Shown here: positions 1-64,000 of the stretch, piece after piece
How positions within the stretch are numbered: the stretch's first letter is position 1
How the letters are laid out: each line of letters opens with the position of its first letter
DNA from: Streptomyces sp. NBC_01244
Lineage (GTDB): Bacteria; Actinomycetota; Actinomycetes; Streptomycetales; Streptomycetaceae
Length of the DNA: 64,000 bases
Assembly: GCF_035987325.1 (NCBI RefSeq)
Contig: NZ_CP108488.1
Coordinates: forward strand, 7,440,001 to 7,504,000
Direction: 5' to 3'
The notes under the pieces: generated by a model
Told to the model about the DNA's origin: nothing
Databases searched by the model: none
The model's input: only the letters and a program-made list of their open reading frames with translations
Made by a program: the position numbers and the translations under genes

Positions 1-773
1 TCGGCAAGATCCCGGCCGGTGGCACCCTGGTCATCGCCCACGGCCAGGCCGGCGCGGCCGAGATCGCCGGGCGGGTCGGCGGCAACCCCGACCTGACGAT
101 CGTCACGTACGGCGAGGAGCCCACCGCCGACGTCCAGATCACCAAGATCACCCCGCGCGGGCTGAGCAGCGAGGTCACCGTCGTCATCGACGGCCGGATG
201 CTCACCTTCACCGTCTCCGTGCCCGGCCGCCACTACGCGCACAACGCCGTCGCGGCCCTCGCCGCCGGCGTCGCGCTCGGCATCCCGGCCCACAACCTGG
301 CCTCCGCCCTCGGCAAGTACACCGGGGTCAAGCGCCGCCTCCAGCTCAAGGGCGAGGCCGCCGGGGTCCAGGTCATCGACTCCTACGCGCACCACCCGAC
401 GGAGATGACCGCCGACCTGGAGGCCATCCGGGGCGCCGCCGGGGACTCCCACATCCTGGTCGTCTTCCAGCCGCACCTCTTCTCCCGTACCCAGGAACTC
501 GGCAAGGAGATGGGCCAGGCCCTCGCCCTCGCCGACGCCTCGGTCGTCCTCGACATCTACCCGGCCCGCGAGGACCCGGTCCCCGGGATCACCAGCGAGA
601 TCATCATCGACGCAGCGCGCGCCGCCGGGGCCGACGTCACCCCCGAGCACTCCAAGGAAGCCGTCGCCGACGTCATCGCGGGAATGGCCAAGCCCGGCGA
701 TCTCGTTCTCACCATGGGTGCGGGCGATGTCACGGACCTGGGGCCGGCCATCCTGGCCCGTCTGTCGAACTGA
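1..773 (+). CDS. murC: UDP-N-acetylmuramate--L-alanine ligase, C-terminal part (partial at window edge)
   Basis: This ligase adds L-alanine to UDP-MurNAc in cytoplasmic peptidoglycan precursor synthesis. The reading frame is open from base 3 to the TGA at 771-773, so the gene enters from the left and only the end of the central ATPase domain and the C-terminal domain are visible. The motif YAHHPTE near 380-400 is the conserved Mur-ligase segment at the start of the C-terminal domain, followed by VVFQPHLFSRT, which is characteristic of MurC; the protein ends in TMGAGDVTDLGP, also typical of MurC. Any internal ATG, such as the one at 198, is not a real start. msrB follows 36 bases later on the same strand and could be co-transcribed. 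Confidence 0.95.
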   Translation, partial: GKIPAGGTLVIAHGQAGAAEIAGRVGGNPDLTIVTYGEEPTADVQITKITPRGLSSEVTVVIDGRMLTFTVSVPGRHYAHNAVAALAAGVALGIPAHNLASALGKYTGVKRRLQLKGEAAGVQVIDSYAHHPTEMTADLEAIRGAAGDSHILVVFQPHLFSRTQELGKEMGQALALADASVVLDIYPAREDPVPGITSEIIIDAARAAGADVTPEHSKEAVADVIAGMAKPGDLVLTMGAGDVTDLGPAILARLSN

Positions 774-809
774 CGGCTCTGGGAAGAGCGGGAAAGCGGG
801 AGAACAGTC

Positions 810-1217
810 ATGTCGTACGAGGTAGAGAAGACGGACGAGCAGTGGCAGGCGGAGCTGACCCCGTCCGAGTACCAGGTACTGCGCCTCGCCGGGACCGAGC
901 CCGCCTTCCGCGGTGAGTACACGGACACCAAGACCGAGGGCGTCTACAGCTGCCGCGGCTGCGGCTCCGAGCTGTTCCGCTCCACGGAGAAGTTCGAATC
1001 CCACTGCGGCTGGCCGTCCTTCTACGACCCGAAGGACTCCGACGCGGTCGAACTGAAGGCGGACGTCGCCCACGGCATGGTCCGCACCGAGGTCCTGTGC
1101 GCGAAGTGCGGCTCCCACCTGGGCCACGTCTTCGAGGGCGAGGGCTACCCGACCCCCACGGACCAGCGGTACTGCATCAACAGCATCTCCCTGCGGCTCA
1201 CGCCCGCCGGGGGCTGA
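810..1217 (+). CDS. msrB: Peptide-methionine (R)-S-oxide reductase MsrB
   Basis: The enzyme reduces the R epimer of methionine sulfoxide in proteins, a cytoplasmic oxidative-damage repair activity. The 135-aa length is normal for stand-alone MsrB. Two CxxC pairs (CRGCG near residue 50 and CAKCG near residue 97) bind the structural zinc, [10 protein letters not shown] is the family signature, and RYCINSISL near the C terminus carries the catalytic cysteine and the usual asparagine. The ATG at 810 is preceded by a purine-rich GGGAGA stretch. It lies downstream of murC on the same strand and converges on the phospholipase-D-like gene, with a GC-rich hairpin between them. Confidence 0.96.
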
Positions 1218-1246
1218 GGCCACGCACGCGGAAATCGAACGGGCGT

Positions 1247-1270
1247 CGGCCGCCGGGCTTTCGGCGGCCG
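1247..1270. terminator. GC-rich hairpin between convergent genes
   Basis: Perfect 9-bp arms (CGGCCGCCG at 1247-1255 and CGGCGGCCG at 1262-1270) enclose a 6-base loop in the 127-base gap between msrB and the opposing phospholipase-D-like gene. There is no T-tract, so it would have to act like other actinobacterial GC-only hairpins. A terminator role is inferred from position and structure only. Confidence 0.4.
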
Positions 1271-1344
1271 GCCCCCGGCGGCCGGCCCCCGGCAGCCGGC
1301 GAGGACCGGCCGGGTCGGCCGGCGTACCAACCGGTTGCCGTGCC

Positions 1345-3993
1345 CTACCGGCAGTCCTCCGGCGGGTGGAAGTCGTCCACGCCGAGGGCGGAGAACAACG
1401 CCAGTGCCTCGGAGAACGGCTGGAGCTGCGGGCCGTGCGGGACGCTCTTCGCGGCGGCGAAGCTGCGGGAGAGGGCGAGTGCCCGCGGACTGCCGAGCGG
1501 TGTGAGCCGGTAGTGCCGCCAGAGCGGTCTGCCCCGTCCCGCGTCCAGTACGACGAGGTCCGGCCGCTGCCAGGCGGCGAACGCCCAGGTTCCGCTGTCG
1601 GTCGTCGCCCACGCCCCGATGAGGGGAGCGTCCTGCGCCGCACCCACCGCCTCGACGGCGGCGAGGGCAGGGGTCCCGAAGCGCCCGTGGACGTGCAGCA
1701 CTTGGCCGTCGTGACGGTGGGCCACGTGTCCCCGCTCCTCAAGGGCTGCGATCGCTTCCGTGAGGGGATCGTCCTGCACTATGTCGTCGATGAGGTCCAG
1801 CACGGTCTCGGGGTGGACGGCGCCGCCGAAGGCGTCGGCCAGCACGGCCGTATAGGCATCGACGCAGCCCTCGTCCGCGGCGACCAGCAGATGTCCGGTC
1901 GCCCGGCAGGCACGTCGGAACGCCAGGGCTTCCCCAGTGTTCTCGTAGCGCGGTATGTGTGCGCGGAGAACGGACAGCGCGACGGCGGCCAGGCTGCCCG
2001 CCGGGACCTGAGCCTCCTCGGGCAGGCCGTCCCCATCGAGGCCGGCGACCGCGGAGGCCAGCAACGGCACCCACGCGGTGTCACCGGCCGGCCACGCCTG
2101 CGCGGCGACCGTCCAGAGCAGCAGCCGGACGGCCAGCAGTCGCTCCGCGGGCCCCAAGGACGGGGTGGCCTCGGCCAGCCGTGCGGCCCACCGGCGGTAG
2201 CGACGGCGTTCCTCCTCGCCACGGGTTCCGAGATCGGGCAGCTCGAACACACGGCTCGGCTGCTCGGCCCCGTCCTCCTCGAACCCCGCCTCTTCCTCAT
2301 CGTTCTCGAAGCGCTCGTCGCCCCGTTCGTCCCAGCTGACCCGCAGCAGTTCCCGGTGTGCGACGTCCGCACTGCCGTCCGGCAATGCCGGCAAGCCCAG
2401 AGCGAAGTGGAGAAGAGGGTTCCCCATCCGCCCGGCGCACCGGTCGAGGTAGTCCTCCCAGCTGTCCGCATCTGCATCAGCATCCGTCTTCCGGGTCGCC
2501 GCCGCGCCGTGCGCCGGAACGGCCGAGCCGCCTTCGGCGCGGACGCTGAGACCTGACCGCAACTGAGCCACGTCGGTGAAGAACCGCTCGGCGAGGAGAG
2601 GATCGCCGAACAGCTCGTCGGGGCGGGTGGTCGGCGCGGCGGCGTGGCCGGCACCCGCACCCGGCCGCTGGGTGGCGCGCACCGGGTCGACGACGAAGAC
2701 GACATTGCTGTAGACCGGTACCCCGTCGTATCCCGGAACGACGAGCCGCACCCGGCTGCCTCCTTCCGCCGGCAACCCGATCGTGCACTGCGCACTGCCG
2801 GCCGGAACATCACCGACCCGCTCCCACGACTCCGGAGGGGCCGCCGCCCGGGACAGCTGAAGGTACCCGGGCCGGTCCGGCATCCTCGCGATGAGGACGT
2901 CCACCCCGTCCGGCACTCGGGCCGCGCCGAGCAACAGGGCTACGTCGGTGGACCGTTCGGCGGGTGGCTCCAACCGGAGCGAGCGGATGGCCGTGGGCGT
3001 CTGGGGCGCTCCGGCCGGTACCAGTGTTCGCCCAGTCGGTGCGACGATCCCGAGCTCGCAGTTGCCGCCGTCCGCGACCGACCGGAGCAGCGCTGCCCGG
3101 GACAGGTTCGGACTGCCCGTCAGCGTCCAGCGTTGCCCGTCCACCGACCACTCCACGAGCTTGCCGTGCCGGTAACGCTCGTGTTCGCCGTCGACCCGGA
3201 GTTCGCCCCCGTACTGCTCCACGAGATCGGCCACCGCCGGCCCGTCGAGCCGGACCTTGTCCGGCTGGTACACGACGGTCAGGCGTTTCGGGGCGAGGCG
3301 CCGGACGAGGGCATGCAGCGCCCCGGCTCCCAGGTCGTGGAACGGTGCGCTGACGGCGAGTTCATCCACGGGCCCGACCGGCAGCTGGTGCAGAATCGGG
3401 CCGGTCACACTCGACACCAGGCGGGCACCTTCGCCCGAGGTCGGTGCGTGGCCTCCGGGCGAGTCCAGCAGCACGGCGCAGCGTTCGAGGGCCTCCGCCA
3501 CGCCGGCGGAGAACCGTACAGGGCCGGGCAGGCCGCGCAGCCAGTGCGCCAGATCGCCGAAGAGGGCCGGGGAGCGGTCCGCGTCCCCGCGGACGGTGCT
3601 CCACAGCTCTGAGTTCGCGTGCCAGCCGGCCAGCGTGGCATTGCCCGAGCCGATGGCCACCGTCACCCGCTTCGGCCCGGCGAGCAGGACGAGCTTGGGA
3701 TGGAAGGCGGCGCCGCTGCGGCACTGCGCCAGCCCTGCCACGTAACTGCGGCCGGCACGGCGCACCGACCGCGGATCGGCACTGGTCACAGCCACGTCAC
3801 CGACGACGGTGACGCGCGCTCCGGCGGCCTGCGCCGCGCCGAGCGCGAAGGACTCGATGAACCCGGGATCGCAGGTGAAGGAAAGCATCAGGACCTCTTG
3901 CAGCTGCCGGTCGTGATGCGCCTCCTCCTCGATGAGCAGCGAAAGGGGCGAGGCGATGGCCTGGATCCCCGCATCGGCCGTGATCTCAGACAA
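1345..3993 (-). CDS. Large phospholipase-D-like protein with two HKD motifs
   Basis: The 882-aa product has a PLD-superfamily N-terminal half. The first active-site motif is HPK at residues 98-100 with GSGN at 115-118; the second is HGK at 276-278 with GSPN at 293-296. Both H-K-S/N sets look intact, so one catalytic centre could form within the chain. The C-terminal 450 residues are acidic, Ala/Leu-rich and match no family I recognise. I chose the TTG at 3993 because GGGGAG lies 7 bases upstream and the codon overlaps the last codons of the upstream gene; the longer frame to 4050 lacks such a site. No signal peptide is visible. PLD proteins of this type act as nucleases or accessory subunits in several phage-defence systems, or as phospholipases; the substrate here is unknown. 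The pairing with the unknown gene upstream is the best clue. Confidence 0.75.
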   Translation of the reverse strand: MSEITADAGIQAIASPLSLLIEEEAHHDRQLQEVLMLSFTCDPGFIESFALGAAQAAGARVTVVGDVAVTSADPRSVRRAGRSYVAGLAQCRSGAAFHPKLVLLAGPKRVTVAIGSGNATLAGWHANSELWSTVRGDADRSPALFGDLAHWLRGLPGPVRFSAGVAEALERCAVLLDSPGGHAPTSGEGARLVSSVTGPILHQLPVGPVDELAVSAPFHDLGAGALHALVRRLAPKRLTVVYQPDKVRLDGPAVADLVEQYGGELRVDGEHERYRHGKLVEWSVDGQRWTLTGSPNLSRAALLRSVADGGNCELGIVAPTGRTLVPAGAPQTPTAIRSLRLEPPAERSTDVALLLGAARVPDGVDVLIARMPDRPGYLQLSRAAAPPESWERVGDVPAGSAQCTIGLPAEGGSRVRLVVPGYDGVPVYSNVVFVVDPVRATQRPGAGAGHAAAPTTRPDELFGDPLLAERFFTDVAQLRSGLSVRAEGGSAVPAHGAAATRKTDADADADSWEDYLDRCAGRMGNPLLHFALGLPALPDGSADVAHRELLRVSWDERGDERFENDEEEAGFEEDGAEQPSRVFELPDLGTRGEEERRRYRRWAARLAEATPSLGPAERLLAVRLLLWTVAAQAWPAGDTAWVPLLASAVAGLDGDGLPEEAQVPAGSLAAVALSVLRAHIPRYENTGEALAFRRACRATGHLLVAADEGCVDAYTAVLADAFGGAVHPETVLDLIDDIVQDDPLTEAIAALEERGHVAHRHDGQVLHVHGRFGTPALAAVEAVGAAQDAPLIGAWATTDSGTWAFAAWQRPDLVVLDAGRGRPLWRHYRLTPLGSPRALALSRSFAAAKSVPHGPQLQPFSEALALFSALGVDDFHPPEDCR

Positions 3994-5479
3994 CGAGGGT
4001 CTCCCCGGCTGTAGTGACGTGCCAGCGCCCGTCGGTGTACCCCAGCACACCGGACCCGGCCAGTACGCTCGTGAGCGTGCCGAGCCTCAGCCCGACGTCG
4101 TCGCTGCTTTCCTTGCTGGTCCGGTACAGCATTCCGGCGCGTTCATGAAGCCGGGTCGGAAGCCAAAGACTGCCGTCGGGGCGGGTGCGGGCCTTGGACA
4201 GGGCGATCCGCCGGGCGCGGGTCAGGAGGTCGGAGGTGAGCTGCCGGGCGAAGTCGCGCAGCTGGTGGGGACGGGCCTCGGTGAAGCGGTGGTGGGTCCA
4301 CTCGGGTCCCAGCTCGATGCCCCGTCGCCCCAGGAACGCGTCGAGCGTACGACCGTCGAGTTCGTGGACTCGGCGCGCGGTGACGGCCAGCACCCGCAGC
4401 TCACGCAGCGGCAGCGGATCGCCCTGCTTCCGCAGGTCCGGCTCCGCCGGCAGCAGGTGCCCGGCCGAGTCGACGGTGGCGGGCAACTCGTCCAGGAAAG
4501 CGGCGACGGTGGTGTCCGGCAACTGGGCCGCCAGAGCTTCGGCGAGGTCCTCGACAGTCATGTACCCGTCCACTTGGTCCACGAGCCAACACCACAGCCG
4601 TCGCCATGCTCCGACCGCGTAATTGCGCAGGACCACACCGCGCCAGACGGGAGTGACGTGGAGCCCGGCGGCCACGGCGTCGTCGGCCGCGAACGCGCCG
4701 AAGGCGATGACGGGCCCGAAGTCGCGGGAGACCGACGCGACGTGCGTTTCGCCCACGACCCGTGCGAGGAGCCGGATGGTCTCCCTTCGGGTGGCCGCGG
4801 GGGATCGCGGGGCCTCGGTGTCGGCCCCGGGCGCGCACATCAGCCGGGCGATCCACTGCCCGTCCGGTGCACCGCCGCCCGCGCACACGCACAACCGGTC
4901 ACCCAGGGGGGCCAGATCGAAGACCCGGAGGTCGCCGGGTGTACGCGCCAGGTCCAGCAGCGGGCCGAGGCCCTCGCGGGCGGCAGCGGCATCGTATGCC
5001 CGGCCCGTGGTGAGCATCTTCCGATCCGGCCCGACGATGCCCAGCACCGTTGCCTCGGAAGCCTGGTACGGGGGCCAGAACCCCCACTCGGAGGTCGCGT
5101 ACCCGCCCCTGCCCGGCTGTGAGGCCTGTTCCAAGGAGACCGTTCCTCCGCGCAGCACCTGGGCGAGCCGGTCGGTCCCGTGGGCGCGGGGGATGGCGGT
5201 GTCACCGTGGTCGTGGGCAAAGGAGACGGCAGCGAGCACCACTTCGGACCGACGGAGGAGATCCTGAGTCTGCGCGACGGTGAGCCTCTGGCGAGCGGCC
5301 TCGTCGGCGATGAGGGCGTGCAGTGCGAAGTACCGGGCGTGCGGGGTCACCGAGGTCACCCCGGGCACCAGATGGCCTGCCATCCGCCGCACATGCCGCT
5401 CAACGGACAGGGGATACAGGCCGGCCGCGACATCGAGGCCCTTCGCCGACCAATCGGGTCCTGCGAGTGTCGCCGTCAC
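3986..5479 (-). CDS. Uncharacterised protein coupled to the PLD-like gene
   Basis: The 497-aa soluble protein has no catalytic motif I can name. The N terminus includes a PGVTSVTPHARYF segment (about residues 38-50) that resembles the P-x-T-S-x-x-x-x-A-R-Y-F motif I associate with DUF6361-like proteins found beside PLD and helicase genes; this is a recollection, not a search result. The middle contains an aromatic-rich YATSEWGFWPPY patch, and the C terminus (about 440-497) looks like a winged-helix segment ending GYTDGRWHVTTAGE. The GTG at 5479 has GGGAG about 12 bases upstream. Its stop overlaps the start of the PLD gene, so the two proteins are probably made together and act in one system. 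Confidence 0.7.
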   Translation of the reverse strand: MTATLAGPDWSAKGLDVAAGLYPLSVERHVRRMAGHLVPGVTSVTPHARYFALHALIADEAARQRLTVAQTQDLLRRSEVVLAAVSFAHDHGDTAIPRAHGTDRLAQVLRGGTVSLEQASQPGRGGYATSEWGFWPPYQASEATVLGIVGPDRKMLTTGRAYDAAAAREGLGPLLDLARTPGDLRVFDLAPLGDRLCVCAGGGAPDGQWIARLMCAPGADTEAPRSPAATRRETIRLLARVVGETHVASVSRDFGPVIAFGAFAADDAVAAGLHVTPVWRGVVLRNYAVGAWRRLWCWLVDQVDGYMTVEDLAEALAAQLPDTTVAAFLDELPATVDSAGHLLPAEPDLRKQGDPLPLRELRVLAVTARRVHELDGRTLDAFLGRRGIELGPEWTHHRFTEARPHQLRDFARQLTSDLLTRARRIALSKARTRPDGSLWLPTRLHERAGMLYRTSKESSDDVGLRLGTLTSVLAGSGVLGYTDGRWHVTTAGETLVV

Positions 5480-5562
5480 CGGGTACTTTCACTCCCTCGA
5501 CCGAGGTTTCAACAACTGGTCGATGATAGAAGGGTGTTCGCAAACGAGTGGTGCCGGGGCGG

Positions 5563-5590
5563 CGGCGAGGGCGGGATTCGAACCCACCAC
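5563..5590 (-). other. Fragment of a tRNA 3' half (T-arm plus acceptor strand), candidate att remnant
   Basis: On the minus strand the sequence reads GTGGG, loop TTCGAAT, CCCGC, then the 7-base acceptor strand CCTCGCC and a G in the discriminator position. That is a perfect T-arm and 3' acceptor half. No D-arm, anticodon arm or 5' acceptor strand is present: upstream sequence is the coding end of the neighbouring gene, whose TAG stop is only a few bases away. Short 3' tRNA copies of this kind are typical of att sites left by integrases that target tRNA genes. No integrase is in the window, so this is an inference. Confidence 0.55.
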
Positions 5591-5592
5591 GC

Positions 5593-6900
5593 CTACGCGG
5601 GCAGCGCGGGGAACACGACCAGTGAGCCGTCCTTGCTGCGGGCCATCTCGATCGCCACGTCGATCGTGGGGCTGTTCACCACGACGCCGTCGCCCAGCTT
5701 GCGAAGCCCGTTCACCGCGCGCAGCAGGCGATCGACGTCACCGACGTGCATCACGGGCAGCAGACTGGACGCGCGTTCCAGATCCAGCGCAGACAGGCGC
5801 TGCAGGACCCCGGCGATGCCCGACTCCATTGTGTCGAGGCGCTGCTGGTCGGCCTTGAGCGCGCGGCTGAAGTTCTCGAACAAGTTGCCAGGGTCGGTCT
5901 GGGCATGCTCGACGGCCTGCAGGACGATGACCCTCCGCTTCAGCGCGATGGCCAAGGCGGCGAGTTCGAGGTGGGCGCGGAACTTGCCGCCGCGGTCGTC
6001 GACGCCAGGGAACGACTTCTTCAGCTTGCCGATCTCGACGGGCTTGCCGGCGGGCAGCTTTTCGACTGCCTTCTGCCACTTGGCGAGGCGGCGGTCAGCG
6101 GCGGCCAGCGCCTTGCTGATGGCATGCACTGCCGAGTCCAGTCCCAGCGAGACACCGGGCTTTCCCTGGTCGAGCAGGACGGCGGTGGCCTTTTCGATGG
6201 CATCGCGGCAGCCGTCGAGTTCATTGCGCTCGTCATCGAGCTTCTCCTCGTGCAGTTGCTCCAGCAGTTTCGTGATGCGTTTGACGGCCTGCGAGCGCTT
6301 GTGGTCGGCATTCGCGCTGACCCCCACCGCTATGGCCATGAGCACCAGCGGCGCGGCCACGGTGAGCGCCGCGCTGCCCGCGGCCGCGAAGCCGGCCGTC
6401 GCACCGGCTCCACCGACCGCGCCCGCTGCCGCCGCTCTGCCGACCGGCACGAACGTCGCCTGGGCGGCGATGCCCGTTGAGTTCATGAGCGTTCCGTGGA
6501 TGCCACCGGCCGCCACCTTCGACGCCATCGGGCGGACGATGCCCTGACCGAGCTGGGCGACGACCTTCGCCGGAACCACCATGCGATACAGGCCTTCGCC
6601 GGCCGCGGTCGTCGTGGCCACCGCGGAGGAACCTCGCGCTGATTGCGTGATGAGCTTGGACAGGTGCTCCGCCAAGGGACTCGCGGCATCGAGCGGGATA
6701 CCGCGGCTGCGGTCGAGATTGCCGGGCAGTGGATGCGCCTCGAGTGTGGCAATCGGCTTGTCGGCCAGGGCGGCCAGCACACTGCGCAGTTCGGCCAGGC
6801 GCTCAGCCGTCATCGGCTCGTCTCCGGCCAGTGCGGGCACCCGGACGTCACCGGTGGCCAGCGTCCACACCGGAATTATTGCCTCGCGGTCGTCAGTCAT
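5593..6900 (-). CDS. Uncharacterised protein with Gly/Ala-rich hydrophobic segment and coiled coil
   Basis: The 435-aa protein matches no family I recognise. An N-terminal region of about 155 residues is followed by a Gly/Ala-rich hydrophobic stretch (about 158-200, ending APLVLMAIAVGVSANAD) long enough for one or two membrane passes or a membrane-inserting hairpin. A charged helical region (HKRSQAVKRITKLLEQLHEEKLDDE) then looks like a coiled coil, and a mixed alpha-helical C-terminal domain ends in SLVVFPALPA. There is no signal peptide. I chose the ATG at 6900 because AGGGGAG lies 5 bases upstream; the GTG at 6921 would sit upstream of that site. It stands alone next to the tRNA fragment, and two short palindromes lie in its promoter region. 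Function unknown. Confidence 0.7.
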   Translation of the reverse strand: MTDDREAIIPVWTLATGDVRVPALAGDEPMTAERLAELRSVLAALADKPIATLEAHPLPGNLDRSRGIPLDAASPLAEHLSKLITQSARGSSAVATTTAAGEGLYRMVVPAKVVAQLGQGIVRPMASKVAAGGIHGTLMNSTGIAAQATFVPVGRAAAAGAVGGAGATAGFAAAGSAALTVAAPLVLMAIAVGVSANADHKRSQAVKRITKLLEQLHEEKLDDERNELDGCRDAIEKATAVLLDQGKPGVSLGLDSAVHAISKALAAADRRLAKWQKAVEKLPAGKPVEIGKLKKSFPGVDDRGGKFRAHLELAALAIALKRRVIVLQAVEHAQTDPGNLFENFSRALKADQQRLDTMESGIAGVLQRLSALDLERASSLLPVMHVGDVDRLLRAVNGLRKLGDGVVVNSPTIDVAIEMARSKDGSLVVFPALPA

Positions 6901-7020
6901 ACTCTCCCCTTGATTTCCCACGACAGCCTACGGCTGACATCCGAGCCGAACTGGCGATCTGTCCACGGTGTGGACGAACGAGTACGGCCGTCCACTGAAC
7001 TCATGGACCGGCGCGGCAGT
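6901..7020. promoter_or_regulatory. Promoter region with two short palindromes
   Basis: The gap upstream of the 435-aa gene contains CAGCC-TAC-GGCTG (6924-6936) and GTCCAC-GGT-GTGGAC (6961-6975). Both are perfect hyphenated palindromes and could be operator half-site pairs. No regulator gene is adjacent, so the role is speculative. Confidence 0.3.
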
Positions 7021-7983
7021 TCACCTGGGCTCGTCGGCTCCCTCCTCTTCCCGCGGTTCACCCCGCAGCGCGGCGAGGTGGTCCGACAGGGTGCGGGGCG
7101 GGGTCCAGCCCTGGGTGTGGGCTCGGGTCAGGTCCAGGACCACGGGGTGGGCCAGCTGGTCCACCCCGTAGCGGCTGAGGGGCGGTTCGCCTGAGGACAG
7201 GGATTCCGAGATTCTTGCCGCGGCCCGGGCCAGGGCCGGTGGGAGGTGGCGTATGCGGGCGTGGACGCCGTGGGCGTGCAGGACATCGCGGACGGCCGCG
7301 TCACGCCGGTAGGGGCGGGCGTCGGCGATGTTGTACGCGCCGGGGGGCCAGGCGGGAGCCGCCAGGCAGGCCCCGGCCAGGTTTTCCACCGCCGTCAGGC
7401 TGAGCGGGACGTCCGGGCCCGGCAGGAAGAGGGTTCCGGCGCGGACCCGGGAGAGCAGCCGGGGCAGGAGCTGGGTGTCGCCGGGGCCGTACACCGCGCG
7501 CGGGCGCAGCACCACCGCGCCCGCGGCCAGGGCCAGGGCCTCGCCGGCGGCCTTCGTGCGGCCGTAGGCGTTCAGGTGACCCGTGCGCGGGTGGTCCTCG
7601 CGGACGAGCGTGCGGTCGCGGCGGGGGTCGTAGACGCTGGCGCTGCTGACCCAGACCACCGGGCGGGCGCCCGCCGCGTGCAGCAGCCGTGCGGTGCCGG
7701 TGACGTTGACCGCGTGCATGACGGCCTCCGCGGGGGAGCCGGGCGCCGGATCGCCGACGGCCGCCGCGCAGTGCACGACGAGGTCCGTGCCCGAGAGGTC
7801 CGGCTCCCCGAGGGACGCGTCCCAGAACCGGTGTTCCCCGAGCGGGCCAGGCCTGCGGCCCACGCACACCACCCGAGCCCCGGCCGCCGCCGCGGCGCGG
7901 GCGACGTGCCCCCCGCAGAAGCCGCTCGCGCCCGTGACGGCGATCCGGATGCCGGCCGCGTCAGGCCGCCTACGGGATGTCAC
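7021..7983 (-). CDS. NAD(P)-dependent extended SDR, OleD-like
   Basis: The 320-aa product is an extended short-chain dehydrogenase/epimerase. The Rossmann motif is TGASGFCGGH near residues 17-26, the Ser of the triad lies in WVSSAS, and the active-site Y-x-x-x-K is in NAYGRTKAAGE. The middle GPGDTQLLPRLLSR and the C-terminal EPPLSRYGVDQLAHP block resemble OleD, the reductase that turns a 2-alkyl-3-ketoacid into a 3-hydroxyacid in head-to-head condensation pathways; generic nucleotide-sugar epimerase is the alternative. The GTG at 7983 overlaps the P450 stop as GTGA. It is the last gene of the seven-gene operon, in company with an OleA-like ketosynthase and an OleC-like ligase, which supports the OleD reading. 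Confidence 0.75.
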   Translation of the reverse strand: MTSRRRPDAAGIRIAVTGASGFCGGHVARAAAAAGARVVCVGRRPGPLGEHRFWDASLGEPDLSGTDLVVHCAAAVGDPAPGSPAEAVMHAVNVTGTARLLHAAGARPVVWVSSASVYDPRRDRTLVREDHPRTGHLNAYGRTKAAGEALALAAGAVVLRPRAVYGPGDTQLLPRLLSRVRAGTLFLPGPDVPLSLTAVENLAGACLAAPAWPPGAYNIADARPYRRDAAVRDVLHAHGVHARIRHLPPALARAAARISESLSSGEPPLSRYGVDQLAHPVVLDLTRAHTQGWTPPRTLSDHLAALRGEPREEEGADEPR

Positions 7984-9200
7984 GCCGCCGCCCGTACGAC
8001 CAGCGAACGCCAGCCGGGCAGGGCGGCTCGGCGGTCCACCCGGGCCCGGGCCACGACGGGCCGGTGCGGAGCCAGGGCCGCCAGTACGCCGGCCAACTGC
8101 TCCCGCGCCAGGCGGGCTCCCGGGCAGGCGTGTGGCCCGGCGCCGAAGACCAGGCGGGCGACGCCGGGCTCGGCGGGGCCGCGCCCATCGGGGTCCCGCA
8201 GGTGGGCTCCGGCCGCGTGCCGGGCCACCAGGAGCAGCCGGTCCCCGGCACCGACCGGGCAGCCACCGACCGAGCCGCCGGCCGCGGCCACCCGGGGGAG
8301 GAGGGGCGAGGCTGCCGTCACGCGCAGCAGCTCGTCGGCCAGGGCGGGGCACAGGGCAGGGTCCGCCGCCTGGTCCCACAAACCCGCGTCGGCGCACCAG
8401 GCCACCGCCCGGGGCAGCGCCGCGACCGTGGTGTTGACGGCCGCGACCGCCAGCATCGCGGCCCGGTCGTCCGCCCCGGAACCCAGGAGCCCGCGGAGCC
8501 GCTCGGCGGCGCGGATCGCCGCGGCCCCGGCGCCGGGGCGGGGCGGGCCGGGGAGGTGACTGCGCACGGAGGCGGCCGCGGCCTCGGCGGCCGCCTCCGC
8601 GAGGGCGAGGGGGCCGGCGCAGGCGCCTTCCCCGCCCCGCCCCGCCCCGGCGCCGGGGCGCAGCAGGGCGTACACCACCGAGCCGGCCAGTTCCCGGGCC
8701 AGCGGCACCAGGTCCACCGTGCCCCCGAGCGGCAGCGGCGCGAGCCGCCGTAGGAGCAACGGATGCCATGCCGCGCGCAGTTCGCGGGTCCCGGCCGCGC
8801 CGAGCAGCTCGGTGAGCTCCCGCCGGGCCGTCCGGTGGCCGGAGCCCTCCTGGTCGAAGAGCACGCCCTCCACCCGGGCGGCCCGGGCCGCCCCGCCCGT
8901 GGTGCCGGGCGCGGTGCGGTCCAGCGGCAGCCGGGTCAGCGCCTCCCGGTAGGCCTCCGTGCCGTGGACGAGCAGCGTGCCGGGGCCGAGTCGGCGTACG
9001 GGCCGCCCGCGGGTGGCGGCGAGCAGCGCGAACAGGAGCGGGTGGGCGCGCAGGTAGACGCGCCGGTCCCGGCGGCGGGCCTTCGTGTGGGCTGCGGTGA
9101 GGGCCTTCGTGTGGGCCGCGGTGAGGGTCGTGGCACCGGCCGCCTCGTGGGTCCGGGCCGGGTTCCGGGCTTGGGTGCGGATCGTCGGGTCGGTGGTCAT
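7980..9200 (-). CDS. Cytochrome P450
   Basis: The 406-aa soluble P450 has the haem-binding motif FGAGPHACPGARLA, where the cysteine is the axial ligand, and the K-helix E-x-x-R in ADELLRVTAASP. The I-helix segment (MLAVAAVNTTVAALP) lacks the usual acidic-Thr pair, so oxygen activation may be atypical; P450s with altered I-helices include peroxygenase-like fatty-acid hydroxylases. The N terminus is a basic Ala/Thr-rich extension with a short repeat (TAAHTKA twice) rather than a membrane anchor. The ATG at 9200 overlaps the upstream glycosyltransferase stop as ATGA. In this operon it probably oxidises the acyl product or its chain; the substrate is unknown. Confidence 0.88.
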   Translation of the reverse strand: MTTDPTIRTQARNPARTHEAAGATTLTAAHTKALTAAHTKARRRDRRVYLRAHPLLFALLAATRGRPVRRLGPGTLLVHGTEAYREALTRLPLDRTAPGTTGGAARAARVEGVLFDQEGSGHRTARRELTELLGAAGTRELRAAWHPLLLRRLAPLPLGGTVDLVPLARELAGSVVYALLRPGAGAGRGGEGACAGPLALAEAAAEAAAASVRSHLPGPPRPGAGAAAIRAAERLRGLLGSGADDRAAMLAVAAVNTTVAALPRAVAWCADAGLWDQAADPALCPALADELLRVTAASPLLPRVAAAGGSVGGCPVGAGDRLLLVARHAAGAHLRDPDGRGPAEPGVARLVFGAGPHACPGARLAREQLAGVLAALAPHRPVVARARVDRRAALPGWRSLVVRAAA

Positions 9201-9955
9201 CGGACGTGTGCCTCCGCGGTGTCGGCGGGCCGGTAGCGCCGGTCCCAGTACCAGAGCAGGGTTCGGCGGGGTCCCCAACTCCGCAGCCTGCGCAAGCTGT
9301 TCTGCACCACCAGGTGCTCCGCGCGTACGATCCGCTGGCTGTGCTCGCGGGCCCGGTTCAGCAGGGCCACGTCCTCGGACCGCTCGTGCAGCGGCACGCG
9401 CAGGGCGCCGCCGCAGCGCAGGTAGAGTCCGGCGGTGATGCCCAGGTTGTGGCCGTGACACAGGACGTACGGGGTGCGGTAGCGGGGGTGGCGGTGGGCC
9501 CGCCGGTAGCGGCCGTAGAGCGAGGTGAGCCGGATCAGCGCCGGCAGCAGCCGGGCTTCGAGGAGGGTGGGCCGCTCGTCGCGGCGCGGCACGCTGCGGC
9601 CGCACAGCATCTCGGCGCCCCGCCCGAACTCCGCCTTCGCGACGGCAGTCCACTCCGGGGCGGGCAGACAGTCGGCGTCCGTGCGCAGCAGGTGGGTGGC
9701 GCCGGCGGCGATGGCGTACCGGAAGCCCGTGTCGGCGGCGGTCCCGGCGCCGGGCCGTTCCTCCGCGATCAGCTCGACGGGAAAGGGCGCCGAGCGCGCG
9801 AAGTCCCGTACGGCTTCCGCGGTCCGGTCGGTGGAGGCGTTGTCCACGACCGCGAGCGTGAATCCGGTGTCGTACTGGGCGGCGAGCGCGGCCAGGGTGG
9901 CACCGATGGCGGCCGCCTCGTTGTACGCGGGCACGACCACCCACAGGTTCGTCAA
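9197..9955 (-). CDS. Family 2 glycosyltransferase (second copy in operon)
   Basis: The 252-aa GT-A fold enzyme starts with VVVPAYNEAAAIG, the family-2 nucleotide-sugar entry motif; VVDNASTDRT follows, and TDADCLP supplies a D-x-D-like metal site near residue 100. No membrane segment is evident, so it is probably cytoplasmic. I chose the TTG at 9955 because AAGGAG lies 7 bases upstream and the codon overlaps the stop of the preceding gene as TTGA; the annotated-length alternative to 10024 would run into that gene. It is clearly a paralogue of the enzyme at 12518-13270: TGFRYAI, RTDADCLP and the LRRLR(S/A) motif are shared in order. It may transfer a sugar to the hydroxylated or carboxylated product of the operon. 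Confidence 0.82.
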   Translation of the reverse strand: MTNLWVVVPAYNEAAAIGATLAALAAQYDTGFTLAVVDNASTDRTAEAVRDFARSAPFPVELIAEERPGAGTAADTGFRYAIAAGATHLLRTDADCLPAPEWTAVAKAEFGRGAEMLCGRSVPRRDERPTLLEARLLPALIRLTSLYGRYRRAHRHPRYRTPYVLCHGHNLGITAGLYLRCGGALRVPLHERSEDVALLNRAREHSQRIVRAEHLVVQNSLRRLRSWGPRRTLLWYWDRRYRPADTAEAHVR

Positions 9956-10848
9956 CTCTTCGCTCCTTCGGGCTGGTTGGCGGTGGCGGCCCAGGACGCC
10001 GCGCGGAGCAGCACCCGGGCGCACAGGCTCCCCCAGACGAGCAGTCCGATCAGCGGCCCGGCCCCGCGGTAGAGGTCACCGTGCAGTTCGGCGGTCGCGG
10101 CGAGGTAGGGGCCCGCGGCGAGGGCGAGCAGCCGGCAGGCCAGCGCGGCCGCCAGCGCCGGGCCCGCGATGGCGGCAGCCCGGGGCCTGCCGGGGGCGCG
10201 ACGCGGGGCGAGCCGCAGGACGGCCGCGAACAGCGCCCACAGCGCGGGGACCGTCCAGCCCGGACCGCCCGCCGTCACCACGGCGGCGACGGCGGTGACC
10301 GCGAGACAGAGCACGGCCGCACCCGCGACGTCCCGCGCCGCGTCGCGCACGGGGTTTCCGCTGCCCGCGTTCTGCCCGCACATGGCCCGCACGCCCGTGC
10401 GCAGCGCCCGGGCCATCCGCACCACCGACCAGCAGAGGGCGAGGGCGAGCAGCGGCCGCCAGTGCGGGGCCGCGGTGGGCAGCCGCCCGGCCAGCGGGGC
10501 CGCGGCGGCGGGCAGCAGGGCCGCGGTCAGCCCGTCCACGACCCGCCCGGCACCGTCCCCACCCCCGTCCGCCCCGGATCGGCCCGCCAGCGAGGCGAGG
10601 AGTAGTACCGCCGGGGCCGTCCCGACGAGCAGGGCGTACGTGAGCGAGCCCGCGAGGGCGTCGCCGTTGGCCCGGGTGTAGCGGCGATGGGAGGCCATGA
10701 CCCGCTTCCGGGCGCCCATGACCCGCTTCCGGACGGCCATGACCCGCTTCCGGACGGCCGCGGCGCGGGCAGGGGCCCGCCACGCGGGTGCGGCCGTCAC
10801 GGGGGCCGCCGCCGCGCGCGGGAGGCCTTGGCCGGGGTGGCGGGTCAC
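9952..10848 (-). CDS. YihY/BrkB-like polytopic membrane protein
   Basis: The 298-aa product has a basic N terminus, then about six hydrophobic segments beginning with AGSLTYALLVGTAPAVLLLA (about residue 60), the segment typical of the YihY/BrkB family. The family's biochemical role is unsettled (envelope integrity or transport). Residues 32-52 or so consist of three near-identical VRKRVM-type repeats, encoded by a 21-bp tandem repeat at 10696-10758. The GTG at 10848 overlaps the upstream AMP-ligase stop as GTGA. Its place inside a biosynthetic operon suggests export or membrane handling of the product. Family assignment is by hydropathy pattern and the first membrane segment only. Confidence 0.7.
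   Translation of the reverse strand: MTRHPGQGLPRAAAAPVTAAPAWRAPARAAAVRKRVMAVRKRVMGARKRVMASHRRYTRANGDALAGSLTYALLVGTAPAVLLLASLAGRSGADGGGDGAGRVVDGLTAALLPAAAAPLAGRLPTAAPHWRPLLALALCWSVVRMARALRTGVRAMCGQNAGSGNPVRDAARDVAGAAVLCLAVTAVAAVVTAGGPGWTVPALWALFAAVLRLAPRRAPGRPRAAAIAGPALAAALACRLLALAAGPYLAATAELHGDLYRGAGPLIGLLVWGSLCARVLLRAASWAATANQPEGAKS
10696..10758 (-). repeat. Three tandem 21-bp repeats inside the YihY-like gene
   Basis: The 21-base unit CATGACCCGCTTCCGGacGGC (plus-strand reading) begins at 10696, 10717 and 10738. Because 21 is a multiple of three, copy-number change keeps the frame and alters only the number of basic VRKRVM-type heptads at the cytoplasmic N terminus. Confidence 0.9.
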
Positions 10849-12518
10849 GGTCGGGGCGCGCCGTTCCGTGCGGGGTTGGAGCCGGAGTCGGAGTTGGAGC
10901 CGGGCCCGGATGAGCCGGAGCCGGAGCCGGAGCCGGAGTCGGAGCCGGGCCCGGACCAGGGCCCGGGCCAGGACCCGGAGCCCAGCCGGTGGGCCGCCAG
11001 GGCCGCCGTTGCCGCGCGGTCCGGTTTGCGGGAGCGTCCCGACAGCGGGATCCGCGCGAACAGCAGGGCGTCGGGCACGGCCGTGCCCATGCGGCGCAGC
11101 GGGCCCGCCAGCGCGGACCGCAGCGCGGGCTCGGCGGCACCGTGGCAGGGCTGGACGACCGCCACGAGCCGCTCGTCGCCATAGCGGGGGCCGTGGCGGT
11201 CCCCGTGCTGGTCGCCCGCGTCCGCCGGAACCCCGACGAGCAGCGCCAGTTCCACCCCGGGCACGTGCAGGGCCGGTTCGTACAGGCCCGGGTAGATGTT
11301 CTCGGCCCGGCGCAGCACCATGTCCTTGGCCCTGCCCTCCAGCACGATCCGGCCCGCGCCGTCCAGCCGCCCCCGGTCGCCCGTACGCACCCACGGATCC
11401 GGGTCCTCGCCGAGGTAGCGGTGCCGGGCCCCGGGGCCGGTCAGCAGCAGTTCCCCGTCCGCGCCGCACTCGGCGCGCACACCGGGCAGCGGGGCGCCGA
11501 CCAGGTCGCCGGGGCCCTCGTGGGCGGCTTTCTCCCGGGACTCCACCGCGGCGGCCGGGAACAACTCGGTCAGCGCGTACACCCCCCAGGCCTCATCGGC
11601 CCCCGACTCCCGTACGCGTCCCAGCAGTTCGGCGCTCGCCGGAGCCGATCCGGTCCACACCCGGCCCCGGTGGCGGGCCCCCGCGCGCAGTGCGTCCCGC
11701 AGCTGCGGCGGGGTGAGGTAGGTGTCCCGCGGCTCCAGCCGGGCCAGTTGGCGGGCCAGCACCCGGGGCGAACGGGCCGGGAGGGCCACGGGAGCGCCGC
11801 GCACGAGGGCGGGGACCAGCACGAAGAAGGTGCCGCCGAGGACGGGCTCGGTAGCTGTGGAGGAAGCCCAAGTCGCCCCCGGACCAGGGGAGAACAGGGC
11901 CGAGACCGTCTCCATCCCGGCGGCCAGGCTCGCCCGTGTGTGCACCACCGCCCGGGGCCGCGAGGTGGTCCCGGAGGTGAACACGATGACGGCGTCGGCG
12001 TCCCCGCCGCCCGCGAACCGCGAGGGAACGCCGACCCGCGCCGCGCGCAGGTCCAGCGCGGGCGCGCATCCGGGCAGCCGCCGCCCGACCGTGGCCACCG
12101 GCGCGCCCAGCCCGGCCAGCTCCGGCAGTTCCAGCCCGGCCGCCCGCCGGGCCAGCGGCCGTGCCCACCCGGCCACCGCCTGCGCGGCGGCATCGGCCAG
12201 CACCAGCGCGGGCCGCGCCGAAGCCAGCCGGGCGCGCAGCACGTCGGGTCCGGCTCCCGGGTCGAGGACGGCCCCGCGCAGACCGAGTCGCCACAGCGCG
12301 AGCAGGACGGCGAGCGCGCGCGGCCCGGGGCGTACGGCGACCCCGACAGTGTCCCCGGCGCGCAGCCCGCGCGCGTACAGTGCGGCGGCGAACGCGTCGG
12401 CCAGCTCGGCGAGTTCCCCGCGGGTGGCGGCGGTCCGGGTGGCTCCCGTACGCGTGGCGGTCAGGACGGCGGGCCGCTCGGGGCGGGCGCGCAGCGCGTG
12501 GTCGAGGCGGTCCAGCAT
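10845..12518 (-). CDS. AMP-dependent acyl ligase, OleC-like
   Basis: The 557-aa ANL-superfamily enzyme carries a variant phosphate-binding loop FTSGTTSRPRAV (about residue 155-165), VYALTELFP (A5), RTGDRG (A7), GRAKDMVLRRAENIYP (A8) and PLSGRSRKPDR at the C terminus, where the catalytic lysine is expected. The YALTELFPAAAVESRE stretch and the YEPALHVPGVELALLVGV stretch resemble OleC, which makes beta-lactones from 3-hydroxyacids. An ordinary fatty acyl-CoA or acyl-AMP ligase is the alternative. The last 45 residues are a Ser/Gly/Pro/Asn-rich low-complexity tail that is unusual for the family. The ATG at 12518 shares a base with the upstream stop (TGATG). It sits between a glycosyltransferase and a membrane protein in the operon. 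Confidence 0.78.
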   Translation of the reverse strand: MLDRLDHALRARPERPAVLTATRTGATRTAATRGELAELADAFAAALYARGLRAGDTVGVAVRPGPRALAVLLALWRLGLRGAVLDPGAGPDVLRARLASARPALVLADAAAQAVAGWARPLARRAAGLELPELAGLGAPVATVGRRLPGCAPALDLRAARVGVPSRFAGGGDADAVIVFTSGTTSRPRAVVHTRASLAAGMETVSALFSPGPGATWASSTATEPVLGGTFFVLVPALVRGAPVALPARSPRVLARQLARLEPRDTYLTPPQLRDALRAGARHRGRVWTGSAPASAELLGRVRESGADEAWGVYALTELFPAAAVESREKAAHEGPGDLVGAPLPGVRAECGADGELLLTGPGARHRYLGEDPDPWVRTGDRGRLDGAGRIVLEGRAKDMVLRRAENIYPGLYEPALHVPGVELALLVGVPADAGDQHGDRHGPRYGDERLVAVVQPCHGAAEPALRSALAGPLRRMGTAVPDALLFARIPLSGRSRKPDRAATAALAAHRLGSGSWPGPWSGPGSDSGSGSGSGSSGPGSNSDSGSNPARNGAPRP

Positions 12519-13270
12519 CAGCGGGGGTCGTCCGTTCCGTGCGGGCCGCTGCCGCGGCCGAGGTACCAGCGGGCCGTACCGGCGATCCCGTACGCGCGCA
12601 GCCGGCGCGTGGAGTTCTCCACGACCATCGCCCGGCAGCGCGTGATCCGGTCGGTGTGGCGGCGCACCGCGTTGAGGAAGAGCCGGTCGGTGGGGGAGGG
12701 GCGCCGCGGCATCCCGCCGACGGCCAGGTACAGCTCGGCGGTGATGGCCATGTTGTTCCCGGCGTGCATCCGGTACGGGGCGCGGTAGCCGCGGCGGCGC
12801 GCGTGCTCCGGCCGCAGCCGGCCGAAGAGCCCGGCGAGCCGTACGAGGATCCCGAACCCGGCGCGGCCCAGCGGGCCGTGTTCGTCGCGGCGGGCCACGA
12901 TCCGCCCGCAGACCAGCCCGGGGCTGCGGACCAGCGCCGCCCGCGCCGCGCCCGTCCACCCCGGGTGGGGCAGGCAGTCGGCGTCGGTGCGGGCGAGCAG
13001 GGTCGCGCCGCGCCCGATCGCGTACCGGAAGCCGGTGTCGACGGCGGAGCCGACGCCCTTCTCCGGTTCATCGATGACCTCCACCGCGAAGGGTGCGCCC
13101 GCCGCGAACTCCCGCGCCACGGCGCCCGTCCGGTCGGCCGAGGCGTTGTCGACGACCAACAGGGTGAAATCCCGGTCCCGTTGGCGGGAGAGCGCGGCGA
13201 GGGTCCCCGCGATCCGGTCCTCCTCCTCGTGCGCGGGCACCACCACCCACAGCCGCCCGGCCGCGCTCAC
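12518..13270 (-). CDS. Family 2 glycosyltransferase (first copy in operon)
   Basis: The 250-aa GT2 enzyme opens with LWVVVPAHEEEDRIAG and has VVDNASADRT and the D-x-D-like site in RTDADCLPHPGW. It lacks membrane segments. The GTG at 13270 overlaps the ketosynthase stop as GTGA, and its own stop overlaps the ligase start. It is a diverged duplicate of the glycosyltransferase at 9197-9955, sharing motif order along its entire length, so the product may carry two sugars or the enzymes may use different acceptors. The sugar donor cannot be told from sequence. Confidence 0.84.
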   Translation of the reverse strand: MSAAGRLWVVVPAHEEEDRIAGTLAALSRQRDRDFTLLVVDNASADRTGAVAREFAAGAPFAVEVIDEPEKGVGSAVDTGFRYAIGRGATLLARTDADCLPHPGWTGAARAALVRSPGLVCGRIVARRDEHGPLGRAGFGILVRLAGLFGRLRPEHARRRGYRAPYRMHAGNNMAITAELYLAVGGMPRRPSPTDRLFLNAVRRHTDRITRCRAMVVENSTRRLRAYGIAGTARWYLGRGSGPHGTDDPR

Positions 13271-14295
13271 GACTTCTCCCAGATCATCGTCATGATGCTG
13301 ATCCCGCCGCCGAGCCCTACGAACAACACCCGTTCACCAGCCGTCAGTTCATCGAATATCCGGTCCAGCTGCACCCCGATCGTCGCGCTCGCGACATTGC
13401 CGAGCTCGGGCACGGTCACCACCAGTTTCCCGGCGGGCACCCCGGTCAGCTCGGCGAACCGCTCCAGATACGGCACCGTCACCTGGTGCACCAGCACCTT
13501 CGAGAAGTCGTCCCAGTCCATGCCCGTCCGGTGCAGGGTCCGGTCGATGACGGCCGTGCCCACCTTCTCGAAGACCCCGCGCAGTTCGTGCCCGTCGCCG
13601 CGGAAGTAGGTGTACGCGTCCCCGCGCGGGTGGCGCGAACCGCCGCCCGGGATGCCCCCGACCTCCCAGTGCTCTGAGTGGGTCTCGGTGTCCACGTCGA
13701 GGATCCCGCCGCGCTCCACGGGCTCGACGATCACGGCGGCCCCCGCGTCGCCGAAGGTGTAGCCGGCGAAGCCGGCGCGGAACTCGGCGAAGTCGGCGGG
13801 AGCCGTCCGTACGGCCCGGCTCGGGGTCTCCCCGGTGACCACCAGGGCCCGCCGGGCCCGGCCCGCGAGGATCATGGCGCGGGCGAGGTCGATGCCGTTG
13901 ACGAAGCTGTTGCACGCGTTGGTGACGTCCAGGGCATGGGCCTTCGTGCCGAGTTCGGCCTGGACGATGTGCGCGGTGGCGGGCTCGGCGACATCGCGGG
14001 AGGCGGAGGCGAAGAGCAACAGGTCGATGTCGGGGGGCCCGAGCCCGGCGGTGTCCAGTACCCGGCGGGCCGCCCCCACCGCGAGCGTGGACGCGTACAC
14101 CCCGTCGCCCGCGATCCGGCGGGTACGGATCCCGGTGGCCTGGGTCAACAGCCGCGGCGGTAGCGTGAGTCCGGCCCGGCCGGCGATCTCGCTCTGGAGC
14201 CGGTCGGAGGTGAGGACGTCCCCGGGCAGGATGCCGGCGACGGCGGTGATCCCGGCGCGGAGCCGCGGGCGCGGTACGGGTGGCTGATTCGGCAT
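13267..14295 (-). CDS. 3-oxoacyl-ACP synthase III family protein, OleA-like
   Basis: The 342-aa thiolase-fold enzyme has the complete Cys-His-Asn triad: Cys128 in DVTNACNSFVNG, His270 in VLVHQVTVPY and Asn300 in ELGNVASATIG; the C-terminal GLGGGIS glycine loop is also present. Such enzymes condense acyl thioesters by a non-decarboxylative (OleA) or decarboxylative (FabH) Claisen reaction. Position at the head of an operon with OleC- and OleD-like genes favours the OleA-type head-to-head reaction. I place the start at the ATG at 14295, close behind a GAAGG; ATGs at 14316 and 14343 are alternatives. The longer frame to 14478 encodes a repeat-derived RRVGGSAG stretch and is unlikely. No loading module or carrier protein is present. 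Confidence 0.82.
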   Translation of the reverse strand: MPNQPPVPRPRLRAGITAVAGILPGDVLTSDRLQSEIAGRAGLTLPPRLLTQATGIRTRRIAGDGVYASTLAVGAARRVLDTAGLGPPDIDLLLFASASRDVAEPATAHIVQAELGTKAHALDVTNACNSFVNGIDLARAMILAGRARRALVVTGETPSRAVRTAPADFAEFRAGFAGYTFGDAGAAVIVEPVERGGILDVDTETHSEHWEVGGIPGGGSRHPRGDAYTYFRGDGHELRGVFEKVGTAVIDRTLHRTGMDWDDFSKVLVHQVTVPYLERFAELTGVPAGKLVVTVPELGNVASATIGVQLDRIFDELTAGERVLFVGLGGGISIMTMIWEKS

Positions 14296-14664
14296 GCCTT
14301 CACGATGACGCGCCATCCGGTCCCGGTCCTGAGTACGGATGCTCATCCCGCCCGCCGGCCGGATGAGTACCCGCGACCGCCGACCCGCCGACCCGCCGAC
14401 CCGCCGGCCCGCCGACCCGCCGACCCGCCACACGGTGACCACGGCCGCGGAGGGACGCCCGCGAAGAGACGCCCGCAAAGAGATCGTGAAGAGATCGCGA
14501 AGCGATGTGGCAGGTGGGGCATGAACCGCCTGACGAGGTATTCCGTTCTCCAGGTGTACGGCCCACTGTCATGAAAGCAACGCCGACCGGTACCCCGGGG
14601 CCGCTGTTCTTGGGGCGCCCCTCGACACCCCCCGCACCCGTCTCACCCGCAGAGGTCGTTCTCC
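14296..14664. promoter_or_regulatory. Divergent promoter region with an 8-bp tandem repeat
   Basis: These 369 bases separate the seven-gene operon from the divergent phospholipase C gene and must hold promoters for both. A tandem array of the 8-mer CGACCCGC (about seven units, one with CGG) covers 14375-14429. The rest, including an A-rich patch at 14475-14500, shows no gene or clear promoter hexamers that I can defend. Confidence 0.6.
14375..14429. repeat. Tandem (CGACCCGC)n array
   Basis: Approximately seven consecutive 8-base units lie in the promoter region upstream of the OleA-like gene. Variation in unit number would change spacing between upstream sequences and the operon start without touching coding sequence. 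Confidence 0.9.
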
Positions 14665-16728
14665 ATGACTGAATTGAATCGGCGCAGGTTCCTGCAGATC
14701 GCCGGTGGCGCCGCCGCCGTCACGATGCTGAACGAGAGCATCGCCCGGGCCGCCGCGATCTCGCCCCAGGGCAGTACCGGCACCATCCAGGACATCGAGC
14801 ACATCGTCGTCCTCATGCAGGAGAACCGTTCCTTCGACCACTACTTCGGTGCGATGAAGGGGGTCCGCGGGTTCGGGGACCCGAGGCCGGTCATCCAGGA
14901 CAACGGCAAGTCCGTCTTCCACCAGTCCAACGGGACCAAGGACATCCTGCCCTTCAACCCGCAGATCAACGACCTGGGCATGCAGTTCCTGACGGGGCTG
15001 AACCACGACTGGGCCGGCGGCCACCAGGCGTACAACAACGGCAAGTACGACAAGTGGGTCCCCGCCAAGACGGCCACGACCATGGCGTACATGACCCGGA
15101 ACGACATCCCGTTCCACTACGCGCTCGCCGACGCCTTCACGGTGTGCGACGCCTACCACTGCTCCTTCATCGGTGCCACGGACCCCAACCGCTACTACAT
15201 GTGGACGGGTTACACGGGCAACGACGGCGTGGGCGGCGGCCCGGTCCTCGGCAACCAGGAAGCCGGCTACGGCTGGAAGACCTACCCCGAGCGCCTGGAG
15301 TCGGCCGGGGTGTCCTGGAAGGTCTACCAGGACATCGGCGACGGCCTGAACGCCGCCGGATCCTGGGGCTGGATCAACGACGCCTTCCGCGGCAACTACG
15401 GCGACAACTCGCTGCTGTACTTCAACAACTACCGGAGCGCCCAGCCCGGCAGCGCCCTGTACGAGAAGGCCCGTACGGGCACCAACGCCAAGGCCGGCGA
15501 GGGCTACTTCGACAAGCTGCGCGCGGACGTCGTGAACGGCACCCTCCCGAAGATCTCCTGGATAGCCGCCCCCGAGGCCTTCAGCGAGCACTCCAACTGG
15601 CCCACGAACTTCGGCGCCTGGTACATCTCGCAGGTCCTGGACTCGCTGACCGCGAACCCCGACGTGTGGGCGAAGACGGCCCTCTTCATCACCTACGACG
15701 AGAACGACGGCTTCTTCGACCACGTCGTCCCGCCGTACCCGCCCACGTCCTCCGCCTGGGGCCTGTCCACGGCGAGCGTCACCGGCGACCTCTACACCGG
15801 GGGCGTCTCCGGCTACGCCGCCGGCCCGTACGGCCTCGGCCCCCGCGTCCCGATGATCGTGGTCTCCCCGTGGAGCAAGGGCGGCTACGTCTGCTCCGAG
15901 ACCTTCGACCACACCTCGGTGATCCGCTTCATGGAGAAGCGCTTCGGTGTGCAGGAGCCCAACATCTCCCCGTGGCGCCGCGCGGTCTGCGGTGACCTGA
16001 CCTCGGCCTTCGACTTCACGCAGGCCGACGCCGCGCCCGCCGCCCTGCCGTCCACGGCCGCGTACGTACCGCCGGACAAGAACCGTCACTCGTCCTACAA
16101 CCCGACCCCGCCGGCCACGGGCACCCTGCCCAAGCAGGAAGCCGGCGCCAAGCCGACTCGCGCACTGGGCTACGCCCCGTACGTGGACGGCAAGGCCACG
16201 GTCTCCACGGGCAAGTTCACCCTGACCTTCTCCTCGGGTCCGACCCTCGGCGCCCACTTCCACAGCACCTCGGGCAACCGTACGGACGGCCCGTGGCCCT
16301 ACACGGTCGAGGCGGGCAAGACCCTGTCGGACACCTGGAGCACGAGCAGCTCCACCGGAAACCAGATCAACCTCTCGGTCTGGGGCCCGAACGGCTTCCT
16401 GCGCACCTGGAAGGGCCCGGCGAAGAAGGCCGGCCCCGAAGCCACGGCCCGCCACTCCGCCTCCACCGGCAACCTGGTGCTGTCCCTGACCAACGGGGGC
16501 ACGGCGGCCGTCAACCTGACCGTCACCAACGCTTACGGCGGCACGGCCCAGGTCGTGCGCGTCGCGGCGGGCGCCACCGTCGCGCACACCGTGACCCTGT
16601 CCGGCACGGCCCGCTGGTACGACGTCACCGTCGTCTCCGACGCGGACGCCACCTTCCTGCGCCGCTTCGCCGGCCACGTGGAAACGGGCGCGGCCGGAGT
16701 CTCGGACCCGGCGATCAAGACCGTCTGA
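14665..16728 (+). CDS. Tat-exported phospholipase C (phosphocholine-preferring type)
   Basis: The 687-aa enzyme hydrolyses phospholipids outside the cell. The N terminus has a twin-arginine signal, NRRRFLQIAGGAAAVTM, with cleavage probably near residue 30 (ARA). The catalytic domain starts with QDIEHIVVLMQENRSFDHYFG, the metal-binding signature of the bacterial phosphoesterase/PLC family, and continues to about residue 450 with FITYDENDGFFDHV and RVPMIVVSPWSKGG. Two repeated C-terminal beta domains of the bacterial PLC C-terminal type occupy about 490-680. Length matches the non-haemolytic PLC family. It is divergent from the OleA-like operon and convergent with the WD40 remnant. Such enzymes in this genus are often phosphate-regulated; I could not identify a PHO box. 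Confidence 0.93.
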   Translation: MTELNRRRFLQIAGGAAAVTMLNESIARAAAISPQGSTGTIQDIEHIVVLMQENRSFDHYFGAMKGVRGFGDPRPVIQDNGKSVFHQSNGTKDILPFNPQINDLGMQFLTGLNHDWAGGHQAYNNGKYDKWVPAKTATTMAYMTRNDIPFHYALADAFTVCDAYHCSFIGATDPNRYYMWTGYTGNDGVGGGPVLGNQEAGYGWKTYPERLESAGVSWKVYQDIGDGLNAAGSWGWINDAFRGNYGDNSLLYFNNYRSAQPGSALYEKARTGTNAKAGEGYFDKLRADVVNGTLPKISWIAAPEAFSEHSNWPTNFGAWYISQVLDSLTANPDVWAKTALFITYDENDGFFDHVVPPYPPTSSAWGLSTASVTGDLYTGGVSGYAAGPYGLGPRVPMIVVSPWSKGGYVCSETFDHTSVIRFMEKRFGVQEPNISPWRRAVCGDLTSAFDFTQADAAPAALPSTAAYVPPDKNRHSSYNPTPPATGTLPKQEAGAKPTRALGYAPYVDGKATVSTGKFTLTFSSGPTLGAHFHSTSGNRTDGPWPYTVEAGKTLSDTWSTSSSTGNQINLSVWGPNGFLRTWKGPAKKAGPEATARHSASTGNLVLSLTNGGTAAVNLTVTNAYGGTAQVVRVAAGATVAHTVTLSGTARWYDVTVVSDADATFLRRFAGHVETGAAGVSDPAIKTV

Positions 16729-16810
16729 CGCGGTCGTCCGGCGCACGCAGCAGCCGCCGTTCCAGGACCGGGAGGTCGCGGGGACGGTGGCTGCGGGCGT
16801 GCCGGGCCGC

Positions 16811-17029
16811 TCACCCCGGGTGCTGGAAGTCGTACGCGAGCACTCCCCGGTCGCCCGCGACGATCAGCCGGCCGCCGGGGTGCCACGAACAGGCCGTGAG
16901 AGCGCTGTCGGTCCGCATGGTGGCGAGTGCCTCCCCCGTCCACGCAGCCCACACGCGAAGGGTCCGGTCATGGCCGGTGGTGGCGAGGCGGGTGCCGTCA
17001 GGGCTGAACGACAGCGTCCGTACGGTGAC
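16811..17029 (-). pseudogene. WD40-repeat remnant
   Basis: About 72 codons encode roughly one and a half WD40 repeats (VRTLSFSPDGTRLATTGHD, then RTLRVW, and WHPGGRLIVAG) followed by a stop at 16811. Upstream in the frame the sequence stops resembling WD40 and no start with a ribosome site is apparent. It looks like the 3' end of a larger WD40 protein gene, whose other part is not in the window. NB-ARC/WD40 fusions are common partners of the type of regulator encoded just upstream, so this may be debris of a second such gene. Confidence 0.6.
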
Positions 17030-17159
17030 CGCTTGGCTCCCCCCCGACGCCCCATGCCCCTCGCTCCTTGCCCGCTCCCGCCCCGAAGCAGCCGACTCGG
17101 TCGGCCCCGGTGACTGTCGTACACCGAGTTGCCCCGCCACCGAAGCCGTTACGACAAGG

Positions 17160-18185
17160 TCAGCTCAGGCCGGCGCCCGGCGGGGGCGGCCCCTGGTGTT
17201 GCTGCACGTCGGCCCCGGGCGGTGTCCTCGTCCAAGTGGTCAGCACGGGCCGGTAGCCCACCCGCGCCCACAGGGGGGCGGCGAGCGGGTTGTGCAGGCT
17301 GTGGTGGAGCAGCACGGCCTGCGCACCGCGCGCACGGAGCGTCTCGTGTGCGGCGGCGATCAGCGCCTGCCCCACCGACTTCCGCCGCGCCTCCGGTTCG
17401 ACGAACAGCCGGGACAGGTACCCCGTGGGCTCCGTGGTGACCTGCTGTTCGATCCAGGCACCGTGAGGGAACTGCCCGTGCAGGAATCCGACCGGTACGC
17501 CGTCGATCAGTGCAGTCAGCACAAAGGAGGGTTCGCCCGCCAGGGCACCGGCCAGTTCCTCCGCCAGCCGGGTCCGGAGCGCGGGGCGCCGTGGCAGTAC
17601 CCCCAGCTGGATCTCGAACAGGTGTAGCCGTTCCGCTTGCTCGGCAAGGCGCTCCAGGTCACCCGGCTGGGCGGGACGTACAGTCGTTCCCCCCGGGGAA
17701 TCCGCTCGCTGCCCAAGCCGCTTCAGGACCAGGGAGGTCAGCGGGGCGAAGCCGTGCCGGACGAGCGGAGCCGCGCAGGCCGTATCCAGGCTGGGCCAGG
17801 TGAGCGCCACGGACCGGTCGTTCTCCAGCCCGGCACCTGGGCCGGCAGCAGCACTGGCACAAGGGTCGGCGCGGAGTCGGCCGAGCAGTCCGGCCAGCAC
17901 CTCGTCGACGGCCGCCGCGGGATCCGTCCCGAAGACGCGCAGCTGTAGGACGTGCCGCTGCAGTGCGCCCCAGAGGGCAGCGTACGTATCCTCGCCGAAG
18001 CGGTACTGCTGGATCCGGCCTGCGGCGAAGGCCCCGTTCCTGCTGGAGACGGTGAGCTCTTGGTCGTCCGCGAGCAAGGCCGCGGAGGCCACCCGGGGGT
18101 CGATCCGGCGCAACCTGTGATTGTGGCGTTCCGTCAGGCCGGTGATCAAGCCGGCTCCAGAACCGGCCGCGAGGCGCTCTGTCAC
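17160..18185 (-). CDS. GNAT-family acetyltransferase with N-terminal extension
   Basis: The 341-aa protein has a C-terminal GNAT domain (about residues 165-330): GYLSRLFVEPEARRKSVGQALI includes the acetyl-CoA-binding segment (normally Q/R-x-x-G-x-G/A; here RRKSVGQA), and ARVGYRPVLTTW is the final strand. The first 160 residues, rich in Ala and Leu, resemble a degenerate second acetyltransferase or an unrelated helical domain. The GTG at 18185 overlaps the stop of the NB-ARC gene as GTGA, so it belongs to the same operon. Acetyl acceptor unknown; it could modify the regulator or an effector. The C-terminal tail is Gln/Pro-rich. Confidence 0.75.
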   Translation of the reverse strand: MTERLAAGSGAGLITGLTERHNHRLRRIDPRVASAALLADDQELTVSSRNGAFAAGRIQQYRFGEDTYAALWGALQRHVLQLRVFGTDPAAAVDEVLAGLLGRLRADPCASAAAGPGAGLENDRSVALTWPSLDTACAAPLVRHGFAPLTSLVLKRLGQRADSPGGTTVRPAQPGDLERLAEQAERLHLFEIQLGVLPRRPALRTRLAEELAGALAGEPSFVLTALIDGVPVGFLHGQFPHGAWIEQQVTTEPTGYLSRLFVEPEARRKSVGQALIAAAHETLRARGAQAVLLHHSLHNPLAAPLWARVGYRPVLTTWTRTPPGADVQQHQGPPPPGAGLS

Positions 18186-20587
18186 GGGATCAGCCCCGAG
18201 ATCCGCTCGCGCTGGGCCGTCGCGCGCGCGTCATCGAAACGGCTCAGGATCGCTGCCGCGTCTCTGGCGCAGCCCGCGGCTTCCTCTCCGTCATCGCTAC
18301 CGGACAGCGCTAGCGCGAGTGCCAGGTTGACCAGCGCACCGGCGAGGGCCCACTGGTCCCGGGTGTCGCGGAACACGGTGACCGCCATGCGGTGAAACCC
18401 GGCTGCCTCGGTGAGGCGGCCGAGGTCACGGTATGCCTCACCCGCGCAGTCGTGTGCCGCGGCCTCGCGGTTGCGGTCGCCGATCTGGCGCTGGACCACG
18501 GCTGATTCCTGGCAGGACACCAGCGCCTCGCCCGGCTTCCCGAGAGCGCGCTGGATTCGCGCGAGTTCCAGATGCCAGAAGGCTCCCCAGGCCGTGAGCC
18601 TGTCCGTCCGGGCGATGTCGAGGGCTTGCCGTACGGTCGACAGGGCGGTCTCCGGCTCACCTCGCTCCCGTTGAGTCATCGCGAGATAGAACAGAGCGTT
18701 CCCCTCGTTGGCCCGGTCCCCCACCTCCCGGCAGAGCCGGAGCGACTCTCTGAGGTCCGCCTCCGCCGCATCGAGCTGAAGCCCGTCGAACCGGGTCATT
18801 CCCAGGTTCGACAGGAGCAGGGCCTCCCAGCGCAGATTGGCCAGGCCTCGGAAAATCCCCCGTCCCTCCTGGAATCGTTCTTCGGCGGCCGCGAGTCTGC
18901 GGCGCCGCCAGTCGAGCAGGCCGAGTGCATTGACGGCGATGCCCTCGCCGTAGCGGTCGCCGCTCTCTTGGCGCAGCCGCAGTGCCTCGCGGTGATGCGC
19001 CTCGGCCTCTTCGAGTCGTTGCGACTGCAAGTACGCCTTGCCCAGGCTGTCGCGCAGTTCCGCCTGGCCTCGCCGGTCACCGATGGCAGTAGCCGAAGCG
19101 AGACCGGTTTCGGCCACGGCGATCCATTCCCGGAACGGGTTGCGGCTCACATAGATGCTGCGCAACAGGGCGGCGATTCGCCACGTCACTTCGTGCCGGC
19201 CTCCAGCCGCGGCCGCGTGGACGGCGGCCACGAGGTTGGCCCGTTCCAACTCGAACCACTGCCAGGCCGCGGCACTGTCCGCGAACTCCACTACGACCGC
19301 GCCGGGCTCGGGCTCGGGCAGTGGCACGAGCCGGTCCAGCGGGCTGATGTGCGAGATCGCACGGGCCAGCGCGATGAGGTAGTGGTCCAGCACCCGGGCC
19401 AGGGCCTCGGCCCTGGCCTCGTCGTCCTCGTACTGCACGGCCTGCTGCGCGGCATAGACCCGCAAGAGGTCGTGGAACTGGAACCGCCCGTACGTGGCCT
19501 GTTCGAGGACATGTGCTCCCGTGAGGACGTCGAGCGTCTGACGGGCCACCGGGACAGTGGTGCCGGCGAGCGAGGCCGCGGCAGACACCCCGAATTCAGG
19601 GCCGGGGTGGAGGCCCAGCAGCCGGAACAGCCGCGCGGCCACCTCCGACAAGGCCCGGTATGACCAGGCGAAAACGGTTCGCACGGCGTCGGACTCGTCG
19701 TCCTCCTCGGCTGTCAGAGCACCCCACAGCGCCGACTCGTCTCGCAGGTCCGCTATCAGCTCGTCCAGGGGCATGAGGGGCCTGCTCGAGGCGCGCTCAG
19801 CGGCGATCCGCAGGGCCAGTGGCAATCGGGCGCACAAGCGGGCCAGCTCGGACAGGTCCGTGTCGGTATCGGGGAGGCCCCGGTACCCCGCCGTGACGGT
19901 CTGCAGCAGTGTTACCGCGTGCTGCTCGGAGAAGACGTCCAGGACGAGCCGGTGCGCGCCGTCCCTGGCGACCAGGCCGGAGAAGCGGTGCCGACTGGTC
20001 ACCAGAACCAGGCAGTCCGGGTTCCCGGGAAGAAGCGGCCGAACCTGGCTGACCGTCGCCGCATTGTCCAGGATCACGAGCGCACGCTGATCGGCCAGGA
20101 GAGACCGGAACAGCGCGGAGCGGTCCTCCAAGCGTGCCGGCACCGCGGACGGGGCAACGCCCAAGGCCCGCAGGAAGTGGTCGAGGGCTTGCTCCGCGGT
20201 GACCGGTTCGCCGGGGTCGTAGCCGCGAAGGTTGACGTAGAGCTGACCACCGCGAAACCGGTCGCGCACGCTGTGCGCCCAGTGCAGGGCCAGCGAGGTC
20301 TTGCCCACACCGGCGGTCCCGGTGATCACGTAGACCCCACTGGCCCCCGAAGTGCCGCCCTGCCTCCGGTCCAGGACCGTGTCGAGCGCCAGGAGCTCAT
20401 CGCGGCGGTTGACGAATCCGCCTACGTCTCCGGGTAGTTGGCGAGGAGGTTCGGGGCGGTTCCGTTCCGTGGCGCGGTGGAAGTGGACCCCGCCGTGCAC
20501 GTTCCCGGCCTGCACCACGTCGCGGGCGGAGCCGGACAAGTCGGCATGGGATTCGAGGTGTGCAGGCTCGTTGGGCGATGACGACAT
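18182..20587 (-). CDS. NB-ARC ATPase with tetratricopeptide repeats (NLR-like regulator)
   Basis: The 801-aa cytoplasmic STAND-type NTPase has Walker A GTAGVGKTSL at about residues 90-99 and Walker B ALVILDNA at about 175. It continues with a sensor segment (LVTSRHRFSG), the RLPLALRIAAERA helix of the ARC region, and a winged-helix part near 330-390. At least six TPR units fill about 470-790 (GKAYLQSQRLEEAEAHHREA and similar). The N terminus carries VQAGNVHGGVHFH rather than a DNA-binding domain, so it is not an SARP-type activator. STAND proteins sense a ligand through the repeats and oligomerise; many act in signalling or phage defence, but no effector domain is fused here. Its ATG overlaps the upstream DUF6879 stop, and the GNAT gene overlaps its end. 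Confidence 0.9.
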   Translation of the reverse strand: MSSSPNEPAHLESHADLSGSARDVVQAGNVHGGVHFHRATERNRPEPPRQLPGDVGGFVNRRDELLALDTVLDRRQGGTSGASGVYVITGTAGVGKTSLALHWAHSVRDRFRGGQLYVNLRGYDPGEPVTAEQALDHFLRALGVAPSAVPARLEDRSALFRSLLADQRALVILDNAATVSQVRPLLPGNPDCLVLVTSRHRFSGLVARDGAHRLVLDVFSEQHAVTLLQTVTAGYRGLPDTDTDLSELARLCARLPLALRIAAERASSRPLMPLDELIADLRDESALWGALTAEEDDESDAVRTVFAWSYRALSEVAARLFRLLGLHPGPEFGVSAAASLAGTTVPVARQTLDVLTGAHVLEQATYGRFQFHDLLRVYAAQQAVQYEDDEARAEALARVLDHYLIALARAISHISPLDRLVPLPEPEPGAVVVEFADSAAAWQWFELERANLVAAVHAAAAGGRHEVTWRIAALLRSIYVSRNPFREWIAVAETGLASATAIGDRRGQAELRDSLGKAYLQSQRLEEAEAHHREALRLRQESGDRYGEGIAVNALGLLDWRRRRLAAAEERFQEGRGIFRGLANLRWEALLLSNLGMTRFDGLQLDAAEADLRESLRLCREVGDRANEGNALFYLAMTQRERGEPETALSTVRQALDIARTDRLTAWGAFWHLELARIQRALGKPGEALVSCQESAVVQRQIGDRNREAAAHDCAGEAYRDLGRLTEAAGFHRMAVTVFRDTRDQWALAGALVNLALALALSGSDDGEEAAGCARDAAAILSRFDDARATAQRERISGLIP

Positions 20588-21204
20588 CAGTACTGCTCTC
20601 GCGCCGGCAAGATCCCCTCCCGGGCGAGGTAATCGCTGATGCTCTCGCCCTCGTCGTAGAGCCCTTGCACGAACTGCCTGCAGCGGAGGACCAGATCACG
20701 TCCGATATAGCGGACGCCACCCTCCTGCAGGCCGTTCTCGTCATAAAGCAGGTGATACACCACGTCATCACCAAGGGTGATCAACTCGGGTAGCACAGCA
20801 GCCTGTTCGTACGGGCGAACCCTCGCGGCATCGATCACTCTGGTATGACCGCCGAGTTCGTCCCGCATGAGCAGCAGGCGCAGCTCCCAGCGCATGTAGT
20901 CGGTGAGCGGTTCTTCCACAACCCTGATCCGCCACGTCTCGAACCCGTGGGACCGAAGTCTGGCGTAGTGCTGGGTGAGTGCCTCGCGGCGGCTCTCCAG
21001 CAAGGCCAGGGCTCCTGGCCAGTCTCCCTTGGAGAAGGCGACCCAACTGTCGTCCGTTGGCTCCTGGAATTGCTGGAGGCGCTCCAGCTTCCAGAACCCG
21101 GGTTTGCCGATCCGCCAGAAGTGTTGCTCGAAGTCAGCCAGGTAAGCGTCTCCGAGCAGCCGCTCGCCTGGCGCGTCCAATAGTTCCTCAAGCATCCGGG
21201 ACAT
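20587..21204 (-). CDS. DUF6879-type protein
   Basis: The 205-aa protein matches what I recognise as DUF6879: FEQHFWRIGKPGFWKLERLQ near the N terminus, FSKGDWPGAL in the middle, and a charged YDEN-GLQEGG region. Proteins of this type are frequent in Streptomyces next to small partner proteins and helix-turn-helix regulators, with no settled biochemistry. The ATG at 21204 lies inside the last codons of the upstream small gene, and its stop overlaps the NB-ARC start, so all three are probably translated together. It could be the sensor or target arm of the NB-ARC system. Confidence 0.72.
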   Translation of the reverse strand: MSRMLEELLDAPGERLLGDAYLADFEQHFWRIGKPGFWKLERLQQFQEPTDDSWVAFSKGDWPGALALLESRREALTQHYARLRSHGFETWRIRVVEEPLTDYMRWELRLLLMRDELGGHTRVIDAARVRPYEQAAVLPELITLGDDVVYHLLYDENGLQEGGVRYIGRDLVLRCRQFVQGLYDEGESISDYLAREGILPAREQY

Positions 21205-21484
21205 CGCTCCGTACCGCCCTCGCCATCCCCCGGGGGATCACCACAAGTCGCTCGCCCGCACTGACACTGACTCCGTCCGGGAGTCGTCCGGCGTAGTTTT
21301 CGGTCAGATCACGTCCGATGACGACCACATCCCCGTTGTCCAGTTCCCAGACGTCGGGGCAGCCGCTTTCACCACCGCTGCCGGTCTCTCCAGGGTCGCG
21401 ACCACTCCCGGGAGCCGTCGGCGCGATACCCAGCCGACGGACTAACGATGCCTGCGGGTCGGGACTCCACACGCCACTAGCCAT
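21188..21484 (-). CDS. Small partner protein of the DUF6879/NB-ARC operon
   Basis: The 98-aa acidic protein contains CPDVWELDNGDVVVIGRDLT and LPDGVSVSAGERLVVIPR, a layout repeatedly found just upstream of DUF6879 genes. No enzymatic motif is present. The ATG at 21484 is preceded by GGAGGGTGACC, a strong site; the longer frame to 21523 is rejected. It is the first gene of the operon that continues through DUF6879, NB-ARC and GNAT, and it diverges from the 145-aa gene at 21860. Confidence 0.72.
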   Translation of the reverse strand: MASGVWSPDPQASLVRRLGIAPTAPGSGRDPGETGSGGESGCPDVWELDNGDVVVIGRDLTENYAGRLPDGVSVSAGERLVVIPRGMARAVRSDVPDA

Positions 21485-21859
21485 GGTCACCCTCCATGTC
21501 CAAGCGAACCCTTGGAGTGACAAGCTAGCGCAACGGACTTGTCGTTCCTACTGGTTTGCGGCACACAGGTGACACTGGCGCAAACCCTACTCAACCCAGG
21601 CCGCGGGGCCGACCAGCCCCAGGTCACGCCTGCACCACCTGCCCGGCAGACCGCCACTCGAGGCCGGTCTTCGGGGGGCCCGGCCAGGAGTTGTCGGCAA
21701 GGTGCCACATCCGCATCAGGAGGCATGTGCAGGGTGACGGCTGCGGGGTAGGAATCAGACGGCCCTGGGCAGCCACCGACTGTGCCCGGAGGACGCGAAA
21801 CCGGCGGAACGGGCCGCCTGTGTAGACACCATCATCAAAGAGCCTTGGGAGATGCGTAG
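21485..21859. promoter_or_regulatory. Divergent intergenic region
   Basis: These 375 bases should hold promoters for the leftward NB-ARC operon and the rightward 145-aa gene. On the minus strand a short open frame ending near 21624 (MRMWHLADNSWPGPP and on to GQVVQA) reads like the tail of a lost gene, but it has no supporting start or context. No palindrome or repeat stands out. Confidence 0.45.
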
Positions 21860-22297
21860 ATGGATGCCGAGTTGGCGGCCCTGGCGATGTCCGGGGCAAC
21901 CGCGATCGTAGCGGCGATGGCCGCCGATGGGTGGGTGAGCATACGCGCCCGAACCGCCCGGCTCCTCGGCCGCGACCGAGTCGAGGCCGAGGCGATCGAG
22001 GGCGAGTTGGAGGAATCCCGCACCGAGCTGACACACGCCCGCGAAGCAGGAAACCCGCAGCCGACCCTGGACATGTTGGAGGAGGAGTGGCGGGGGCGCA
22101 TGCGCCGCACCCTGCGCACCAACCCCGAAGTAGCCGCCCACTTGCGCGCACTCCTCGCTGAAATCACACCGTCGCAAGAAGCCGCGAGTGGAACGGCCCA
22201 CAACAACATCACCGGTACCGTCCACGGACACACCGTCCAAGCCCACACCATCACCGGCGGTGTCACCTTCACCACCACCCCACCTCCCCAGCACTGA
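21860..22297 (+). CDS. Small protein with N-terminal hydrophobic segment and NB-ARC-like signature
   Basis: The 145-aa protein begins with a moderately hydrophobic helix (ELAALAMSGATAIVAAMAAD) that could be a weak membrane anchor. A helical charged middle (EAEAIEGELEESRTELTHA) follows, and the C terminus reads NNITGTVHGHTVQAHTITGG then VTF. The last part repeats the pattern seen at the N terminus of the NB-ARC protein on the other side (VQAGNVHGGVHFH). Such sequence is common in Streptomyces NTPase-associated proteins. It is divergent from the NB-ARC operon and probably functionally linked to it. The ATG at 21860 is the first in the frame; function unknown. Confidence 0.65.
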   Translation: MDAELAALAMSGATAIVAAMAADGWVSIRARTARLLGRDRVEAEAIEGELEESRTELTHAREAGNPQPTLDMLEEEWRGRMRRTLRTNPEVAAHLRALLAEITPSQEAASGTAHNNITGTVHGHTVQAHTITGGVTFTTTPPPQH

Positions 22298-22442
22298 CGC
22301 GGACCGGCTTCCTTGTAGGGCCATGTCGTGGCGGATGCTCCGCTGGTGGTGGTGCGAGAGGGGTTTCCAAGGGTGTGACCGCAGGCGCGGTGGGCAGACC
22401 TACGGCGTTGGTTTTCCGTGTCCCGTCACCGAGGGAGAACGC

Positions 22443-23198
22443 ATGGCCATCGCCCACCGCAGGATCGGTACCGGGCCCGTGCGCGTCATCGTGCTGCACG
22501 ACTGGTTCGGCACGTCCGCCAACTGGGGCTCCGTACTGGACCATCTGGACCCGGGGGAGTTTTCGTACGCCTTCCTCGACTACCGGGGCTACGGCGACCG
22601 CAGGGACGTCCCAGGCCGCTACACGCTCCCCGAGATCGCCGACGACGTCCTCGCGCTCGCCGACGAGCTCGGCTGGGACACCTTCTCCCTCCTCGGCCAC
22701 TCCATGGGCGGCAAGGCCATGCAGCAGGTCCTGGTGCGCGCCCCCGAGCGCATCGAGAAGCTGATCGGCATCAACCCGGTCCCCGCAGGCCCGTACGAGA
22801 TGGACGACGCCACCCACGGGCTCTTCTACGGGGCCGCCGGCAGCGCGGAGAACCGCCGCGCCATCCTCGACATCGTCACCGGCCGCCGCGCGAGCACGTA
22901 CTGGCTGGACCGGATGGTCGCGCACTCGCTCGCCGTGTCCCGGCCGGAGGCCTTCGCCGGGTACCTCGCCGGCTGGCAGCCGCTCGACCTGTCTGCCGCC
23001 GTGAAGGGCAGCACGGTCCCGGTGCTGGTCCTCGTCGGCGAGTACGACCTCGCGCTCACCGTGGAGGTCATGCGGGCCACCTGGCAGGTCTCGTACCCGA
23101 ACTGCCGCATCCTGCCGCTGCCCGGCGCCGGCCACTACCCACCGCACGAGAGCCCGGTGGCCTTCGCCACCGAGGTGGAGGCCTTCCTGCGCGGGTAG
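22443..23198 (+). CDS. Alpha/beta hydrolase
   Basis: The 251-aa cytoplasmic hydrolase shows the complete triad: the nucleophile Ser in GHSMGGKAM (about residue 87), Asp in GEYDLAL (about 200) and His in GAGHYPPHE (about 230). The oxyanion motif HDWFGTSANW follows the first strand. It is most like small esterases and haloperoxidase-type hydrolases; substrate unknown. The ATG at 22443 has GGGAGAACGC directly upstream; the longer frame to 22188 is rejected. It is not contiguous with the OleA/C/D operon, so it is a weak candidate for a missing OleB, and its sequence does not show the haloalkane-dehalogenase-like features expected of OleB. Its stop codon lies in the first unit of an 8-bp repeat. 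Confidence 0.88.
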   Translation: MAIAHRRIGTGPVRVIVLHDWFGTSANWGSVLDHLDPGEFSYAFLDYRGYGDRRDVPGRYTLPEIADDVLALADELGWDTFSLLGHSMGGKAMQQVLVRAPERIEKLIGINPVPAGPYEMDDATHGLFYGAAGSAENRRAILDIVTGRRASTYWLDRMVAHSLAVSRPEAFAGYLAGWQPLDLSAAVKGSTVPVLVLVGEYDLALTVEVMRATWQVSYPNCRILPLPGAGHYPPHESPVAFATEVEAFLRG

Positions 23199-23229
23199 GG
23201 GAGTAGGGGAGTAGGGGCGTAGGGGGGAG
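23194..23229. repeat. Short tandem repeat GTAGGGGA beginning at a stop codon
   Basis: Four units of GTAGGGG(A/C) start at the end of the hydrolase gene, whose TAG stop is inside the first unit. A similar array follows the M24 peptidase gene at 27311. Confidence 0.85.
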
Positions 23230-23254
23230 GGGGGCGAGCCGTGTTCGGCGCGTG

Positions 23255-24379
23255 TCAGTGCGGGCTCAGGCGTCCTACCAGCCACTCCAGGGCCGACGGG
23301 ACCTCGCGCGCCCACGTCTCGTAGTTGTGCCCGCCGCTCGCGAGGAGGATCGAGGACACCCGCGCGGGCGGCCGTACCGCGTCGATGAACTCCAGCGTCG
23401 CCGGGTACTGGTGCTCGCCCTTGCGGCTGCTCGCCACGAGCAGGGACACCGGCGGCTGCGGCAGGTTCCGCAGCCGCCACAGCAGGTCGTCCTCCTGCCG
23501 GCGGCCCGCGTCCCCGCCGAACAGGTCTCCGGTGTCCGCGTCCCGCGCCGCCGCGTACGGGGCCGACAGCGCGGCCGCCGCCCGGTAGGCGTCCGGCGTG
23601 CGCAGGGCCAGCTTCAGCGCGCAGTAGCCGCCCACCGAATTGCCCATCACGCCCCACCCCCGGGCATCGCCGGTGAGGCCGTAGTACGAGGAGACCGCCG
23701 TCCGCAGGTCCCGGGCGAAGAAGGTCTCCGCCCGCGGACCGCCCGGCACGTCCACGCACTGGGTGTCCCTGGGCGGCGCCACCGTCGGCGTCATCAGGAT
23801 CAGCACCGCCGGCCGCATCCGCCCCGCCCGTACCGCCTCCAGTGCCAGCTGCGGATACCGCAGCCGGTCGATCAGCACCCCCGGCGTACTCGGGAACCCG
23901 CTCAGCGCCAGCACCACCGGGAACTCCGCCCGCCGCCCGGCCGACGCGTGCACGTACTGCGGCGGCAGGTACACGTACCCCTGCCCCGACAGCCCGCTGT
24001 GCGCCCCGCGCACCGTCACCACCTCGATCCGGCCGATCACCGCCGGGTCGTCGGAGCCCGCGTGCCGCCAGGAGTGGGTGCCCCGCACCCGCAGCGCCTC
24101 CCGCCCCGGGGCCTGCGCGCCCGCCGACGCGGGGTCCTCGCGGCGCAGGGACAGCAGGTCGCGCCAGGAGCCGTAGAAGCCGTACGAGGAGTTCACCGCG
24201 AGCAGCAGCGCCGACCCGGTCGTCAGGGTGATCGCGAGCTGGAGCCCGGCCCGCCCCAGCACCGGCCGCACCCCGGACCCCGCGAGCCGGGGCCACAGCC
24301 ACACGGTGGCCCCGAACACCGCGGCCGCCACGAGGACGGCGAGGAGCAGCGCCGGGGTGCCCCCGATGTCCCATTTCAT
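23255..24379 (-). CDS. Membrane-anchored esterase (esterase D / antigen 85 fold)
   Basis: The 374-aa protein has two N-terminal membrane segments (ALLLAVLVAAAVFGATVWLW at about 10-29 and LQLAITLTTGSALLLAV at about 46-62), then an exported alpha/beta-hydrolase domain of the esterase D / mycolyltransferase type. The nucleophile is Ser in WGVMGNSVGGYCAL (about residue 250) and the histidine is in ASGGHNYETW (about 350). FPVVLALSGFPST is the first core strand. Relatives include carbohydrate and lipid esterases. The ATG at 24379 is the first in the frame. It converges on the alpha/beta hydrolase and shares the minus strand with tRNA-His, whose terminator lies just beyond its start. Confidence 0.82.
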   Translation of the reverse strand: MKWDIGGTPALLLAVLVAAAVFGATVWLWPRLAGSGVRPVLGRAGLQLAITLTTGSALLLAVNSSYGFYGSWRDLLSLRREDPASAGAQAPGREALRVRGTHSWRHAGSDDPAVIGRIEVVTVRGAHSGLSGQGYVYLPPQYVHASAGRRAEFPVVLALSGFPSTPGVLIDRLRYPQLALEAVRAGRMRPAVLILMTPTVAPPRDTQCVDVPGGPRAETFFARDLRTAVSSYYGLTGDARGWGVMGNSVGGYCALKLALRTPDAYRAAAALSAPYAAARDADTGDLFGGDAGRRQEDDLLWRLRNLPQPPVSLLVASSRKGEHQYPATLEFIDAVRPPARVSSILLASGGHNYETWAREVPSALEWLVGRLSPH

Positions 24380-24450
24380 GTGGTTGATCCTGCCAGGACT
24401 CGGACGGGCGGGCCCGGCCGGTCGTGACGCGCCGCTCCCGCAGGGGAACG

Positions 24451-24495
24451 AAAAAACCCGTGGGGGTTACGAGAAGAACTCGTAACCCCCACGGG
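24451..24495 (-). terminator. Rho-independent terminator of tRNA-His
   Basis: A perfect 17-bp stem (24457-24473 with 24479-24495) closes a 5-base loop and is followed on the minus strand by six Ts. It starts 9 bases after the tRNA-His 3' end, so it terminates that transcript, and it also lies upstream of the esterase gene. Confidence 0.93.
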
Positions 24496-24503
24496 ATCAA
24501 CAG

Positions 24504-24577
24504 GGTGAGTGACGGGACTTGAACCCGCGGCCACCTGGACCACAACCAGGTGCTCTACCAACTGAGCTACACCCACC
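24504..24577 (-). tRNA. tRNA-His (anticodon GTG)
   Basis: The minus strand folds as a full cloverleaf: acceptor GTGGGTG with CACTCAC, D-arm region TAGCTCAGTTGGTAGAGC, anticodon stem CCTGG with loop TTGTGGT (anticodon GTG), and T-arm GCGGG-TTCAAGT-CCCGT. The base at 24577 is the extra 5' G and the discriminator at 24504 is C, both hallmarks of tRNA-His. CCA is not encoded. Confidence 0.97.
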
Positions 24578-24742
24578 ACGAAGGGCGGCGGACCACCCGT
24601 TCGATGTGCAAGCACAGCATAGCTGATCAGCGGGGTGCTCCCGCGACGCCTTTTCCGGCGACCCCGCGACCCGGCGACCCGGAGACCGGCTCCGGGTGAG
24701 GGCGCAGGCAACCCCGCGTCCCGGATCGCCATCACTACCGTT

Positions 24743-25915
24743 ATGGGATCAAACCGACTCACCGGCCTGGACGCCGCCCGCGGCATCGCCGTCCTCGGCA
24801 TGTTCGCCGTACACGTCGGCCCGCCGCCCACGCCCGAGGGCCCCGGCTGGCTGCTCGTCGCCGCCGACGGCCGGGCGCCCGCCGTCTTCACGCTCATCGC
24901 CGGGTTCTCCCTCGCGCTCGCCCGCGCCCGGGCCGCCGGACCGCCGCCCCTGCGGGCCACCCTGACCCGCTGCGCGATCCTCGCCGCGCTCGGCCTGTGC
25001 CTTGCAGCGCTCTCGCCCGGCATCCTCGTGATCCTGGCCTTCTACGCCGTCTACTTCCTTGCCGCCGAACCCTTCACCCGGCTGCGCACCCGCACCCTGG
25101 CCGCCGTCGCCGGAGGCTCGGTGGCGCTGGGCCCGCTCCTCTCGTACTTGCTGGGCCCCGCCCTCGGGCTGCGCACCGGCGGGCGCGGGGCCACGCCGGT
25201 CCCCGCCGACCTGGCGAGCTGGGCGGGGGCCGGGGGGATGCTGCGGGAGCTCCTGCTCTCGGGCGCCTACCCGCTGCTCACCTACTTCCCGTACATCCTG
25301 GCCGGCATGGCCCTCGGCCGCCTCGCCGACCTGCGGAGCGGGCGGTCGCTGCGGCTGCTGACCGGGTACGGGGCGGCGGCCGCCGTCGCCGGCTACGGCG
25401 TCTCCTGGCTCGCGCTGGGGCCCGGGGGCCGGCGCGGGCCGCTCCTGGAAGCCATCGCGCGGGAGCACCCCTGGGCGGCGGCGGAGCCCGACCCGGTCGC
25501 GGCGGTGCTGGGCCGGCAGTTCGGGGCCGTCCCCAGCACCTCCTGGGACTGGCTGCTGGTGGCCGGCCCTTACAGCCAGACCCCGCTGGAGACCCTCGGC
25601 AACTCCGGGGTCGGGGCGGCCCTCATAGGCCTGCTCGCCCTGGCCGCGCACGGCGCGGGCCGGGTGGCGGCGCGGCTGCTGCGGCCGCTCGCCGCCGTCG
25701 GGGCGATGGCCCTGACGGTGTACGTGGTGCACGCGCTCGCGCTGGCGGTGTTCCTGCGGGGCTGGAGCGGGTGGGAGGTCCTGGCCGGGTTCTCGGCATG
25801 CGCGCTGATCGGGTGCGTGGTCTGGCGGCGGCTCCTGCGCGGGACGGAGCTGTACCGGGGGCCGCTGGAGTGGGCCCTGCGGGCGGCGACACCGGCGGGG
25901 CGGGCGGCGGGCTGA
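24743..25915 (+). CDS. DUF418/DUF1624-like polytopic membrane protein
   Basis: The 390-aa integral membrane protein begins with NRLTGLDAARGIAVLGMFAVH, the entry segment of the DUF418 / heparan-alpha-glucosaminide acetyltransferase-like family, and has about nine hydrophobic segments. LTVYVVHALALAVFL near residue 330 matches the late conserved segment of these proteins. Members are proposed membrane acyl- or acetyltransferases, without a defined substrate here. The ATG at 24743 follows a short untranslated stretch; the frame extends to 24635, but that N terminus is Arg/Pro-rich and unlikely. An interspersed palindromic element follows the gene. Confidence 0.8.
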   Translation: MGSNRLTGLDAARGIAVLGMFAVHVGPPPTPEGPGWLLVAADGRAPAVFTLIAGFSLALARARAAGPPPLRATLTRCAILAALGLCLAALSPGILVILAFYAVYFLAAEPFTRLRTRTLAAVAGGSVALGPLLSYLLGPALGLRTGGRGATPVPADLASWAGAGGMLRELLLSGAYPLLTYFPYILAGMALGRLADLRSGRSLRLLTGYGAAAAVAGYGVSWLALGPGGRRGPLLEAIAREHPWAAAEPDPVAAVLGRQFGAVPSTSWDWLLVAGPYSQTPLETLGNSGVGAALIGLLALAAHGAGRVAARLLRPLAAVGAMALTVYVVHALALAVFLRGWSGWEVLAGFSACALIGCVVWRRLLRGTELYRGPLEWALRAATPAGRAAG

Positions 25916-25917
25916 CG

Positions 25918-26115
25918 CCCTTGGGCGGGCGGGGCGGTTCTGTCCCCTACCCGCCCTTCCCCAGTTCCCCGGGGCTGCGCCCCGGACCCCGTCGGGGGTT
26001 CCACCCCCGGACCCCCGCGCCTCAAACGCCGGCGGGGCTGAAGAGTGCCGCGGCGCGGGTCTGGGCGGAGCTCGGGGGGCGGTGGAAGGGCGGGTAGGGG
26101 ACAGGCTCCGCGTAG
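25918..26115. repeat. Palindromic intergenic repeat element, copy A
   Basis: The left arm holds CCCCTACCCGCCCTTCC and a following CCGGGGCTGCGCCCCGG hairpin, then a single core CTCAAACGCCGGCGGGGCTG at 26021-26040. The right part (from about 26075) contains the inverse of the left arm, GGAAGGGCGGGTAGGGG. The core's own inverted partner is missing. Three related copies occur at 34033, 49289 and 59288. Confidence 0.8.
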
Positions 26116-26194
26116 CGGGCAGTGCGGGGGACGGGGCCGGGTGATCGGCGCGGCCCCCTGCCGTCCGGGGGCGGGGCGCGGGAGGATCGGAGTC

Positions 26195-27316
26195 ATGGAC
26201 CATGACTCCGATCCCTTCACGGCCGCCGACTACGCCGCCCGGATGGCCGCCGCCGCGCAGGCCGCCGCCGACGCGGGGCTGGCCGGCCTGCTGGTCGCCC
26301 CCGGGCCCGACCTGGCCCACCTCACCGGGTACCGGCCCGTCGACACCGAGCGGATGACCCTGCTCGTCCTCGCCGCCGGGCAGGACCCCGTCCTCGTCGT
26401 CCCCGCGCTGGAAGCCCCCGACGCGGCGAAGTCCCCCGGCGCGGGCGCGCTGACCCTGCGGGACTGGGCCGACGGGAAGAACCCGTACGCCGTGACCTCC
26501 CCGCTGCTGGACGTGGCCGGCCGCTTCGGGGTCAGCGACAACGCCTGGGCGCTGCATCTGCTGGGCCTGCAGCGGGAGTTGCCGGCGACCTCGTACGTCT
26601 CGCTGACCGATGCGCTACCGATGCTGCGCGCGGTCAAGGACGAGCGCGAGCTGGCCCGCCTCGCCGCGGCCGGTGAGGCGGCGGACGCCGCGTACGCCCA
26701 GATCCTCCATGTCCCCTTCGCGGGGCGCCGGGAGAGCGACGTCGCCGACGACCTGGCCGCGCTGCTGCGCGTGCACGGCCACTCCCAGGTGGACTTCACC
26801 GTCGTCGGCTCCGGCCCGAACGGCGCCAACCCGCACCACGAAGCCGGTGACCGGGTCATCCAGCACGGGGACATGGTGGTCCTCGACTTCGGCGGCCTCA
26901 AGCACGGTTACGGCTCCGACATCTCCCGTACCGTCCACGTCGGCGAGCCCACCGAGGAGGAGCAGCGCGTCCACGACATCGTCCGCGAGGCCCAGTTGGC
27001 GGGAGTGGCGGCGGCCCGGCCGGGGGCCGCCTGCCAGGACGTGGACCGGGCGGCCCGCGCGGTGATCACGGAGTTCGGCTACGGCGAGCAGTTCATCCAC
27101 CGCACGGGCCACGGCATCGGAGTCACCACGCACGAGCCGCCGTACATGGTGGAAGGCGAGGAGCAGCCCCTCGTCCCCGGCATGTGCTTCTCCGTGGAGC
27201 CGGGGATCTACCTTCCGGGGCGGTTCGGGGTCCGCATCGAGGACATCATCACGGTCACCGGGAACGGCTGCCGCAGCTTCAACAACGCCTCCCGGGAGCT
27301 GGCCATCGTGGAGTAG
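26195..27316 (+). CDS. M24-family Xaa-Pro aminopeptidase
   Basis: The 373-aa cytoplasmic metallopeptidase releases N-terminal residues that precede proline. The pita-bread fold carries the five metal ligands: Asp in VVLDFGG, Asp in GSDISRT, His in RTGHGIG, Glu in SVEPGIY and Glu in RIEDIITV. The N-terminal creatinase-like domain covers about residues 15-150. The length is typical of the PepQ/PepP-like class in actinobacteria. The ATG at 26195 is preceded by GGAGGATCGGAGTC; the longer frame to 26045 runs back into the repeat element and is rejected. The gene ends in an 8-bp tandem array that includes its stop codon. Confidence 0.92.
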   Translation: MDHDSDPFTAADYAARMAAAAQAAADAGLAGLLVAPGPDLAHLTGYRPVDTERMTLLVLAAGQDPVLVVPALEAPDAAKSPGAGALTLRDWADGKNPYAVTSPLLDVAGRFGVSDNAWALHLLGLQRELPATSYVSLTDALPMLRAVKDERELARLAAAGEAADAAYAQILHVPFAGRRESDVADDLAALLRVHGHSQVDFTVVGSGPNGANPHHEAGDRVIQHGDMVVLDFGGLKHGYGSDISRTVHVGEPTEEEQRVHDIVREAQLAGVAAARPGAACQDVDRAARAVITEFGYGEQFIHRTGHGIGVTTHEPPYMVEGEEQPLVPGMCFSVEPGIYLPGRFGVRIEDIITVTGNGCRSFNNASRELAIVE

Positions 27317-27342
27317 TGGAGTAGTGGAGTAGTGGAGTAGTG
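27311..27342. repeat. Tandem (GAGTAGTG)n starting at the peptidase stop codon
   Basis: Four perfect copies of GAGTAGTG begin with the last codons of the M24 peptidase; the TAG stop is in the first copy. The layout parallels the array at 23194. Confidence 0.92.
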
Positions 27343-27373
27343 GCGTAGGCGACGGCGCACGGTGCTCGCCGGG

Positions 27374-28153
27374 TCAGGCCCCGGCGAGAACCAGGCGGTA
27401 GCCGTAGTCGATGCTCTCCCGCTCCAGCAGGTCGGCGTGGCGGCGCCGCCACGCCCCCGACCGCAGGTCTTCGCGCAGCCGGGCGATCGCCGGTTCCACG
27501 ACGGAGGCGGGCAGGCTCGCGAGGGTGGAGCCGGCGGCCCGTACGACCGGGTCGAGGTAGGACTCGGGCCGACGCCAGAAGGCGGCCCGGAAGCCGTCGG
27601 TGAAATCGTGCGGGACGGGGAAGGGGATCACGGTGTGCGCGTCCAGCGCCCCCGTCACCACGGACAGCGGGGTGAAGGCGGAGCGGTCCAGTTCCCCGAC
27701 CTCCGGCAGGTACTCCTCGAAGAGCCACAGCTCGGGCCGGTGGGCCGGATCCCAGGTGAAGACGGCCTGGCGCCGCGAAACCCGCCGCAGTTCGGCCAGC
27801 CCGCGCGCGGGGTCCGGCCAGTGATGGACCGTCATCACCGCCATCGCGGCGTCGAATGCCCCGTCCTCGAAGGGAAGTTCCTCCGCACCCGCCTTGATCT
27901 TGCGGGTCCCCGGGTGCTGGTCGAGCATGACCCGGGACGGGTCCACGGCGGTCACCTCGCGGTCCTCCGGCTCGTAAGAACCGGCGCCCGCCCCGACGTT
28001 GACCACGGTCCGGGCGTCCCCCAGGGCGCCCGCGATCAGTGCGGCCAGCCGGGGATCGGGCCGCCGGATCTCCCGGTAGCCCACCCCGATGCGGTCGTAC
28101 TTGGCCGCGTGTCCGCCGCCGGCCGCGGATGATTCGACAGGTTCGATCTTCAT
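27374..28153 (-). CDS. Class I SAM-dependent methyltransferase
   Basis: The 259-aa enzyme has the SAM motif I VVNVGAGAGSYE at about residues 50-61, the acidic ribose contact in VTAVDPS, motif II AFDAAMAVMTVHHW and motif III-like LAELRRV, the arrangement of the Methyltransf_11 group. The C-terminal 100 residues are the variable substrate cap. The acceptor is not predictable; small-molecule or ubiquinone-type methylation are both possible. The ATG at 28153 opens the frame. The treZ gene lies just upstream on the same strand, 52 bases away, with no obvious functional link. Confidence 0.85.
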   Translation of the reverse strand: MKIEPVESSAAGGGHAAKYDRIGVGYREIRRPDPRLAALIAGALGDARTVVNVGAGAGSYEPEDREVTAVDPSRVMLDQHPGTRKIKAGAEELPFEDGAFDAAMAVMTVHHWPDPARGLAELRRVSRRQAVFTWDPAHRPELWLFEEYLPEVGELDRSAFTPLSVVTGALDAHTVIPFPVPHDFTDGFRAAFWRRPESYLDPVVRAAGSTLASLPASVVEPAIARLREDLRSGAWRRRHADLLERESIDYGYRLVLAGA

Positions 28154-28205
28154 GGGGCCGATCCCATCAGACGGCTCCGGGCCTCCGCGACTGGGTTTGC
28201 GGGCC

Positions 28206-30044
28206 CTAATGGCCCAGCACCACCGCCGACTCGGCCGGTACGTGGACCCGCCCGTCGGCGTCCGGATGCTCGACGGGGAGCCAGGCGGCCAGCACCCGGA
28301 CCCCGTTGCGGCCCAGCGCGACGGTGACGGGCTCCCCGGAGAGGTTCACCACCACGCGGACGTCGCCCCGGCGGAACGTCAGCCAGCGGCGCTCCTCGTC
28401 ATGGGCGATCCGCAGCGCCGCCAGATCGGGATCGCGCAGGTCGGAGTGGGTCCGGCGGAGCGAGATCAGGGTGCGGTACCAGTCCAGCAGGCGGGCGTGG
28501 GCCCCCCGGCCCGGCTCGGCCCAGTCGAGGCGGGAGCGGTCCCGGGTGGCCGGGTCCTGGGGGTCGGGAATCTCCTCCGCCTTCCAGCCGTGCTCCGCGA
28601 ACTCCCGCCGCCGGCCCACCCGTACGGCCTCGGCGAGCTCCTCGTCGGGATGGTCGGTGAAGTACTGCCACGGCGTGCCGGCGCCCCACTCCTCGCCCAT
28701 GAACAGCATCGGCACGAACGGCCCGGTCAGCGCCACCGTCGCCGCGCACGCCAGCAGCCCGGGGGACAGGGAGGCCGAGAGCCGGTCGCCCAGCGCGCGG
28801 TTGCCGACCTGGTCGTGGGTCTGGGTGTAGCCGAGGAAGCGGTGCGCCGGGGTGCGGCCGCGGTCCACCGCGCGGCCGTGGTGGCGGCCCCGGAAGGAGG
28901 ACCAGGTCCCGTCGTGGAAGAAGGCCCGGGTCATGGTCTTGGCGAGGGCCCCGAGCGGGGCCTCGGCGAAGTCCGCGTAGTACGCCTGGGACTCACCGGT
29001 CAGCGCGCAGTGCAGGGCATGGTGGAAGTCGTCGTTCCACTGCGCGTGCAGGCCCAGGCCCCCGGCGGCGCGCGGGTTCGTGGTGCGGGGATCGCAGCGG
29101 TCCGACTCCGCGATCAGGAACAGCGGCCGGCCGGTCTCGGCGGCCAGCTCGTCCACCGCCGCGGACAGCTCCTCCAGGAAGGTCAGGGCCCGGTCGTCGG
29201 CGAGCGCGTGCACCGCGTCCAGCCGCAGCCCGTCGATCCGGTAGTCGCGCAGCCAGGCCAGCGCGCTGCCCAGCAGGTAGGCGCGCACCTCGTCGGAGCC
29301 GGGCGCGTCCAGGTTCACCGCCGCGCCCCAGGGGGTGTGGTGGGTCTCGGTGAAGTACGGGCCGAAGACGGGGAGGTGGTTGCCGGAGGGGCCGAGGTGG
29401 TTGTGGACCACGTCGAGCACCACGCCGAGCCCGGCGGTGTGCGCGGCCTCCACGAACCGGACCAGCCCGGCCGGGCCCCCGTACGGCTCGTGCACCGCCC
29501 AGGGCGCGACCCCGTCGTACCCCCAGCCGTGCCGCCCGGGGAAGGAGCACACCGGCATCAGCTCGATGTGGGTGATGCCGAGGGCGGTGAGGTGGCCGAG
29601 GCGGGCGGCGGCCGCGTCGAAGGTGCCCTCGGGGGTGAAGGTGCCGATGTGCAGCTCGTACAGGACGGCGTCCTGCAGCGGCACCCGGGGGGAGGGCGCC
29701 GGCTCGCCGGGAAGGAGGGCGGCGAAGTCGACCACGGCCGAGAGCCCGTCGGGGCCTTCCGGCAGGCGCCGCCCGCGCGGATCGGGGCGTACGGGGGGTC
29801 CGAGGCGAGTGTGGTCCGGATGCTCCACGTGGTGCCCGGGGTGCACCGGGTCGCGCGGGTCGTCCCCGGGAACGGGAGCCTGCGGGGCGCCGCCCAGCTG
29901 GAACCCGTAGTGGGATCCGTCCCGCGCCTCGGCTTCGGCGACCCACCAGCCGGGGCGCTCCGGATCGCGCTCCATCGCGTACGCGGCCCCGTCGAGCCGC
30001 AGTGCGACCCGGTCTGTCAGCGGTGCCCACACCTCGAACTGCAC
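28206..30044 (-). CDS. treZ: Malto-oligosyltrehalose trehalohydrolase TreZ
   Basis: The 612-aa GH13 enzyme cleaves maltooligosyl-trehalose to free trehalose, the last step of the TreX-TreY-TreZ route. An N-terminal starch-binding-like domain (FEVWAPLTDRVAL) precedes the (beta/alpha)8 barrel with the four GH13 regions: DVVHNHLG, GLRLDAVHAL (nucleophile Asp), LIAESDRCD (acid Glu) and TQTHDQVGNR. The MLFMGEEWGAGTPWQYFTDH block is typical of TreZ. The GTG at 30044 has AGGGGA 6 bases upstream. TreY (34219) and TreX (37903) lie further along on the same strand, separated from treZ by an FHA gene, an IS remnant and two enzymes. Confidence 0.95.
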   Translation of the reverse strand: MQFEVWAPLTDRVALRLDGAAYAMERDPERPGWWVAEAEARDGSHYGFQLGGAPQAPVPGDDPRDPVHPGHHVEHPDHTRLGPPVRPDPRGRRLPEGPDGLSAVVDFAALLPGEPAPSPRVPLQDAVLYELHIGTFTPEGTFDAAAARLGHLTALGITHIELMPVCSFPGRHGWGYDGVAPWAVHEPYGGPAGLVRFVEAAHTAGLGVVLDVVHNHLGPSGNHLPVFGPYFTETHHTPWGAAVNLDAPGSDEVRAYLLGSALAWLRDYRIDGLRLDAVHALADDRALTFLEELSAAVDELAAETGRPLFLIAESDRCDPRTTNPRAAGGLGLHAQWNDDFHHALHCALTGESQAYYADFAEAPLGALAKTMTRAFFHDGTWSSFRGRHHGRAVDRGRTPAHRFLGYTQTHDQVGNRALGDRLSASLSPGLLACAATVALTGPFVPMLFMGEEWGAGTPWQYFTDHPDEELAEAVRVGRRREFAEHGWKAEEIPDPQDPATRDRSRLDWAEPGRGAHARLLDWYRTLISLRRTHSDLRDPDLAALRIAHDEERRWLTFRRGDVRVVVNLSGEPVTVALGRNGVRVLAAWLPVEHPDADGRVHVPAESAVVLGH

Positions 30045-30156
30045 GGACGGTCCCCTCGTCTGGCGGCGCTACCCCAACCTGCGTGTCCGGGCCATCATCC
30101 CCGGCCGGTCGCGGGAGTTCTGGACACTCTGCCCCCGACAGGCCGACAATCACCTG

Positions 30157-30720
30157 GTGACGTCGAGTTTCGAGTTCTCCGCCTTCCCCGCCCCGCGGCT
30201 CTCCGATGCCGAGCGCGACCGCGCGCTGGGCCAGCTCAGGGAGGGCGCCGCCGTCGGCAAGCTGTCGCACGACACCTTCCTGCGCCGCATGGAGCTCGCC
30301 CTCGTCGCCCGCCGCTCCGAGGACCTCGCGGTGCTCACCGCGGACCTGGAGGGCCGGGACGGCACGGAGGGCCCGTGGACCAGCCGGCTGTTCGGCTGGG
30401 TGGGGCGGGTCTCGGCCGTGTCCGTGGGCGTACGGCGGGCCTGGGCCGCGGAGAAGCTGCCCACGCTGCTCCTCCCGCATCCGAGCGCCGGACCGCTGCG
30501 GATCGGCCGCGACCCGGGCAACGGACTGCGCCTGAGCCACGAGACGGTCTCGCGGGCCCACGCGGAACTGGGCATCCGGGACGGGGTCTGGGTGGTGCGC
30601 GACCTCGGCTCGACGAACGGGACCACGGTGAACGGGCGCCGGGTGACGGGCTCGGCGGTGGTCCGGGACGGGGACCAGATCGGCTTCGGACGGATGAGCT
30701 TCAGGCTGTCGGGCGGCTGA
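30157..30720 (+). CDS. DUF1707-FHA domain protein
   Basis: The 187-aa cytoplasmic protein has an N-terminal DUF1707 region (LSDAERDRALGQLREG to about residue 60) and a C-terminal FHA domain (about 105-185). The FHA part has the phosphothreonine-binding Arg and Ser of RIGRD and SRAHAEL, and the conserved DLGSTNGTTVNGR. Such proteins bind substrates of Ser/Thr kinases; no kinase is adjacent, so the partner is encoded elsewhere. The GTG at 30157 is the first usable start. It diverges from treZ across 112 bases that must hold both promoters. Confidence 0.88.
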   Translation: MTSSFEFSAFPAPRLSDAERDRALGQLREGAAVGKLSHDTFLRRMELALVARRSEDLAVLTADLEGRDGTEGPWTSRLFGWVGRVSAVSVGVRRAWAAEKLPTLLLPHPSAGPLRIGRDPGNGLRLSHETVSRAHAELGIRDGVWVVRDLGSTNGTTVNGRRVTGSAVVRDGDQIGFGRMSFRLSGG

Positions 30721-30869
30721 GCATCCGGGCGGGCGGTCCGGGGCCCGCTGGTCCGGGGGCCGGAGACACGGGGGTTCGGGGCGCGGGCGGGGAGCGATCG
30801 GAGGCCGGTTCCCATCTGGTCTGACCTGCTCCTTCGTTTGTTGTCAGTGGGCGGGGCTAGGTTGTTGGG

Positions 30870-32004
30870 ATGGCGAAGACACCGATCGTGGGGGATGCCG
30901 GGTATGCCCGGTGGACCTTCCGCGTCCGCGTGTCGTCCACCGCGCTCGCCACCCTGATGGCGGAGTGGGATCGATGCCGGTGGATCTGGAACGAGTGCTG
31001 CGCGAAGTCGAAGCAGACGCACCTGTGGAACAAGCGCCGGCCTGAGGGTGTGGACAAGCAGACGTGTGGTCCGGGGCAGCTGGACAAGATGCTGACCGAG
31101 TGCCGCAAGACGAACAGCTGGCTCCGTGAGGGCTCCAGCGTTCCGCAGCAGCAGTTGATTCGGGATTTCGGGAAGTCCCGGGCCAAGGCGCAGAAGGACG
31201 TCAAGGACCGGTTGCCGGTGCGGCAGCGGGCCGGGATGCCGAAGTGGAAGAAGAAGCGGGGAGCGCTGCCGTCCCTCAACTACACCAAGCGTGGTTTCCG
31301 CTTGAAGGACGGCCGCTTGCACCTGGCGGGCGGGATCGTCTTGACGGTGGTGTGGTCGCGGAGCCTTCCCGCCGGCCCGTCCAGCGTGCGCGTGTACCAG
31401 GACAGTCTCGGGCACTGGTACTGCTCCTTCGTCGTCCCGACCGAAGGCCAGCCGCTCCCGGAGACGGGTGCGGTGATCGGGATCGACTGGGGTGTGAGGG
31501 AGACAGCGACCACCACCAGCGACGACCACGACCTCCCGCATGCCGAGCACGGCAAGAAGGCTGACGGCGAAGCTGTACAAGAAGGTGGTCCGGCAGCGGC
31601 AGGACACCGGCCGTAAGTGGGCCAAGCGCGTGGTCCGCGACCACGACGCCCTGGCGGTGGAGGACTTCAAGTCGAAGTTTCTCGCTAAATCCACCATGGC
31701 CAAGAAGGCCGCCGACGCAGCGATCGGCGCCACCAAGACGGCCTTGGTCGAGATGGGCCGAAAGCACGGCCGCGCCGTGTTCCTGGTACACCCCGCGCAC
31801 ACCACGATGGACTGCGCGCAGTGCGGAGCGAGAACCAAGCACGCACTCCCTCTCTCGATGCGAACGTATGCCTGCACCGTGTGCGGAGCCGTGTCCCCCA
31901 GGGATAAGAACTCCGCGCGCGTGATGCTGGTCCGGGCTGGTCTCAACCCGGCTAGTGCTGATCGTGGAAGACCGGACCAGGCGCTGCCTGGTATGGCAGC
32001 GTGA
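30870..32004 (+). pseudogene. tnpB: tnpB (RNA-guided nuclease family), internal deletion and frameshift
   Basis: The N-terminal half runs from ATG 30870 and carries the first RuvC Asp in GIDWGVRE (about 31480). After HAEHGKKA (about 31560) the frame departs from the family. The family resumes in another frame with RLTAKLYKK (about 31557), followed by LAVEDFKSKF (RuvC Glu), the zinc ribbon CAQCG-CTVCG and DKNSAR (RuvC Asp), ending at 32004. In intact relatives about 30 residues of the form RYQRMMARR lie between these points, so both a deletion and a frame change occurred there. All catalytic residues remain, but in two frames, so an active nuclease is unlikely. Confidence 0.85.
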
Positions 32005-32037
32005 GCTAGAAATCCCCGATCAGTCCTGGAGGGTGCG

Positions 32038-32069
32038 GAATCCCCCTCCCCTCAGGGAGGGGAGGATTC
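32038..32069 (+). repeat. Right-end hairpin of the tnpB element
   Basis: Arms CCCCTCCC (32043-32050) and GGGAGGGG (32055-32062) flank a CTCA loop, and the flanks GAATCC and GGATTC extend the stem with an offset. This is the subterminal palindrome expected at an IS200/IS605 right end, and it corresponds to the 3' scaffold of the element's guide RNA. It also supplies AGGGGAGG as ribosome site for the next gene. Confidence 0.8.
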
Positions 32070-32073
32070 AATC

Positions 32074-32544
32074 ATGGAACACATGTCTGCCGCCCCCGTC
32101 GTACGGCCCGCGCGCCCAGAGGACCTGCCCCGGCTGGTCGCGCTCATGCGCGAGCACATGGTCTACGAGAGGTCCGAGCCTCGTTCGGCCGGTCTCGCCG
32201 ACCGGCTCGGCGCGCAGCTGTTCGCCGACGGGGCCCGGCTGTGGGTGCTGCTGGCCGAGACCCCGCGGGGCGAGATCGCCGGGTACACCGCCTGCTCGGC
32301 CGAGTTCTCCTTCTGGGAGGCCCGCCACCACCTCCACATGGACTGCCTCTACCTGGCCGAGGAGGCCCGCGGACACGGCCTCGGCGCCGCCCTGATGGAC
32401 GGGGTGGCCGCACTCGCCCGCGAGCTGGGCCTCGACCACGTCGAGTGGCAGACGCCCGACTGGAACGAGGGCGCGATCCGCTTCTACGACCGGCTCGGGG
32501 CCACCGGCAAGCCGAAGCTCCGGTACGCCCTGCCGGTGGAGTGA
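32074..32544 (+). CDS. GNAT-family N-acetyltransferase
   Basis: The 156-aa single-domain acetyltransferase has the acetyl-CoA loop EEARGHGLGAALMDG at about residues 88-102 and the typical C-terminal QTPDWNEGAIRFYDRLGA, in which the Tyr is the usual general acid. The N terminus PVVRPARPEDLPRLVALM is the first strand-helix. Substrate unknown, perhaps a diamine or amino acid judging from related sequences. The ATG at 32074 uses a GGAGG that belongs to the IS right end; the in-frame ATG at 32086 (MSAAP) is an alternative. The mobile element therefore replaced the native promoter and ribosome site region. Confidence 0.88.
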   Translation: MEHMSAAPVVRPARPEDLPRLVALMREHMVYERSEPRSAGLADRLGAQLFADGARLWVLLAETPRGEIAGYTACSAEFSFWEARHHLHMDCLYLAEEARGHGLGAALMDGVAALARELGLDHVEWQTPDWNEGAIRFYDRLGATGKPKLRYALPVE

Positions 32545-32627
32545 CCCGCGGCGGCGATTCCGCCTACCGCCCCCGCCTACCGCCCCCTCCTGCCCCCGTC
32601 TGACCGAGCCCGTCCGCCGCCCCCCGC

Positions 32628-33902
32628 CTACCGGCCCGCCGCCACGAGCCGGTCGTAGGCCGCCAGGACGACCCGGGACTGGTGCTCCACCTGCGTGGCC
32701 ACCGGGACCCAGCGTGCCTGGAAGCGGTCCGCGAACTCCTCGCACCACCCCGTGACGAGCCGGTCCACGGCCGGCGCCGCCGGCTGCCCCTGCGCGCGCA
32801 GCACCCGCAGCAGCATCGCCGCGGCGCGCAGCGACAGCCGCCGTCCGAAGGCGTCGATGCTCCCGATGTACGCCGCCGTCGCCTCGGCGGGAGCCCCCGG
32901 ACCCGTCCACTCGGCGGCGATCCGGGGGATCAGCGCGAGCGTCCAGTCCACCGCGCGCAGCAGGGCCGCGGCGGCCGGGTCCGTACCCTCGGCCGCGTCC
33001 TCCCGCAGGGCCGCCACCTGCGCGGCGTCGGCGGTGAGCCGGCCGGCCAGGATGCGCAGGGCGGTGCGCGGATCGGGGTGCGGGGCCGGATCGTCGACCA
33101 GGTCCGAGGCCCACATGGGGACTTCGACGATCGCGGTGGTGCCGGCGTGGCGGTGGGCGTGGTACCAGGTGCTCAGCCGGGTGTCCTCGGGGTGGAAGGG
33201 TCCGTCCGCGCTGGTCCCGGGGGAGGGCATCACGAAGATCCCCGCGCCCGGCGAGGGCCAGCCGGCCGCGTCGGAGGCGCTGGTCTCCACCGGGATGCGC
33301 AGCTCGGCGGCCGATTTGCCGAAGGGCTCCGCGAGGCCGGGTATGTCCCGGGTCAGCTGCACCCAGGAGCCGCCGAGATCGGTGCCGTGCAGGGAGACCT
33401 GGAGGACGGGCCGGAGCTCGTCGATGAGCCGGGTCAGGGCGAGGGTCTCGGGCGGGAGGCGGTCCGGGGGCAGTAAAGACGGTGCCCACTCGGGCTGTTC
33501 GGGGCCGGGCGGCCGGAAGAAGTTCCGGTGGTAGTCGAGCAGGGAGTACGGGCGGGGGGTGCGGTGCAGAGCCGCGCCGTCGGGGTCGGCGCAGAGCAGG
33601 AAGTGCCACGTCGTTCCGGCGGCGGGTACGCGGATCAGGTGGCGGGCGAGCGCGAGGGCGGTGGCCCCGCCGACGGGCTCGTTGGCGTGGGCGCCGGCGA
33701 CGACGAGCACGTTCGGTGCGGTCGCCGTTGCCGTCGTGGAGCCCACGGAGAGCAGCCACAGGGGTTCCCCGGCCCGGGACGCGCCGATCTGGCGGAGCCG
33801 GGCCGAGGCGGGGTGTTCATCGACCAGGGCGCGTGCGGCCAGGGCCAGTTCGTGGGGGGTGGGGTAGCACATGTCACGGATGAGGGTCACAGGTGATCCC
33901 AT
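32628..33902 (-). CDS. M14-family zinc carboxypeptidase
   Basis: The 424-aa peptidase has the M14 zinc site H-x-x-E in AGAHANEPVGG (about residues 70-80), the third ligand His in LQVSLHGTDLG (about 180) and the catalytic Glu in GTTAIVEVPMW (about 275). No signal peptide is visible, so it appears cytoplasmic, unlike secreted carboxypeptidases. The C-terminal 130 residues form a helical extension of unknown use. The start could be the GTG/ATG at 33902 or the Met 10 codons later. It lies on the minus strand between the GNAT and a repeat-rich region before treY. Confidence 0.85.
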   Translation of the reverse strand: MGSPVTLIRDMCYPTPHELALAARALVDEHPASARLRQIGASRAGEPLWLLSVGSTTATATAPNVLVVAGAHANEPVGGATALALARHLIRVPAAGTTWHFLLCADPDGAALHRTPRPYSLLDYHRNFFRPPGPEQPEWAPSLLPPDRLPPETLALTRLIDELRPVLQVSLHGTDLGGSWVQLTRDIPGLAEPFGKSAAELRIPVETSASDAAGWPSPGAGIFVMPSPGTSADGPFHPEDTRLSTWYHAHRHAGTTAIVEVPMWASDLVDDPAPHPDPRTALRILAGRLTADAAQVAALREDAAEGTDPAAAALLRAVDWTLALIPRIAAEWTGPGAPAEATAAYIGSIDAFGRRLSLRAAAMLLRVLRAQGQPAAPAVDRLVTGWCEEFADRFQARWVPVATQVEHQSRVVLAAYDRLVAAGR

Positions 33903-33980
33903 TCCCGCCGCGAGCCTGCCCTAGCCGTGTTCGCCTGGTCCGGGCGCCGTGCCGCTCCGCTGTCGCTGTGGCCTAGTGTG

Positions 33981-34022
33981 CCGCTGCCGCTGCCGCTGCC
34001 GCTGCCGCTGCCGCTGCCGCTG
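33981..34022. repeat. (CCGCTG)7 hexanucleotide array
   Basis: Seven perfect tandem copies of CCGCTG are followed by CCGCCGCTG. It is non-coding in the accepted gene set and lies upstream of the M14 peptidase gene. Confidence 0.95.
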
Positions 34023-34032
34023 CCGCCGCTGC

Positions 34033-34205
34033 GCGGGGCGGAGTCCCCTACCCGCCCTTCGCCCGTTCCCCGGGCGCTGCCCGGACCCGGTCCTCAAACG
34101 CCGGACGGGCTGAAAAAATCAGCCTCGCCGGCGTTTGAGGCGCGGGGTCTGGGGCGGAGCCCCAGGAAACGGCGAAAGGGCGGGGCGGGGATCAGCTCCG
34201 CGGCA
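34033..34205. repeat. Palindromic intergenic repeat element, copy B
   Basis: The core is a complete hairpin: CCTCAAACGCCGG (34092-34104) pairs with CCGGCGTTTGAGG (34128-34140), with an inner GGCTGA/TCAGCC stem and an A6 loop. The left flank CCCCTACCCGCCCTTCG with CCCGTTCCCCGGG and the right flank GGCGAAAGGGCGGGGCG are inverse of each other. It may terminate treY (minus strand). Confidence 0.85.
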
Positions 34206-34218
34206 GCAGCCCGGGGCG

Positions 34219-36552
34219 TCACGCCCGGTCCGGGTCCTCACGGAGCAGGACGGCTACCGGGGAAGCGTCGCCCAGGAGTTCCGCGAGCGGCAGGTCACCT
34301 GTGTACGGGGCTGCGGGCGCGGCCCCCGGCCCGGGGAGCGGCAGTCGCCGCCAGCGTCCCGGCGGCAGGGGCAGGGTGGTGTCGCGCCAGCCGCCCGCCC
34401 CGGCCAGCCCGTGCGACAGGCGGGTGGCCACCGCCACCAGGCCGGCCGAGCGGGCGAAGGCCACGCAGTGCTCCGCCGCCGGGCCCCGGGCGAGCAGCGG
34501 CACGTAGCCGGCGAACAGCCCGGGCCGGCTCCGGCGCAGCCGCAGCAGGGCGGCGGTGAGGGCGAGCTTCTCCTCGGCCGTCCCGGACGGCCGAGCCCCC
34601 GCGTCCAGCCGGGCCAGGGCCTCCCGGGGGAAGTGGGCGGGCCGCCGGTTGTCCGGGTCGACCAGGGCCCGGTACTCCGTCTCCGCTCCCTGGTAGACCT
34701 CCGGCACTCCGGGCATGGCCAGGTGCAGCAGCGCCGCGCCGAGCAGGTTGGCGCGGGCCGCGGCCGCCAGGGGTCCGGACGGCTCGGGTGCGGCCGCCGG
34801 GACGTACCCCGGGACCGCGGCCTCGTACGCGGGGTTCTGTTCGGTCCACGTGGTGTGCAGGGCGGCTTCGCGGACGGCCTTCAGCAGGGCCTGCCCGAGG
34901 CGGTCGCGGCGCACCGCGGGGGAGTCGCCGGCCCCGAGTCCGAACGCCGTCTGCCAGGCCACCCAGGCGAGTTGGGGATCGACGCCGGCCGGAGCCGGTA
35001 CGGATTCCGGGTCCTGCGAGAGCACCGAGATCCGTGCCCGGACGTCCGCGCTGCGCTTCGTGTCGTGCGTGGTCAGCACCGTCCCGGAGCGGGGCCACAG
35101 CCTGGCCCGCTCGGCGCAGTACGCGTGGAACTCCGCCACCGTGACCGCCGGAGCCCCGGGATCCCCGCCCACTTCCGTGGCCGACAGCAGCGGGGCGTAC
35201 CGGTAGAACGCCCTGTCCTCGAGGGACTTGGCGCGCAGGGCCGCCGAGGTCTGGGAGAAGCGGGCCGCGAAGGCCGGGTCCCGCAGCAGCAGTTCGCGTA
35301 CGCCGGCCACCGGACCCGCGCCGGCCTGCGCGGCGGCCCGCTCCAGGGCCTCGGGCGCGAGCTCCGGATCGCCGGGGTAGGGCCGGTAGACGGGGTAGGC
35401 GATGAGCAATTCGCGTACTGCAGTGGCGAGTTCGGGTCCTGCCAGCCTCTCGAGCGTGGCCAGCTCGGCGGCCAGGTCGCCGGTCAGGACCTCCCGGGCG
35501 CCCGCCGCGGCCGTCCGCTCCCAGCGGGGCTGCCCGGTCGCCTCGCGGAACCGGGCGTCGAGCCGCGCGGCCCCGGCCGGGTCGATCAGCACCCCGTCCA
35601 CCCGGTACAGGGCGTCGTACCCGGTGGTCCCGGCCACCGGCCAGCCGGGAGCCAGCCGCTCCTCGCGGGCGAGGATCTTCTCGACCACCACCCAGCAGTC
35701 CCCGCCGACGGCGTCCCGCAGTCGCCGCAGGTACCCCCCGGGGTCGGCCAGGCCGTCCACGTGGTCGATCCGCAGCCCCTCGGCGACCCCGTCGCGGACC
35801 AGCTCCAGCACCTTGGCGTGGGTGGCGGCGAAGACCTCCGGATCCTCGACGCGGACCCCGATCAGTTCCGAAATGGTGAAGAAGCGGCGGTAGTTGAGCC
35901 CGGTGCGGGCCTCCCGCCAGCACGCCGGCCGGTACCACTGGGCGGCGAGCAGCGCCGCGGGCTCCAGCCCGGCGGTGCCCTCCCGGACCGGGAACTCCAG
36001 CTCCCCGATCCGCAGCACGGCCCGCCCACCCCGCCCGTCGACCTTGACCTCGCCCGGATCCAGCGGCTCCGCGAGCACGGGCAGCAGCAGCTGCCCCCCG
36101 CCCGCTTCCCAGTCGATGTCGAACCAGCGCGCGTACGGCGAGTCGGGACCCTCCCGGGCCACCTCCCACAAGGGCCGGTTGAGGCCGAGCGGCGCCGGCA
36201 GCGCCATGTGGTTCGGCACGATGTCGAGCACGAGTGCGAGCCCGTGCGCCCGGGCCTCGGCGGCCAGGGCCCGCAGCCCGTCCTCCCCGCCCAGCTCCAC
36301 CCGGACCCGGGTGTGGTCGGTCACGTCGTATCCGTGGGCCGAACCGGGCACCGCCTCCAGCACGGGGGACAGGTGCAGGTGTGACACACCGAGCGAGGCG
36401 AGGTGCGGTACGACGGCCCGCGCGTGGCCGAAGGTGAACTCGGGACGCAGCTGAAGGCGGTAGGTCGACGCCGGTGTGACGGCCGGTGGTCCATCGGTTT
36501 CCGGCCGGTTGAACTCGGGACGGGTGCGACCGGTACGCGGGGGCAGGCTCAT
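34219..36552 (-). CDS. treY: Malto-oligosyltrehalose synthase TreY
   Basis: The 777-aa GH13 enzyme isomerises the reducing-end alpha-1,4 bond of a maltodextrin to the alpha,alpha-1,1 bond of trehalose. Family motifs are in order: TYRLQLRPEFTF, DIVPNHMA, GLRIDHVDGLADPGG (nucleophile Asp), CWVVVEKIL (acid Glu) and TTHDTKRSADVRARI (transition-state stabiliser Asp). The length is normal for the family. I chose ATG 36552; the upstream Met at 36597 would enter the promoter shared with the MFS gene. It diverges from the transporter across about 80 bases and precedes treZ in pathway order. Confidence 0.95.
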   Translation of the reverse strand: MSLPPRTGRTRPEFNRPETDGPPAVTPASTYRLQLRPEFTFGHARAVVPHLASLGVSHLHLSPVLEAVPGSAHGYDVTDHTRVRVELGGEDGLRALAAEARAHGLALVLDIVPNHMALPAPLGLNRPLWEVAREGPDSPYARWFDIDWEAGGGQLLLPVLAEPLDPGEVKVDGRGGRAVLRIGELEFPVREGTAGLEPAALLAAQWYRPACWREARTGLNYRRFFTISELIGVRVEDPEVFAATHAKVLELVRDGVAEGLRIDHVDGLADPGGYLRRLRDAVGGDCWVVVEKILAREERLAPGWPVAGTTGYDALYRVDGVLIDPAGAARLDARFREATGQPRWERTAAAGAREVLTGDLAAELATLERLAGPELATAVRELLIAYPVYRPYPGDPELAPEALERAAAQAGAGPVAGVRELLLRDPAFAARFSQTSAALRAKSLEDRAFYRYAPLLSATEVGGDPGAPAVTVAEFHAYCAERARLWPRSGTVLTTHDTKRSADVRARISVLSQDPESVPAPAGVDPQLAWVAWQTAFGLGAGDSPAVRRDRLGQALLKAVREAALHTTWTEQNPAYEAAVPGYVPAAAPEPSGPLAAAARANLLGAALLHLAMPGVPEVYQGAETEYRALVDPDNRRPAHFPREALARLDAGARPSGTAEEKLALTAALLRLRRSRPGLFAGYVPLLARGPAAEHCVAFARSAGLVAVATRLSHGLAGAGGWRDTTLPLPPGRWRRLPLPGPGAAPAAPYTGDLPLAELLGDASPVAVLLREDPDRA

Positions 36553-36634
36553 GAGAACGTACGTACCCAGGATGCGGGATTCCGTGCCATTACCCAATGC
36601 ATCCGGGTGACTGCGCCGGGTTAACGTTGCTCAA

Positions 36635-37902
36635 GTGTTTGGAACCGTCAACACCTATCGAAGAGTCATCGCCCTGACCGGGCCCCTTCTCCCGCTCATT
36701 TCCTTCCTCGCCCGACTGCCCGTCGCGATGTCGCAGTTCGGCAGCGTCCTCCTGGTCGCCGAGACCAGTGGCTCCCTCGCCACCGCGGGCATAGTCGGCG
36801 GCACCCTCTCCGCCGGCCAGGTGGTCTTCGGACCCGTCCTGGGCCGGCTCGCCGACCGTCACGGGCAGCGCACCGTCGTCCTGACGGCCGCCGCGGTCAA
36901 CGCGGTGGCGACCGCCGCCCTGGTGGTCGGGGCGCTCGCCGACCTCGCCACCGTCCCGCTCGCCGCGATCGGCTTCGTCACCGGGGCCTCCGTCCCGCTG
37001 ATCGGACCGCTCGCCCGTACCCGCTCCGTGGCCCTGGCGCACCGCGCCAAGTCCGACGAGAGCGTCGTGGGCGCCATCCACTCCCTCGAAGGCACCCTGG
37101 ACGAGGTCTCCTTCGTCTTCGGGCCCGCCCTCGTGGGTCTGGCCACCCTCGCGCTGCACCCGGCCATCGCGCTGGGCGGCGCGGCGGCCCTCGTCGCCGT
37201 GTTCGGCACCCTCTACGCGCTGCACCCGACCGCCGCCGTCACGGCCGCAGTGCCCGCCGGAGTCCTCCGGGGCAAGGAGCGCTCCCGGGTCCGCCCGCCC
37301 CGCGTGGTCATCGCGGTACGGGGCTCACTCGCCCTCCAGGGCGCCATGTTCGGCGCCTGCCAGGCCGGAATCGCCGCCCTCACCGCACAGTTGGGCGTCC
37401 CCGGCCAGGCCGGCATCGTGTACGCGGCCATGGGCGTCGTCAGCGCCGCCGTCGGGCTGTCGCTCGGCGCGCTGCCCGCCCGCTTCGGACTGCGGCTGCG
37501 CTGGCGGTGGGCCACGGCGGCCGCGCTCGTGCTCTCCGTACCGCTGCTCTTCACGGAAACCCTGTGGCCGCTGTACGTGGTCGTCACCGTGCTCGGAGCC
37601 GCCTACGCCCCGCACCTGATCACCGCCTTCGCGCTCACCGAGCGGGCGGTGGAGCCGTCCCGGCTCGCCGAGTCGATGGCCTTCGCCGCCAGCTCGCTCG
37701 TCGCCGGCCAGGCCGCCTCGCTCGCCGTCTCCGGGCGGCTCGCCGAGTGGTACGGGCCCTCCGCCGCCTTCGCGGTGGCCGTGGGCGCGGCCGCCCTGTG
37801 CCTGGTCCTGGCCCTGGTCACCAAGGTCCCGGCGGGCCGTGCGCACGCTCCGGTGGTCTCCGTCGGGGGCGCCCGCCCGGAAGCCGTCCTGGAAGGCGCC
37901 GC

Positions 37903-37918
<16 letters not shown>
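36635..37918 (+). CDS. MFS transporter
   Basis: The 427-aa protein has about twelve hydrophobic segments in two halves. The N-terminal half has GRLADRHGQRTVVLTA, the loop 2-3 signature (G-R-L-x-D-R-x-G-x-R) of the major facilitator superfamily. A charged loop (RGKERSRVRPPR) joins the halves. Substrate cannot be inferred; position between treY and treX makes sugar or trehalose efflux possible but unproven. The GTG at 36635 is the first start and the gene overlaps the end of treX by 16 bases in convergent orientation. Confidence 0.86.
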
Positions 37919-40017
<2,099 letters not shown>

Positions 40018-40372
40018 AGAAACGACTCTTCCCCTCTGTCCCTCTGGTGTCCCTCTGTGTAGGGCTGATCCGGCGTGGACCACGTCACTGGCAGATCTTC
40101 CCCGAAAGAGGGCTTCCACGCGGGGACTTGGGAGGGTCCTACCGGGTGACCCGGAGAGCTGATAAGAGGGTCGCCGGACCATGGGGACATCGGACCATGG
40201 GGAATCCGGATCGTCGGCAGAGCGGATAATGGGCCAACGGACGGCCCGGGTACGGGCCGTGAGCCCGCGCCCGGCCGCAGGGCCGCGCATCGGGCTGCAG
40301 GGGGCCGCACGCGCGGAGTACCCTTCCGTGATCACTGGAGACGGGCGTCCAGACGCAGGAGGCGGTGCACGG
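40018..40372. promoter_or_regulatory. Divergent promoter region with short repeats
   Basis: These 355 bases lie between treX (leftward) and the HEPN gene (rightward). CCCTCTG occurs three times at 40033-40056, giving purine-rich CAGAGGG in front of treX. CGGACCATGGGGA occurs twice at 40175-40203. No gene is supported, although frames are open. Confidence 0.5.
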
Positions 40373-41653
40373 GTGAGCTCGGGAGGTCTGGAGCTGCCCC
40401 CTGGTGACAGCGGTCACGAGGGCGGCCCGGCGGACGCCGCGGGCGGTGCGGCCGGCGGAATCCCCGCCGGGGCCGTGTCGCTGGCCCCGCCGGAGGCCGG
40501 TGGGACCGGGAAGGCGCAGGCGGGAGCCGGCGCCGAGCTGGACTGGGGCGCGGACGCCTGGAGCGAGGTCCGGACCCGGGCCCAGCGCGCCGGGCGCGCG
40601 TACATCTGGCTGAACCTGATCGAGCAGCGGCTGCGGTCCGTGGTCGGGGCGGTGCTCCGGCCGGTCTACGAGCCCGTGCACGGCGGGGACGACTGGGTGG
40701 TGGCGGCCGCGGGCCCCGCCGGCCAGGAATGGGTGCAGCGCGCCGTCGCCGTACGCGAGGTCAGCCGCCGCAAGGGCTACCTGCTGGACTCCGCCGACGA
40801 CAACGTGCTGAGCTTCCTCACCCTGCCGCAGCTGCGCGAGCTGATGGTCCAGCACTGGCCCTGCTTCGAGCCGTACTTCGACGACCGGCGCGAGATCGAG
40901 CAGGCGCTGGACGAGCTGGAGGTCACCCGCAACGTCGTCTCGCGCAACCGGGCCCTGTCGCGGGCGGTCCTGGAACAGGCCGAGCGGGCGTCGGCGCGGC
41001 TGCTGGAGGTACTGGGCGGCGGCGCGGGCTCGCCGGCCGCGGACCGGCTGCCCATCGACGCCGTCGAGGACCTGGTCGGCGACCGGTACGCGGACGTCAT
41101 CTCCGTCCACCCGGACCGGGTGCGACTGCAGCGCCAGCTCCCGGCGGAAGACCTCTTCGGCGGCGCGCGGCGGCTCGACGCCATCGGCATCGGGCTCAAC
41201 CTGCTGGTCCAGAACTTCTCCGGCCGAAGACTCGTACGCCTCGCCGAGGCCGGCTGCCGGGTACGGCTGCTGTTCCTGAACCCGGCGAGCAGCGCGGTCA
41301 AGCGGCGCGAGCGGGAGCTGGGCCTGCGCAAGGGCGAGCTGAGCCGCTCGGTGGAGATGAACATCCTGCACGTGCGGCGGGTGCGGGCGGGCCTGCGCGA
41401 CCCCTCGCGCTTCGAGATCCACGTCTTCGACGAGACCCCGCGCTTCACCGCGTACCTGGTGGAAGGCGAGTCCTCGGGCATCGCGGTGGTCCAGTCGTAC
41501 CTGCGCCGGGCCCGGGGCATGGAAGCGCCGGTCCTCGTCCTGCGGGGCGGCGGGCGGGCCGCACAGGTGCGACCCGGTCACGAGCACGGCCTCTTCCCGA
41601 CCTACCGGGAGGAATTCGAGTCGATCTGGCAGGACTCCCGCCCGGTGTCGTGA
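40373..41653 (+). CDS. SAV2148-family HEPN-domain protein
   Basis: The 426-aa protein is recognisable as the actinobacterial SAV2148 type. After a Gly/Ala-rich tail (about 60 residues), a helical domain starts with WSEVRTRAQRAGRAYIWLNL and contains RNVVSRNRALS, which includes the R-N-x-x-x-(H/R) pattern of HEPN domains near the middle. The C-terminal half (QRQLPAEDLFGGARRLDAIG on) resembles a nucleotide- or phosphatidyl-type binding fold of unknown role. HEPN proteins are often RNases; this subgroup has no assigned substrate. I chose GTG 40373 with AGGAGG 10 bases upstream; GTG 40328 is an alternative. A DEDD exonuclease gene follows on the same strand. Confidence 0.75.
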   Translation: MSSGGLELPPGDSGHEGGPADAAGGAAGGIPAGAVSLAPPEAGGTGKAQAGAGAELDWGADAWSEVRTRAQRAGRAYIWLNLIEQRLRSVVGAVLRPVYEPVHGGDDWVVAAAGPAGQEWVQRAVAVREVSRRKGYLLDSADDNVLSFLTLPQLRELMVQHWPCFEPYFDDRREIEQALDELEVTRNVVSRNRALSRAVLEQAERASARLLEVLGGGAGSPAADRLPIDAVEDLVGDRYADVISVHPDRVRLQRQLPAEDLFGGARRLDAIGIGLNLLVQNFSGRRLVRLAEAGCRVRLLFLNPASSAVKRRERELGLRKGELSRSVEMNILHVRRVRAGLRDPSRFEIHVFDETPRFTAYLVEGESSGIAVVQSYLRRARGMEAPVLVLRGGGRAAQVRPGHEHGLFPTYREEFESIWQDSRPVS

Positions 41654-41744
41654 GCGGGGGCGGCCGCCCCGGCTCCCCGGCTGTCAGTGGGTCGTGACAG
41701 GCTGAAAGCCGTTGACGCAAAGGGACGGGTACGGGGGGCACGCG

Positions 41745-42488
41745 ATGGGGGACTGGGCGGGGGACTGGATGGGGGACTGGCACGGCGGGCCGATGGTGGC
41801 CTTCGATCTGGAGACCACGGGGACCGACATCGAGTCCGACCGGATCGTGACGGCCGCCGTCGTGGCGGTCGGGCCGGACGGGCAGGTGGCGCGGGAGCGG
41901 ACATGGCTGGTCGACCCCGGCGTGTCCATCCCGGAACAGGCCTCGGCCATCCACGGCATCTCCACGGACCACGCCCGCTCACGGGGCATGGCGGCGGCGC
42001 CGGCGATCGAGGAGATCACCCGGACGCTCGTGGAGGCGCTGAGCTCGGGGACCCCGCTGGTGGTGATGAACGCGCGGTACGACCTGACCCTGCTGGACCG
42101 CGAGTGCCGCCGCCACGGGATCCGTCCGCTCGGCGAGCGCTGGCCGGGGAGTTCCGCGCCGCCCGTCATCGACCCGCTGGTACTGGACAAGCACGCGGAC
42201 CGGTACCGCAAGGGCAGGCGGACCCTCCAGGCCCTCTGCGAGCACTACGGCGTGACCCTGGAAGCGGCGCACGACGCGGGCGCGGACGCGCTGGCGGCGG
42301 CGCGCGCCGCGCGGCGGATGGGGGCCGTGCACGCTGCGATAGGGACGGTCGCCCTGGCGGACCTGCACGAGCTCCAGATCCGCGCGGCGGCCGAGCAGGC
42401 GGCCTCGCTGCAGAGCTACCTGCGGCGGACCTCGGACCCCGAGGCGATAGTCGAGCGGGCCTGGCCCGTCGTGCCGTACCGGGTCTGA
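41745..42488 (+). CDS. DnaQ-like DEDDh 3'-5' exonuclease
   Basis: The 247-aa protein is a DEDDh exonuclease: ExoI motif VAFDLETTGTD (Asp and Glu metal ligands), ExoII with Asp in VVMNARYDLTLLD, and ExoIII HDAGADALAA (His and Asp). It is stand-alone, without polymerase or UvrC domains, and probably processes DNA or RNA ends. The N terminus contains a short GDW repeat (GDWAGDWMGDW), which the tandem GGGGGACTGG-type DNA repeat encodes. The ATG at 41745 follows GGGGGG; a TTG at 41712 is an alternative. It follows the HEPN gene by 91 bases. Confidence 0.88.
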   Translation: MGDWAGDWMGDWHGGPMVAFDLETTGTDIESDRIVTAAVVAVGPDGQVARERTWLVDPGVSIPEQASAIHGISTDHARSRGMAAAPAIEEITRTLVEALSSGTPLVVMNARYDLTLLDRECRRHGIRPLGERWPGSSAPPVIDPLVLDKHADRYRKGRRTLQALCEHYGVTLEAAHDAGADALAAARAARRMGAVHAAIGTVALADLHELQIRAAAEQAASLQSYLRRTSDPEAIVERAWPVVPYRV

Positions 42489-42535
42489 CGGCGGGCTCGG
42501 GTTCGGGCGCGGGCTCGGGTTCGCGCGCTGCTCCG

Positions 42536-43093
42536 CTAGCGGAGCAGCCAGTCCCGGGTGCGCTCCATGACCTCGGAGCGGCTCAGGGGGCCGTGGTCGG
42601 CGGCGATGAGGTAGCCGCCGATCCGCATGGAGTAGACGATCATGCAGCGGACCTCGACGTCGTCCTGGTCGGGACAGAAGGCACCGAACAGCGAACGCAA
42701 GTAGTCCATGCGGCGGTTGTCGACGCGCCGGAGCCGCTCCGCGACGGACTCGTCGCGCCGCGCCCAGTCGCGGATCGCGAGATCGGTCGCGACGCCCCGC
42801 GCGGGACTGCCGGAGGCCGCGGCGATCGCGAACAGCCGCTTCAGCCTGGCCCGGGGGTCTCCGCCCGCACCCTCGACCTGTTCGATCACGGCCTCGGCGG
42901 CCTCGCGCTCCCAGGTGTCGAGCATCTCGGTGAGCAGGGTGTCCCGGTTGCCGAAGTACCCGTAGAAGCCGCCCTTGCTGACGCCGAGAGCCTGCGCGAG
43001 CGGTTCGATCCGGACGGCTTCCGGGCCGCCCGCGGCCAGGGCCCGCAGCCCTTCCTCGATCCAGCTGCCGCGCGGCGTACGGGTCGCGCCCAC
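42536..43093 (-). CDS. TetR-family transcriptional repressor
   Basis: The 185-aa regulator has an N-terminal helix-turn-helix (IEPLAQALGVSKGGFYGYFGN, residues about 28-48) of the TetR type and a ligand-binding C-terminal domain of normal length. The GTG at 43093 has GGGGAG 8 bases upstream. It diverges from a DUF2867 gene, and two perfect palindromes with the same core lie in the 100-base gap, so it very likely represses itself and the DUF2867 gene. The inducing ligand is unknown. Confidence 0.92.
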   Translation of the reverse strand: MGATRTPRGSWIEEGLRALAAGGPEAVRIEPLAQALGVSKGGFYGYFGNRDTLLTEMLDTWEREAAEAVIEQVEGAGGDPRARLKRLFAIAAASGSPARGVATDLAIRDWARRDESVAERLRRVDNRRMDYLRSLFGAFCPDQDDVEVRCMIVYSMRIGGYLIAADHGPLSRSEVMERTRDWLLR

Positions 43094-43119
43094 GATGCGT
43101 CTCCCCTCATGTGTTCCAG

Positions 43120-43147
43120 CCGATCTATACGGTGGCGTATAGATCGG
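43120..43147. promoter_or_regulatory. TetR-type operator, palindrome 1
   Basis: Perfect 12-bp arms CCGATCTATACG and CGTATAGATCGG flank a 4-base spacer. It shares TCTATACG-N4-CGTATAGA with the second palindrome and sits close to the regulator's start. Confidence 0.88.
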
Positions 43148-43158
43148 TGTTAGTCTGC

Positions 43159-43182
43159 TGTCTATACGGCATCGTATAGACA
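43159..43182. promoter_or_regulatory. TetR-type operator, palindrome 2
   Basis: Perfect 10-bp arms TGTCTATACG and CGTATAGACA flank a 4-base spacer, 11 bases before the DUF2867 start, so binding would block its translation-start or promoter region. Core identical to palindrome 1. Confidence 0.88.
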
Positions 43183-43193
43183 GGGGCCCGCTC

Positions 43194-43796
43194 ATGAGAC
43201 TCCCCAGAACCGCGCACACCGACCGTCCCTGGCGGATCCACGAGATCGCCGGCGACTTCCGGGTCGAGGACGTGTGGGAGCTCCCGACGCCGGGCGGTCC
43301 GGACGACCTCGCACGGCTCGTGGAGCAGTTCGAGAAGGGCTGGGGGCAGCACGACGCCTCCCCGGTGCTGCGCGCGCTCTTCGCGGTCCGCTGGAAGCTG
43401 GGGGCCCTGCTCGGCTGGGACGAGCCCGCCGACGGCCTCGGCGGCCGGGTGCCGAGCCTGCGGGACCGGCTGCCCGAGGACCTCCGGGGCAGCGCCCGGG
43501 GTCCGGGGTCCGGGTCCTCGTCGTTCAGCACCGTTTACCAGACGCACGACGAGTGGGCGCTGGAGACCGCCAACCGGACCGTGCACGGGGTCCTGCACAT
43601 CGGCTGGGTCCCGGACGGGGACGGAGCGGGCGGCTACCACGGCCGGATGGCCGTCCTGGTCAAGCCGAACGGGCTCCTCGGCGCCGTCTACATGGCGGGG
43701 ATCAAGCCCTTCCGCCACCTCGGGGTGTACCCGGCGATGCTGCGCGGCATCGGCCGCGCATGGCGGGCCCGTACGGGCTCCGGCGCGGCGGCCTGA
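43194..43796 (+). CDS. DUF2867-family protein
   Basis: The 200-aa protein resembles DUF2867, with a HDASPVLRALFAVRW segment and the highly conserved YQTHDEWALETANRTVHG. No enzyme activity has been assigned to the family, and no membrane segment is clear apart from a mildly hydrophobic strand region. It is divergent from, and probably repressed by, the TetR gene through two operators. The ATG at 43194 lies 11 bases after operator 2. TetR/DUF2867 pairs recur in actinomycetes and may respond to a toxic small molecule. Confidence 0.8.
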   Translation: MRLPRTAHTDRPWRIHEIAGDFRVEDVWELPTPGGPDDLARLVEQFEKGWGQHDASPVLRALFAVRWKLGALLGWDEPADGLGGRVPSLRDRLPEDLRGSARGPGSGSSSFSTVYQTHDEWALETANRTVHGVLHIGWVPDGDGAGGYHGRMAVLVKPNGLLGAVYMAGIKPFRHLGVYPAMLRGIGRAWRARTGSGAAA

Positions 43797-43816
43797 ACCT
43801 CACGAGGGGCGGCGGG

Positions 43817-44473
43817 TCAGTGCTCCGGCCACTGATCGCGGTAGACGACGTGGAGCCCGCTGCCGCCGTGCGCGGCGATGAGGCCGTCGCCCTGGCCCAT
43901 CCGGGCGCAGTAGTGGGCGTGGCCGGGGTGGGCCTGGACGTATCCCGGCCCCCGGTGGGCCACGTCGGCGAAGAGCCATGAGGTGTCGGCGAACAGCCTG
44001 GCGCTGCCCGTCATGAACAGGGCCCCGGCGTGGACGTGCTGGTGGAACCGGTCCCGGTTCTCCCGGTGGTGCCGCTCCGGCCGGCGGTCGGTGGCGCGGC
44101 CGGTGCCGCGGTCGGCCGAAGGCGGTCCGGGAAGGTCGGCCGTCTGCGGCCGGCCCGGGCCCAGCCGGGCCCGCAGCTCCTTCCAGCGCGAGGGCGCGAA
44201 CTGGAGCGAGTGGTGCAGGAGGACCAGGTCGAGGCCCGGTTCCCCGGTGTCGGGGTCGGCGCGCCGCAGCGGTACGTGGACCAGCGAGCGGGGTGACGTG
44301 GCGGCGAGCGACCACAGCCCGGCGACGAGCTGCGCGGCCTGCTGGTCGACCTGGACGTCCAGATACCAGTAGCCGTCCGACAGCGCCGCGCGCACCGGTG
44401 GCCGGGCCGGGCGGATCACCTTGAACTCCTGCGGGCCGAGGCGGGCCCGGTGAATGGAGAGGGGGAGTTTCAT
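43817..44473 (-). CDS. Uncharacterised protein
   Basis: The 218-aa protein is not one I can name. It has an Arg/Pro-rich start, a DVQVDQQAAQLVAGLWSLAAT helix, a VLLHHSLQFAPSRWKELRARLG segment, a basic Arg/His-rich linker (RRPERHHRENRDRFHQ) and a C-terminal half with several His and aromatic residues (HAHYCARMGQGDG, HVVYRDQW) that might bind metal. The ATG at 44473 has no good ribosome site; a GTG at 44494 is an alternative. It directly follows the phosphotransferase gene on the same strand (24 to 45 bases), so the two may be cotranscribed. Confidence 0.55.
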   Translation of the reverse strand: MKLPLSIHRARLGPQEFKVIRPARPPVRAALSDGYWYLDVQVDQQAAQLVAGLWSLAATSPRSLVHVPLRRADPDTGEPGLDLVLLHHSLQFAPSRWKELRARLGPGRPQTADLPGPPSADRGTGRATDRRPERHHRENRDRFHQHVHAGALFMTGSARLFADTSWLFADVAHRGPGYVQAHPGHAHYCARMGQGDGLIAAHGGSGLHVVYRDQWPEH

Positions 44474-44496
44474 ATGCGGGAATTGATACGCCACCC

Positions 44497-45369
44497 CTAG
44501 AACGGGTGCCAGCGGATTTCCGGGTCGCCCTCGCGCAAGGAGGCCACGCGGCGCCGGAACTCGGCCAGGGCCTTCGGGTTGGCCGGGGCGTGCTGGGAGA
44601 CCCAGGCGCAGCTGGCCGTCTCGCGGGCGCCGCGCAGGACAGCGCAGCCCTCCCAGTCGCGCACGTCCCAGCCGTACGCCGCCGTGAACTCCTCGTACGC
44701 CGCGCCGGGCAGGCCGTACCGGTCGCGGGAGAGGGCCATCACCACCAGGTCGTGCTCGCGCAGGTCGCAGGAGACCGTCTCCAGGTCGACGAGCACCGGC
44801 CCGTCCGGGCCCACGTGGACGTTGCGGGGCAGCGCGTCGCCGTGGATCGGGCCCGGAGCGAGGTGCGGGGTGAGGGCGGCGACCCGGGCGGCGTACCCGT
44901 CGCGTCGGGCCCGCAGGTACGCGGCGTCCGCCGGATCGATCGCGCCGCCCGCCAGTCGCAGCCAGCGCTCGACCCCGCCCAGCAGATCGCGCGGGGGCAG
45001 GGTGAAGGGGGGTGCGGGCAGGGTGTGGATCTGCCTCAGCAGCGCGGCGAGGTCCCCCGGGCCCGCCGGGCGGACCGCGTCGGGGAGCCGGTGCCACAAC
45101 GTCACCGGGTGCCCGTCCACCAGCCGGGGCTCCGGCTCGGCCGCGCGGACCGCGGGGACCCCGGCCCGCGCGAGCCAGGCCGCCACCGCGAGTTCCAGCT
45201 CGGCGCGCGGCAGCAGATCCGCCTCCCGGCCGACCTTGGCGACGAGGCCGTCGTCGAGCGCGAAGACGGCGTTCTCGCCGAGGGCCAGCAGTCGGGGCGC
45301 GGACGCCCCGGCCCCCGCCCGTGCCAGGCCCGCCGCCGTCAGGGCTTCCCGGGCGCGTGCCTCGTCCAT
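44497..45369 (-). CDS. Aminoglycoside phosphotransferase-like kinase (APH family)
   Basis: The 290-aa protein has the APH/choline-kinase fold: ENAVFALDDGLVAKVGRE with the ATP-binding Lys, the catalytic loop GPIHGDALPRNV (H-G-D-x-x-x-x-N) and metal-binding LVDLETVS. Such kinases phosphorylate aminoglycosides, choline, homoserine or other small hydroxyl compounds; which cannot be told here. The ATG at 45369 is the natural start. It lies on the minus strand, divergent from the MGT glycosyltransferase, and a resistance role for the pair is possible but inferred. Confidence 0.85.
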   Translation of the reverse strand: MDEARAREALTAAGLARAGAGASAPRLLALGENAVFALDDGLVAKVGREADLLPRAELELAVAAWLARAGVPAVRAAEPEPRLVDGHPVTLWHRLPDAVRPAGPGDLAALLRQIHTLPAPPFTLPPRDLLGGVERWLRLAGGAIDPADAAYLRARRDGYAARVAALTPHLAPGPIHGDALPRNVHVGPDGPVLVDLETVSCDLREHDLVVMALSRDRYGLPGAAYEEFTAAYGWDVRDWEGCAVLRGARETASCAWVSQHAPANPKALAEFRRRVASLREGDPEIRWHPF

Positions 45370-45494
45370 GCAGTCGTCTCCGCGGTCCGTGCGTTTCCCC
45401 GGTGCCCGGGGTGGCACCGGGGCGTACCCGGGTGCTCATGACCGGACAAGTTTCGCATCCGGCCCGGCCTCAAGAAATTTCCTCCACAGGTTGC

Positions 45495-45508
45495 ACGAGA
45501 CGTCTCGT
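45495..45508. promoter_or_regulatory. Palindrome ahead of the glycosyltransferase gene
   Basis: ACGAGACGTCTCGT is a perfect 14-base palindrome 17 bases before the MGT start, followed by TCGTTATC. It looks like an operator for a dimeric regulator; none is encoded next to it. Confidence 0.55.
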
Positions 45509-45525
45509 CTCGTTATCTTTTCCTC

Positions 45526-46773
45526 ATGACCACGACCCCGAAGCCCGCCCACATCGCCATGTTCTCCATCGCCGCCGCCGGCCACGTGAACCCGAGCATC
45601 GAAGTGATCCGCGAACTGGTCGCCCGTGGCCACCGCGTCAGCTACGCCATCCCCGCCGCGTACGCCGACAGGATCTCCGAGACCGGCGCCACCCCGGTGA
45701 TCTGGAACTCCACCCTCCCCACCGACGAGGACCCCGACGCGTGGGGCACCGAGCTCATCGACAACATCGAGCCCTTCCTCGCCGACGCCGTCCAGGCCCT
45801 CCCGCAGCTCGCGGCCGCCTTCGAGGGCGACGAGCCGGACCTCGTCCTCCACGACATCACCGCCTACCCGGCGATCGTCCTCGCCCACCGCTGGGGCGTC
45901 CCCGCGGTCTCCCTCTCCCCGACCCTGGTCGCCTGGACCGGCTACGAGGAAGAAGTCGCCGGGCCGATGACCGCCGAACTGCGGACGTCCGAGCGCGGGA
46001 AGTCGTACTACGCCCGCTTCCGCGCCTGGCTCGACGAGAACGGCATCGCCGAGGACAGCGACCGGTTCGTCGGCCGCCCCCGCCGCAGCGTCGTACTCAT
46101 GCCGCGCGCCCTCCAGCCCCACACCGACCGGGTCGACGAGGCCGTCCACACCTTCGTCGGCGCCTGCCAGGGCGACCGCAGCGCCACCCAGGGCACCTGG
46201 ACACGCCCCGCCGGCGCCGAGGGGAAAAAGGTCCTCCTGGTCTCCTTCGGATCCACCTTCACCAAGCAGCCGGCCTTCTACCGGGCCTGCACGGAGGCCT
46301 TCGGGGACCTGCCCGACTGGCACGTCGTGCTCCAGATCGGCAAGTTCACCGACGAGGCCGAGCTCGGCGAGATCCCCGCCAACGTCGAAGTCCACCGCTG
46401 GGTTCCCCAGTTGGACATCCTGCGCCAGGCCGATGCCTTCATCACCCACGCGGGCACGGGCGGCTGCCAGGAAGGGCTGGCCACCGGCACCCCGATGGTC
46501 GCGGTCCCGCAGGCCGTCGACCAGTTCGGCAACGCGGACATGCTGGCCGCCCTCGGTGTCGCCCGGCACGTCCCGATGGCCGAGGCCGACGCGGCGACCC
46601 TGCGCGAGGCCGTCCTCGCCCTGGTAGCCGACTCGGAGGTGGCCGCCCGCGCGGACCGGATCCGCCGCGACATGGCGACGCAGGGCGGCACGCGCCAGGC
46701 GGCCGACCTGATCGAGGCCGAACTGCACGCACGGCCGGCACTGTCAGGGGCGAGCCCTATCGTGCAGGCATGA
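45526..46773 (+). CDS. Macrolide-type UDP-glycosyltransferase (MGT family, GT1)
   Basis: The 415-aa GT-B enzyme transfers a sugar from a nucleotide donor to a small acceptor. [20 protein letters not shown] at the N terminus holds the catalytic His of the family, and the C-terminal donor site reads [21 protein letters not shown] then [10 protein letters not shown], the MGT signature. Length and motifs match the OleD/MgtA macrolide-inactivating glycosyltransferases. In Streptomyces these often protect against macrolides or modify other phenolics. The ATG at 45526 is the first start, the 3' end overlaps the DUF1697 start by four bases (ATGA), and a palindrome lies in the promoter. Confidence 0.9.
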
Positions 46774-47342
46774 CCAAGACGACCAAGGCGACCAAGACGA
46801 AGTACGCGGCGCTGCTCCGGGGCATCAACGTCGGCGGGAACAAGAAGGTACCGATGGCCGAGCTGCGCCAGGTCCTGGACGGCCTCGGCCACGAGGATGC
46901 GCAGACGTACCTCCAGAGCGGCAACGCCGTCTTCACCAGTACGACGGACAAGACCCCGACGGCCCTCGCCCGCGACCTGGAGGCAGCCATCGAAGCCCAC
47001 TTCGGCTTCCGGGTCCCCTGCCTGGTGGTCGACGGCGCCTACCTGCGCGCCGTCGCCGACGCCTGCCCCTTCCCGGCCGCCGACCTCGAAGGCAAACAGC
47101 TCCACGCCACCTTCTGCTCCGAGCAGCCCGACCCGTCCCGCTTCGCCTCGATCGACGCGCCCGCGTACCTCCCGGAGGAGTACCGCGTGGGCGACCGCGT
47201 CATCTACCTCTACGCCCCGAACGGCCTCGGCCGCTCCAAGCTCGGCGAGGCCCTCGCCAAGCCGGCGGTGGTCAAGGGCCTGGACGTGACCAGCCGCAAC
47301 TGGAACACGGTCGCCAAGCTGGTGGAACTCACGCGGGACTGA
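46770..47342 (+). CDS. DUF1697-family protein
   Basis: The 190-aa protein matches DUF1697: [20 protein letters not shown] at the start, [12 protein letters not shown] and the conserved C-terminal [14 protein letters not shown]. The function is not known; the fold is a compact alpha/beta domain. The first 11 residues are Lys/Thr-rich. The ATG at 46770 overlaps the stop of the MGT gene, so they are probably translated together. Confidence 0.9.
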
Positions 47343-47360
47343 CCCCGCAGTGCGCAGGAC

Positions 47361-48218
47361 CTACTCCGCCAGCCCGTTCAGCAGGGTCATCTCGTGCGGG
47401 GTCAGGTGGACCGTTGCCGCGTCCAGGTTCTCCGCCAGGTGGTCCGGGGAGCCCGTACCCGGCGTGGGGCACAGGACCGGGGAGTGCTGGAGGAGCCAGG
47501 CCAGGGCGATCTGGCCGGTGGACGCGCCGTGTTCGGCGGCGACCGCCGTCAGTGCGGCGGCGCTCTCCCGTGTCAGGGCGCCGTTGCCGAGCGGGTAGTA
47601 GGGGAGGAAGGCGATGCCCCGGGCCTCGCACAGGGCGAGGAGCTCCGCCGAGGAGCGGTCCAGGAGGTTGTACGGGTTCTGGACCGAGGCCACCGGAACC
47701 AGGGACAGGGCTTCCCTGAGCTGGTCCGCCGTCACCGTGTTCAGCCCGATGTGGCGGATCTTGCCCTCCGCCCGCAGCTCGGCCAGCGTGCCCAGCTGTT
47801 CCGCCGGCGGGACGGCCGGATCGAAGCGGTGCAGCTGGTACAGGTCGATCCGGTCCAGCCGGAGCCTGCGCAGGCTCGCCTCGCACATGGAGCGCAGGTC
47901 CTCCGGGCGGCCCGCCGCGTGCCACTGGTCGGGGCCGGTGCGCACCACGCCGCCCTTGGTGGAGACCACCAGCCGCTCCCCGTACGGGTGGAGGGCCTCG
48001 GCCACCAGCTCCTCGGCCAGGTGGGGGCCGTAGTTGTCGGCGGTGTCGATCAGGGTGACCCCGCGTGCGACGGCGGTGCGCAGCAGCGCGACCGATGCGG
48101 GGCGGGCGGCGCGCGGGCCCCAGTAGCCGGAGCCGACCAGGCCGCCGGTGCCGAGACCGAGGCGGCGCACGGGCAGGTCCCCGCCGAGGGCGAACGTCTC
48201 ATCCACGTCAACAGACAT
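47361..48218 (-). CDS. Aldo/keto reductase
   Basis: The 285-aa NADPH-dependent oxidoreductase has the AKR tetrad: Asp in LIDTADNYG, Tyr in DNYGPHLAEELV, Lys in VVSTKGG and His in LYQLHRFDP. The NADPH-contacting STGQIALAWLLQH is near the C terminus. A chain of 285 residues is shorter than most by a few dozen, lacking the last helical extension. The ATG at 48218 opens the frame. It diverges from the ketopantoate reductase gene by 45 bases and converges on DUF1697. The substrate is unknown. Confidence 0.9.
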   Translation of the reverse strand: MSVDVDETFALGGDLPVRRLGLGTGGLVGSGYWGPRAARPASVALLRTAVARGVTLIDTADNYGPHLAEELVAEALHPYGERLVVSTKGGVVRTGPDQWHAAGRPEDLRSMCEASLRRLRLDRIDLYQLHRFDPAVPPAEQLGTLAELRAEGKIRHIGLNTVTADQLREALSLVPVASVQNPYNLLDRSSAELLALCEARGIAFLPYYPLGNGALTRESAAALTAVAAEHGASTGQIALAWLLQHSPVLCPTPGTGSPDHLAENLDAATVHLTPHEMTLLNGLAE

Positions 48219-48263
48219 GGCCCGACCGTAACCCAGGCCCGCGGATGTGCCAGGCTCGTCGGC

Positions 48264-49268
48264 ATGCGTTACATCATCATCGGCGCCGGAGCGATCGGCG
48301 CGACCATCGGCGGACGGCTCGCGGAGTCGGGCAACGAGGTCGTCCTCGTCGCGCGCGGCCCCCACGCGGAGGCTCTGCGGGCGAACGGGCTGCGGCTCAC
48401 CACGGCGGACGGCGAGCGGATGCACCGGCTCCCCGTCGTGAAGGGGCCGGCCGAGCTGGGTGAACTGCGCCCCGACGACGTGCTGTTGCTGACCGTGAAG
48501 ACCCAGGACGCGCTCGCCGCGCTCGACGCCTGGGCCGACGCGGAGGTCACGGGCGGCGGTACGGCGGCGCAGCGGCTGCCGGTGCTGTGCGCGCAGAACG
48601 GCGTGGAGAGCGAACGCCTCGCCCTACGGCGCTTCGCGCGCGTGTACGGGGTCTGCGTGTGGCTGCCGGCGACCTTCCTGGAGCCGGGGGTGGTCTCGGC
48701 GCTCTGCGCGCCGCTGACCGGGATCCTGCACCTCGGGAAGGCCGCCGGAGGCGCCGACGGGCCCGTCCGGCGGATCGCGGCCGACCTGGAGAAGGCCGGG
48801 TTCGGGGCGCCGGTCACCGAGGACGTGATGCGGTGGAAGTACGCGAAGCTGCTGGGCAATCTGGGCAACGCGATCCAGGCCACGACCGGCCCCGAGCCCG
48901 AACCCGCGAAGGCGGCACTGCTGCTGCGGGCCGTGCGCGAGGCGAAGGCCGCCTTCGCCGCCGCGGGGCTCGACTGGACTTCGGACGCGGAGCAGGCGGC
49001 GGTGCGCGACGGCAAGGTCGATGCGCCGGCCGGGACGGTACGGGGCGGGTCGTCCTGGCAGAGCCTGGCGCGGGGTACGGGGTCGGTGGAGGCGGACTAT
49101 CTCAACGGGGAGGTCGTCCTGCTGGGGCGGCTGCACGGGGTGGCCACGCCGGTCAATGACACGCTGCGGCACGCGGCGAACATCTTCGCGCGGGAGGGCT
49201 TGCCGCCCGGGGCGATGTCCATCGAGGACCTGACGGCCCTCGCCGACGAGGCCGCGGCGAGGCTCTGA
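48264..49268 (+). CDS. 2-dehydropantoate 2-reductase (ApbA/PanE family)
   Basis: The 334-aa NADPH enzyme has the glycine-rich Rossmann motif IIIGAGAIGATIGGRL at residues 4-19, LLLTVKTQDALAAL, CAQNGVESER and WKYAKLLGNLGNAIQA, which includes the catalytic Lys of this family. It could make pantoate for coenzyme A or act on another 2-oxoacid; several paralogues occur in Streptomyces, so I do not assign a symbol. The ATG at 48264 is preceded by CAGGCTCGTCGGC. Copy C of the intergenic element follows the gene. Confidence 0.88.
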   Translation: MRYIIIGAGAIGATIGGRLAESGNEVVLVARGPHAEALRANGLRLTTADGERMHRLPVVKGPAELGELRPDDVLLLTVKTQDALAALDAWADAEVTGGGTAAQRLPVLCAQNGVESERLALRRFARVYGVCVWLPATFLEPGVVSALCAPLTGILHLGKAAGGADGPVRRIAADLEKAGFGAPVTEDVMRWKYAKLLGNLGNAIQATTGPEPEPAKAALLLRAVREAKAAFAAAGLDWTSDAEQAAVRDGKVDAPAGTVRGGSSWQSLARGTGSVEADYLNGEVVLLGRLHGVATPVNDTLRHAANIFAREGLPPGAMSIEDLTALADEAAARL

Positions 49269-49288
49269 GCCGCCGGGGTGCGGGTGCG

Positions 49289-49503
49289 CACCACGGCTGC
49301 GCGGGGCGGAGTTCCCCTACCCGCCCTTCGCCCGTTCCCCGGGCTGCGCCCGGACCCCCTGGGGCTCCGCCCCAGACCCCGCGCCTCAAACGCCGGCGGG
49401 GCTGGATGTATCCAGCCCGTCCGGCGTTTGAGGACCGGGTCCGGGCAGAGCCCGGGGAACGGTGGAAGGGTGGGTGGGGGACTCCGCCCCGCGCAGCGGT
49501 AGG
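49289..49503. repeat. Palindromic intergenic repeat element, copy C (most complete)
   Basis: The outer arms GCTGCGCGGGGCGGAGTTCC (about 49297) and GGACTCCGCCCCGCGCAGCG (about 49480) are inverse of each other. Inside are CCCCTACCCGCCCTTCG and its inverse, and the core CCTCAAACGCCGG (49384-49396) with CCGGCGTTTGAGG (49421-49433) and an inner GCTGGA-TGTA-TCCAGC stem. About 200 bases could fold into one long imperfect hairpin. Confidence 0.88.
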
Positions 49504-49517
49504 CCGCGGCAGGAGGG

Positions 49518-50300
49518 TCAGGCCGCCAGGGCCGGGATGCGGGCAGGGGATGCGGCGGACGCGTCGAACCGGCGGAGCAGCAGCCGGGCCAGTTCTGGGG
49601 AGGGGCCCAGGACGCCGGAGATCACGTCGGCACCCGCGGCCTCGGCGCCCGCCGTGATGCGGTCGGGGAGCCGGCCGGGGGCGATGACGTAGGGGGCCAC
49701 CGCGATCCGGCGGACGCCCTCCGCGCGCAGGGCCCGTACGGCGTCCTCCGCCCGGGGGAGAACAGCGGAGGCGAACGCAGGCCGCACGGCGCACCAACCG
49801 GTGTGCCGCCACTCCCGCGCGATTTCAGCGATCACCGCGATCGCCTCCGGGTCTGAGGAACCGGCGGACGCGAGCACCACACCGGTGGTGGCGCGGTCCG
49901 CCGGGGTGAGGCCGGCTTCCCACAGCCGGCGCTCCAGGGTCGCCAGCAGCAGCGGCGACGGGCCGAGCACATCCGCGATCCGGACCGAGAGGTCCGGCAG
50001 GTGGGACGTGGCTCCGGCGAGCACCGCCGGGATGTCGGACTTCGCGTGGAACGCCCGCGTCAGGAGGAGCGGGAGCGCCACGATCTCGCGTACGCCCGAG
50101 AGGTAGAGCGAGGCCACCGCCTGGTCGACGGTCGGGGTGTCGAAGTCCAGGAACGCGGTCTCCACGCGCAGCCCCGGCCGCAGCGCCCGCACCCGCCGGG
50201 TGAGGGCGTGCACGGTCGCCGCGTGCCGCGGGTCGCGGCTGCCGTGGGCGAGGACGAGCAGGGCGGGGGCCTGTGCCCGGTGCGTGGAGTGCGCCGACAC
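49518..50300 (-). CDS. Sirohydrochlorin chelatase (CbiX/SirB type)
   Basis: The 260-aa two-module chelatase inserts metal into sirohydrochlorin, here presumably iron for the siroheme of the sulfite reductase in the same cluster. LLVLAHGSRDPRH with metal-ligand His is the first module, and GVREIVALPLLLTRAFHAKSD carries the second conserved His. The C-terminal half repeats the fold. The GTG at 50300 begins 6 bases after the ssuC stop, so it is the last gene of the sulfonate transporter operon. Copy C of the intergenic repeat, just downstream, may terminate it. Confidence 0.9.
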   Translation of the reverse strand: MSAHSTHRAQAPALLVLAHGSRDPRHAATVHALTRRVRALRPGLRVETAFLDFDTPTVDQAVASLYLSGVREIVALPLLLTRAFHAKSDIPAVLAGATSHLPDLSVRIADVLGPSPLLLATLERRLWEAGLTPADRATTGVVLASAGSSDPEAIAVIAEIAREWRHTGWCAVRPAFASAVLPRAEDAVRALRAEGVRRIAVAPYVIAPGRLPDRITAGAEAAGADVISGVLGPSPELARLLLRRFDASAASPARIPALAA

Positions 50301-50305
50301 GGTGA

Positions 50306-51208
50306 TCAGCTCTTGACCAGCAGGCCGCGGGTGCGCAGCACCCACCGCTCGACCGGGCTGAAGATGAGCAGGTCGATCGCGATGCCGACGACCAGGATCA
50401 GGATGATCGCGAGGAACACGCCGGGCAGGTCGATGTTGTTGCGGCCGTTTTCGAGGAGCTGACCGAGACCGAGGCCCAGGTCGGGGGAGCTGGCGATGAT
50501 CTCGGCGGCCATCAGCGAGCGCCAGGAGAAGGCCCAGCCCTGCTTGAGGCCGGCCAGGTAGCCGGGCAGCGCGGCCGGCATGACCACGTGCCAGGCGCCG
50601 CGCAGGCCGGTGGCGCCCAGGGTGCGGCCGGCCCGCAGGAACAGCGGCGGGATCTGGTCGATGCCGGAGACGAGGCCGTTGGCGATCGACGGGACGGCGC
50701 CGAGCAGGATGACGGTGTACATCATCGCGTCGTTGAGGCCGAACCAGAGCACCGCCGGCGGCACCCAGGCGACCGAGGGCAGCGACTGCAGCCCCTGCAG
50801 GATCGGGCCGATCGCGGCGCGGACGAACTTCACCCGGGCGACGAGCAGACCGAGGGGGGTGCCGATGGCCAGGGCCAGCAGGAAGCCGAGCAGACCGCGC
50901 GAGACGCTGGTCCAGATGACCTCGAGCAGGGTGCCCTTCATCCACATGTCGGACAGGCTGTCCCAGACGGAGGACAGGGCAGGGAGCTTGGTCTCGTCGG
51001 TGATCTTCGCCGCGACGAGGATCTGCCAGATGAGGAGGACCAGGCCGACGGCGATGACCGGCGGCAGGACCTTCTTGACGAGGACTTCGCGGACCGGGGT
51101 GCGGTGGGTCTGGACGGCGTCGAGCGCGTCGAGCCCGGCCTCCAGCCCGGCGAGGTCGTCGGCCTTGGCCTTGGACGGGGCCCCGGGGGTGGTGTCAGTG
51201 CTGGCCAT
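50306..51208 (-). CDS. ssuC: Sulfonate ABC transporter permease SsuC
   Basis: The 300-aa inner-membrane permease has about six hydrophobic segments and the binding-protein-dependent loop HVVMPAALPGYLAGLKQGWAF, the EAA-like motif that contacts the ATPase. Sequence and context fit SsuC/TauC for aliphatic sulfonate uptake. The N terminus has a 45-residue charged cytoplasmic tail. The ATG at 51208 overlaps the last codons of ssuB. It works with SsuB and SsuA upstream. Confidence 0.9.
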   Translation of the reverse strand: MASTDTTPGAPSKAKADDLAGLEAGLDALDAVQTHRTPVREVLVKKVLPPVIAVGLVLLIWQILVAAKITDETKLPALSSVWDSLSDMWMKGTLLEVIWTSVSRGLLGFLLALAIGTPLGLLVARVKFVRAAIGPILQGLQSLPSVAWVPPAVLWFGLNDAMMYTVILLGAVPSIANGLVSGIDQIPPLFLRAGRTLGATGLRGAWHVVMPAALPGYLAGLKQGWAFSWRSLMAAEIIASSPDLGLGLGQLLENGRNNIDLPGVFLAIILILVVGIAIDLLIFSPVERWVLRTRGLLVKS

Positions 51209-51989
51209 GGCGGCGGATCTCCCCACGCAGGTGGTCGGTGATTTCGAGGGACAGCTCCGCGACGTCCGCGTCCTCGATGCGGCGCGGCTGCGGGATGCCC
51301 ACGGTCCACTCCTTCGCGACCCGGCCGGGGCGCGAGGAGAGCAGGACCACACGCTGCGCGAGCCGTACGGCTTCGCGGACGTTGTGCGTGACGAACAGGA
51401 CGGACAGGTTCGTCTCTTCCCAGATGCGGGTGAGCTCGCCGTGCAGCACGTCGCGGGTGATGGCGTCGAGCGCGGCGAACGGCTCGTCCATCAGCAGCAG
51501 CTGGCTGTCCTGGGCGAGCGCCCGGGCCAGGGCCACGCGCTGGCGCATGCCGCCGGACAGCTCGTGGACCCGCTTGCCGTACGAGCCGCCGAGCCGCACC
51601 AGCTCGAGCAGGCGCTCGGCCTCCGGCTTGCGGTCGGCCTTGGCCACCCCGCGCAGACGCAGGGCGAGCTCGATGTTCTTGCCCGCGGTGAGCCACGGGA
51701 AGAGGGCGTGCTCCTGGAACATGAGCGACGGGCGCCCGCCGGGGGTCTCGATCGACCCCGCGGACGGCTTGTCCAGTCCGGCGACCAGGTTCAGGAGCGT
51801 GGACTTTCCACATCCCGAGGCACCCAGGATGGTGACGAACTCTCCGGGAGCGACATCGAGGCTGATGTCGTCCAGGACGAGCTGCGATCCGGCCGGGCCG
51901 GAGAAGGACTTCGAGACGTGCTCGATGCGTGCGGCGTGCGTCTGCTCCGCTACCGTGCCCTCGGCAGCCTTGGCGAGAATGGTGGCCAT
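51195..51989 (-). CDS. ssuB: Sulfonate ABC transporter ATPase SsuB
   Basis: The 264-aa cytoplasmic ATPase energises sulfonate uptake. Walker A GASGCGKSTLL, signature ELSGGMRQRVALARAL, Walker B LLLMDEPFAALD and the switch His in LFVTHNVREAV are all present. I chose the ATG at 51989, which has AGGAGG 8 bases upstream; the GTG at 51998 lies within that ribosome site. ssuC overlaps its end by 14 bases, and ssuA ends 33 bases upstream. Confidence 0.93.
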   Translation of the reverse strand: MATILAKAAEGTVAEQTHAARIEHVSKSFSGPAGSQLVLDDISLDVAPGEFVTILGASGCGKSTLLNLVAGLDKPSAGSIETPGGRPSLMFQEHALFPWLTAGKNIELALRLRGVAKADRKPEAERLLELVRLGGSYGKRVHELSGGMRQRVALARALAQDSQLLLMDEPFAALDAITRDVLHGELTRIWEETNLSVLFVTHNVREAVRLAQRVVLLSSRPGRVAKEWTVGIPQPRRIEDADVAELSLEITDHLRGEIRRHGQH

Positions 51990-52022
51990 GGTCGTCACCT
52001 CCTGGGTTGCTGGATTACGGGG

Positions 52023-53150
52023 TTACTTGGCGCCGAGGCCGGCGTCGGAGACTTCGGGCTGGCCGGCGGCCTTGAGGACCTTGTTGAGGAGCTTGAGGTC
52101 GTAGATGCCGCCCAGGTCGGGCTGCTCGATGAGCTTGGCCTTGACCGCCCACTCGGACTGCGTCTTGAGCGTGGCGGCCAGCGGGTCGTTGGTGAGGAGG
52201 ATGCTGGGCCATGCCGGGTCGATGACCTTGGCGTCGAGGGGCTTGCCGCCTTCGGCGGCGAGCTTGGCGTTCGCGGAGGCTTTGGCCTTGTCCGGGTTGG
52301 CGTTGATCCAGGCGTTGGTCTTGACGGTGCCGGTGAGTACGGCCTCGACGACGTCGGGGTGTTCGGTGAGGAACTTCTGGGACACGATGATGTTCGTGAT
52401 GACGAACTTCTTGTCGGGCCACAGGGTGGTTTCGTCGAGGAGGACGGCGCCGCCGTCGGCGACGAGTTTGGAGGCGGTGGGCTCGGGGACCCAGGCGCCG
52501 TCGATGGAGCCCTGCTTGAAGGCGTCGGGGGTGACCTTGTTGTCGGTGCGGACGACGGAGACGTCGCCCTTGCCGGATTCGGGGTCGACCGTCCAGCCCT
52601 TTTCGGCGATCCAGTTGAGGAACGCGACGTCCTGGGTGTTGCCCTTTTGCGGGGTGGCGATCTTCTTGCCCTTGAGGTCGTCCAGGGTTTTGATCTTGGC
52701 GGGGTTCACGACGAGCTTGACGCCGCCGGAGGCGGAGCCGGAGATGATCCGCAGGTTGGAGCCCTTGGACTTGACGTAGGCGTTGATCGAAGGCGAGGGG
52801 CCGATGAACCCGATGTCGAGAGAGCCGCCGTTGAGGGCTTCGATCTCGGAGGGGCCGGCGTTGAAGGACTGCGGCTTGATCGTGGTGGCGCCGAGTTCCT
52901 TGGCGATCAGGCCTTCCTGGAGACCGACCAGCGCGGTGGCGTGGGTCAGGTTCGGGAAGTAGCCGATGCGGACCTCGGAGGCCGACAGCTCCTTCGCGTC
53001 GGCGGCGACGTTCGCCTTCGCGGGAGCGTCGTCCTTCTTCGCGTCGGAGCCGTAGCCGCACGAGGCGAGCGCGCCGATCAGGAGCGGGAGGGCGGCAGCG
53101 GCGACGATGCTGCGGCGCAGGGTCTTACCGGTGGTTCCGATGGCAGGCAC
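52023..53150 (-). CDS. ssuA: Sulfonate ABC transporter substrate-binding lipoprotein SsuA
   Basis: The 375-aa binding protein delivers sulfonates to SsuBC from the outer face of the membrane. The signal peptide with lipobox LIGALASC ends at Cys31, which would be lipidated. The mature part starts with a Lys/Asp-rich linker and contains the NMT1/SsuA-type VRIGYFPNLTHATALVGLQ and FIGPSPSINAY. The GTG at 53150 is preceded by AGGAAG. The upstream 211 bases separate it from cysN and include a 17-base palindrome; it may have its own promoter or be read from the cys genes. Confidence 0.92.
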   Translation of the reverse strand: MPAIGTTGKTLRRSIVAAAALPLLIGALASCGYGSDAKKDDAPAKANVAADAKELSASEVRIGYFPNLTHATALVGLQEGLIAKELGATTIKPQSFNAGPSEIEALNGGSLDIGFIGPSPSINAYVKSKGSNLRIISGSASGGVKLVVNPAKIKTLDDLKGKKIATPQKGNTQDVAFLNWIAEKGWTVDPESGKGDVSVVRTDNKVTPDAFKQGSIDGAWVPEPTASKLVADGGAVLLDETTLWPDKKFVITNIIVSQKFLTEHPDVVEAVLTGTVKTNAWINANPDKAKASANAKLAAEGGKPLDAKVIDPAWPSILLTNDPLAATLKTQSEWAVKAKLIEQPDLGGIYDLKLLNKVLKAAGQPEVSDAGLGAK

Positions 53151-53361
53151 GGGAGGGCTTCCTCTCGTAGCGTCGTGTCACGACGCACGTCTTCGTTTGC
53201 TGAGCAAGGGCAGGTACGGCTCGCGGGGGGTGTGGGCGCGCATGCGGTGCGCGTACGTCATCACGCACATCGCCCCACACCTCCCTGGCCGCTGCCGAGG
53301 GAGCCGCTGCCTACGCGGCCGCCCTCTTTCGCGAAGGTGGAGTAGATATCGGCAAGCATGA
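53151..53361 (-). promoter_or_regulatory. cysN-ssuA intergenic region with palindrome
   Basis: GCGTCGTG-T-CACGACGC is a perfect palindrome at 53170-53186, just 20 bases before ssuA. A short open frame ending in KRRRAS overlaps it (start ATG near 53240), but it does not match the known Cys-containing leader type, so I do not annotate it as a peptide. The region may regulate ssuA or hold a transcript-processing site. Confidence 0.4.
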
Positions 53362-54702
53362 TCAGAAGTCCCAGCCTTCTTCATCAGCCTGGATGGTGGT
53401 CTCGGCGGTGGAGGCGAAGGATTCGCCGACCATGCCGGCCGCCAGCGTCGTGCCGTCCGCCGGGTCGATCAGCAGGAAGGACCCGGTGCGGCGCGAGTCG
53501 GCGTACGAGTCGAGCGCGAGCGGTTCGGCGGTACGGACGACGACCCGGCCGATGTCGTTGGCCACCAGCTGCCCGGGGTTGGGGTGCTGGGACAGGTCGT
53601 CCAGGGTCAGCCGCGAGGGGATCTCCTTGACGATCGCCTTCACCGTGCGCGTGGTGTGCTTGATCAGCACCCGGGCGCCCACGGCGAGGGGCTGGTCCGC
53701 CACGTGGCAGACCGTCGCCACGACGTCCTGCGTGGTGGCGGGGGAGTTCGACGACGGCGCGATCAGGTCGCCGCGCGAGATGTCGATGTCGTCCCTCAGA
53801 CGCAGGGTCACCGACTGCGGGGCCCACGCGATGTCGACGCTCTCACCGAGCGCGTCGATGCCCTCGATGACCGAGGTGCGGCCCGACGGCAGGACGGTGA
53901 CGGCCTCGCCGACGCGCAGGACGCCGGAGGCGATCTGGCCGGCGTAGCCGCGGTAGTCGGGGTGCTCGGCGGTCTGCGGGCGGATCACGTACTGCACCGG
54001 GAAACGCGCCGGGCAGGCGGTGAGGTCGTGGCTGACCGGGACGGTCTCCAGGTGCTCGAGCACCGTGGGGCCGCCGTACCAGTCCATGTTGGCGGAGGGC
54101 TCCACCACGTTGTCGCCGGCCAGGGCCGAGATCGGGATCGCGGTGATCTCCGGGACGCCCAGGCCCGTGGCGTACGCCGTGAACTCCTCGGCGATCTTCG
54201 CGAAGACGGACTCCTCGTAGCCGACGAGGTCCATCTTGTTGACGGCGAGGACCACGTGCGGGACCCGCAGCAGGGCCGCGACCGCGGCGTGCCGGCGGGT
54301 CTGCTCGATCACACCGTTGCGGGCGTCGACCAGCACCACGGCGAGGTCGGCGGTGGAGGCGCCGGTGACCATGTTGCGGGTGTACTGCACGTGCCCGGGG
54401 GTGTCGGCCAGGATGAACCGGCGGCGGGCGGTGGCGAAGTAGCGGTAGGCCACGTCGATGGTGATGCCCTGCTCCCGCTCGGCGCGCAGGCCGTCGGTGA
54501 GCAGTGCGAGGTCGGGGGTGTCCTGGCCGCGGCTGGCCGAGACCCGCTCCACGGCTTCCAGCTGGTCGGTGAGGACCGACTTGGAGTCGTGCAGCAGGCG
54601 GCCGACCAGGGTGGACTTGCCGTCGTCGACGGAGCCCGCGGTCGCGAAGCGCAGCAGCGTGGTCGCCGAGAGATCGGCGAACTGCTCGGTGGTCGAGGTC
54701 AT
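53362..54702 (-). CDS. cysN: Sulfate adenylyltransferase subunit 1 (GTPase) CysN
   Basis: The 446-aa GTPase drives ATP sulfurylase by GTP hydrolysis. EF-Tu-like motifs are complete: G1 GSVDDGKSTL at residues 20-29, G3 DTPGHVQY, G4 NKMD. Two beta-barrel domains follow. There is no fused APS kinase domain, consistent with a separate cysC gene. The ATG at 54702 starts 2 bases after the cysD stop. It works as a heterodimer with CysD to turn sulfate and ATP into APS. Confidence 0.96.
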   Translation of the reverse strand: MTSTTEQFADLSATTLLRFATAGSVDDGKSTLVGRLLHDSKSVLTDQLEAVERVSASRGQDTPDLALLTDGLRAEREQGITIDVAYRYFATARRRFILADTPGHVQYTRNMVTGASTADLAVVLVDARNGVIEQTRRHAAVAALLRVPHVVLAVNKMDLVGYEESVFAKIAEEFTAYATGLGVPEITAIPISALAGDNVVEPSANMDWYGGPTVLEHLETVPVSHDLTACPARFPVQYVIRPQTAEHPDYRGYAGQIASGVLRVGEAVTVLPSGRTSVIEGIDALGESVDIAWAPQSVTLRLRDDIDISRGDLIAPSSNSPATTQDVVATVCHVADQPLAVGARVLIKHTTRTVKAIVKEIPSRLTLDDLSQHPNPGQLVANDIGRVVVRTAEPLALDSYADSRRTGSFLLIDPADGTTLAAGMVGESFASTAETTIQADEEGWDF

Positions 54703-54704
54703 GG

Positions 54705-55643
54705 TTAGAAGTACCCTTCGCGCTTGCGGTCTTCCATCGCGGCCTCGGACAGCTTGTCGTCGGCGCGGGTCGCGCCCCGCTCGGTGAGCCGGGAGGCGGC
54801 GATTTCGGTGATCACGGCGTCCAGCGTGGTGGCGTCGGAGTCGACGGCGCCGGTGCAGGACATGTCACCGACGGTGCGGTAGCGGATCAGGCGGGTCTCG
54901 GTGGTCTCGCCGTCCTTGGCGCCGCCCCACGCGCCGGCCGTCAGCCACATGCCGCCCCGCTGGAAGACCTCGCGCTCGTGGGCGAAGTAGATCTCCGGCA
55001 GTTCGATCTTCTCGCGGGCGATGTACTGCCACACGTCCAGCTCGGTCCAGTTGGACAGGGGGAAGACGCGCACGTGCTCGCCCGGGGCGTGGCGGCCGTT
55101 GTAGAGCTGCCACAGCTCGGGGCGCTGGCGGCGCGGGTCCCACTGGGAGAACTCGTCGCGCAGGGAGAAGACGCGCTCCTTGGCGCGGGCCTTCTCCTCG
55201 TCGCGGCGGCCGCCGCCGAAGACGGCGTCGAACTTCAGCTGCTGGATCGCCTCGGTCAGCGGGACGGTCTGCAGCGGGTTGCGGACGCCGTCGGGGCGCT
55301 CGCGGAGCTTGCCGGCGTCGATGTACTCCTGCACGGAGGCCACGTGCAGGCGCAGGCCGTGCTTGGCGACCGCGCGGTCCCGGTAGTCCAGGACCTCGGG
55401 GAAGTTGTGGCCGGTGTCCACGTGGAGCAGGGTGAACGGCACCGGCGCCGGCGCGAACGCCTTCAGCGCCAGGTGCAGCATGACGATCGAGTCCTTGCCG
55501 CCGGAGAAGAGGACCACCGGCTTCTCGAACTCGCCCGCCACCTCGCGGAAGATGTGCACGGCCTCCGACTCGAGGGCGTCGAGGTGCGACAGCGCGTAGG
55601 GCGCGTCCGTCCCTTCGTGGACGTGTGCGACGGTGGCGGTCAT
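54705..55643 (-). CDS. cysD: Sulfate adenylyltransferase subunit 2 CysD
   Basis: The 312-aa catalytic subunit of ATP sulfurylase carries the PP-loop FSGGKDSIVMLHL at about 45-57. VFGGGRRDEEKARAKERVFS and WDPRRQRPELWQLYNG are characteristic CysD segments. The ATG at 55643 overlaps the stop of cysC as ATGA, so cysC, cysD and cysN are translationally coupled. Confidence 0.96.
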   Translation of the reverse strand: MTATVAHVHEGTDAPYALSHLDALESEAVHIFREVAGEFEKPVVLFSGGKDSIVMLHLALKAFAPAPVPFTLLHVDTGHNFPEVLDYRDRAVAKHGLRLHVASVQEYIDAGKLRERPDGVRNPLQTVPLTEAIQQLKFDAVFGGGRRDEEKARAKERVFSLRDEFSQWDPRRQRPELWQLYNGRHAPGEHVRVFPLSNWTELDVWQYIAREKIELPEIYFAHEREVFQRGGMWLTAGAWGGAKDGETTETRLIRYRTVGDMSCTGAVDSDATTLDAVITEIAASRLTERGATRADDKLSEAAMEDRKREGYF

Positions 55644-56185
55644 GCCAGACCCCTCTCGGTGAGCAGCGCGTGCAGGGCCGAAGCCGACTGCTGGACAGAC
55701 TGCGTGTGCGACTCGATACGCAGGTCCGGGGACTCCGGTGCCTCGTACGGGTCGTCGACCCCGGTCAGACCGGAGATCTCGCCCGCCGCCTGCTTGGCGT
55801 ACAGGCCCTTCACGTCACGCTCGGAGCACACCTCCACCGGAGTGGCCACGTGCACTTCGAGGTAGCTCGTGCCCTCGGCGGCGTGCCGCTTGCGGACGGC
55901 CTCGCGGCTGTCCGCGAACGGCGCGATGACCGGGACGAGCGCCTTCACGCCGTTGGACGCGAGGAGTTCGGCGACGAAGCCGATCCGCTGCACGTTGGTG
56001 TGCCGGTCCTCGCGGCTGAAACCGAGACCGGCCGAGAGGAACTCGCGGATCTCGTCGCCGTCGAGGACCTCCACGCGGTGGCCCTCGGCGCGCAGCCGCT
56101 CGGCCAGCGCGTAGGCGATGGTGGTCTTGCCCGCGCTCGGCAGCCCGGTCAGCCACACGGTGGCGCCCTGGTCGCTCACGCTCAT
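55640..56185 (-). CDS. cysC: Adenylyl-sulfate kinase CysC
   Basis: The 181-aa APS kinase makes PAPS from APS. The P-loop is GLPSAGKTTIAYAL, DGDEIREFLSAGLGFSREDR is the APS kinase signature, and VKGLYAKQAAGEISGLTGVD is the substrate lid. I use the ATG at 56185 with GGAG about 10 bases upstream. An ATG at 56287 overlaps the cysH stop and would add a 34-residue Thr/Ala-rich tail; both remain possible. Its presence beside an Fe-S reductase that should take APS directly is noted among the findings. Confidence 0.93.
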   Translation of the reverse strand: MSVSDQGATVWLTGLPSAGKTTIAYALAERLRAEGHRVEVLDGDEIREFLSAGLGFSREDRHTNVQRIGFVAELLASNGVKALVPVIAPFADSREAVRKRHAAEGTSYLEVHVATPVEVCSERDVKGLYAKQAAGEISGLTGVDDPYEAPESPDLRIESHTQSVQQSASALHALLTERGLA

Positions 56186-56286
56186 CTGGTTCGTCTCCGT
56201 CGGTTCTGTACGTTCGTCGGTCGCGCCGGCGGCCGTCCCGGTGGTGGGGCCGGTGGCCGTGGTGGTGGCCGTACTGGTGGTCGTCA

Positions 56287-57000
56287 TCAGCCGTGCAGCC
56301 CGCACTCGGTCTTGCCGAGCCCGGCCCAGCGGCCGGCGCGGGCGTCCTCGCCCTCCGCCACCCGGCGGGTGCAGGGGGCGCAGCCGACGGAGGCGTAACC
56401 GTCCATCAGCAGCGGGTTGGTGAGCACGCCGTGCTCCAGGACGTACGCGTCCACGTCGTCCTGGGTCCAGCGGGCGATCGGCGAGACCTTGACCTTCTGC
56501 CGCTTCTCGTCCCAGCCGACCACCGGGGTGTTCGCCCGGGTCGGGGACTCGTCGCGGCGCAGGCCCGTCGCCCAGGCGTCGTACGCGGTCAGGCCCTCTT
56601 CGAGCGGCTTGACCTTGCGCAGTGCGCAGCACAGGTCGGGGTCACGGTCGTGCAGCTTGGGGCCGTACTCGGCGTCCTGCTCGGCGACGCTCTGGCGCGG
56701 GGTGAGCGTGATGACGTTGACGTTCATCACGGCCTCGACCGCGTCACGGGTGCCGATGGTCTCCTCGAAGTGGTAGCCCGTGTCGAGGAAGACCACGTCC
56801 ACGCCGGGGATGGCGCGGGAGGCGAGGTGGGCGACCACCGCGTCCTCCATGGAGGAGGTCACGGCGAACTTCTTGCCGAAGGTCTCGGCCGCCCAGGTGA
56901 GGATCTCCAGCGGCGCGGCGTCCTCGAGGTCCCGGCCCGCCTGCTCGGCCAGCTCCTTGAGGTCGGCGGTCTTGAGATCGGCGTCCTGAATCGTGGTCAT
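56287..57000 (-). CDS. cysH: Adenylyl-sulfate / phosphoadenylyl-sulfate reductase CysH, Fe-S type
   Basis: The 237-aa reductase converts activated sulfate to sulfite. KFAVTSSMEDAVVAHLA is the PP-loop-like start. The paired cysteines DPDLCCALRKVKP and the later pair GCAPCTRR are the [4Fe-4S] ligands of APS-preferring reductases, and TECGLHG holds the catalytic Cys. The ATG at 57000 overlaps the stop of a small zinc-ribbon gene, and its TGA overlaps the longer cysC start. Reductant is probably thioredoxin. Confidence 0.94.
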   Translation of the reverse strand: MTTIQDADLKTADLKELAEQAGRDLEDAAPLEILTWAAETFGKKFAVTSSMEDAVVAHLASRAIPGVDVVFLDTGYHFEETIGTRDAVEAVMNVNVITLTPRQSVAEQDAEYGPKLHDRDPDLCCALRKVKPLEEGLTAYDAWATGLRRDESPTRANTPVVGWDEKRQKVKVSPIARWTQDDVDAYVLEHGVLTNPLLMDGYASVGCAPCTRRVAEGEDARAGRWAGLGKTECGLHG

Positions 57001-57176
57001 ATCTCGTCCCCTCCAGCGTCATTGGACTGAACACCCCGGGCCAGCAGCCCCAGGTACTTCAGCTGGAAGGCTCGATTGCAGGCCCTGCATTCCCAGGCGC
57101 CGTGCCCTGTTTCGTTCGGGAACAGGTCCTCGTCGCCGCAGTACGGGCAGTAGAACGGTGCGGCGCGCTCGCTCAC
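56997..57176 (-). CDS. Small zinc-ribbon protein of the sulfur cluster
   Basis: This 59-aa protein has two cysteine pairs, FYCPYCGDEDLF at residues 8-19 and WECRACNRAF at 28-37, spaced as in rubredoxin-like or zinc-ribbon proteins. The GTG at 57176 overlaps the sulfite reductase stop (GTGA) and its TGA overlaps the cysH ATG (ATGA), so it is translated between the two enzymes. It may be an electron carrier, a metal or sulfur chaperone, or a small regulator; no enzyme domain is present. The four-base overlaps at both ends and the intact Cys pairs argue that it is a real gene. Confidence 0.82.
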   Translation of the reverse strand: MSERAAPFYCPYCGDEDLFPNETGHGAWECRACNRAFQLKYLGLLARGVQSNDAGGDEI

Positions 57177-58882
57177 GAGAGGTCCTCGTCCTTGGCACGG
57201 GTGACCCAGGCGGCGAAGCGCTCGCCGTCCTCGCGCTGCTTCTCGAAGCGCGAGACGACCCGCTCGACGTAGTCCGGCAGACCGGCCGAGGTGACCTTGA
57301 GGCCGCGGACCTTGCGGCCGAAGCCGGCCTCCAGACCGAGTGCGCCGCCCAGGTGGACCTGGTAGCCCTCGACTTGGTTGCCCTCGTCGTCCAGGACCAG
57401 CTGGCCCTTGAGACCGATGTCCGCCACCTGGATACGGGCGCAGGCGTTCGGGCAGCCGTTGATGTTGATGGTGAGCGGCTCGGCGAAGCCCGGCAGGCGG
57501 CGCTCCAGTTCGTCGATCAGCGAGGCGCCGCGCGCCTTCGTCTCGACGATGGCCAGCTTGCAGAACTCGATGCCGGTGCAGGCCATCGTGCCGCGGCGGA
57601 ACGGGGACGGGTTGACCCGCAGGTCCAGCGCCTCCAGGGCCGCGACGACCGAGTCGACCTGGCCCGCCTCGATGTCGAGCACGATCATCTTCTGCTCGGC
57701 GGTGGTGCGCAGCCGGCCGGAGCCGTGCTGCTCGGCGACGGCGGCGATCTTCGTCAGGGTGGCGCCGTCGACGCGGCCCACGCGGGGCGCGAAGCCGACG
57801 TAGAACTTGCCGTCCTGCTGCTGGTGCACGCCGACGTGGTCACGCCACTGGCCGCTGGGCTGCTCGGGCGCGGGGCCGTCGGTCAGCTTGCGCTTCAGGT
57901 ACTCGTCCTCCAGGACCTGGCGGAACTTGGCCGGACCCCAGTCGGCGACGAGGAACTTCAGGCGGGCGCGGGTGCGCAGCCGGCGGTAGCCGTAGTCGCG
58001 GAAGATCGAGATGACGCCCTCGTAGATGTCCGGGACCTCGTCGAGCGAGACCCAGGTGCCCAGGCGCACACCCAGCTTCGGGTTGGTGGAGAGGCCGCCG
58101 CCGACCCAGACGTCGAAGCCGGGGCCGTGCTCGGGGTGGTTCACGCCCACGAAGGCGATGTCGTTGATCTCGTGCGCCACGTCGAGCAGCGGCGAGCCGG
58201 AGATCGCGGACTTGAACTTGCGGGGCAGGTTCGAGAAGGCGGGGTTGCCCACGATGCGGGCGTAGATCTCGTCGATGGCGGGGGTGCCGTCGATGATCTC
58301 GTCCAGCGCGATGCCGGCGACGGGCGAGCCCAGGATCACGCGGGGGGTGTCACCGCAGGCCTCGGTGGTCGAGAGGCCGACGGCCTCCAGACGGCGCCAG
58401 ATCTCCGGGACGTCCTCGATGCGGATCCAGTGGTACTGCACGTTCTGCCGGTCCGTGAGGTCGGCGGTGCCGCGGGCGAACTCCTCGGAGATCTCACCGA
58501 TGACGCGCAGCTGCTCGGTGGTCAGCCGGCCGCCGTCGATGCGGACGCGCAGCATGAAGTACTTGTCGTCCAGCTCCTCCGGCTCCAGGATCGCGGTCTT
58601 GCCGCCGTCGATCCCGGGCTTGCGCTGGGTGTAGAGGCCCCACCAGCGCATACGGCCGCGCAGGTCGTTGGGGTCGATCGAGTCGAAGCCCGCCTTGGAG
58701 TAGATGTTCTCGATGCGCGCCCGCACATTGAGACCGTCGTCGTCCTTCTTGAACTGCTCGTTGCCGTTGAGGGGCGTGTGGTGTCCGACGGCCCACTGGC
58801 CCTCACCGCGGTGACGGCCGGTCTTGCGGCGCGCGGCGGCGGCGGGTGCGGCGGCTGCGGTCGTATCGGGGGTGGCGGCCAT
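57173..58882 (-). CDS. sir: Ferredoxin-type sulfite reductase (nitrite/sulfite reductase family)
   Basis: The 569-aa enzyme reduces sulfite to sulfide with siroheme and a [4Fe-4S] cluster. The cluster cysteines are in MACTGIEFCKLAIVETK and INGCPNACAR. The two ferredoxin-like halves are visible (LTDRQNVQYHWIRIEDVP and the later DHVGVHQQQDGKFYVG), and EACGDTPRVILGSP lies between. Streptomyces orthologues are annotated as nitrite/sulfite reductases; the cys context supports sulfite. The ATG at 58882 is the start. A leader ORF about 210 bases upstream probably controls the operon. Confidence 0.93.
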   Translation of the reverse strand: MAATPDTTAAAAPAAAARRKTGRHRGEGQWAVGHHTPLNGNEQFKKDDDGLNVRARIENIYSKAGFDSIDPNDLRGRMRWWGLYTQRKPGIDGGKTAILEPEELDDKYFMLRVRIDGGRLTTEQLRVIGEISEEFARGTADLTDRQNVQYHWIRIEDVPEIWRRLEAVGLSTTEACGDTPRVILGSPVAGIALDEIIDGTPAIDEIYARIVGNPAFSNLPRKFKSAISGSPLLDVAHEINDIAFVGVNHPEHGPGFDVWVGGGLSTNPKLGVRLGTWVSLDEVPDIYEGVISIFRDYGYRRLRTRARLKFLVADWGPAKFRQVLEDEYLKRKLTDGPAPEQPSGQWRDHVGVHQQQDGKFYVGFAPRVGRVDGATLTKIAAVAEQHGSGRLRTTAEQKMIVLDIEAGQVDSVVAALEALDLRVNPSPFRRGTMACTGIEFCKLAIVETKARGASLIDELERRLPGFAEPLTININGCPNACARIQVADIGLKGQLVLDDEGNQVEGYQVHLGGALGLEAGFGRKVRGLKVTSAGLPDYVERVVSRFEKQREDGERFAAWVTRAKDEDLS

Positions 58883-58970
58883 GGCGGTACGTCCTTCTTC
58901 GGCGGCTCGAGGCAGGGGCAGGGGGGAGCGGCGGCGTGACCCCTGGCGCGCGTGGAGCGGATGTGGCTGT

Positions 58971-58995
58971 TTCGTCGCCTTTTTGGGGCGACGAA
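58971..58995 (-). promoter_or_regulatory. Hairpin in the 5' untranslated region of the sulfite reductase gene
   Basis: Perfect 9-bp arms TTCGTCGCC and GGCGACGAA enclose a 7-base loop about 90 bases upstream of the start codon. On the transcribed strand the loop is A-rich; no T-tract follows, so it is not an ordinary terminator. It could form part of an attenuator together with the leader peptide. Confidence 0.45.
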
Positions 58996-59091
58996 CGGCC
59001 TACAGGGGACTGCTGTGGAGGCTGACGGCGAGCGGTGTGTTCGCTTCCGCGGCGACGTCGATGCGGGGCGCTGTCGCGGCGGTGCTGTGCG

Positions 59092-59151
59092 TCAGCGCGC
59101 CGGACAGATGGCGCTGGACATGCGGCCGAGGTCGACGTGCCGCCGACTCAC
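59092..59151 (-). CDS. Cysteine-containing leader peptide of the sulfur operon
   Basis: A 19-codon frame from GTG 59151 reads MSRRHVDLGRMSSAICPAR. This matches the HVDL-x-R...C leader type common before sulfur genes in Streptomyces. GGAG lies at 59167-59170; spacing to GTG is long (15 bases), to the in-frame TTG at 59154 it is 12, and to an ATT at 59160 it is 6, so the exact start is uncertain. The single Cys codon near the end would let ribosome stalling under Cys starvation control the downstream genes. The ATG at 59176 lies in a different frame. Confidence 0.65.
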   Translation of the reverse strand: MSRRHVDLGRMSSAICPAR

Positions 59152-59287
59152 CAAGGCAATTCCAGCTCCGTTCATGGGGGGAAGCGTGGCATGTGGCGAT
59201 TGGAGGAGTCCACTACTGTCCACAATCCGGACGAACTCGTCTCACATCGCAAGATCCCCGTGACGGGAGTCACCTCGGAGGCCCCCT

Positions 59288-59415
59288 GAGCCCCACCCGT
59301 TCCGCTGCGCGGGGCTGTCCCCTACCCACCCCTCCACCGTTCCCGCCTCAGACGCCGGCGGGGCTGAAAGGTCGCCTCAAACGCCGGCGGGGCTGAAAGA
59401 TCGCCGCCGCGGACC
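59288..59415. repeat. Palindromic intergenic repeat element, copy D (degenerate)
   Basis: CGCTGCGCGGGGCTGTCCCC and CCCCTACCCACCC are followed by two tandem cores: CTCAGACGCCGGCGGGGCTG and CTCAAACGCCGGCGGGGCTG, separated by GAAAGGTCGC. The inverted right half is not evident, so this copy has direct rather than inverted cores. Confidence 0.75.
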
Positions 59416-59417
59416 GG

Positions 59418-59981
59418 CTACGCGCCCGGCCAGGGGCCCGGGGTGGGGGTGGAGGCCTTCTCCTCGGTCTCCTCCTTGAAGACCTTGAAGCCGCGCCGCT
59501 GGTAGTTCGCCATCGCCGTCGGCCCGTCCTCACTGCACGTGTGCAGCCAGACGCGCCGCGTCGGGGCCAGCTCCGGCCAGCGCTCGGCCAGGGACCACGC
59601 CCGCTCGATGCCCACGGTCAGCAGGTGGCCGCCGATGCGACGGCCCCGGAAGTCGGGGATCAGGCCGAAGTACATGATCTCCACCACACCGTCGGGCTGC
59701 GGGTCGAGTTCCACGTACCCCGCGGGGGTGCCCCGGTCGTACGCCACCCACGTCTCCACCCCGGGACGGCCCAGCTGCTCCACCCACTGCGCGCGGGTCA
59801 GCGCCAGCCGGTCCGTCCAGTGGATGTCTCCGCCCACGGAGGCGTAGAGGAACCGGCTGAACTCGGGGGAGGGGACCTCCGACCGGACGATCCGGATCTC
59901 GGGGCCCGGGACGGCCGCCGGGACGAGGTCGGACGGTGCGGTCATTTCCAGGGACCAAGTGGTCAGTGTGATGGTGCTCAT
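59418..59981 (-). CDS. GNAT-family N-acetyltransferase
   Basis: The 187-aa acetyltransferase has the acetyl-CoA loop IPDFRGRRIGGHLLT (about residues 110-124), with the preceding strand VVEIMYFGL and a C-terminal NYQRRGFKVFKEE with Tyr as possible general acid. The first 12 residues may be a mis-start: an in-frame ATG encoding MTAPS lies 36 bases after the ATG at 59981. It shares the minus strand with the GAF regulator 5 bases upstream and is likely in its operon. Substrate unknown. Confidence 0.85.
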   Translation of the reverse strand: MSTITLTTWSLEMTAPSDLVPAAVPGPEIRIVRSEVPSPEFSRFLYASVGGDIHWTDRLALTRAQWVEQLGRPGVETWVAYDRGTPAGYVELDPQPDGVVEIMYFGLIPDFRGRRIGGHLLTVGIERAWSLAERWPELAPTRRVWLHTCSEDGPTAMANYQRRGFKVFKEETEEKASTPTPGPWPGA

Positions 59982-59986
59982 GGACT

Positions 59987-61300
59987 TCAGGGAATCATGC
60001 CGGTCCCGGCCGGACCCAACCGGGCGCTGATCACCGCCGGCGCCGTGGAGTGCGGCAGCAGCGCGGCCGGGTCCGCGGGGCGGATCAGCTCCACCTCCAC
60101 GTCCTGCGCGAAGCGGTACGGACGGTGGGCGAGCACGCCACCGAGGTTGCGGCGCACCCGGGAGATCTCCGCGCGGACCGTCACCGTGCGGGTCGGGTCC
60201 CCGAACAGCTCCTGCGAGAGTTCCGCCGCCGAGCGCCCCCGGGGGGACTCCGCCAGCAGGAACAGCAGCTCCGCGTGGCGCGGGCTCAGATCCTGCGACC
60301 AGCTGCCCGCGGCCCCGTAGACGGTGGCGCGCCAGGCCCCGGGCCGGCTGAGGTCGAGGACGACGCGGGCGGCCGCCCCGGCGCCGGTACGGGCCTCCGT
60401 GACGTTCACCAGCCAGCCGCCCGGCAGCGGCTCCACCAGGCAGTCGCCGAGCTGCGGCACCCACACCCGGCCGGGCCCGAAGGACTTCGGCAGCGGGATC
60501 CGCTCGACCGGTGCGAGCCCCGTGACGGCCGCCGTCCACCCGTTGCCGTCCACCGCCAGCGCCCGCCCCGGCACCCGGGCCAGCACCGGGGCCGCCACCG
60601 ACCGCAGCCGTTCCAGCGACTCCAGGTGCCGTACCCGCAGCTCCCGCTCCGCGAGCCGGGCCACCGAGCTCACCCACGCCAGGGTCGCCGGGTGCATGGT
60701 GGCCAGCGGCCCGCTGACGTCGAGGACCCCGAGCAGCGAGCCGTCGCGGGGGTCCCGTACAGGGGCTCCGGCGCAGGTCCAGTCGTGGTGGCTGGAGACG
60801 AAGTGCTCCGCCGAGAACACCTGGACCGGTCTGCGGGTCACCAGGGCGGTGCCGACCCCGTTGGTGCCGACCACCGACTCGTCCCAGTCGGCGCCCACCC
60901 CGAAGCCGAGCCGGTCCGCGTTGCGCAGGATCGAGGAGTGGCCCTCCCGCCACAGCAGCCGCCCGTCGGCGTCGGCGACGACCATGATGTGCAGGGCCTC
61001 GTCCAGCGAGGGCAGCAGCCCCTCGCGCAGGACGGGCAGCAAGTCCCGTAGCGGAGAGGTCTGGCGCCGCTCCTCGGTCTCGGCGAAGGACAGCATCCGC
61101 GAACGGCTGTCGCGGTCCGGGTGGACCCCGCCCGCCATCATCCGGCGCCAGGACTCGGCGATCTCCGGGCGCGGCGCGGCCGGCGGCCGGTCCCCGGCCA
61201 GCGCGGCCGCCCGTACTCCCTTGAGCAGACGCGCGGCCTCCCGCGCGTCCATGGCCGAGATGCGTGCCGCATCGACCGCGCTGCCTGTGGTGTGGGCCAC
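59987..61300 (-). CDS. GAF-domain transcriptional regulator
   Basis: The 437-aa regulator has an N-terminal helical region (ARLLKGVRAAALAGD, then PEIAESWRRMMAGGVHPD), a GAF domain (about 95-225) with LGFGVGADWDESVVGTNG, TALVTRRPVQVFSAEHFV and DPRDGSLLGVLDVSGP, and a C-terminal winged-helix output part (LSPRHAELLFLLAESPRGRS, RAEISRVRRNLGG). The layout matches AcoR-like activators lacking the sigma-54 AAA module, common in Streptomyces. The GTG at 61300 has GGGGAGG 5 bases upstream. A doubled TTGCAAC site lies about 115 bases upstream. The ligand and targets are unknown. Confidence 0.88.
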   Translation of the reverse strand: MAHTTGSAVDAARISAMDAREAARLLKGVRAAALAGDRPPAAPRPEIAESWRRMMAGGVHPDRDSRSRMLSFAETEERRQTSPLRDLLPVLREGLLPSLDEALHIMVVADADGRLLWREGHSSILRNADRLGFGVGADWDESVVGTNGVGTALVTRRPVQVFSAEHFVSSHHDWTCAGAPVRDPRDGSLLGVLDVSGPLATMHPATLAWVSSVARLAERELRVRHLESLERLRSVAAPVLARVPGRALAVDGNGWTAAVTGLAPVERIPLPKSFGPGRVWVPQLGDCLVEPLPGGWLVNVTEARTGAGAAARVVLDLSRPGAWRATVYGAAGSWSQDLSPRHAELLFLLAESPRGRSAAELSQELFGDPTRTVTVRAEISRVRRNLGGVLAHRPYRFAQDVEVELIRPADPAALLPHSTAPAVISARLGPAGTGMIP

Positions 61301-61413
61301 CGGAACCTCCCCGTGCGAACAGATGTGCGACGGTTCCCGCCCGGTGGGGCGTCCGGTACGCACCCCTTCCAGGGGCGGACCGGTACGCCCGGAGGGCGGT
61401 TCCGAGTCAAAGG

Positions 61414-61430
61414 TTGCAACGTCTTGCAAC
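61414..61430. promoter_or_regulatory. Doubled TTGCAAC motif
   Basis: TTGCAAC-GTC-TTGCAAC has two 7-base repeats, each with the internal palindrome TTGCAA, about 115 bases upstream of the GAF regulator start. It resembles a two-dimer operator or enhancer-type site for that regulator; unproven. Confidence 0.5.
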
Positions 61431-61591
61431 TCTCGCCAAGTCCCGGTCGGCCGATCGAAACTGTGCGGACGTCGCCGAGCGGCGTGACAGCTCCTTCCTC
61501 GGGGCTTCTCGGATCAGGGGTGGTGCCGAGTCGGCGCGGCGCCATCCCTGTTCCAGGTCAACGGGCCCGGATGTCGCCGGGCGGTTCTGTT

Positions 61592-61640
61592 CGGAAGGTT
61601 GGGGCCTTCCCGCAGACGGCGAGCGGAGGGTTGGGGCCCT
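61592..61640 (-). terminator. Two hairpins with identical loops after the acyl-CoA dehydrogenase
   Basis: GGAAGG-TTGGGG-CCTTCC (61592-61609) and GAGGG-TTGGGG-CCCTC (61625-61640) lie just beyond the stop of the dehydrogenase gene at 61644. They may terminate or protect its transcript; no T-tract follows. Confidence 0.45.
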
Positions 61641-61643
61641 CTC

Positions 61644-63299
61644 TCAGCCCGCGATCCGGGCCCGTTCCACCACGGATCCCAGATCCAGACTGTGCGGCAG
61701 CGTGCCGAAGGCCGCGCCCCAGTCCCCGCCCAGGCGCGAGGCGCAGAAGGCGTCGGCGACCTCCGGCGGGGCCCAGCGCACCAGCAGGGATCCCTGGAGC
61801 ACCAAGGCCATCCGCTCCACGACCCGCCGGGCCCGCGCCTCGATGCCCTCCAGGTCCGCGAGCTCGGTCAGCAGGTTCTTGATGGCCGAATCCAGCCGGT
61901 GGTCGGCGCCGCGCGCCAGACCGACCTCCTGGAGGAAGGCGTTCAGCGCCTGCGGCTCGCGCTGCAGGGCGCGCAGCACGTCGAGGGCCTGGACGTTGCC
62001 CGATCCCTCCCAGATGGAGTTCAGCGGGGACTCGCGCAGCAGCCGGGGCAGCCCGGACTCCTCGACGTAGCCGTTTCCGCCCAGACACTCCAGGGCCTCC
62101 GCGACCATCGGCGTACAGCGCTTGGTCACCCAGTACTTCGCGGCGGGCACCGCGATGCGCAGGAAGGCCCGCTCCTGCTCGTTGCCCGTGCTCTGGACGG
62201 CGTCGTACGCGGCCGCGAGGCGGAGCGTGAGAGTGGTGGCGGCCTCGGACTCCAGGGCGAGGTCGGCGAGGACGTTGCGCATCAGAGGCTGGTCGATGAG
62301 CGGTGCTCCGAAAGCAGAGCGGTGCTCCGTATGGTGAGCGGCCTGCGTCAGGGCCTGCCGCATCAGCGAGGCCGAACCGATCACGCAGTCCAGCCGGGTC
62401 GCCGCGACCATCTCGATGATGGTCCGCACCCCCCGGCCCTCCTCACCCACCCGCCGCGCCCACGTCCCGTCGAACTCCACCTCGCTCGACGCGTTCGACC
62501 GGTTGCCCAGCTTGTCCTTAAGCCGCTGGATCGCGAAGACGTTGCGCGTCCCGTCCGGCAGCACCCGCGGCACCAGGAAACAGGTCAACCCGCCCGGCGC
62601 CTGCGCCAGTACCAGGAACCCGTCGCACATCGGAGCCGAGCAGAACCACTTGTGCCCGGTCAGCAGGTACTCGCCGGAGGCGTCCAGCGGCACCGCCGCC
62701 GTCGTGTTCGCCCGGACGTCGCTCCCGCCCTGCTTCTCCGTCATGCCCATCCCGAAGAGCACCCCGGCCTTCTGCCCGGCCGGCCGCAGCCCCTCCTCGT
62801 ACACGTGCGAGGTCAGCCGCGGCTCCCATTCGGCCGCCAGCTCCGGATCGGTCCGCAGCGCCGGTACCGCCGCGTGCGTCATCGAGACCGGGCAACCGTG
62901 CCCCGCCTCCGCCTGCGACCACACGAAGAACCCGGCCGCCCGCCGCAGATGCCCCGCGGGCCGCCCCCACGCGTCGGTGAGCCCGGCGCCCACGGCGTGC
63001 CCGAGCAGCCGGTGCCACGAGGGATGGAACTCCACCTCGTCGATCCGATGGCCGTACCGGTCGTGCGTCCGCAGCTTCGGCGGGTTCTCGTTCGCCTGCG
63101 TCCCCCAGTCCTGTGCCTGCCGGGACCCCGCCGCGCGCCCGAGACCCGTGAGCTCTTCCTTTACCTCCGCGGCGAGTTCGGGCGCGGAGTCCGCGAGGTG
63201 CCGCTCGACCCCCTCGCTGAGGACCCGGTCGCTGCCGTAGACGTCGTGGCCCACGAGGGGCGGGGCCTGATTGCTGACTGTGTGGGTGGTGGCTGCCAT
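61644..63299 (-). CDS. aidB: Acyl-CoA dehydrogenase, AidB type
   Basis: The 551-aa flavoenzyme resembles AidB, the DNA-alkylation-response dehydrogenase. GMGMTEKQGGSDVRANTT (about 200-217) is the FAD-binding segment, GHKWFCSAPMCDGFLVLAQ follows, and NRSNASSEVEFDG and ESPLNSIWEGSGNV are AidB-like, the last including the usual Glu region. AidB-type enzymes have weak isovaleryl-CoA activity and bind DNA in Escherichia coli; whether this one does is not shown. The ATG at 63299 starts 17 bases from the divergent YihY gene, so promoters must lie inside coding sequence or overlap. Confidence 0.9.
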   Translation of the reverse strand: MAATTHTVSNQAPPLVGHDVYGSDRVLSEGVERHLADSAPELAAEVKEELTGLGRAAGSRQAQDWGTQANENPPKLRTHDRYGHRIDEVEFHPSWHRLLGHAVGAGLTDAWGRPAGHLRRAAGFFVWSQAEAGHGCPVSMTHAAVPALRTDPELAAEWEPRLTSHVYEEGLRPAGQKAGVLFGMGMTEKQGGSDVRANTTAAVPLDASGEYLLTGHKWFCSAPMCDGFLVLAQAPGGLTCFLVPRVLPDGTRNVFAIQRLKDKLGNRSNASSEVEFDGTWARRVGEEGRGVRTIIEMVAATRLDCVIGSASLMRQALTQAAHHTEHRSAFGAPLIDQPLMRNVLADLALESEAATTLTLRLAAAYDAVQSTGNEQERAFLRIAVPAAKYWVTKRCTPMVAEALECLGGNGYVEESGLPRLLRESPLNSIWEGSGNVQALDVLRALQREPQALNAFLQEVGLARGADHRLDSAIKNLLTELADLEGIEARARRVVERMALVLQGSLLVRWAPPEVADAFCASRLGGDWGAAFGTLPHSLDLGSVVERARIAG

Positions 63300-63316
63300 G
63301 CCGATACCGTAAGGAC

Positions 63317-64000
63317 GTGCAGCACGCGAAAGAAACACCCGAGCGGATTCCGGGACGTCTCCACCGGGCCCGCGCCCTCTACCGCAACGTCTCCAAGCGC
63401 AAGATGGCGTGGCTGCTGCTCAAAGACACCGTGAACTCGTGCATCGAGTACCGGATCCTCGGACTCGCCGCCGAGGCCGCCTTCTTCACCCTGCTCTCGC
63501 TGCCCCCGCTCTTCCTGGGCCTGCTGGGTCTGCTCGGCTACGTGGACGGCTGGTCGGGCGGAACGACCGTCGCCAGCATCGAGGAGAACATCCTGGGGGC
63601 GGTCGGCACCGTCCTCTCCGACCGGGGCGTCAACGACATCGCCAAACCGATGCTCGACGACGTCACCGGCAGGGGCCGGCCCGACCTCATCTCCCTCGGG
63701 TTCGCCTTCGCCCTCTGGTCGGGCTCGCGCGCCGTCAACGTCTTCATCGACACCATCACCGTCATGTACGGGCTCGACGGACAGCGCGGCATCGTCAAGA
63801 CCCGGCTGCTCGCCTTCGTCCTCTACATCGCCGCCCTGCTGATCGGCGCCATCGTGCTGCCGCTGATGGTGGTCGGCCCGGACGCGGTGGTGCGGCTGGT
63901 GCCCTGGAGCACGGAGGTGATCGCGGTCATGTACTGGCCCGTCGTCACGCTGCTCTCCATCGCCTTCCTGACCACGCTCTACCACGTCTCCGTCCCGGTC
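63317..64000 (+). CDS. YihY/BrkB-family membrane protein, N-terminal part (partial at window edge)
   Basis: The frame from GTG 63317 stays open to the window end (228 codons). It has a basic N terminus (RLHRARALYRNVSKRKMAW), then hydrophobic segments beginning AAEAAFFTLLSLPPLFLGLL, the conserved first segment of the YihY family, and further ones near residues 150-215. Members are polytopic envelope proteins of uncertain function. An AAGGA lies directly before the start, which makes the spacing short; a downstream start is possible. It shares a 17-base divergent gap with the AidB-like gene. A more divergent family member is in the OleA/C/D-like operon. Confidence 0.85.
   Translation, partial: MQHAKETPERIPGRLHRARALYRNVSKRKMAWLLLKDTVNSCIEYRILGLAAEAAFFTLLSLPPLFLGLLGLLGYVDGWSGGTTVASIEENILGAVGTVLSDRGVNDIAKPMLDDVTGRGRPDLISLGFAFALWSGSRAVNVFIDTITVMYGLDGQRGIVKTRLLAFVLYIAALLIGAIVLPLMVVGPDAVVRLVPWSTEVIAVMYWPVVTLLSIAFLTTLYHVSVPV

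Follow-up and report, generated by a model that had tools for sequence, protein, structure and literature searches.

A conserved operon with an OleA-type ketosynthase in Streptomyces sp. NBC_01244 and its possible role in the synthesis of a hydroxylated, glycosylated lipid

A cassette of minus-strand genes in Streptomyces sp. NBC_01244, found in a stretch of 64,000 nucleotides (the window; contig NZ_CP108488.1, positions 7,440,001 to 7,504,000), is present in many soil actinobacteria, and we tentatively propose that it encodes a self-contained pathway leading to a condensed, hydroxylated and glycosylated lipid, perhaps with a beta-lactone ring. Seven complete ORFs were found on this strand in 7021-14295, with overlaps at all six junctions, and the exact junction coordinates confirmed the layout described in an earlier note on this DNA. 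The features, numbered as in the window, were as follows:

13267..14295, minus strand: KS, OleA-type ketosynthase with E104, C128, H270 and N300 (Pfam KS III, tree, residues)
12518..13270, minus strand: GTa, GT2 glycosyltransferase of GT-A fold (Pfam; D96, D98 and D195 in 73/73)
10845..12518, minus strand: LIG, adenylate-forming enzyme in a clade of its own, not OleC by tree or motif (Pfam AMP-binding, tree, motif)
9952..10848, minus strand: BrkB-type membrane protein, optional (PF03631)
9197..9955, minus strand: GTb, second GT2 glycosyltransferase, optional, 51% identical to GTa (Pfam)
7980..9200, minus strand: P450 with EXXR and Cys ligand (Pfam below cut-off; residues)
7021..7983, minus strand: SDR, extended SDR reductase (Pfam Epimerase; Tyr and Lys of YxxxK in 62/62)
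14330..14345, minus strand: 16 bp palindrome, TGAGCATCCGTACTCA, proposed activator site (12/14 positions match)
14302..14307, minus strand: putative -10-like hexamer CATCGT, 6 nt 5' of the ATG (AT-rich columns in 66 aligned regions)
13267-13270, minus strand: KS/GTa junction, GTGA
12516-12520, minus strand: GTa/LIG junction, TGATG
10845-10848, minus strand: LIG/BrkB-type gene junction, GTGA
9952-9955, minus strand: BrkB-type gene/GTb junction, TTGA
9197-9200, minus strand: GTb/P450 junction, ATGA
7980-7983, minus strand: P450/SDR junction, GTGA

The two glycosyltransferases and the P450 named in the earlier note were borne out by two Pfam GT2 matches and by the EXXR and Cys residues, and the gene that it had left unnamed encodes the BrkB-type protein according to Pfam. 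The same annotation agreed with its claim that OleB is absent from the cassette genes.

A search with the KS retrieved 80 public loci, 66 of them with at least 5 kb downstream, and the order KS-GT-ligase-P450-SDR was found in 63 of these 66; GTa was likewise present in 63/66. When flanking genes were considered as a hint to function, the biggest non-core family reached only 11/80 loci. Set against this figure, the conservation of the five-gene core indicates more than chance. Among 295 sampled Streptomyces genomes the KS was found in 29, NBC_01244 counted among them, so that about a tenth carry the operon, which is small enough for expression or deletion in one step.

The view that the KS is OleA-like was upheld. 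The Cys-His-Asn triad of OleA was present in the cassette sequences (C128 and H270 in 71/71, N300 in 70/71), and the catalytic Glu117 of OleA, followed by Pro according to the available text of PMC7064751, corresponded to the pair E104-P105, which was found in 71/71 cassette KS and is shared by the rows of OleA and LstA/LstB; eight FabH-like tree rows, row L161 and the rows of PqsD and FabH lacked it. In the tree, the FabH clade excluded the cassette KS at 100/100. The sister group of the cassette KS (96/97, on a long branch) comprised three OleA proteins whose genes adjoin those of OleC and OleD; its position relative to the X. campestris OleA clade is not settled by this tree. On the tree and the Glu-Pro pair together we rejected a FabH-type KS, with the caution that the pair is not confined to Ole-type sets, as it also occurs in a further KS of NBC_01244 (L002), which has an internal TAG and adjoins another KS-like gene. 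Because of this further KS we slightly lowered our confidence in head-to-head condensation, which we still hold to be probable.

The ligase, which the earlier note took for OleC-like, turned out otherwise. The cassette ligases formed a clade of their own at 100/100, and the OleC-type set (OleC, OleBC and LstC) separated at 100/98. The C-terminal motif RH[NA][AS]KI, derived here from the OleC-type rows rather than from a published definition, was present in 17/17 of those rows, in 0/19 cassette rows and in 0/14 ordinary ligases, while GRSxKPD was found in 19/19 cassette rows; a plain OleC was ruled out by the tree and the missing motif. When the NBC_01244 genome was ranked by the OleC model, the cassette ligase came 19th among 71 hits. 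Neither its profile scores (269 to OleC versus 274 to one ordinary-ligase set) nor a PDB fold search, in which a model of pLDDT 76.0 gave amide-bond synthetases (McbA) as top matches, was discriminating, and its A8 region resembled that of ordinary acyl-CoA ligases.

The best NCBIfam model for the SDR was OleD, with 84.6 bits, far below the cut-off of 580; the protein ranked 2nd of 21 in its own genome and formed its own clade in the tree, not joined to OleD. In the P450, E290, R293 and C359 (EXXR and the Cys ligand) were conserved in 63/63, Asn occupied the usual acid position of the I-helix in 59/63, and the Pfam score of 20.6 bits was just below the cut-off of 22.8. Analysis of the fold gave no answer as to the sugar donor of the glycosyltransferases.

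Canonical oleABCD/oleBC operons resemble the cassette in combining an OleA-type KS, a reductase and an adenylating enzyme; in contrast, the cassette has no OleB, its ligase is without the OleC-type motif, and it contains the P450 and GT genes in addition. An Ole-type KS, an adenylating enzyme and an SDR are also shared with the lst and nlt clusters for lipstatin and nocardiolactone, respectively. Lipstatin is decorated at a chain hydroxyl. S. toxytricini carries both systems, the cassette (L082) and a locus identified as lst-like by gene order (L165), which differs in having two KS-like genes in tandem and a further large ORF taken as an NRPS from its position; the lst-type ligase and SDR fall in clades other than those of the cassette.

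Two Micromonospora loci (L075 and L077) retained the KS (67%) and the P450 (58%), with an adenylating enzyme and an SDR that grouped with LstC and LstD at 100/100 in the trees, and carried an ORF of ~1020 aa, which in L075 was A-T NRPS-like. The cassette ligase was found in 0/2 of their genomes at E 1e-15, in a search that had no positive control. The presence of LstC/LstD-type enzymes in place of the cassette ligase and SDR suggests equivalent roles, but these loci may serve another pathway because they gave no GTa match and no palindrome. Further orphan ligase-SDR pairs were sought in ten Micromonospora genomes; the two that gave any returned already-known loci, clipped by contig ends.

None of the papers that we found on these genes names a product of the cassette, and a single one covers the core set, for which it predicts a beta-lactone pathway. 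The available text of Smith et al. 2020 (PMC7064751) presents an OleA-GT-OleC-P450-OleD region in Actinoplanes atraurantiacus with the proposal of a hydroxylated, glycosylated beta-lactone, which contradicts the earlier note, to which no described pathway with this gene set was known. By that paper's list the region has the same five core genes as the window, whereas the window has a second GT and the BrkB-type gene in addition, and the names OleC and OleD used there for the ligase and the SDR are not supported by our trees and motifs. An A. atraurantiacus KS was 66% identical to that of the window and is presumably the OleA assayed in the paper, which, as reported in the available text, hydrolysed p-nitrophenyl hexanoate whereas E. 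coli FabH did not; the purified Actinoplanes enzyme, of which little was recovered, is reported in the same text to have given no reaction with any C8-C16 acyl-CoA. The CysF beta-lactone synthetase of cystargolide, as far as the available text of PMC11427300 goes, is comparable through the matches of the cassette ligase fold to amide-bond synthetases, but acts on a different substrate.

New in this analysis is the conserved 16-bp palindrome 5' of the KS. It was found with at least 11/14 positions in 66 of 81 upstream regions, against 0.48 expected from shuffles, although many regions came from close relatives, so that independent events are not being counted, and the consensus had been set after viewing the same regions and on the pattern of the MacR operator. 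The window palindrome scored 12/14 against this operator, which we take to be TGAGTAC-NN-GTACTCA. MacR targets are, according to reviews, membrane proteins and lipoproteins. Four other copies occur in the NBC_01244 genome, two of them directly 5' of lipoprotein-like and small membrane-protein-like genes, as judged by eye, and the fourth between two gene ends rather than 5' of a gene; Pfam gave no match for the lipoprotein-like and membrane-protein-like genes. In its position the palindrome resembles an activator site of a leaderless promoter: transcription may begin at the KS ATG or right beside it, with a putative activator bound in the -35 place, and the conserved site could serve as a handle to switch the operon on.

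According to the pathway that we propose, the KS would join two acyl-CoA chains head to head into a 2-alkyl-3-ketoacid, as its residues suggest, and the SDR would reduce the ketone to a 2-alkyl-3-hydroxyacid. The ligase would then adenylate the carboxylate, most probably for the 3-hydroxyl to close a beta-lactone, doing the job of OleC as a non-OleC enzyme. The P450 would hydroxylate a chain and GTa glycosylate the resulting hydroxyl; more speculatively, GTb could add a second sugar and the BrkB-type protein help in export. That the product is both glycosylated and hydroxylated seems likely, while the ring has somewhat less than an even chance. The residues and tree position of the KS, the hydrolysis of p-nitrophenyl hexanoate by the Actinoplanes OleA, the five-gene order and the two Micromonospora loci speak for the pathway. 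Against a pathway with the ring stand the missing OleC-type motif, the failure of the ligase and SDR to group with OleC and OleD, the inactivity of the Actinoplanes enzyme on C8-C16 acyl-CoAs, the Glu-Pro pair in L002, the P450 without its I-helix acid, a donor sugar unreadable from the fold and the chance that the Micromonospora loci serve another pathway. Ring closure by the ligase would place this activity in a ligase clade distinct from those of OleC and LstC; should no ring form, actinomycetes would possess a condensed glycolipid that has so far gone undescribed.

The latter outcome would follow if the ligase activated a corynomycolic-like 2-alkyl-3-hydroxyacid for sugar transfer, so that the product would be a glycolipid of the envelope, controlled by a morphogenesis regulator. 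The position of the ligase outside OleC, the frequency of GTa and the conserved palindrome, with its two copies near lipoprotein-like and membrane-protein-like genes, are consistent with this, but the cassette has no acyltransferase by Pfam annotation, the two Micromonospora loci have an LstC-type enzyme and the fourth palindrome copy lies between gene ends, and we consider it unlikely. Its extension to many Streptomyces and Micromonosporaceae, which would make a mycolic-acid-like (2-alkyl-3-hydroxy) envelope glycolipid from a portable operon with a MacR-type developmental operator and a non-OleC ligase family, seems less likely still. Comparably improbable is an early role of the ligase, supplying acyl-CoA or acyl-AMP to the KS for a glycosylated, hydroxylated 3-hydroxyacid or ketone; the A8 region and the profile score to one ordinary set, equal to that for OleC, fit such a role, whereas the Micromonospora loci replace ligase and SDR together by LstC/LstD types, with no cassette-type ligase found there. 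Finally, it is very improbable that the Ole likeness is superficial and the KS, in the manner of FabH, provides the starter step for a small polyketide or an acyl transfer: PqsD and FabH chains scored equal to OleA in a PDB sequence search with the KS, and L002 adjoins another KS-like gene, but both the distribution of the Glu-Pro pair and the exclusion by the FabH clade argue against it.

Across the loci, overlapping junctions were called at KS/GTa (65/67), GTa/LIG (49/64), LIG/GTb (23/24), GTb/P450 (17/22), P450/SDR (52/58) and LIG/P450 (18/38), as counted with our own gene caller, which prefers long starts and is biased towards overlap. GTb was found in 25 of 63 complete loci, and at least eight changes were forced on a 53-row tree; its distribution is patchy, and we claim only this of its history because the gene caller, from which presence on that tree was taken, missed copies visible to tblastn (L091). 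The BrkB-type gene was present in 2/63 complete loci, in an identical position.

The seven open reading frames and six junctions that the earlier note described for the minus-strand cassette (window 7021-14295) were confirmed in the window sequence, which lies at 7.44-7.50 Mb on contig 1 of a 10.0 Mb genome. Pfam assigned the genes to ketosynthase III (KS), GT2 (GTa), AMP-binding (the ligase), BrkB, a second GT2 (GTb), P450 and Epimerase (the SDR), with the P450 scoring slightly below the cut-off. A scan of named genomes gave 119 KS relatives, and the seven cassette proteins were mapped on the loci of the best 80, 66 of which had 5 kb or more of sequence 3' of the KS. The order KS-GTa-ligase-P450-SDR was found in 63 of these 66; 38 of the complete loci had five genes, 23 also had GTb and 2 had both BrkB and GTb. 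The exceptions were L020, with pieces of KS and SDR, and two loci (L075 and L077) in which the ligase and SDR were exchanged. The 14 shorter contigs all started with KS-GTa, as far as their sequence extended.

Hosts of the KS loci included Streptomyces, Actinacidiphila, Yinghuangia, Micromonospora, Actinoplanes, Paractinoplanes, Spirilliplanes, Planosporangium, Virgisporangium and a Streptosporangiaceae MAG. The KS was detected at E 1e-80 in 29 of 295 Streptomyces genomes (window genome counted) and at E 1e-60 in 3 of 396 genomes sampled across the phylum, all three Streptomyces. Because the biggest non-core gene family reached just 11 of the best 80 of 119 loci, the conserved unit is the cassette itself. 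A divergent phospholipase C-type phosphoesterase gene adjoins it in the window (14665-16728), and S. toxytricini JCM 4421 bears both the cassette (L082) and a lipstatin-like set (L165).

The PDB sequence search on its own gave no separation of OleA from FabH or PqsD as the nearest relative of the KS (105, 109 and 112 bits). The alignment did split them: SRDVAEPATA of the window KS corresponded to SRDYLEPSTA of X. campestris OleA, and that Glu is replaced by D in PqsD and F in FabH. E104-P105 was present in 71/71 cassette KS versus 0/8 FabH-like KS from two genomes. EPATAH and NACN also occurred in one further KS of the window genome (L002:1501-2253), which contains an internal TAG and adjoins another KS-like gene; this counts against Glu-Pro being exclusive to Ole-type sets. 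In the KS tree, from which L002 was left out, the cassette formed a single clade (74/98), outside FabH (100/100), separate from the clade that holds X. campestris OleA and sister (96/97) to three long-branch OleA encoded beside OleC and OleD; the tree gave no firm branching order for these larger groups. These closest sisters belong to the KS-OleC-OleD sets L141, L142 and L143, adjoined, as judged by eye, by a large PKS-like ORF and a possible OleB ORF.

The ligase, which had been called OleC-like, did not keep that assignment. It formed its own clade (100/100), outside OleC, OleBC and LstC, closest to two orphan ligase-SDR pairs. RH[NA][AS]KI was found in 17/17 OleC-type rows versus 0/19 cassette rows, and the TGxxK-type P-loop lysine in 17/17 OleC-type and 14/14 ordinary ligase rows versus 0/19 cassette rows, which had PRA at that place; GRSxKPD and ENIYPGLYEP marked all 19 cassette rows. 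Profile scores were 269 for OleC, 229 for OleBC and 238 for LstC, and since one ordinary ligase set scored 274 (the others 126-220), special closeness to OleC was not shown; with the OleC model the ligase ranked 19th of 71 matches in its own genome. The orphan pairs (L153:3-2069 and L154:11804-13796) are both cut by contig ends, and their A5 motif, YGTTEALPIA, is nearer to OleC. The SDR retained Tyr and Lys in 62/62 sequences, had OleD as its best NCBIfam model and ranked 2nd of 21 for OleD in its own genome, and its tree placed it apart from OleD.

The exchanged loci belong to two Micromonospora species (L075:9899-17848 and L077:9899-17845). Downstream of the cassette KS and P450, each carries an adenylating enzyme and an SDR grouping with LstC and LstD types (100/100), together with an ORF of ~1020 aa, A-T NRPS-like in L075; mapping of the seven cassette proteins gave no GTa match in either locus. 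They may represent a lipstatin-like pathway with a P450. If both pairs work alike, we infer from these two related loci that the cassette ligase and SDR would be stand-ins for OleC and OleD, with a sugar in place of lipstatin's amino acid.

Among the other enzymes, the GTa model had a GT-A fold (pLDDT 87.9) whose remote matches were mannosyl-, fucosyl- and further transferases, and GTb was 51% identical to GTa. The P450 retained EXXR and Cys in 63/63 sequences and had Asn in place of the usual I-helix acid in 59/63.

The earlier note knew of no described pathway with this gene set. Smith et al. 2020 (PMC7064751) list OleA, GT, OleC, P450 and OleD in A. atraurantiacus and propose the same product, a hydroxylated, glycosylated beta-lactone, so both gene set and idea were already known. 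In that study, the OleA enzyme showed activity towards a p-nitrophenyl ester and gave no reaction with any C8-C16 acyl-CoA. A KS from A. atraurantiacus in the protein collection was 66% identical to the window KS. The spread, the ligase placement, the Micromonospora exchange and a palindrome 5' of the KS were not found described in the portions of the literature covered by our search.

This palindrome (window 14330-14345) has the consensus TGAGTACNNGTACTCA. Of 81 regions, 66 had a best match of at least 11 of 14 positions in the 300 bp 5' of the KS (against 0.48 for shuffles), the consensus having been fixed after the same regions had been looked at. The 15 regions under this threshold comprised seven from Actinoplanes or Paractinoplanes, the two exchanged loci and six further regions. 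In a different family, outside the 81, two loci had 13 and 14 positions; at most 9 positions matched 5' of the S. toxytricini lst-like set, of a similar set in genome G034 and of one sister OleA. A short tandem repeat, GGCGGGTC, lies 5' of the palindrome (window 14370-14430) and is missing from the near relative L019. Beyond the palindrome, the aligned regions had little in common save a GGC that follows it and, ~24 bp on, an AT-rich hexamer, with an ATG within about 10 nt after the hexamer in the 17 rows inspected. This layout is consistent with activator binding at the -35 position and with leaderless transcription.

The window genome contained five sites of this kind versus none for the reversed control:

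Sites in the window genome (gene labels of sites 2 to 4 by eye)
Site 1: window 14330-14345, 5' of the KS
Site 2: 35 bp 5' of a lipoprotein-like gene (no Pfam match), then a PP2C-like gene
Site 3: ~90 bp 5' of a small membrane-protein-like gene (no Pfam match)
Site 4: near a Maf-like gene
Site 5: between two gene ends, away from any promoter place

We take TGAGTACNNGTACTCA to be the MacR consensus. The targets of MacR named in reviews are membrane proteins and lipoproteins.
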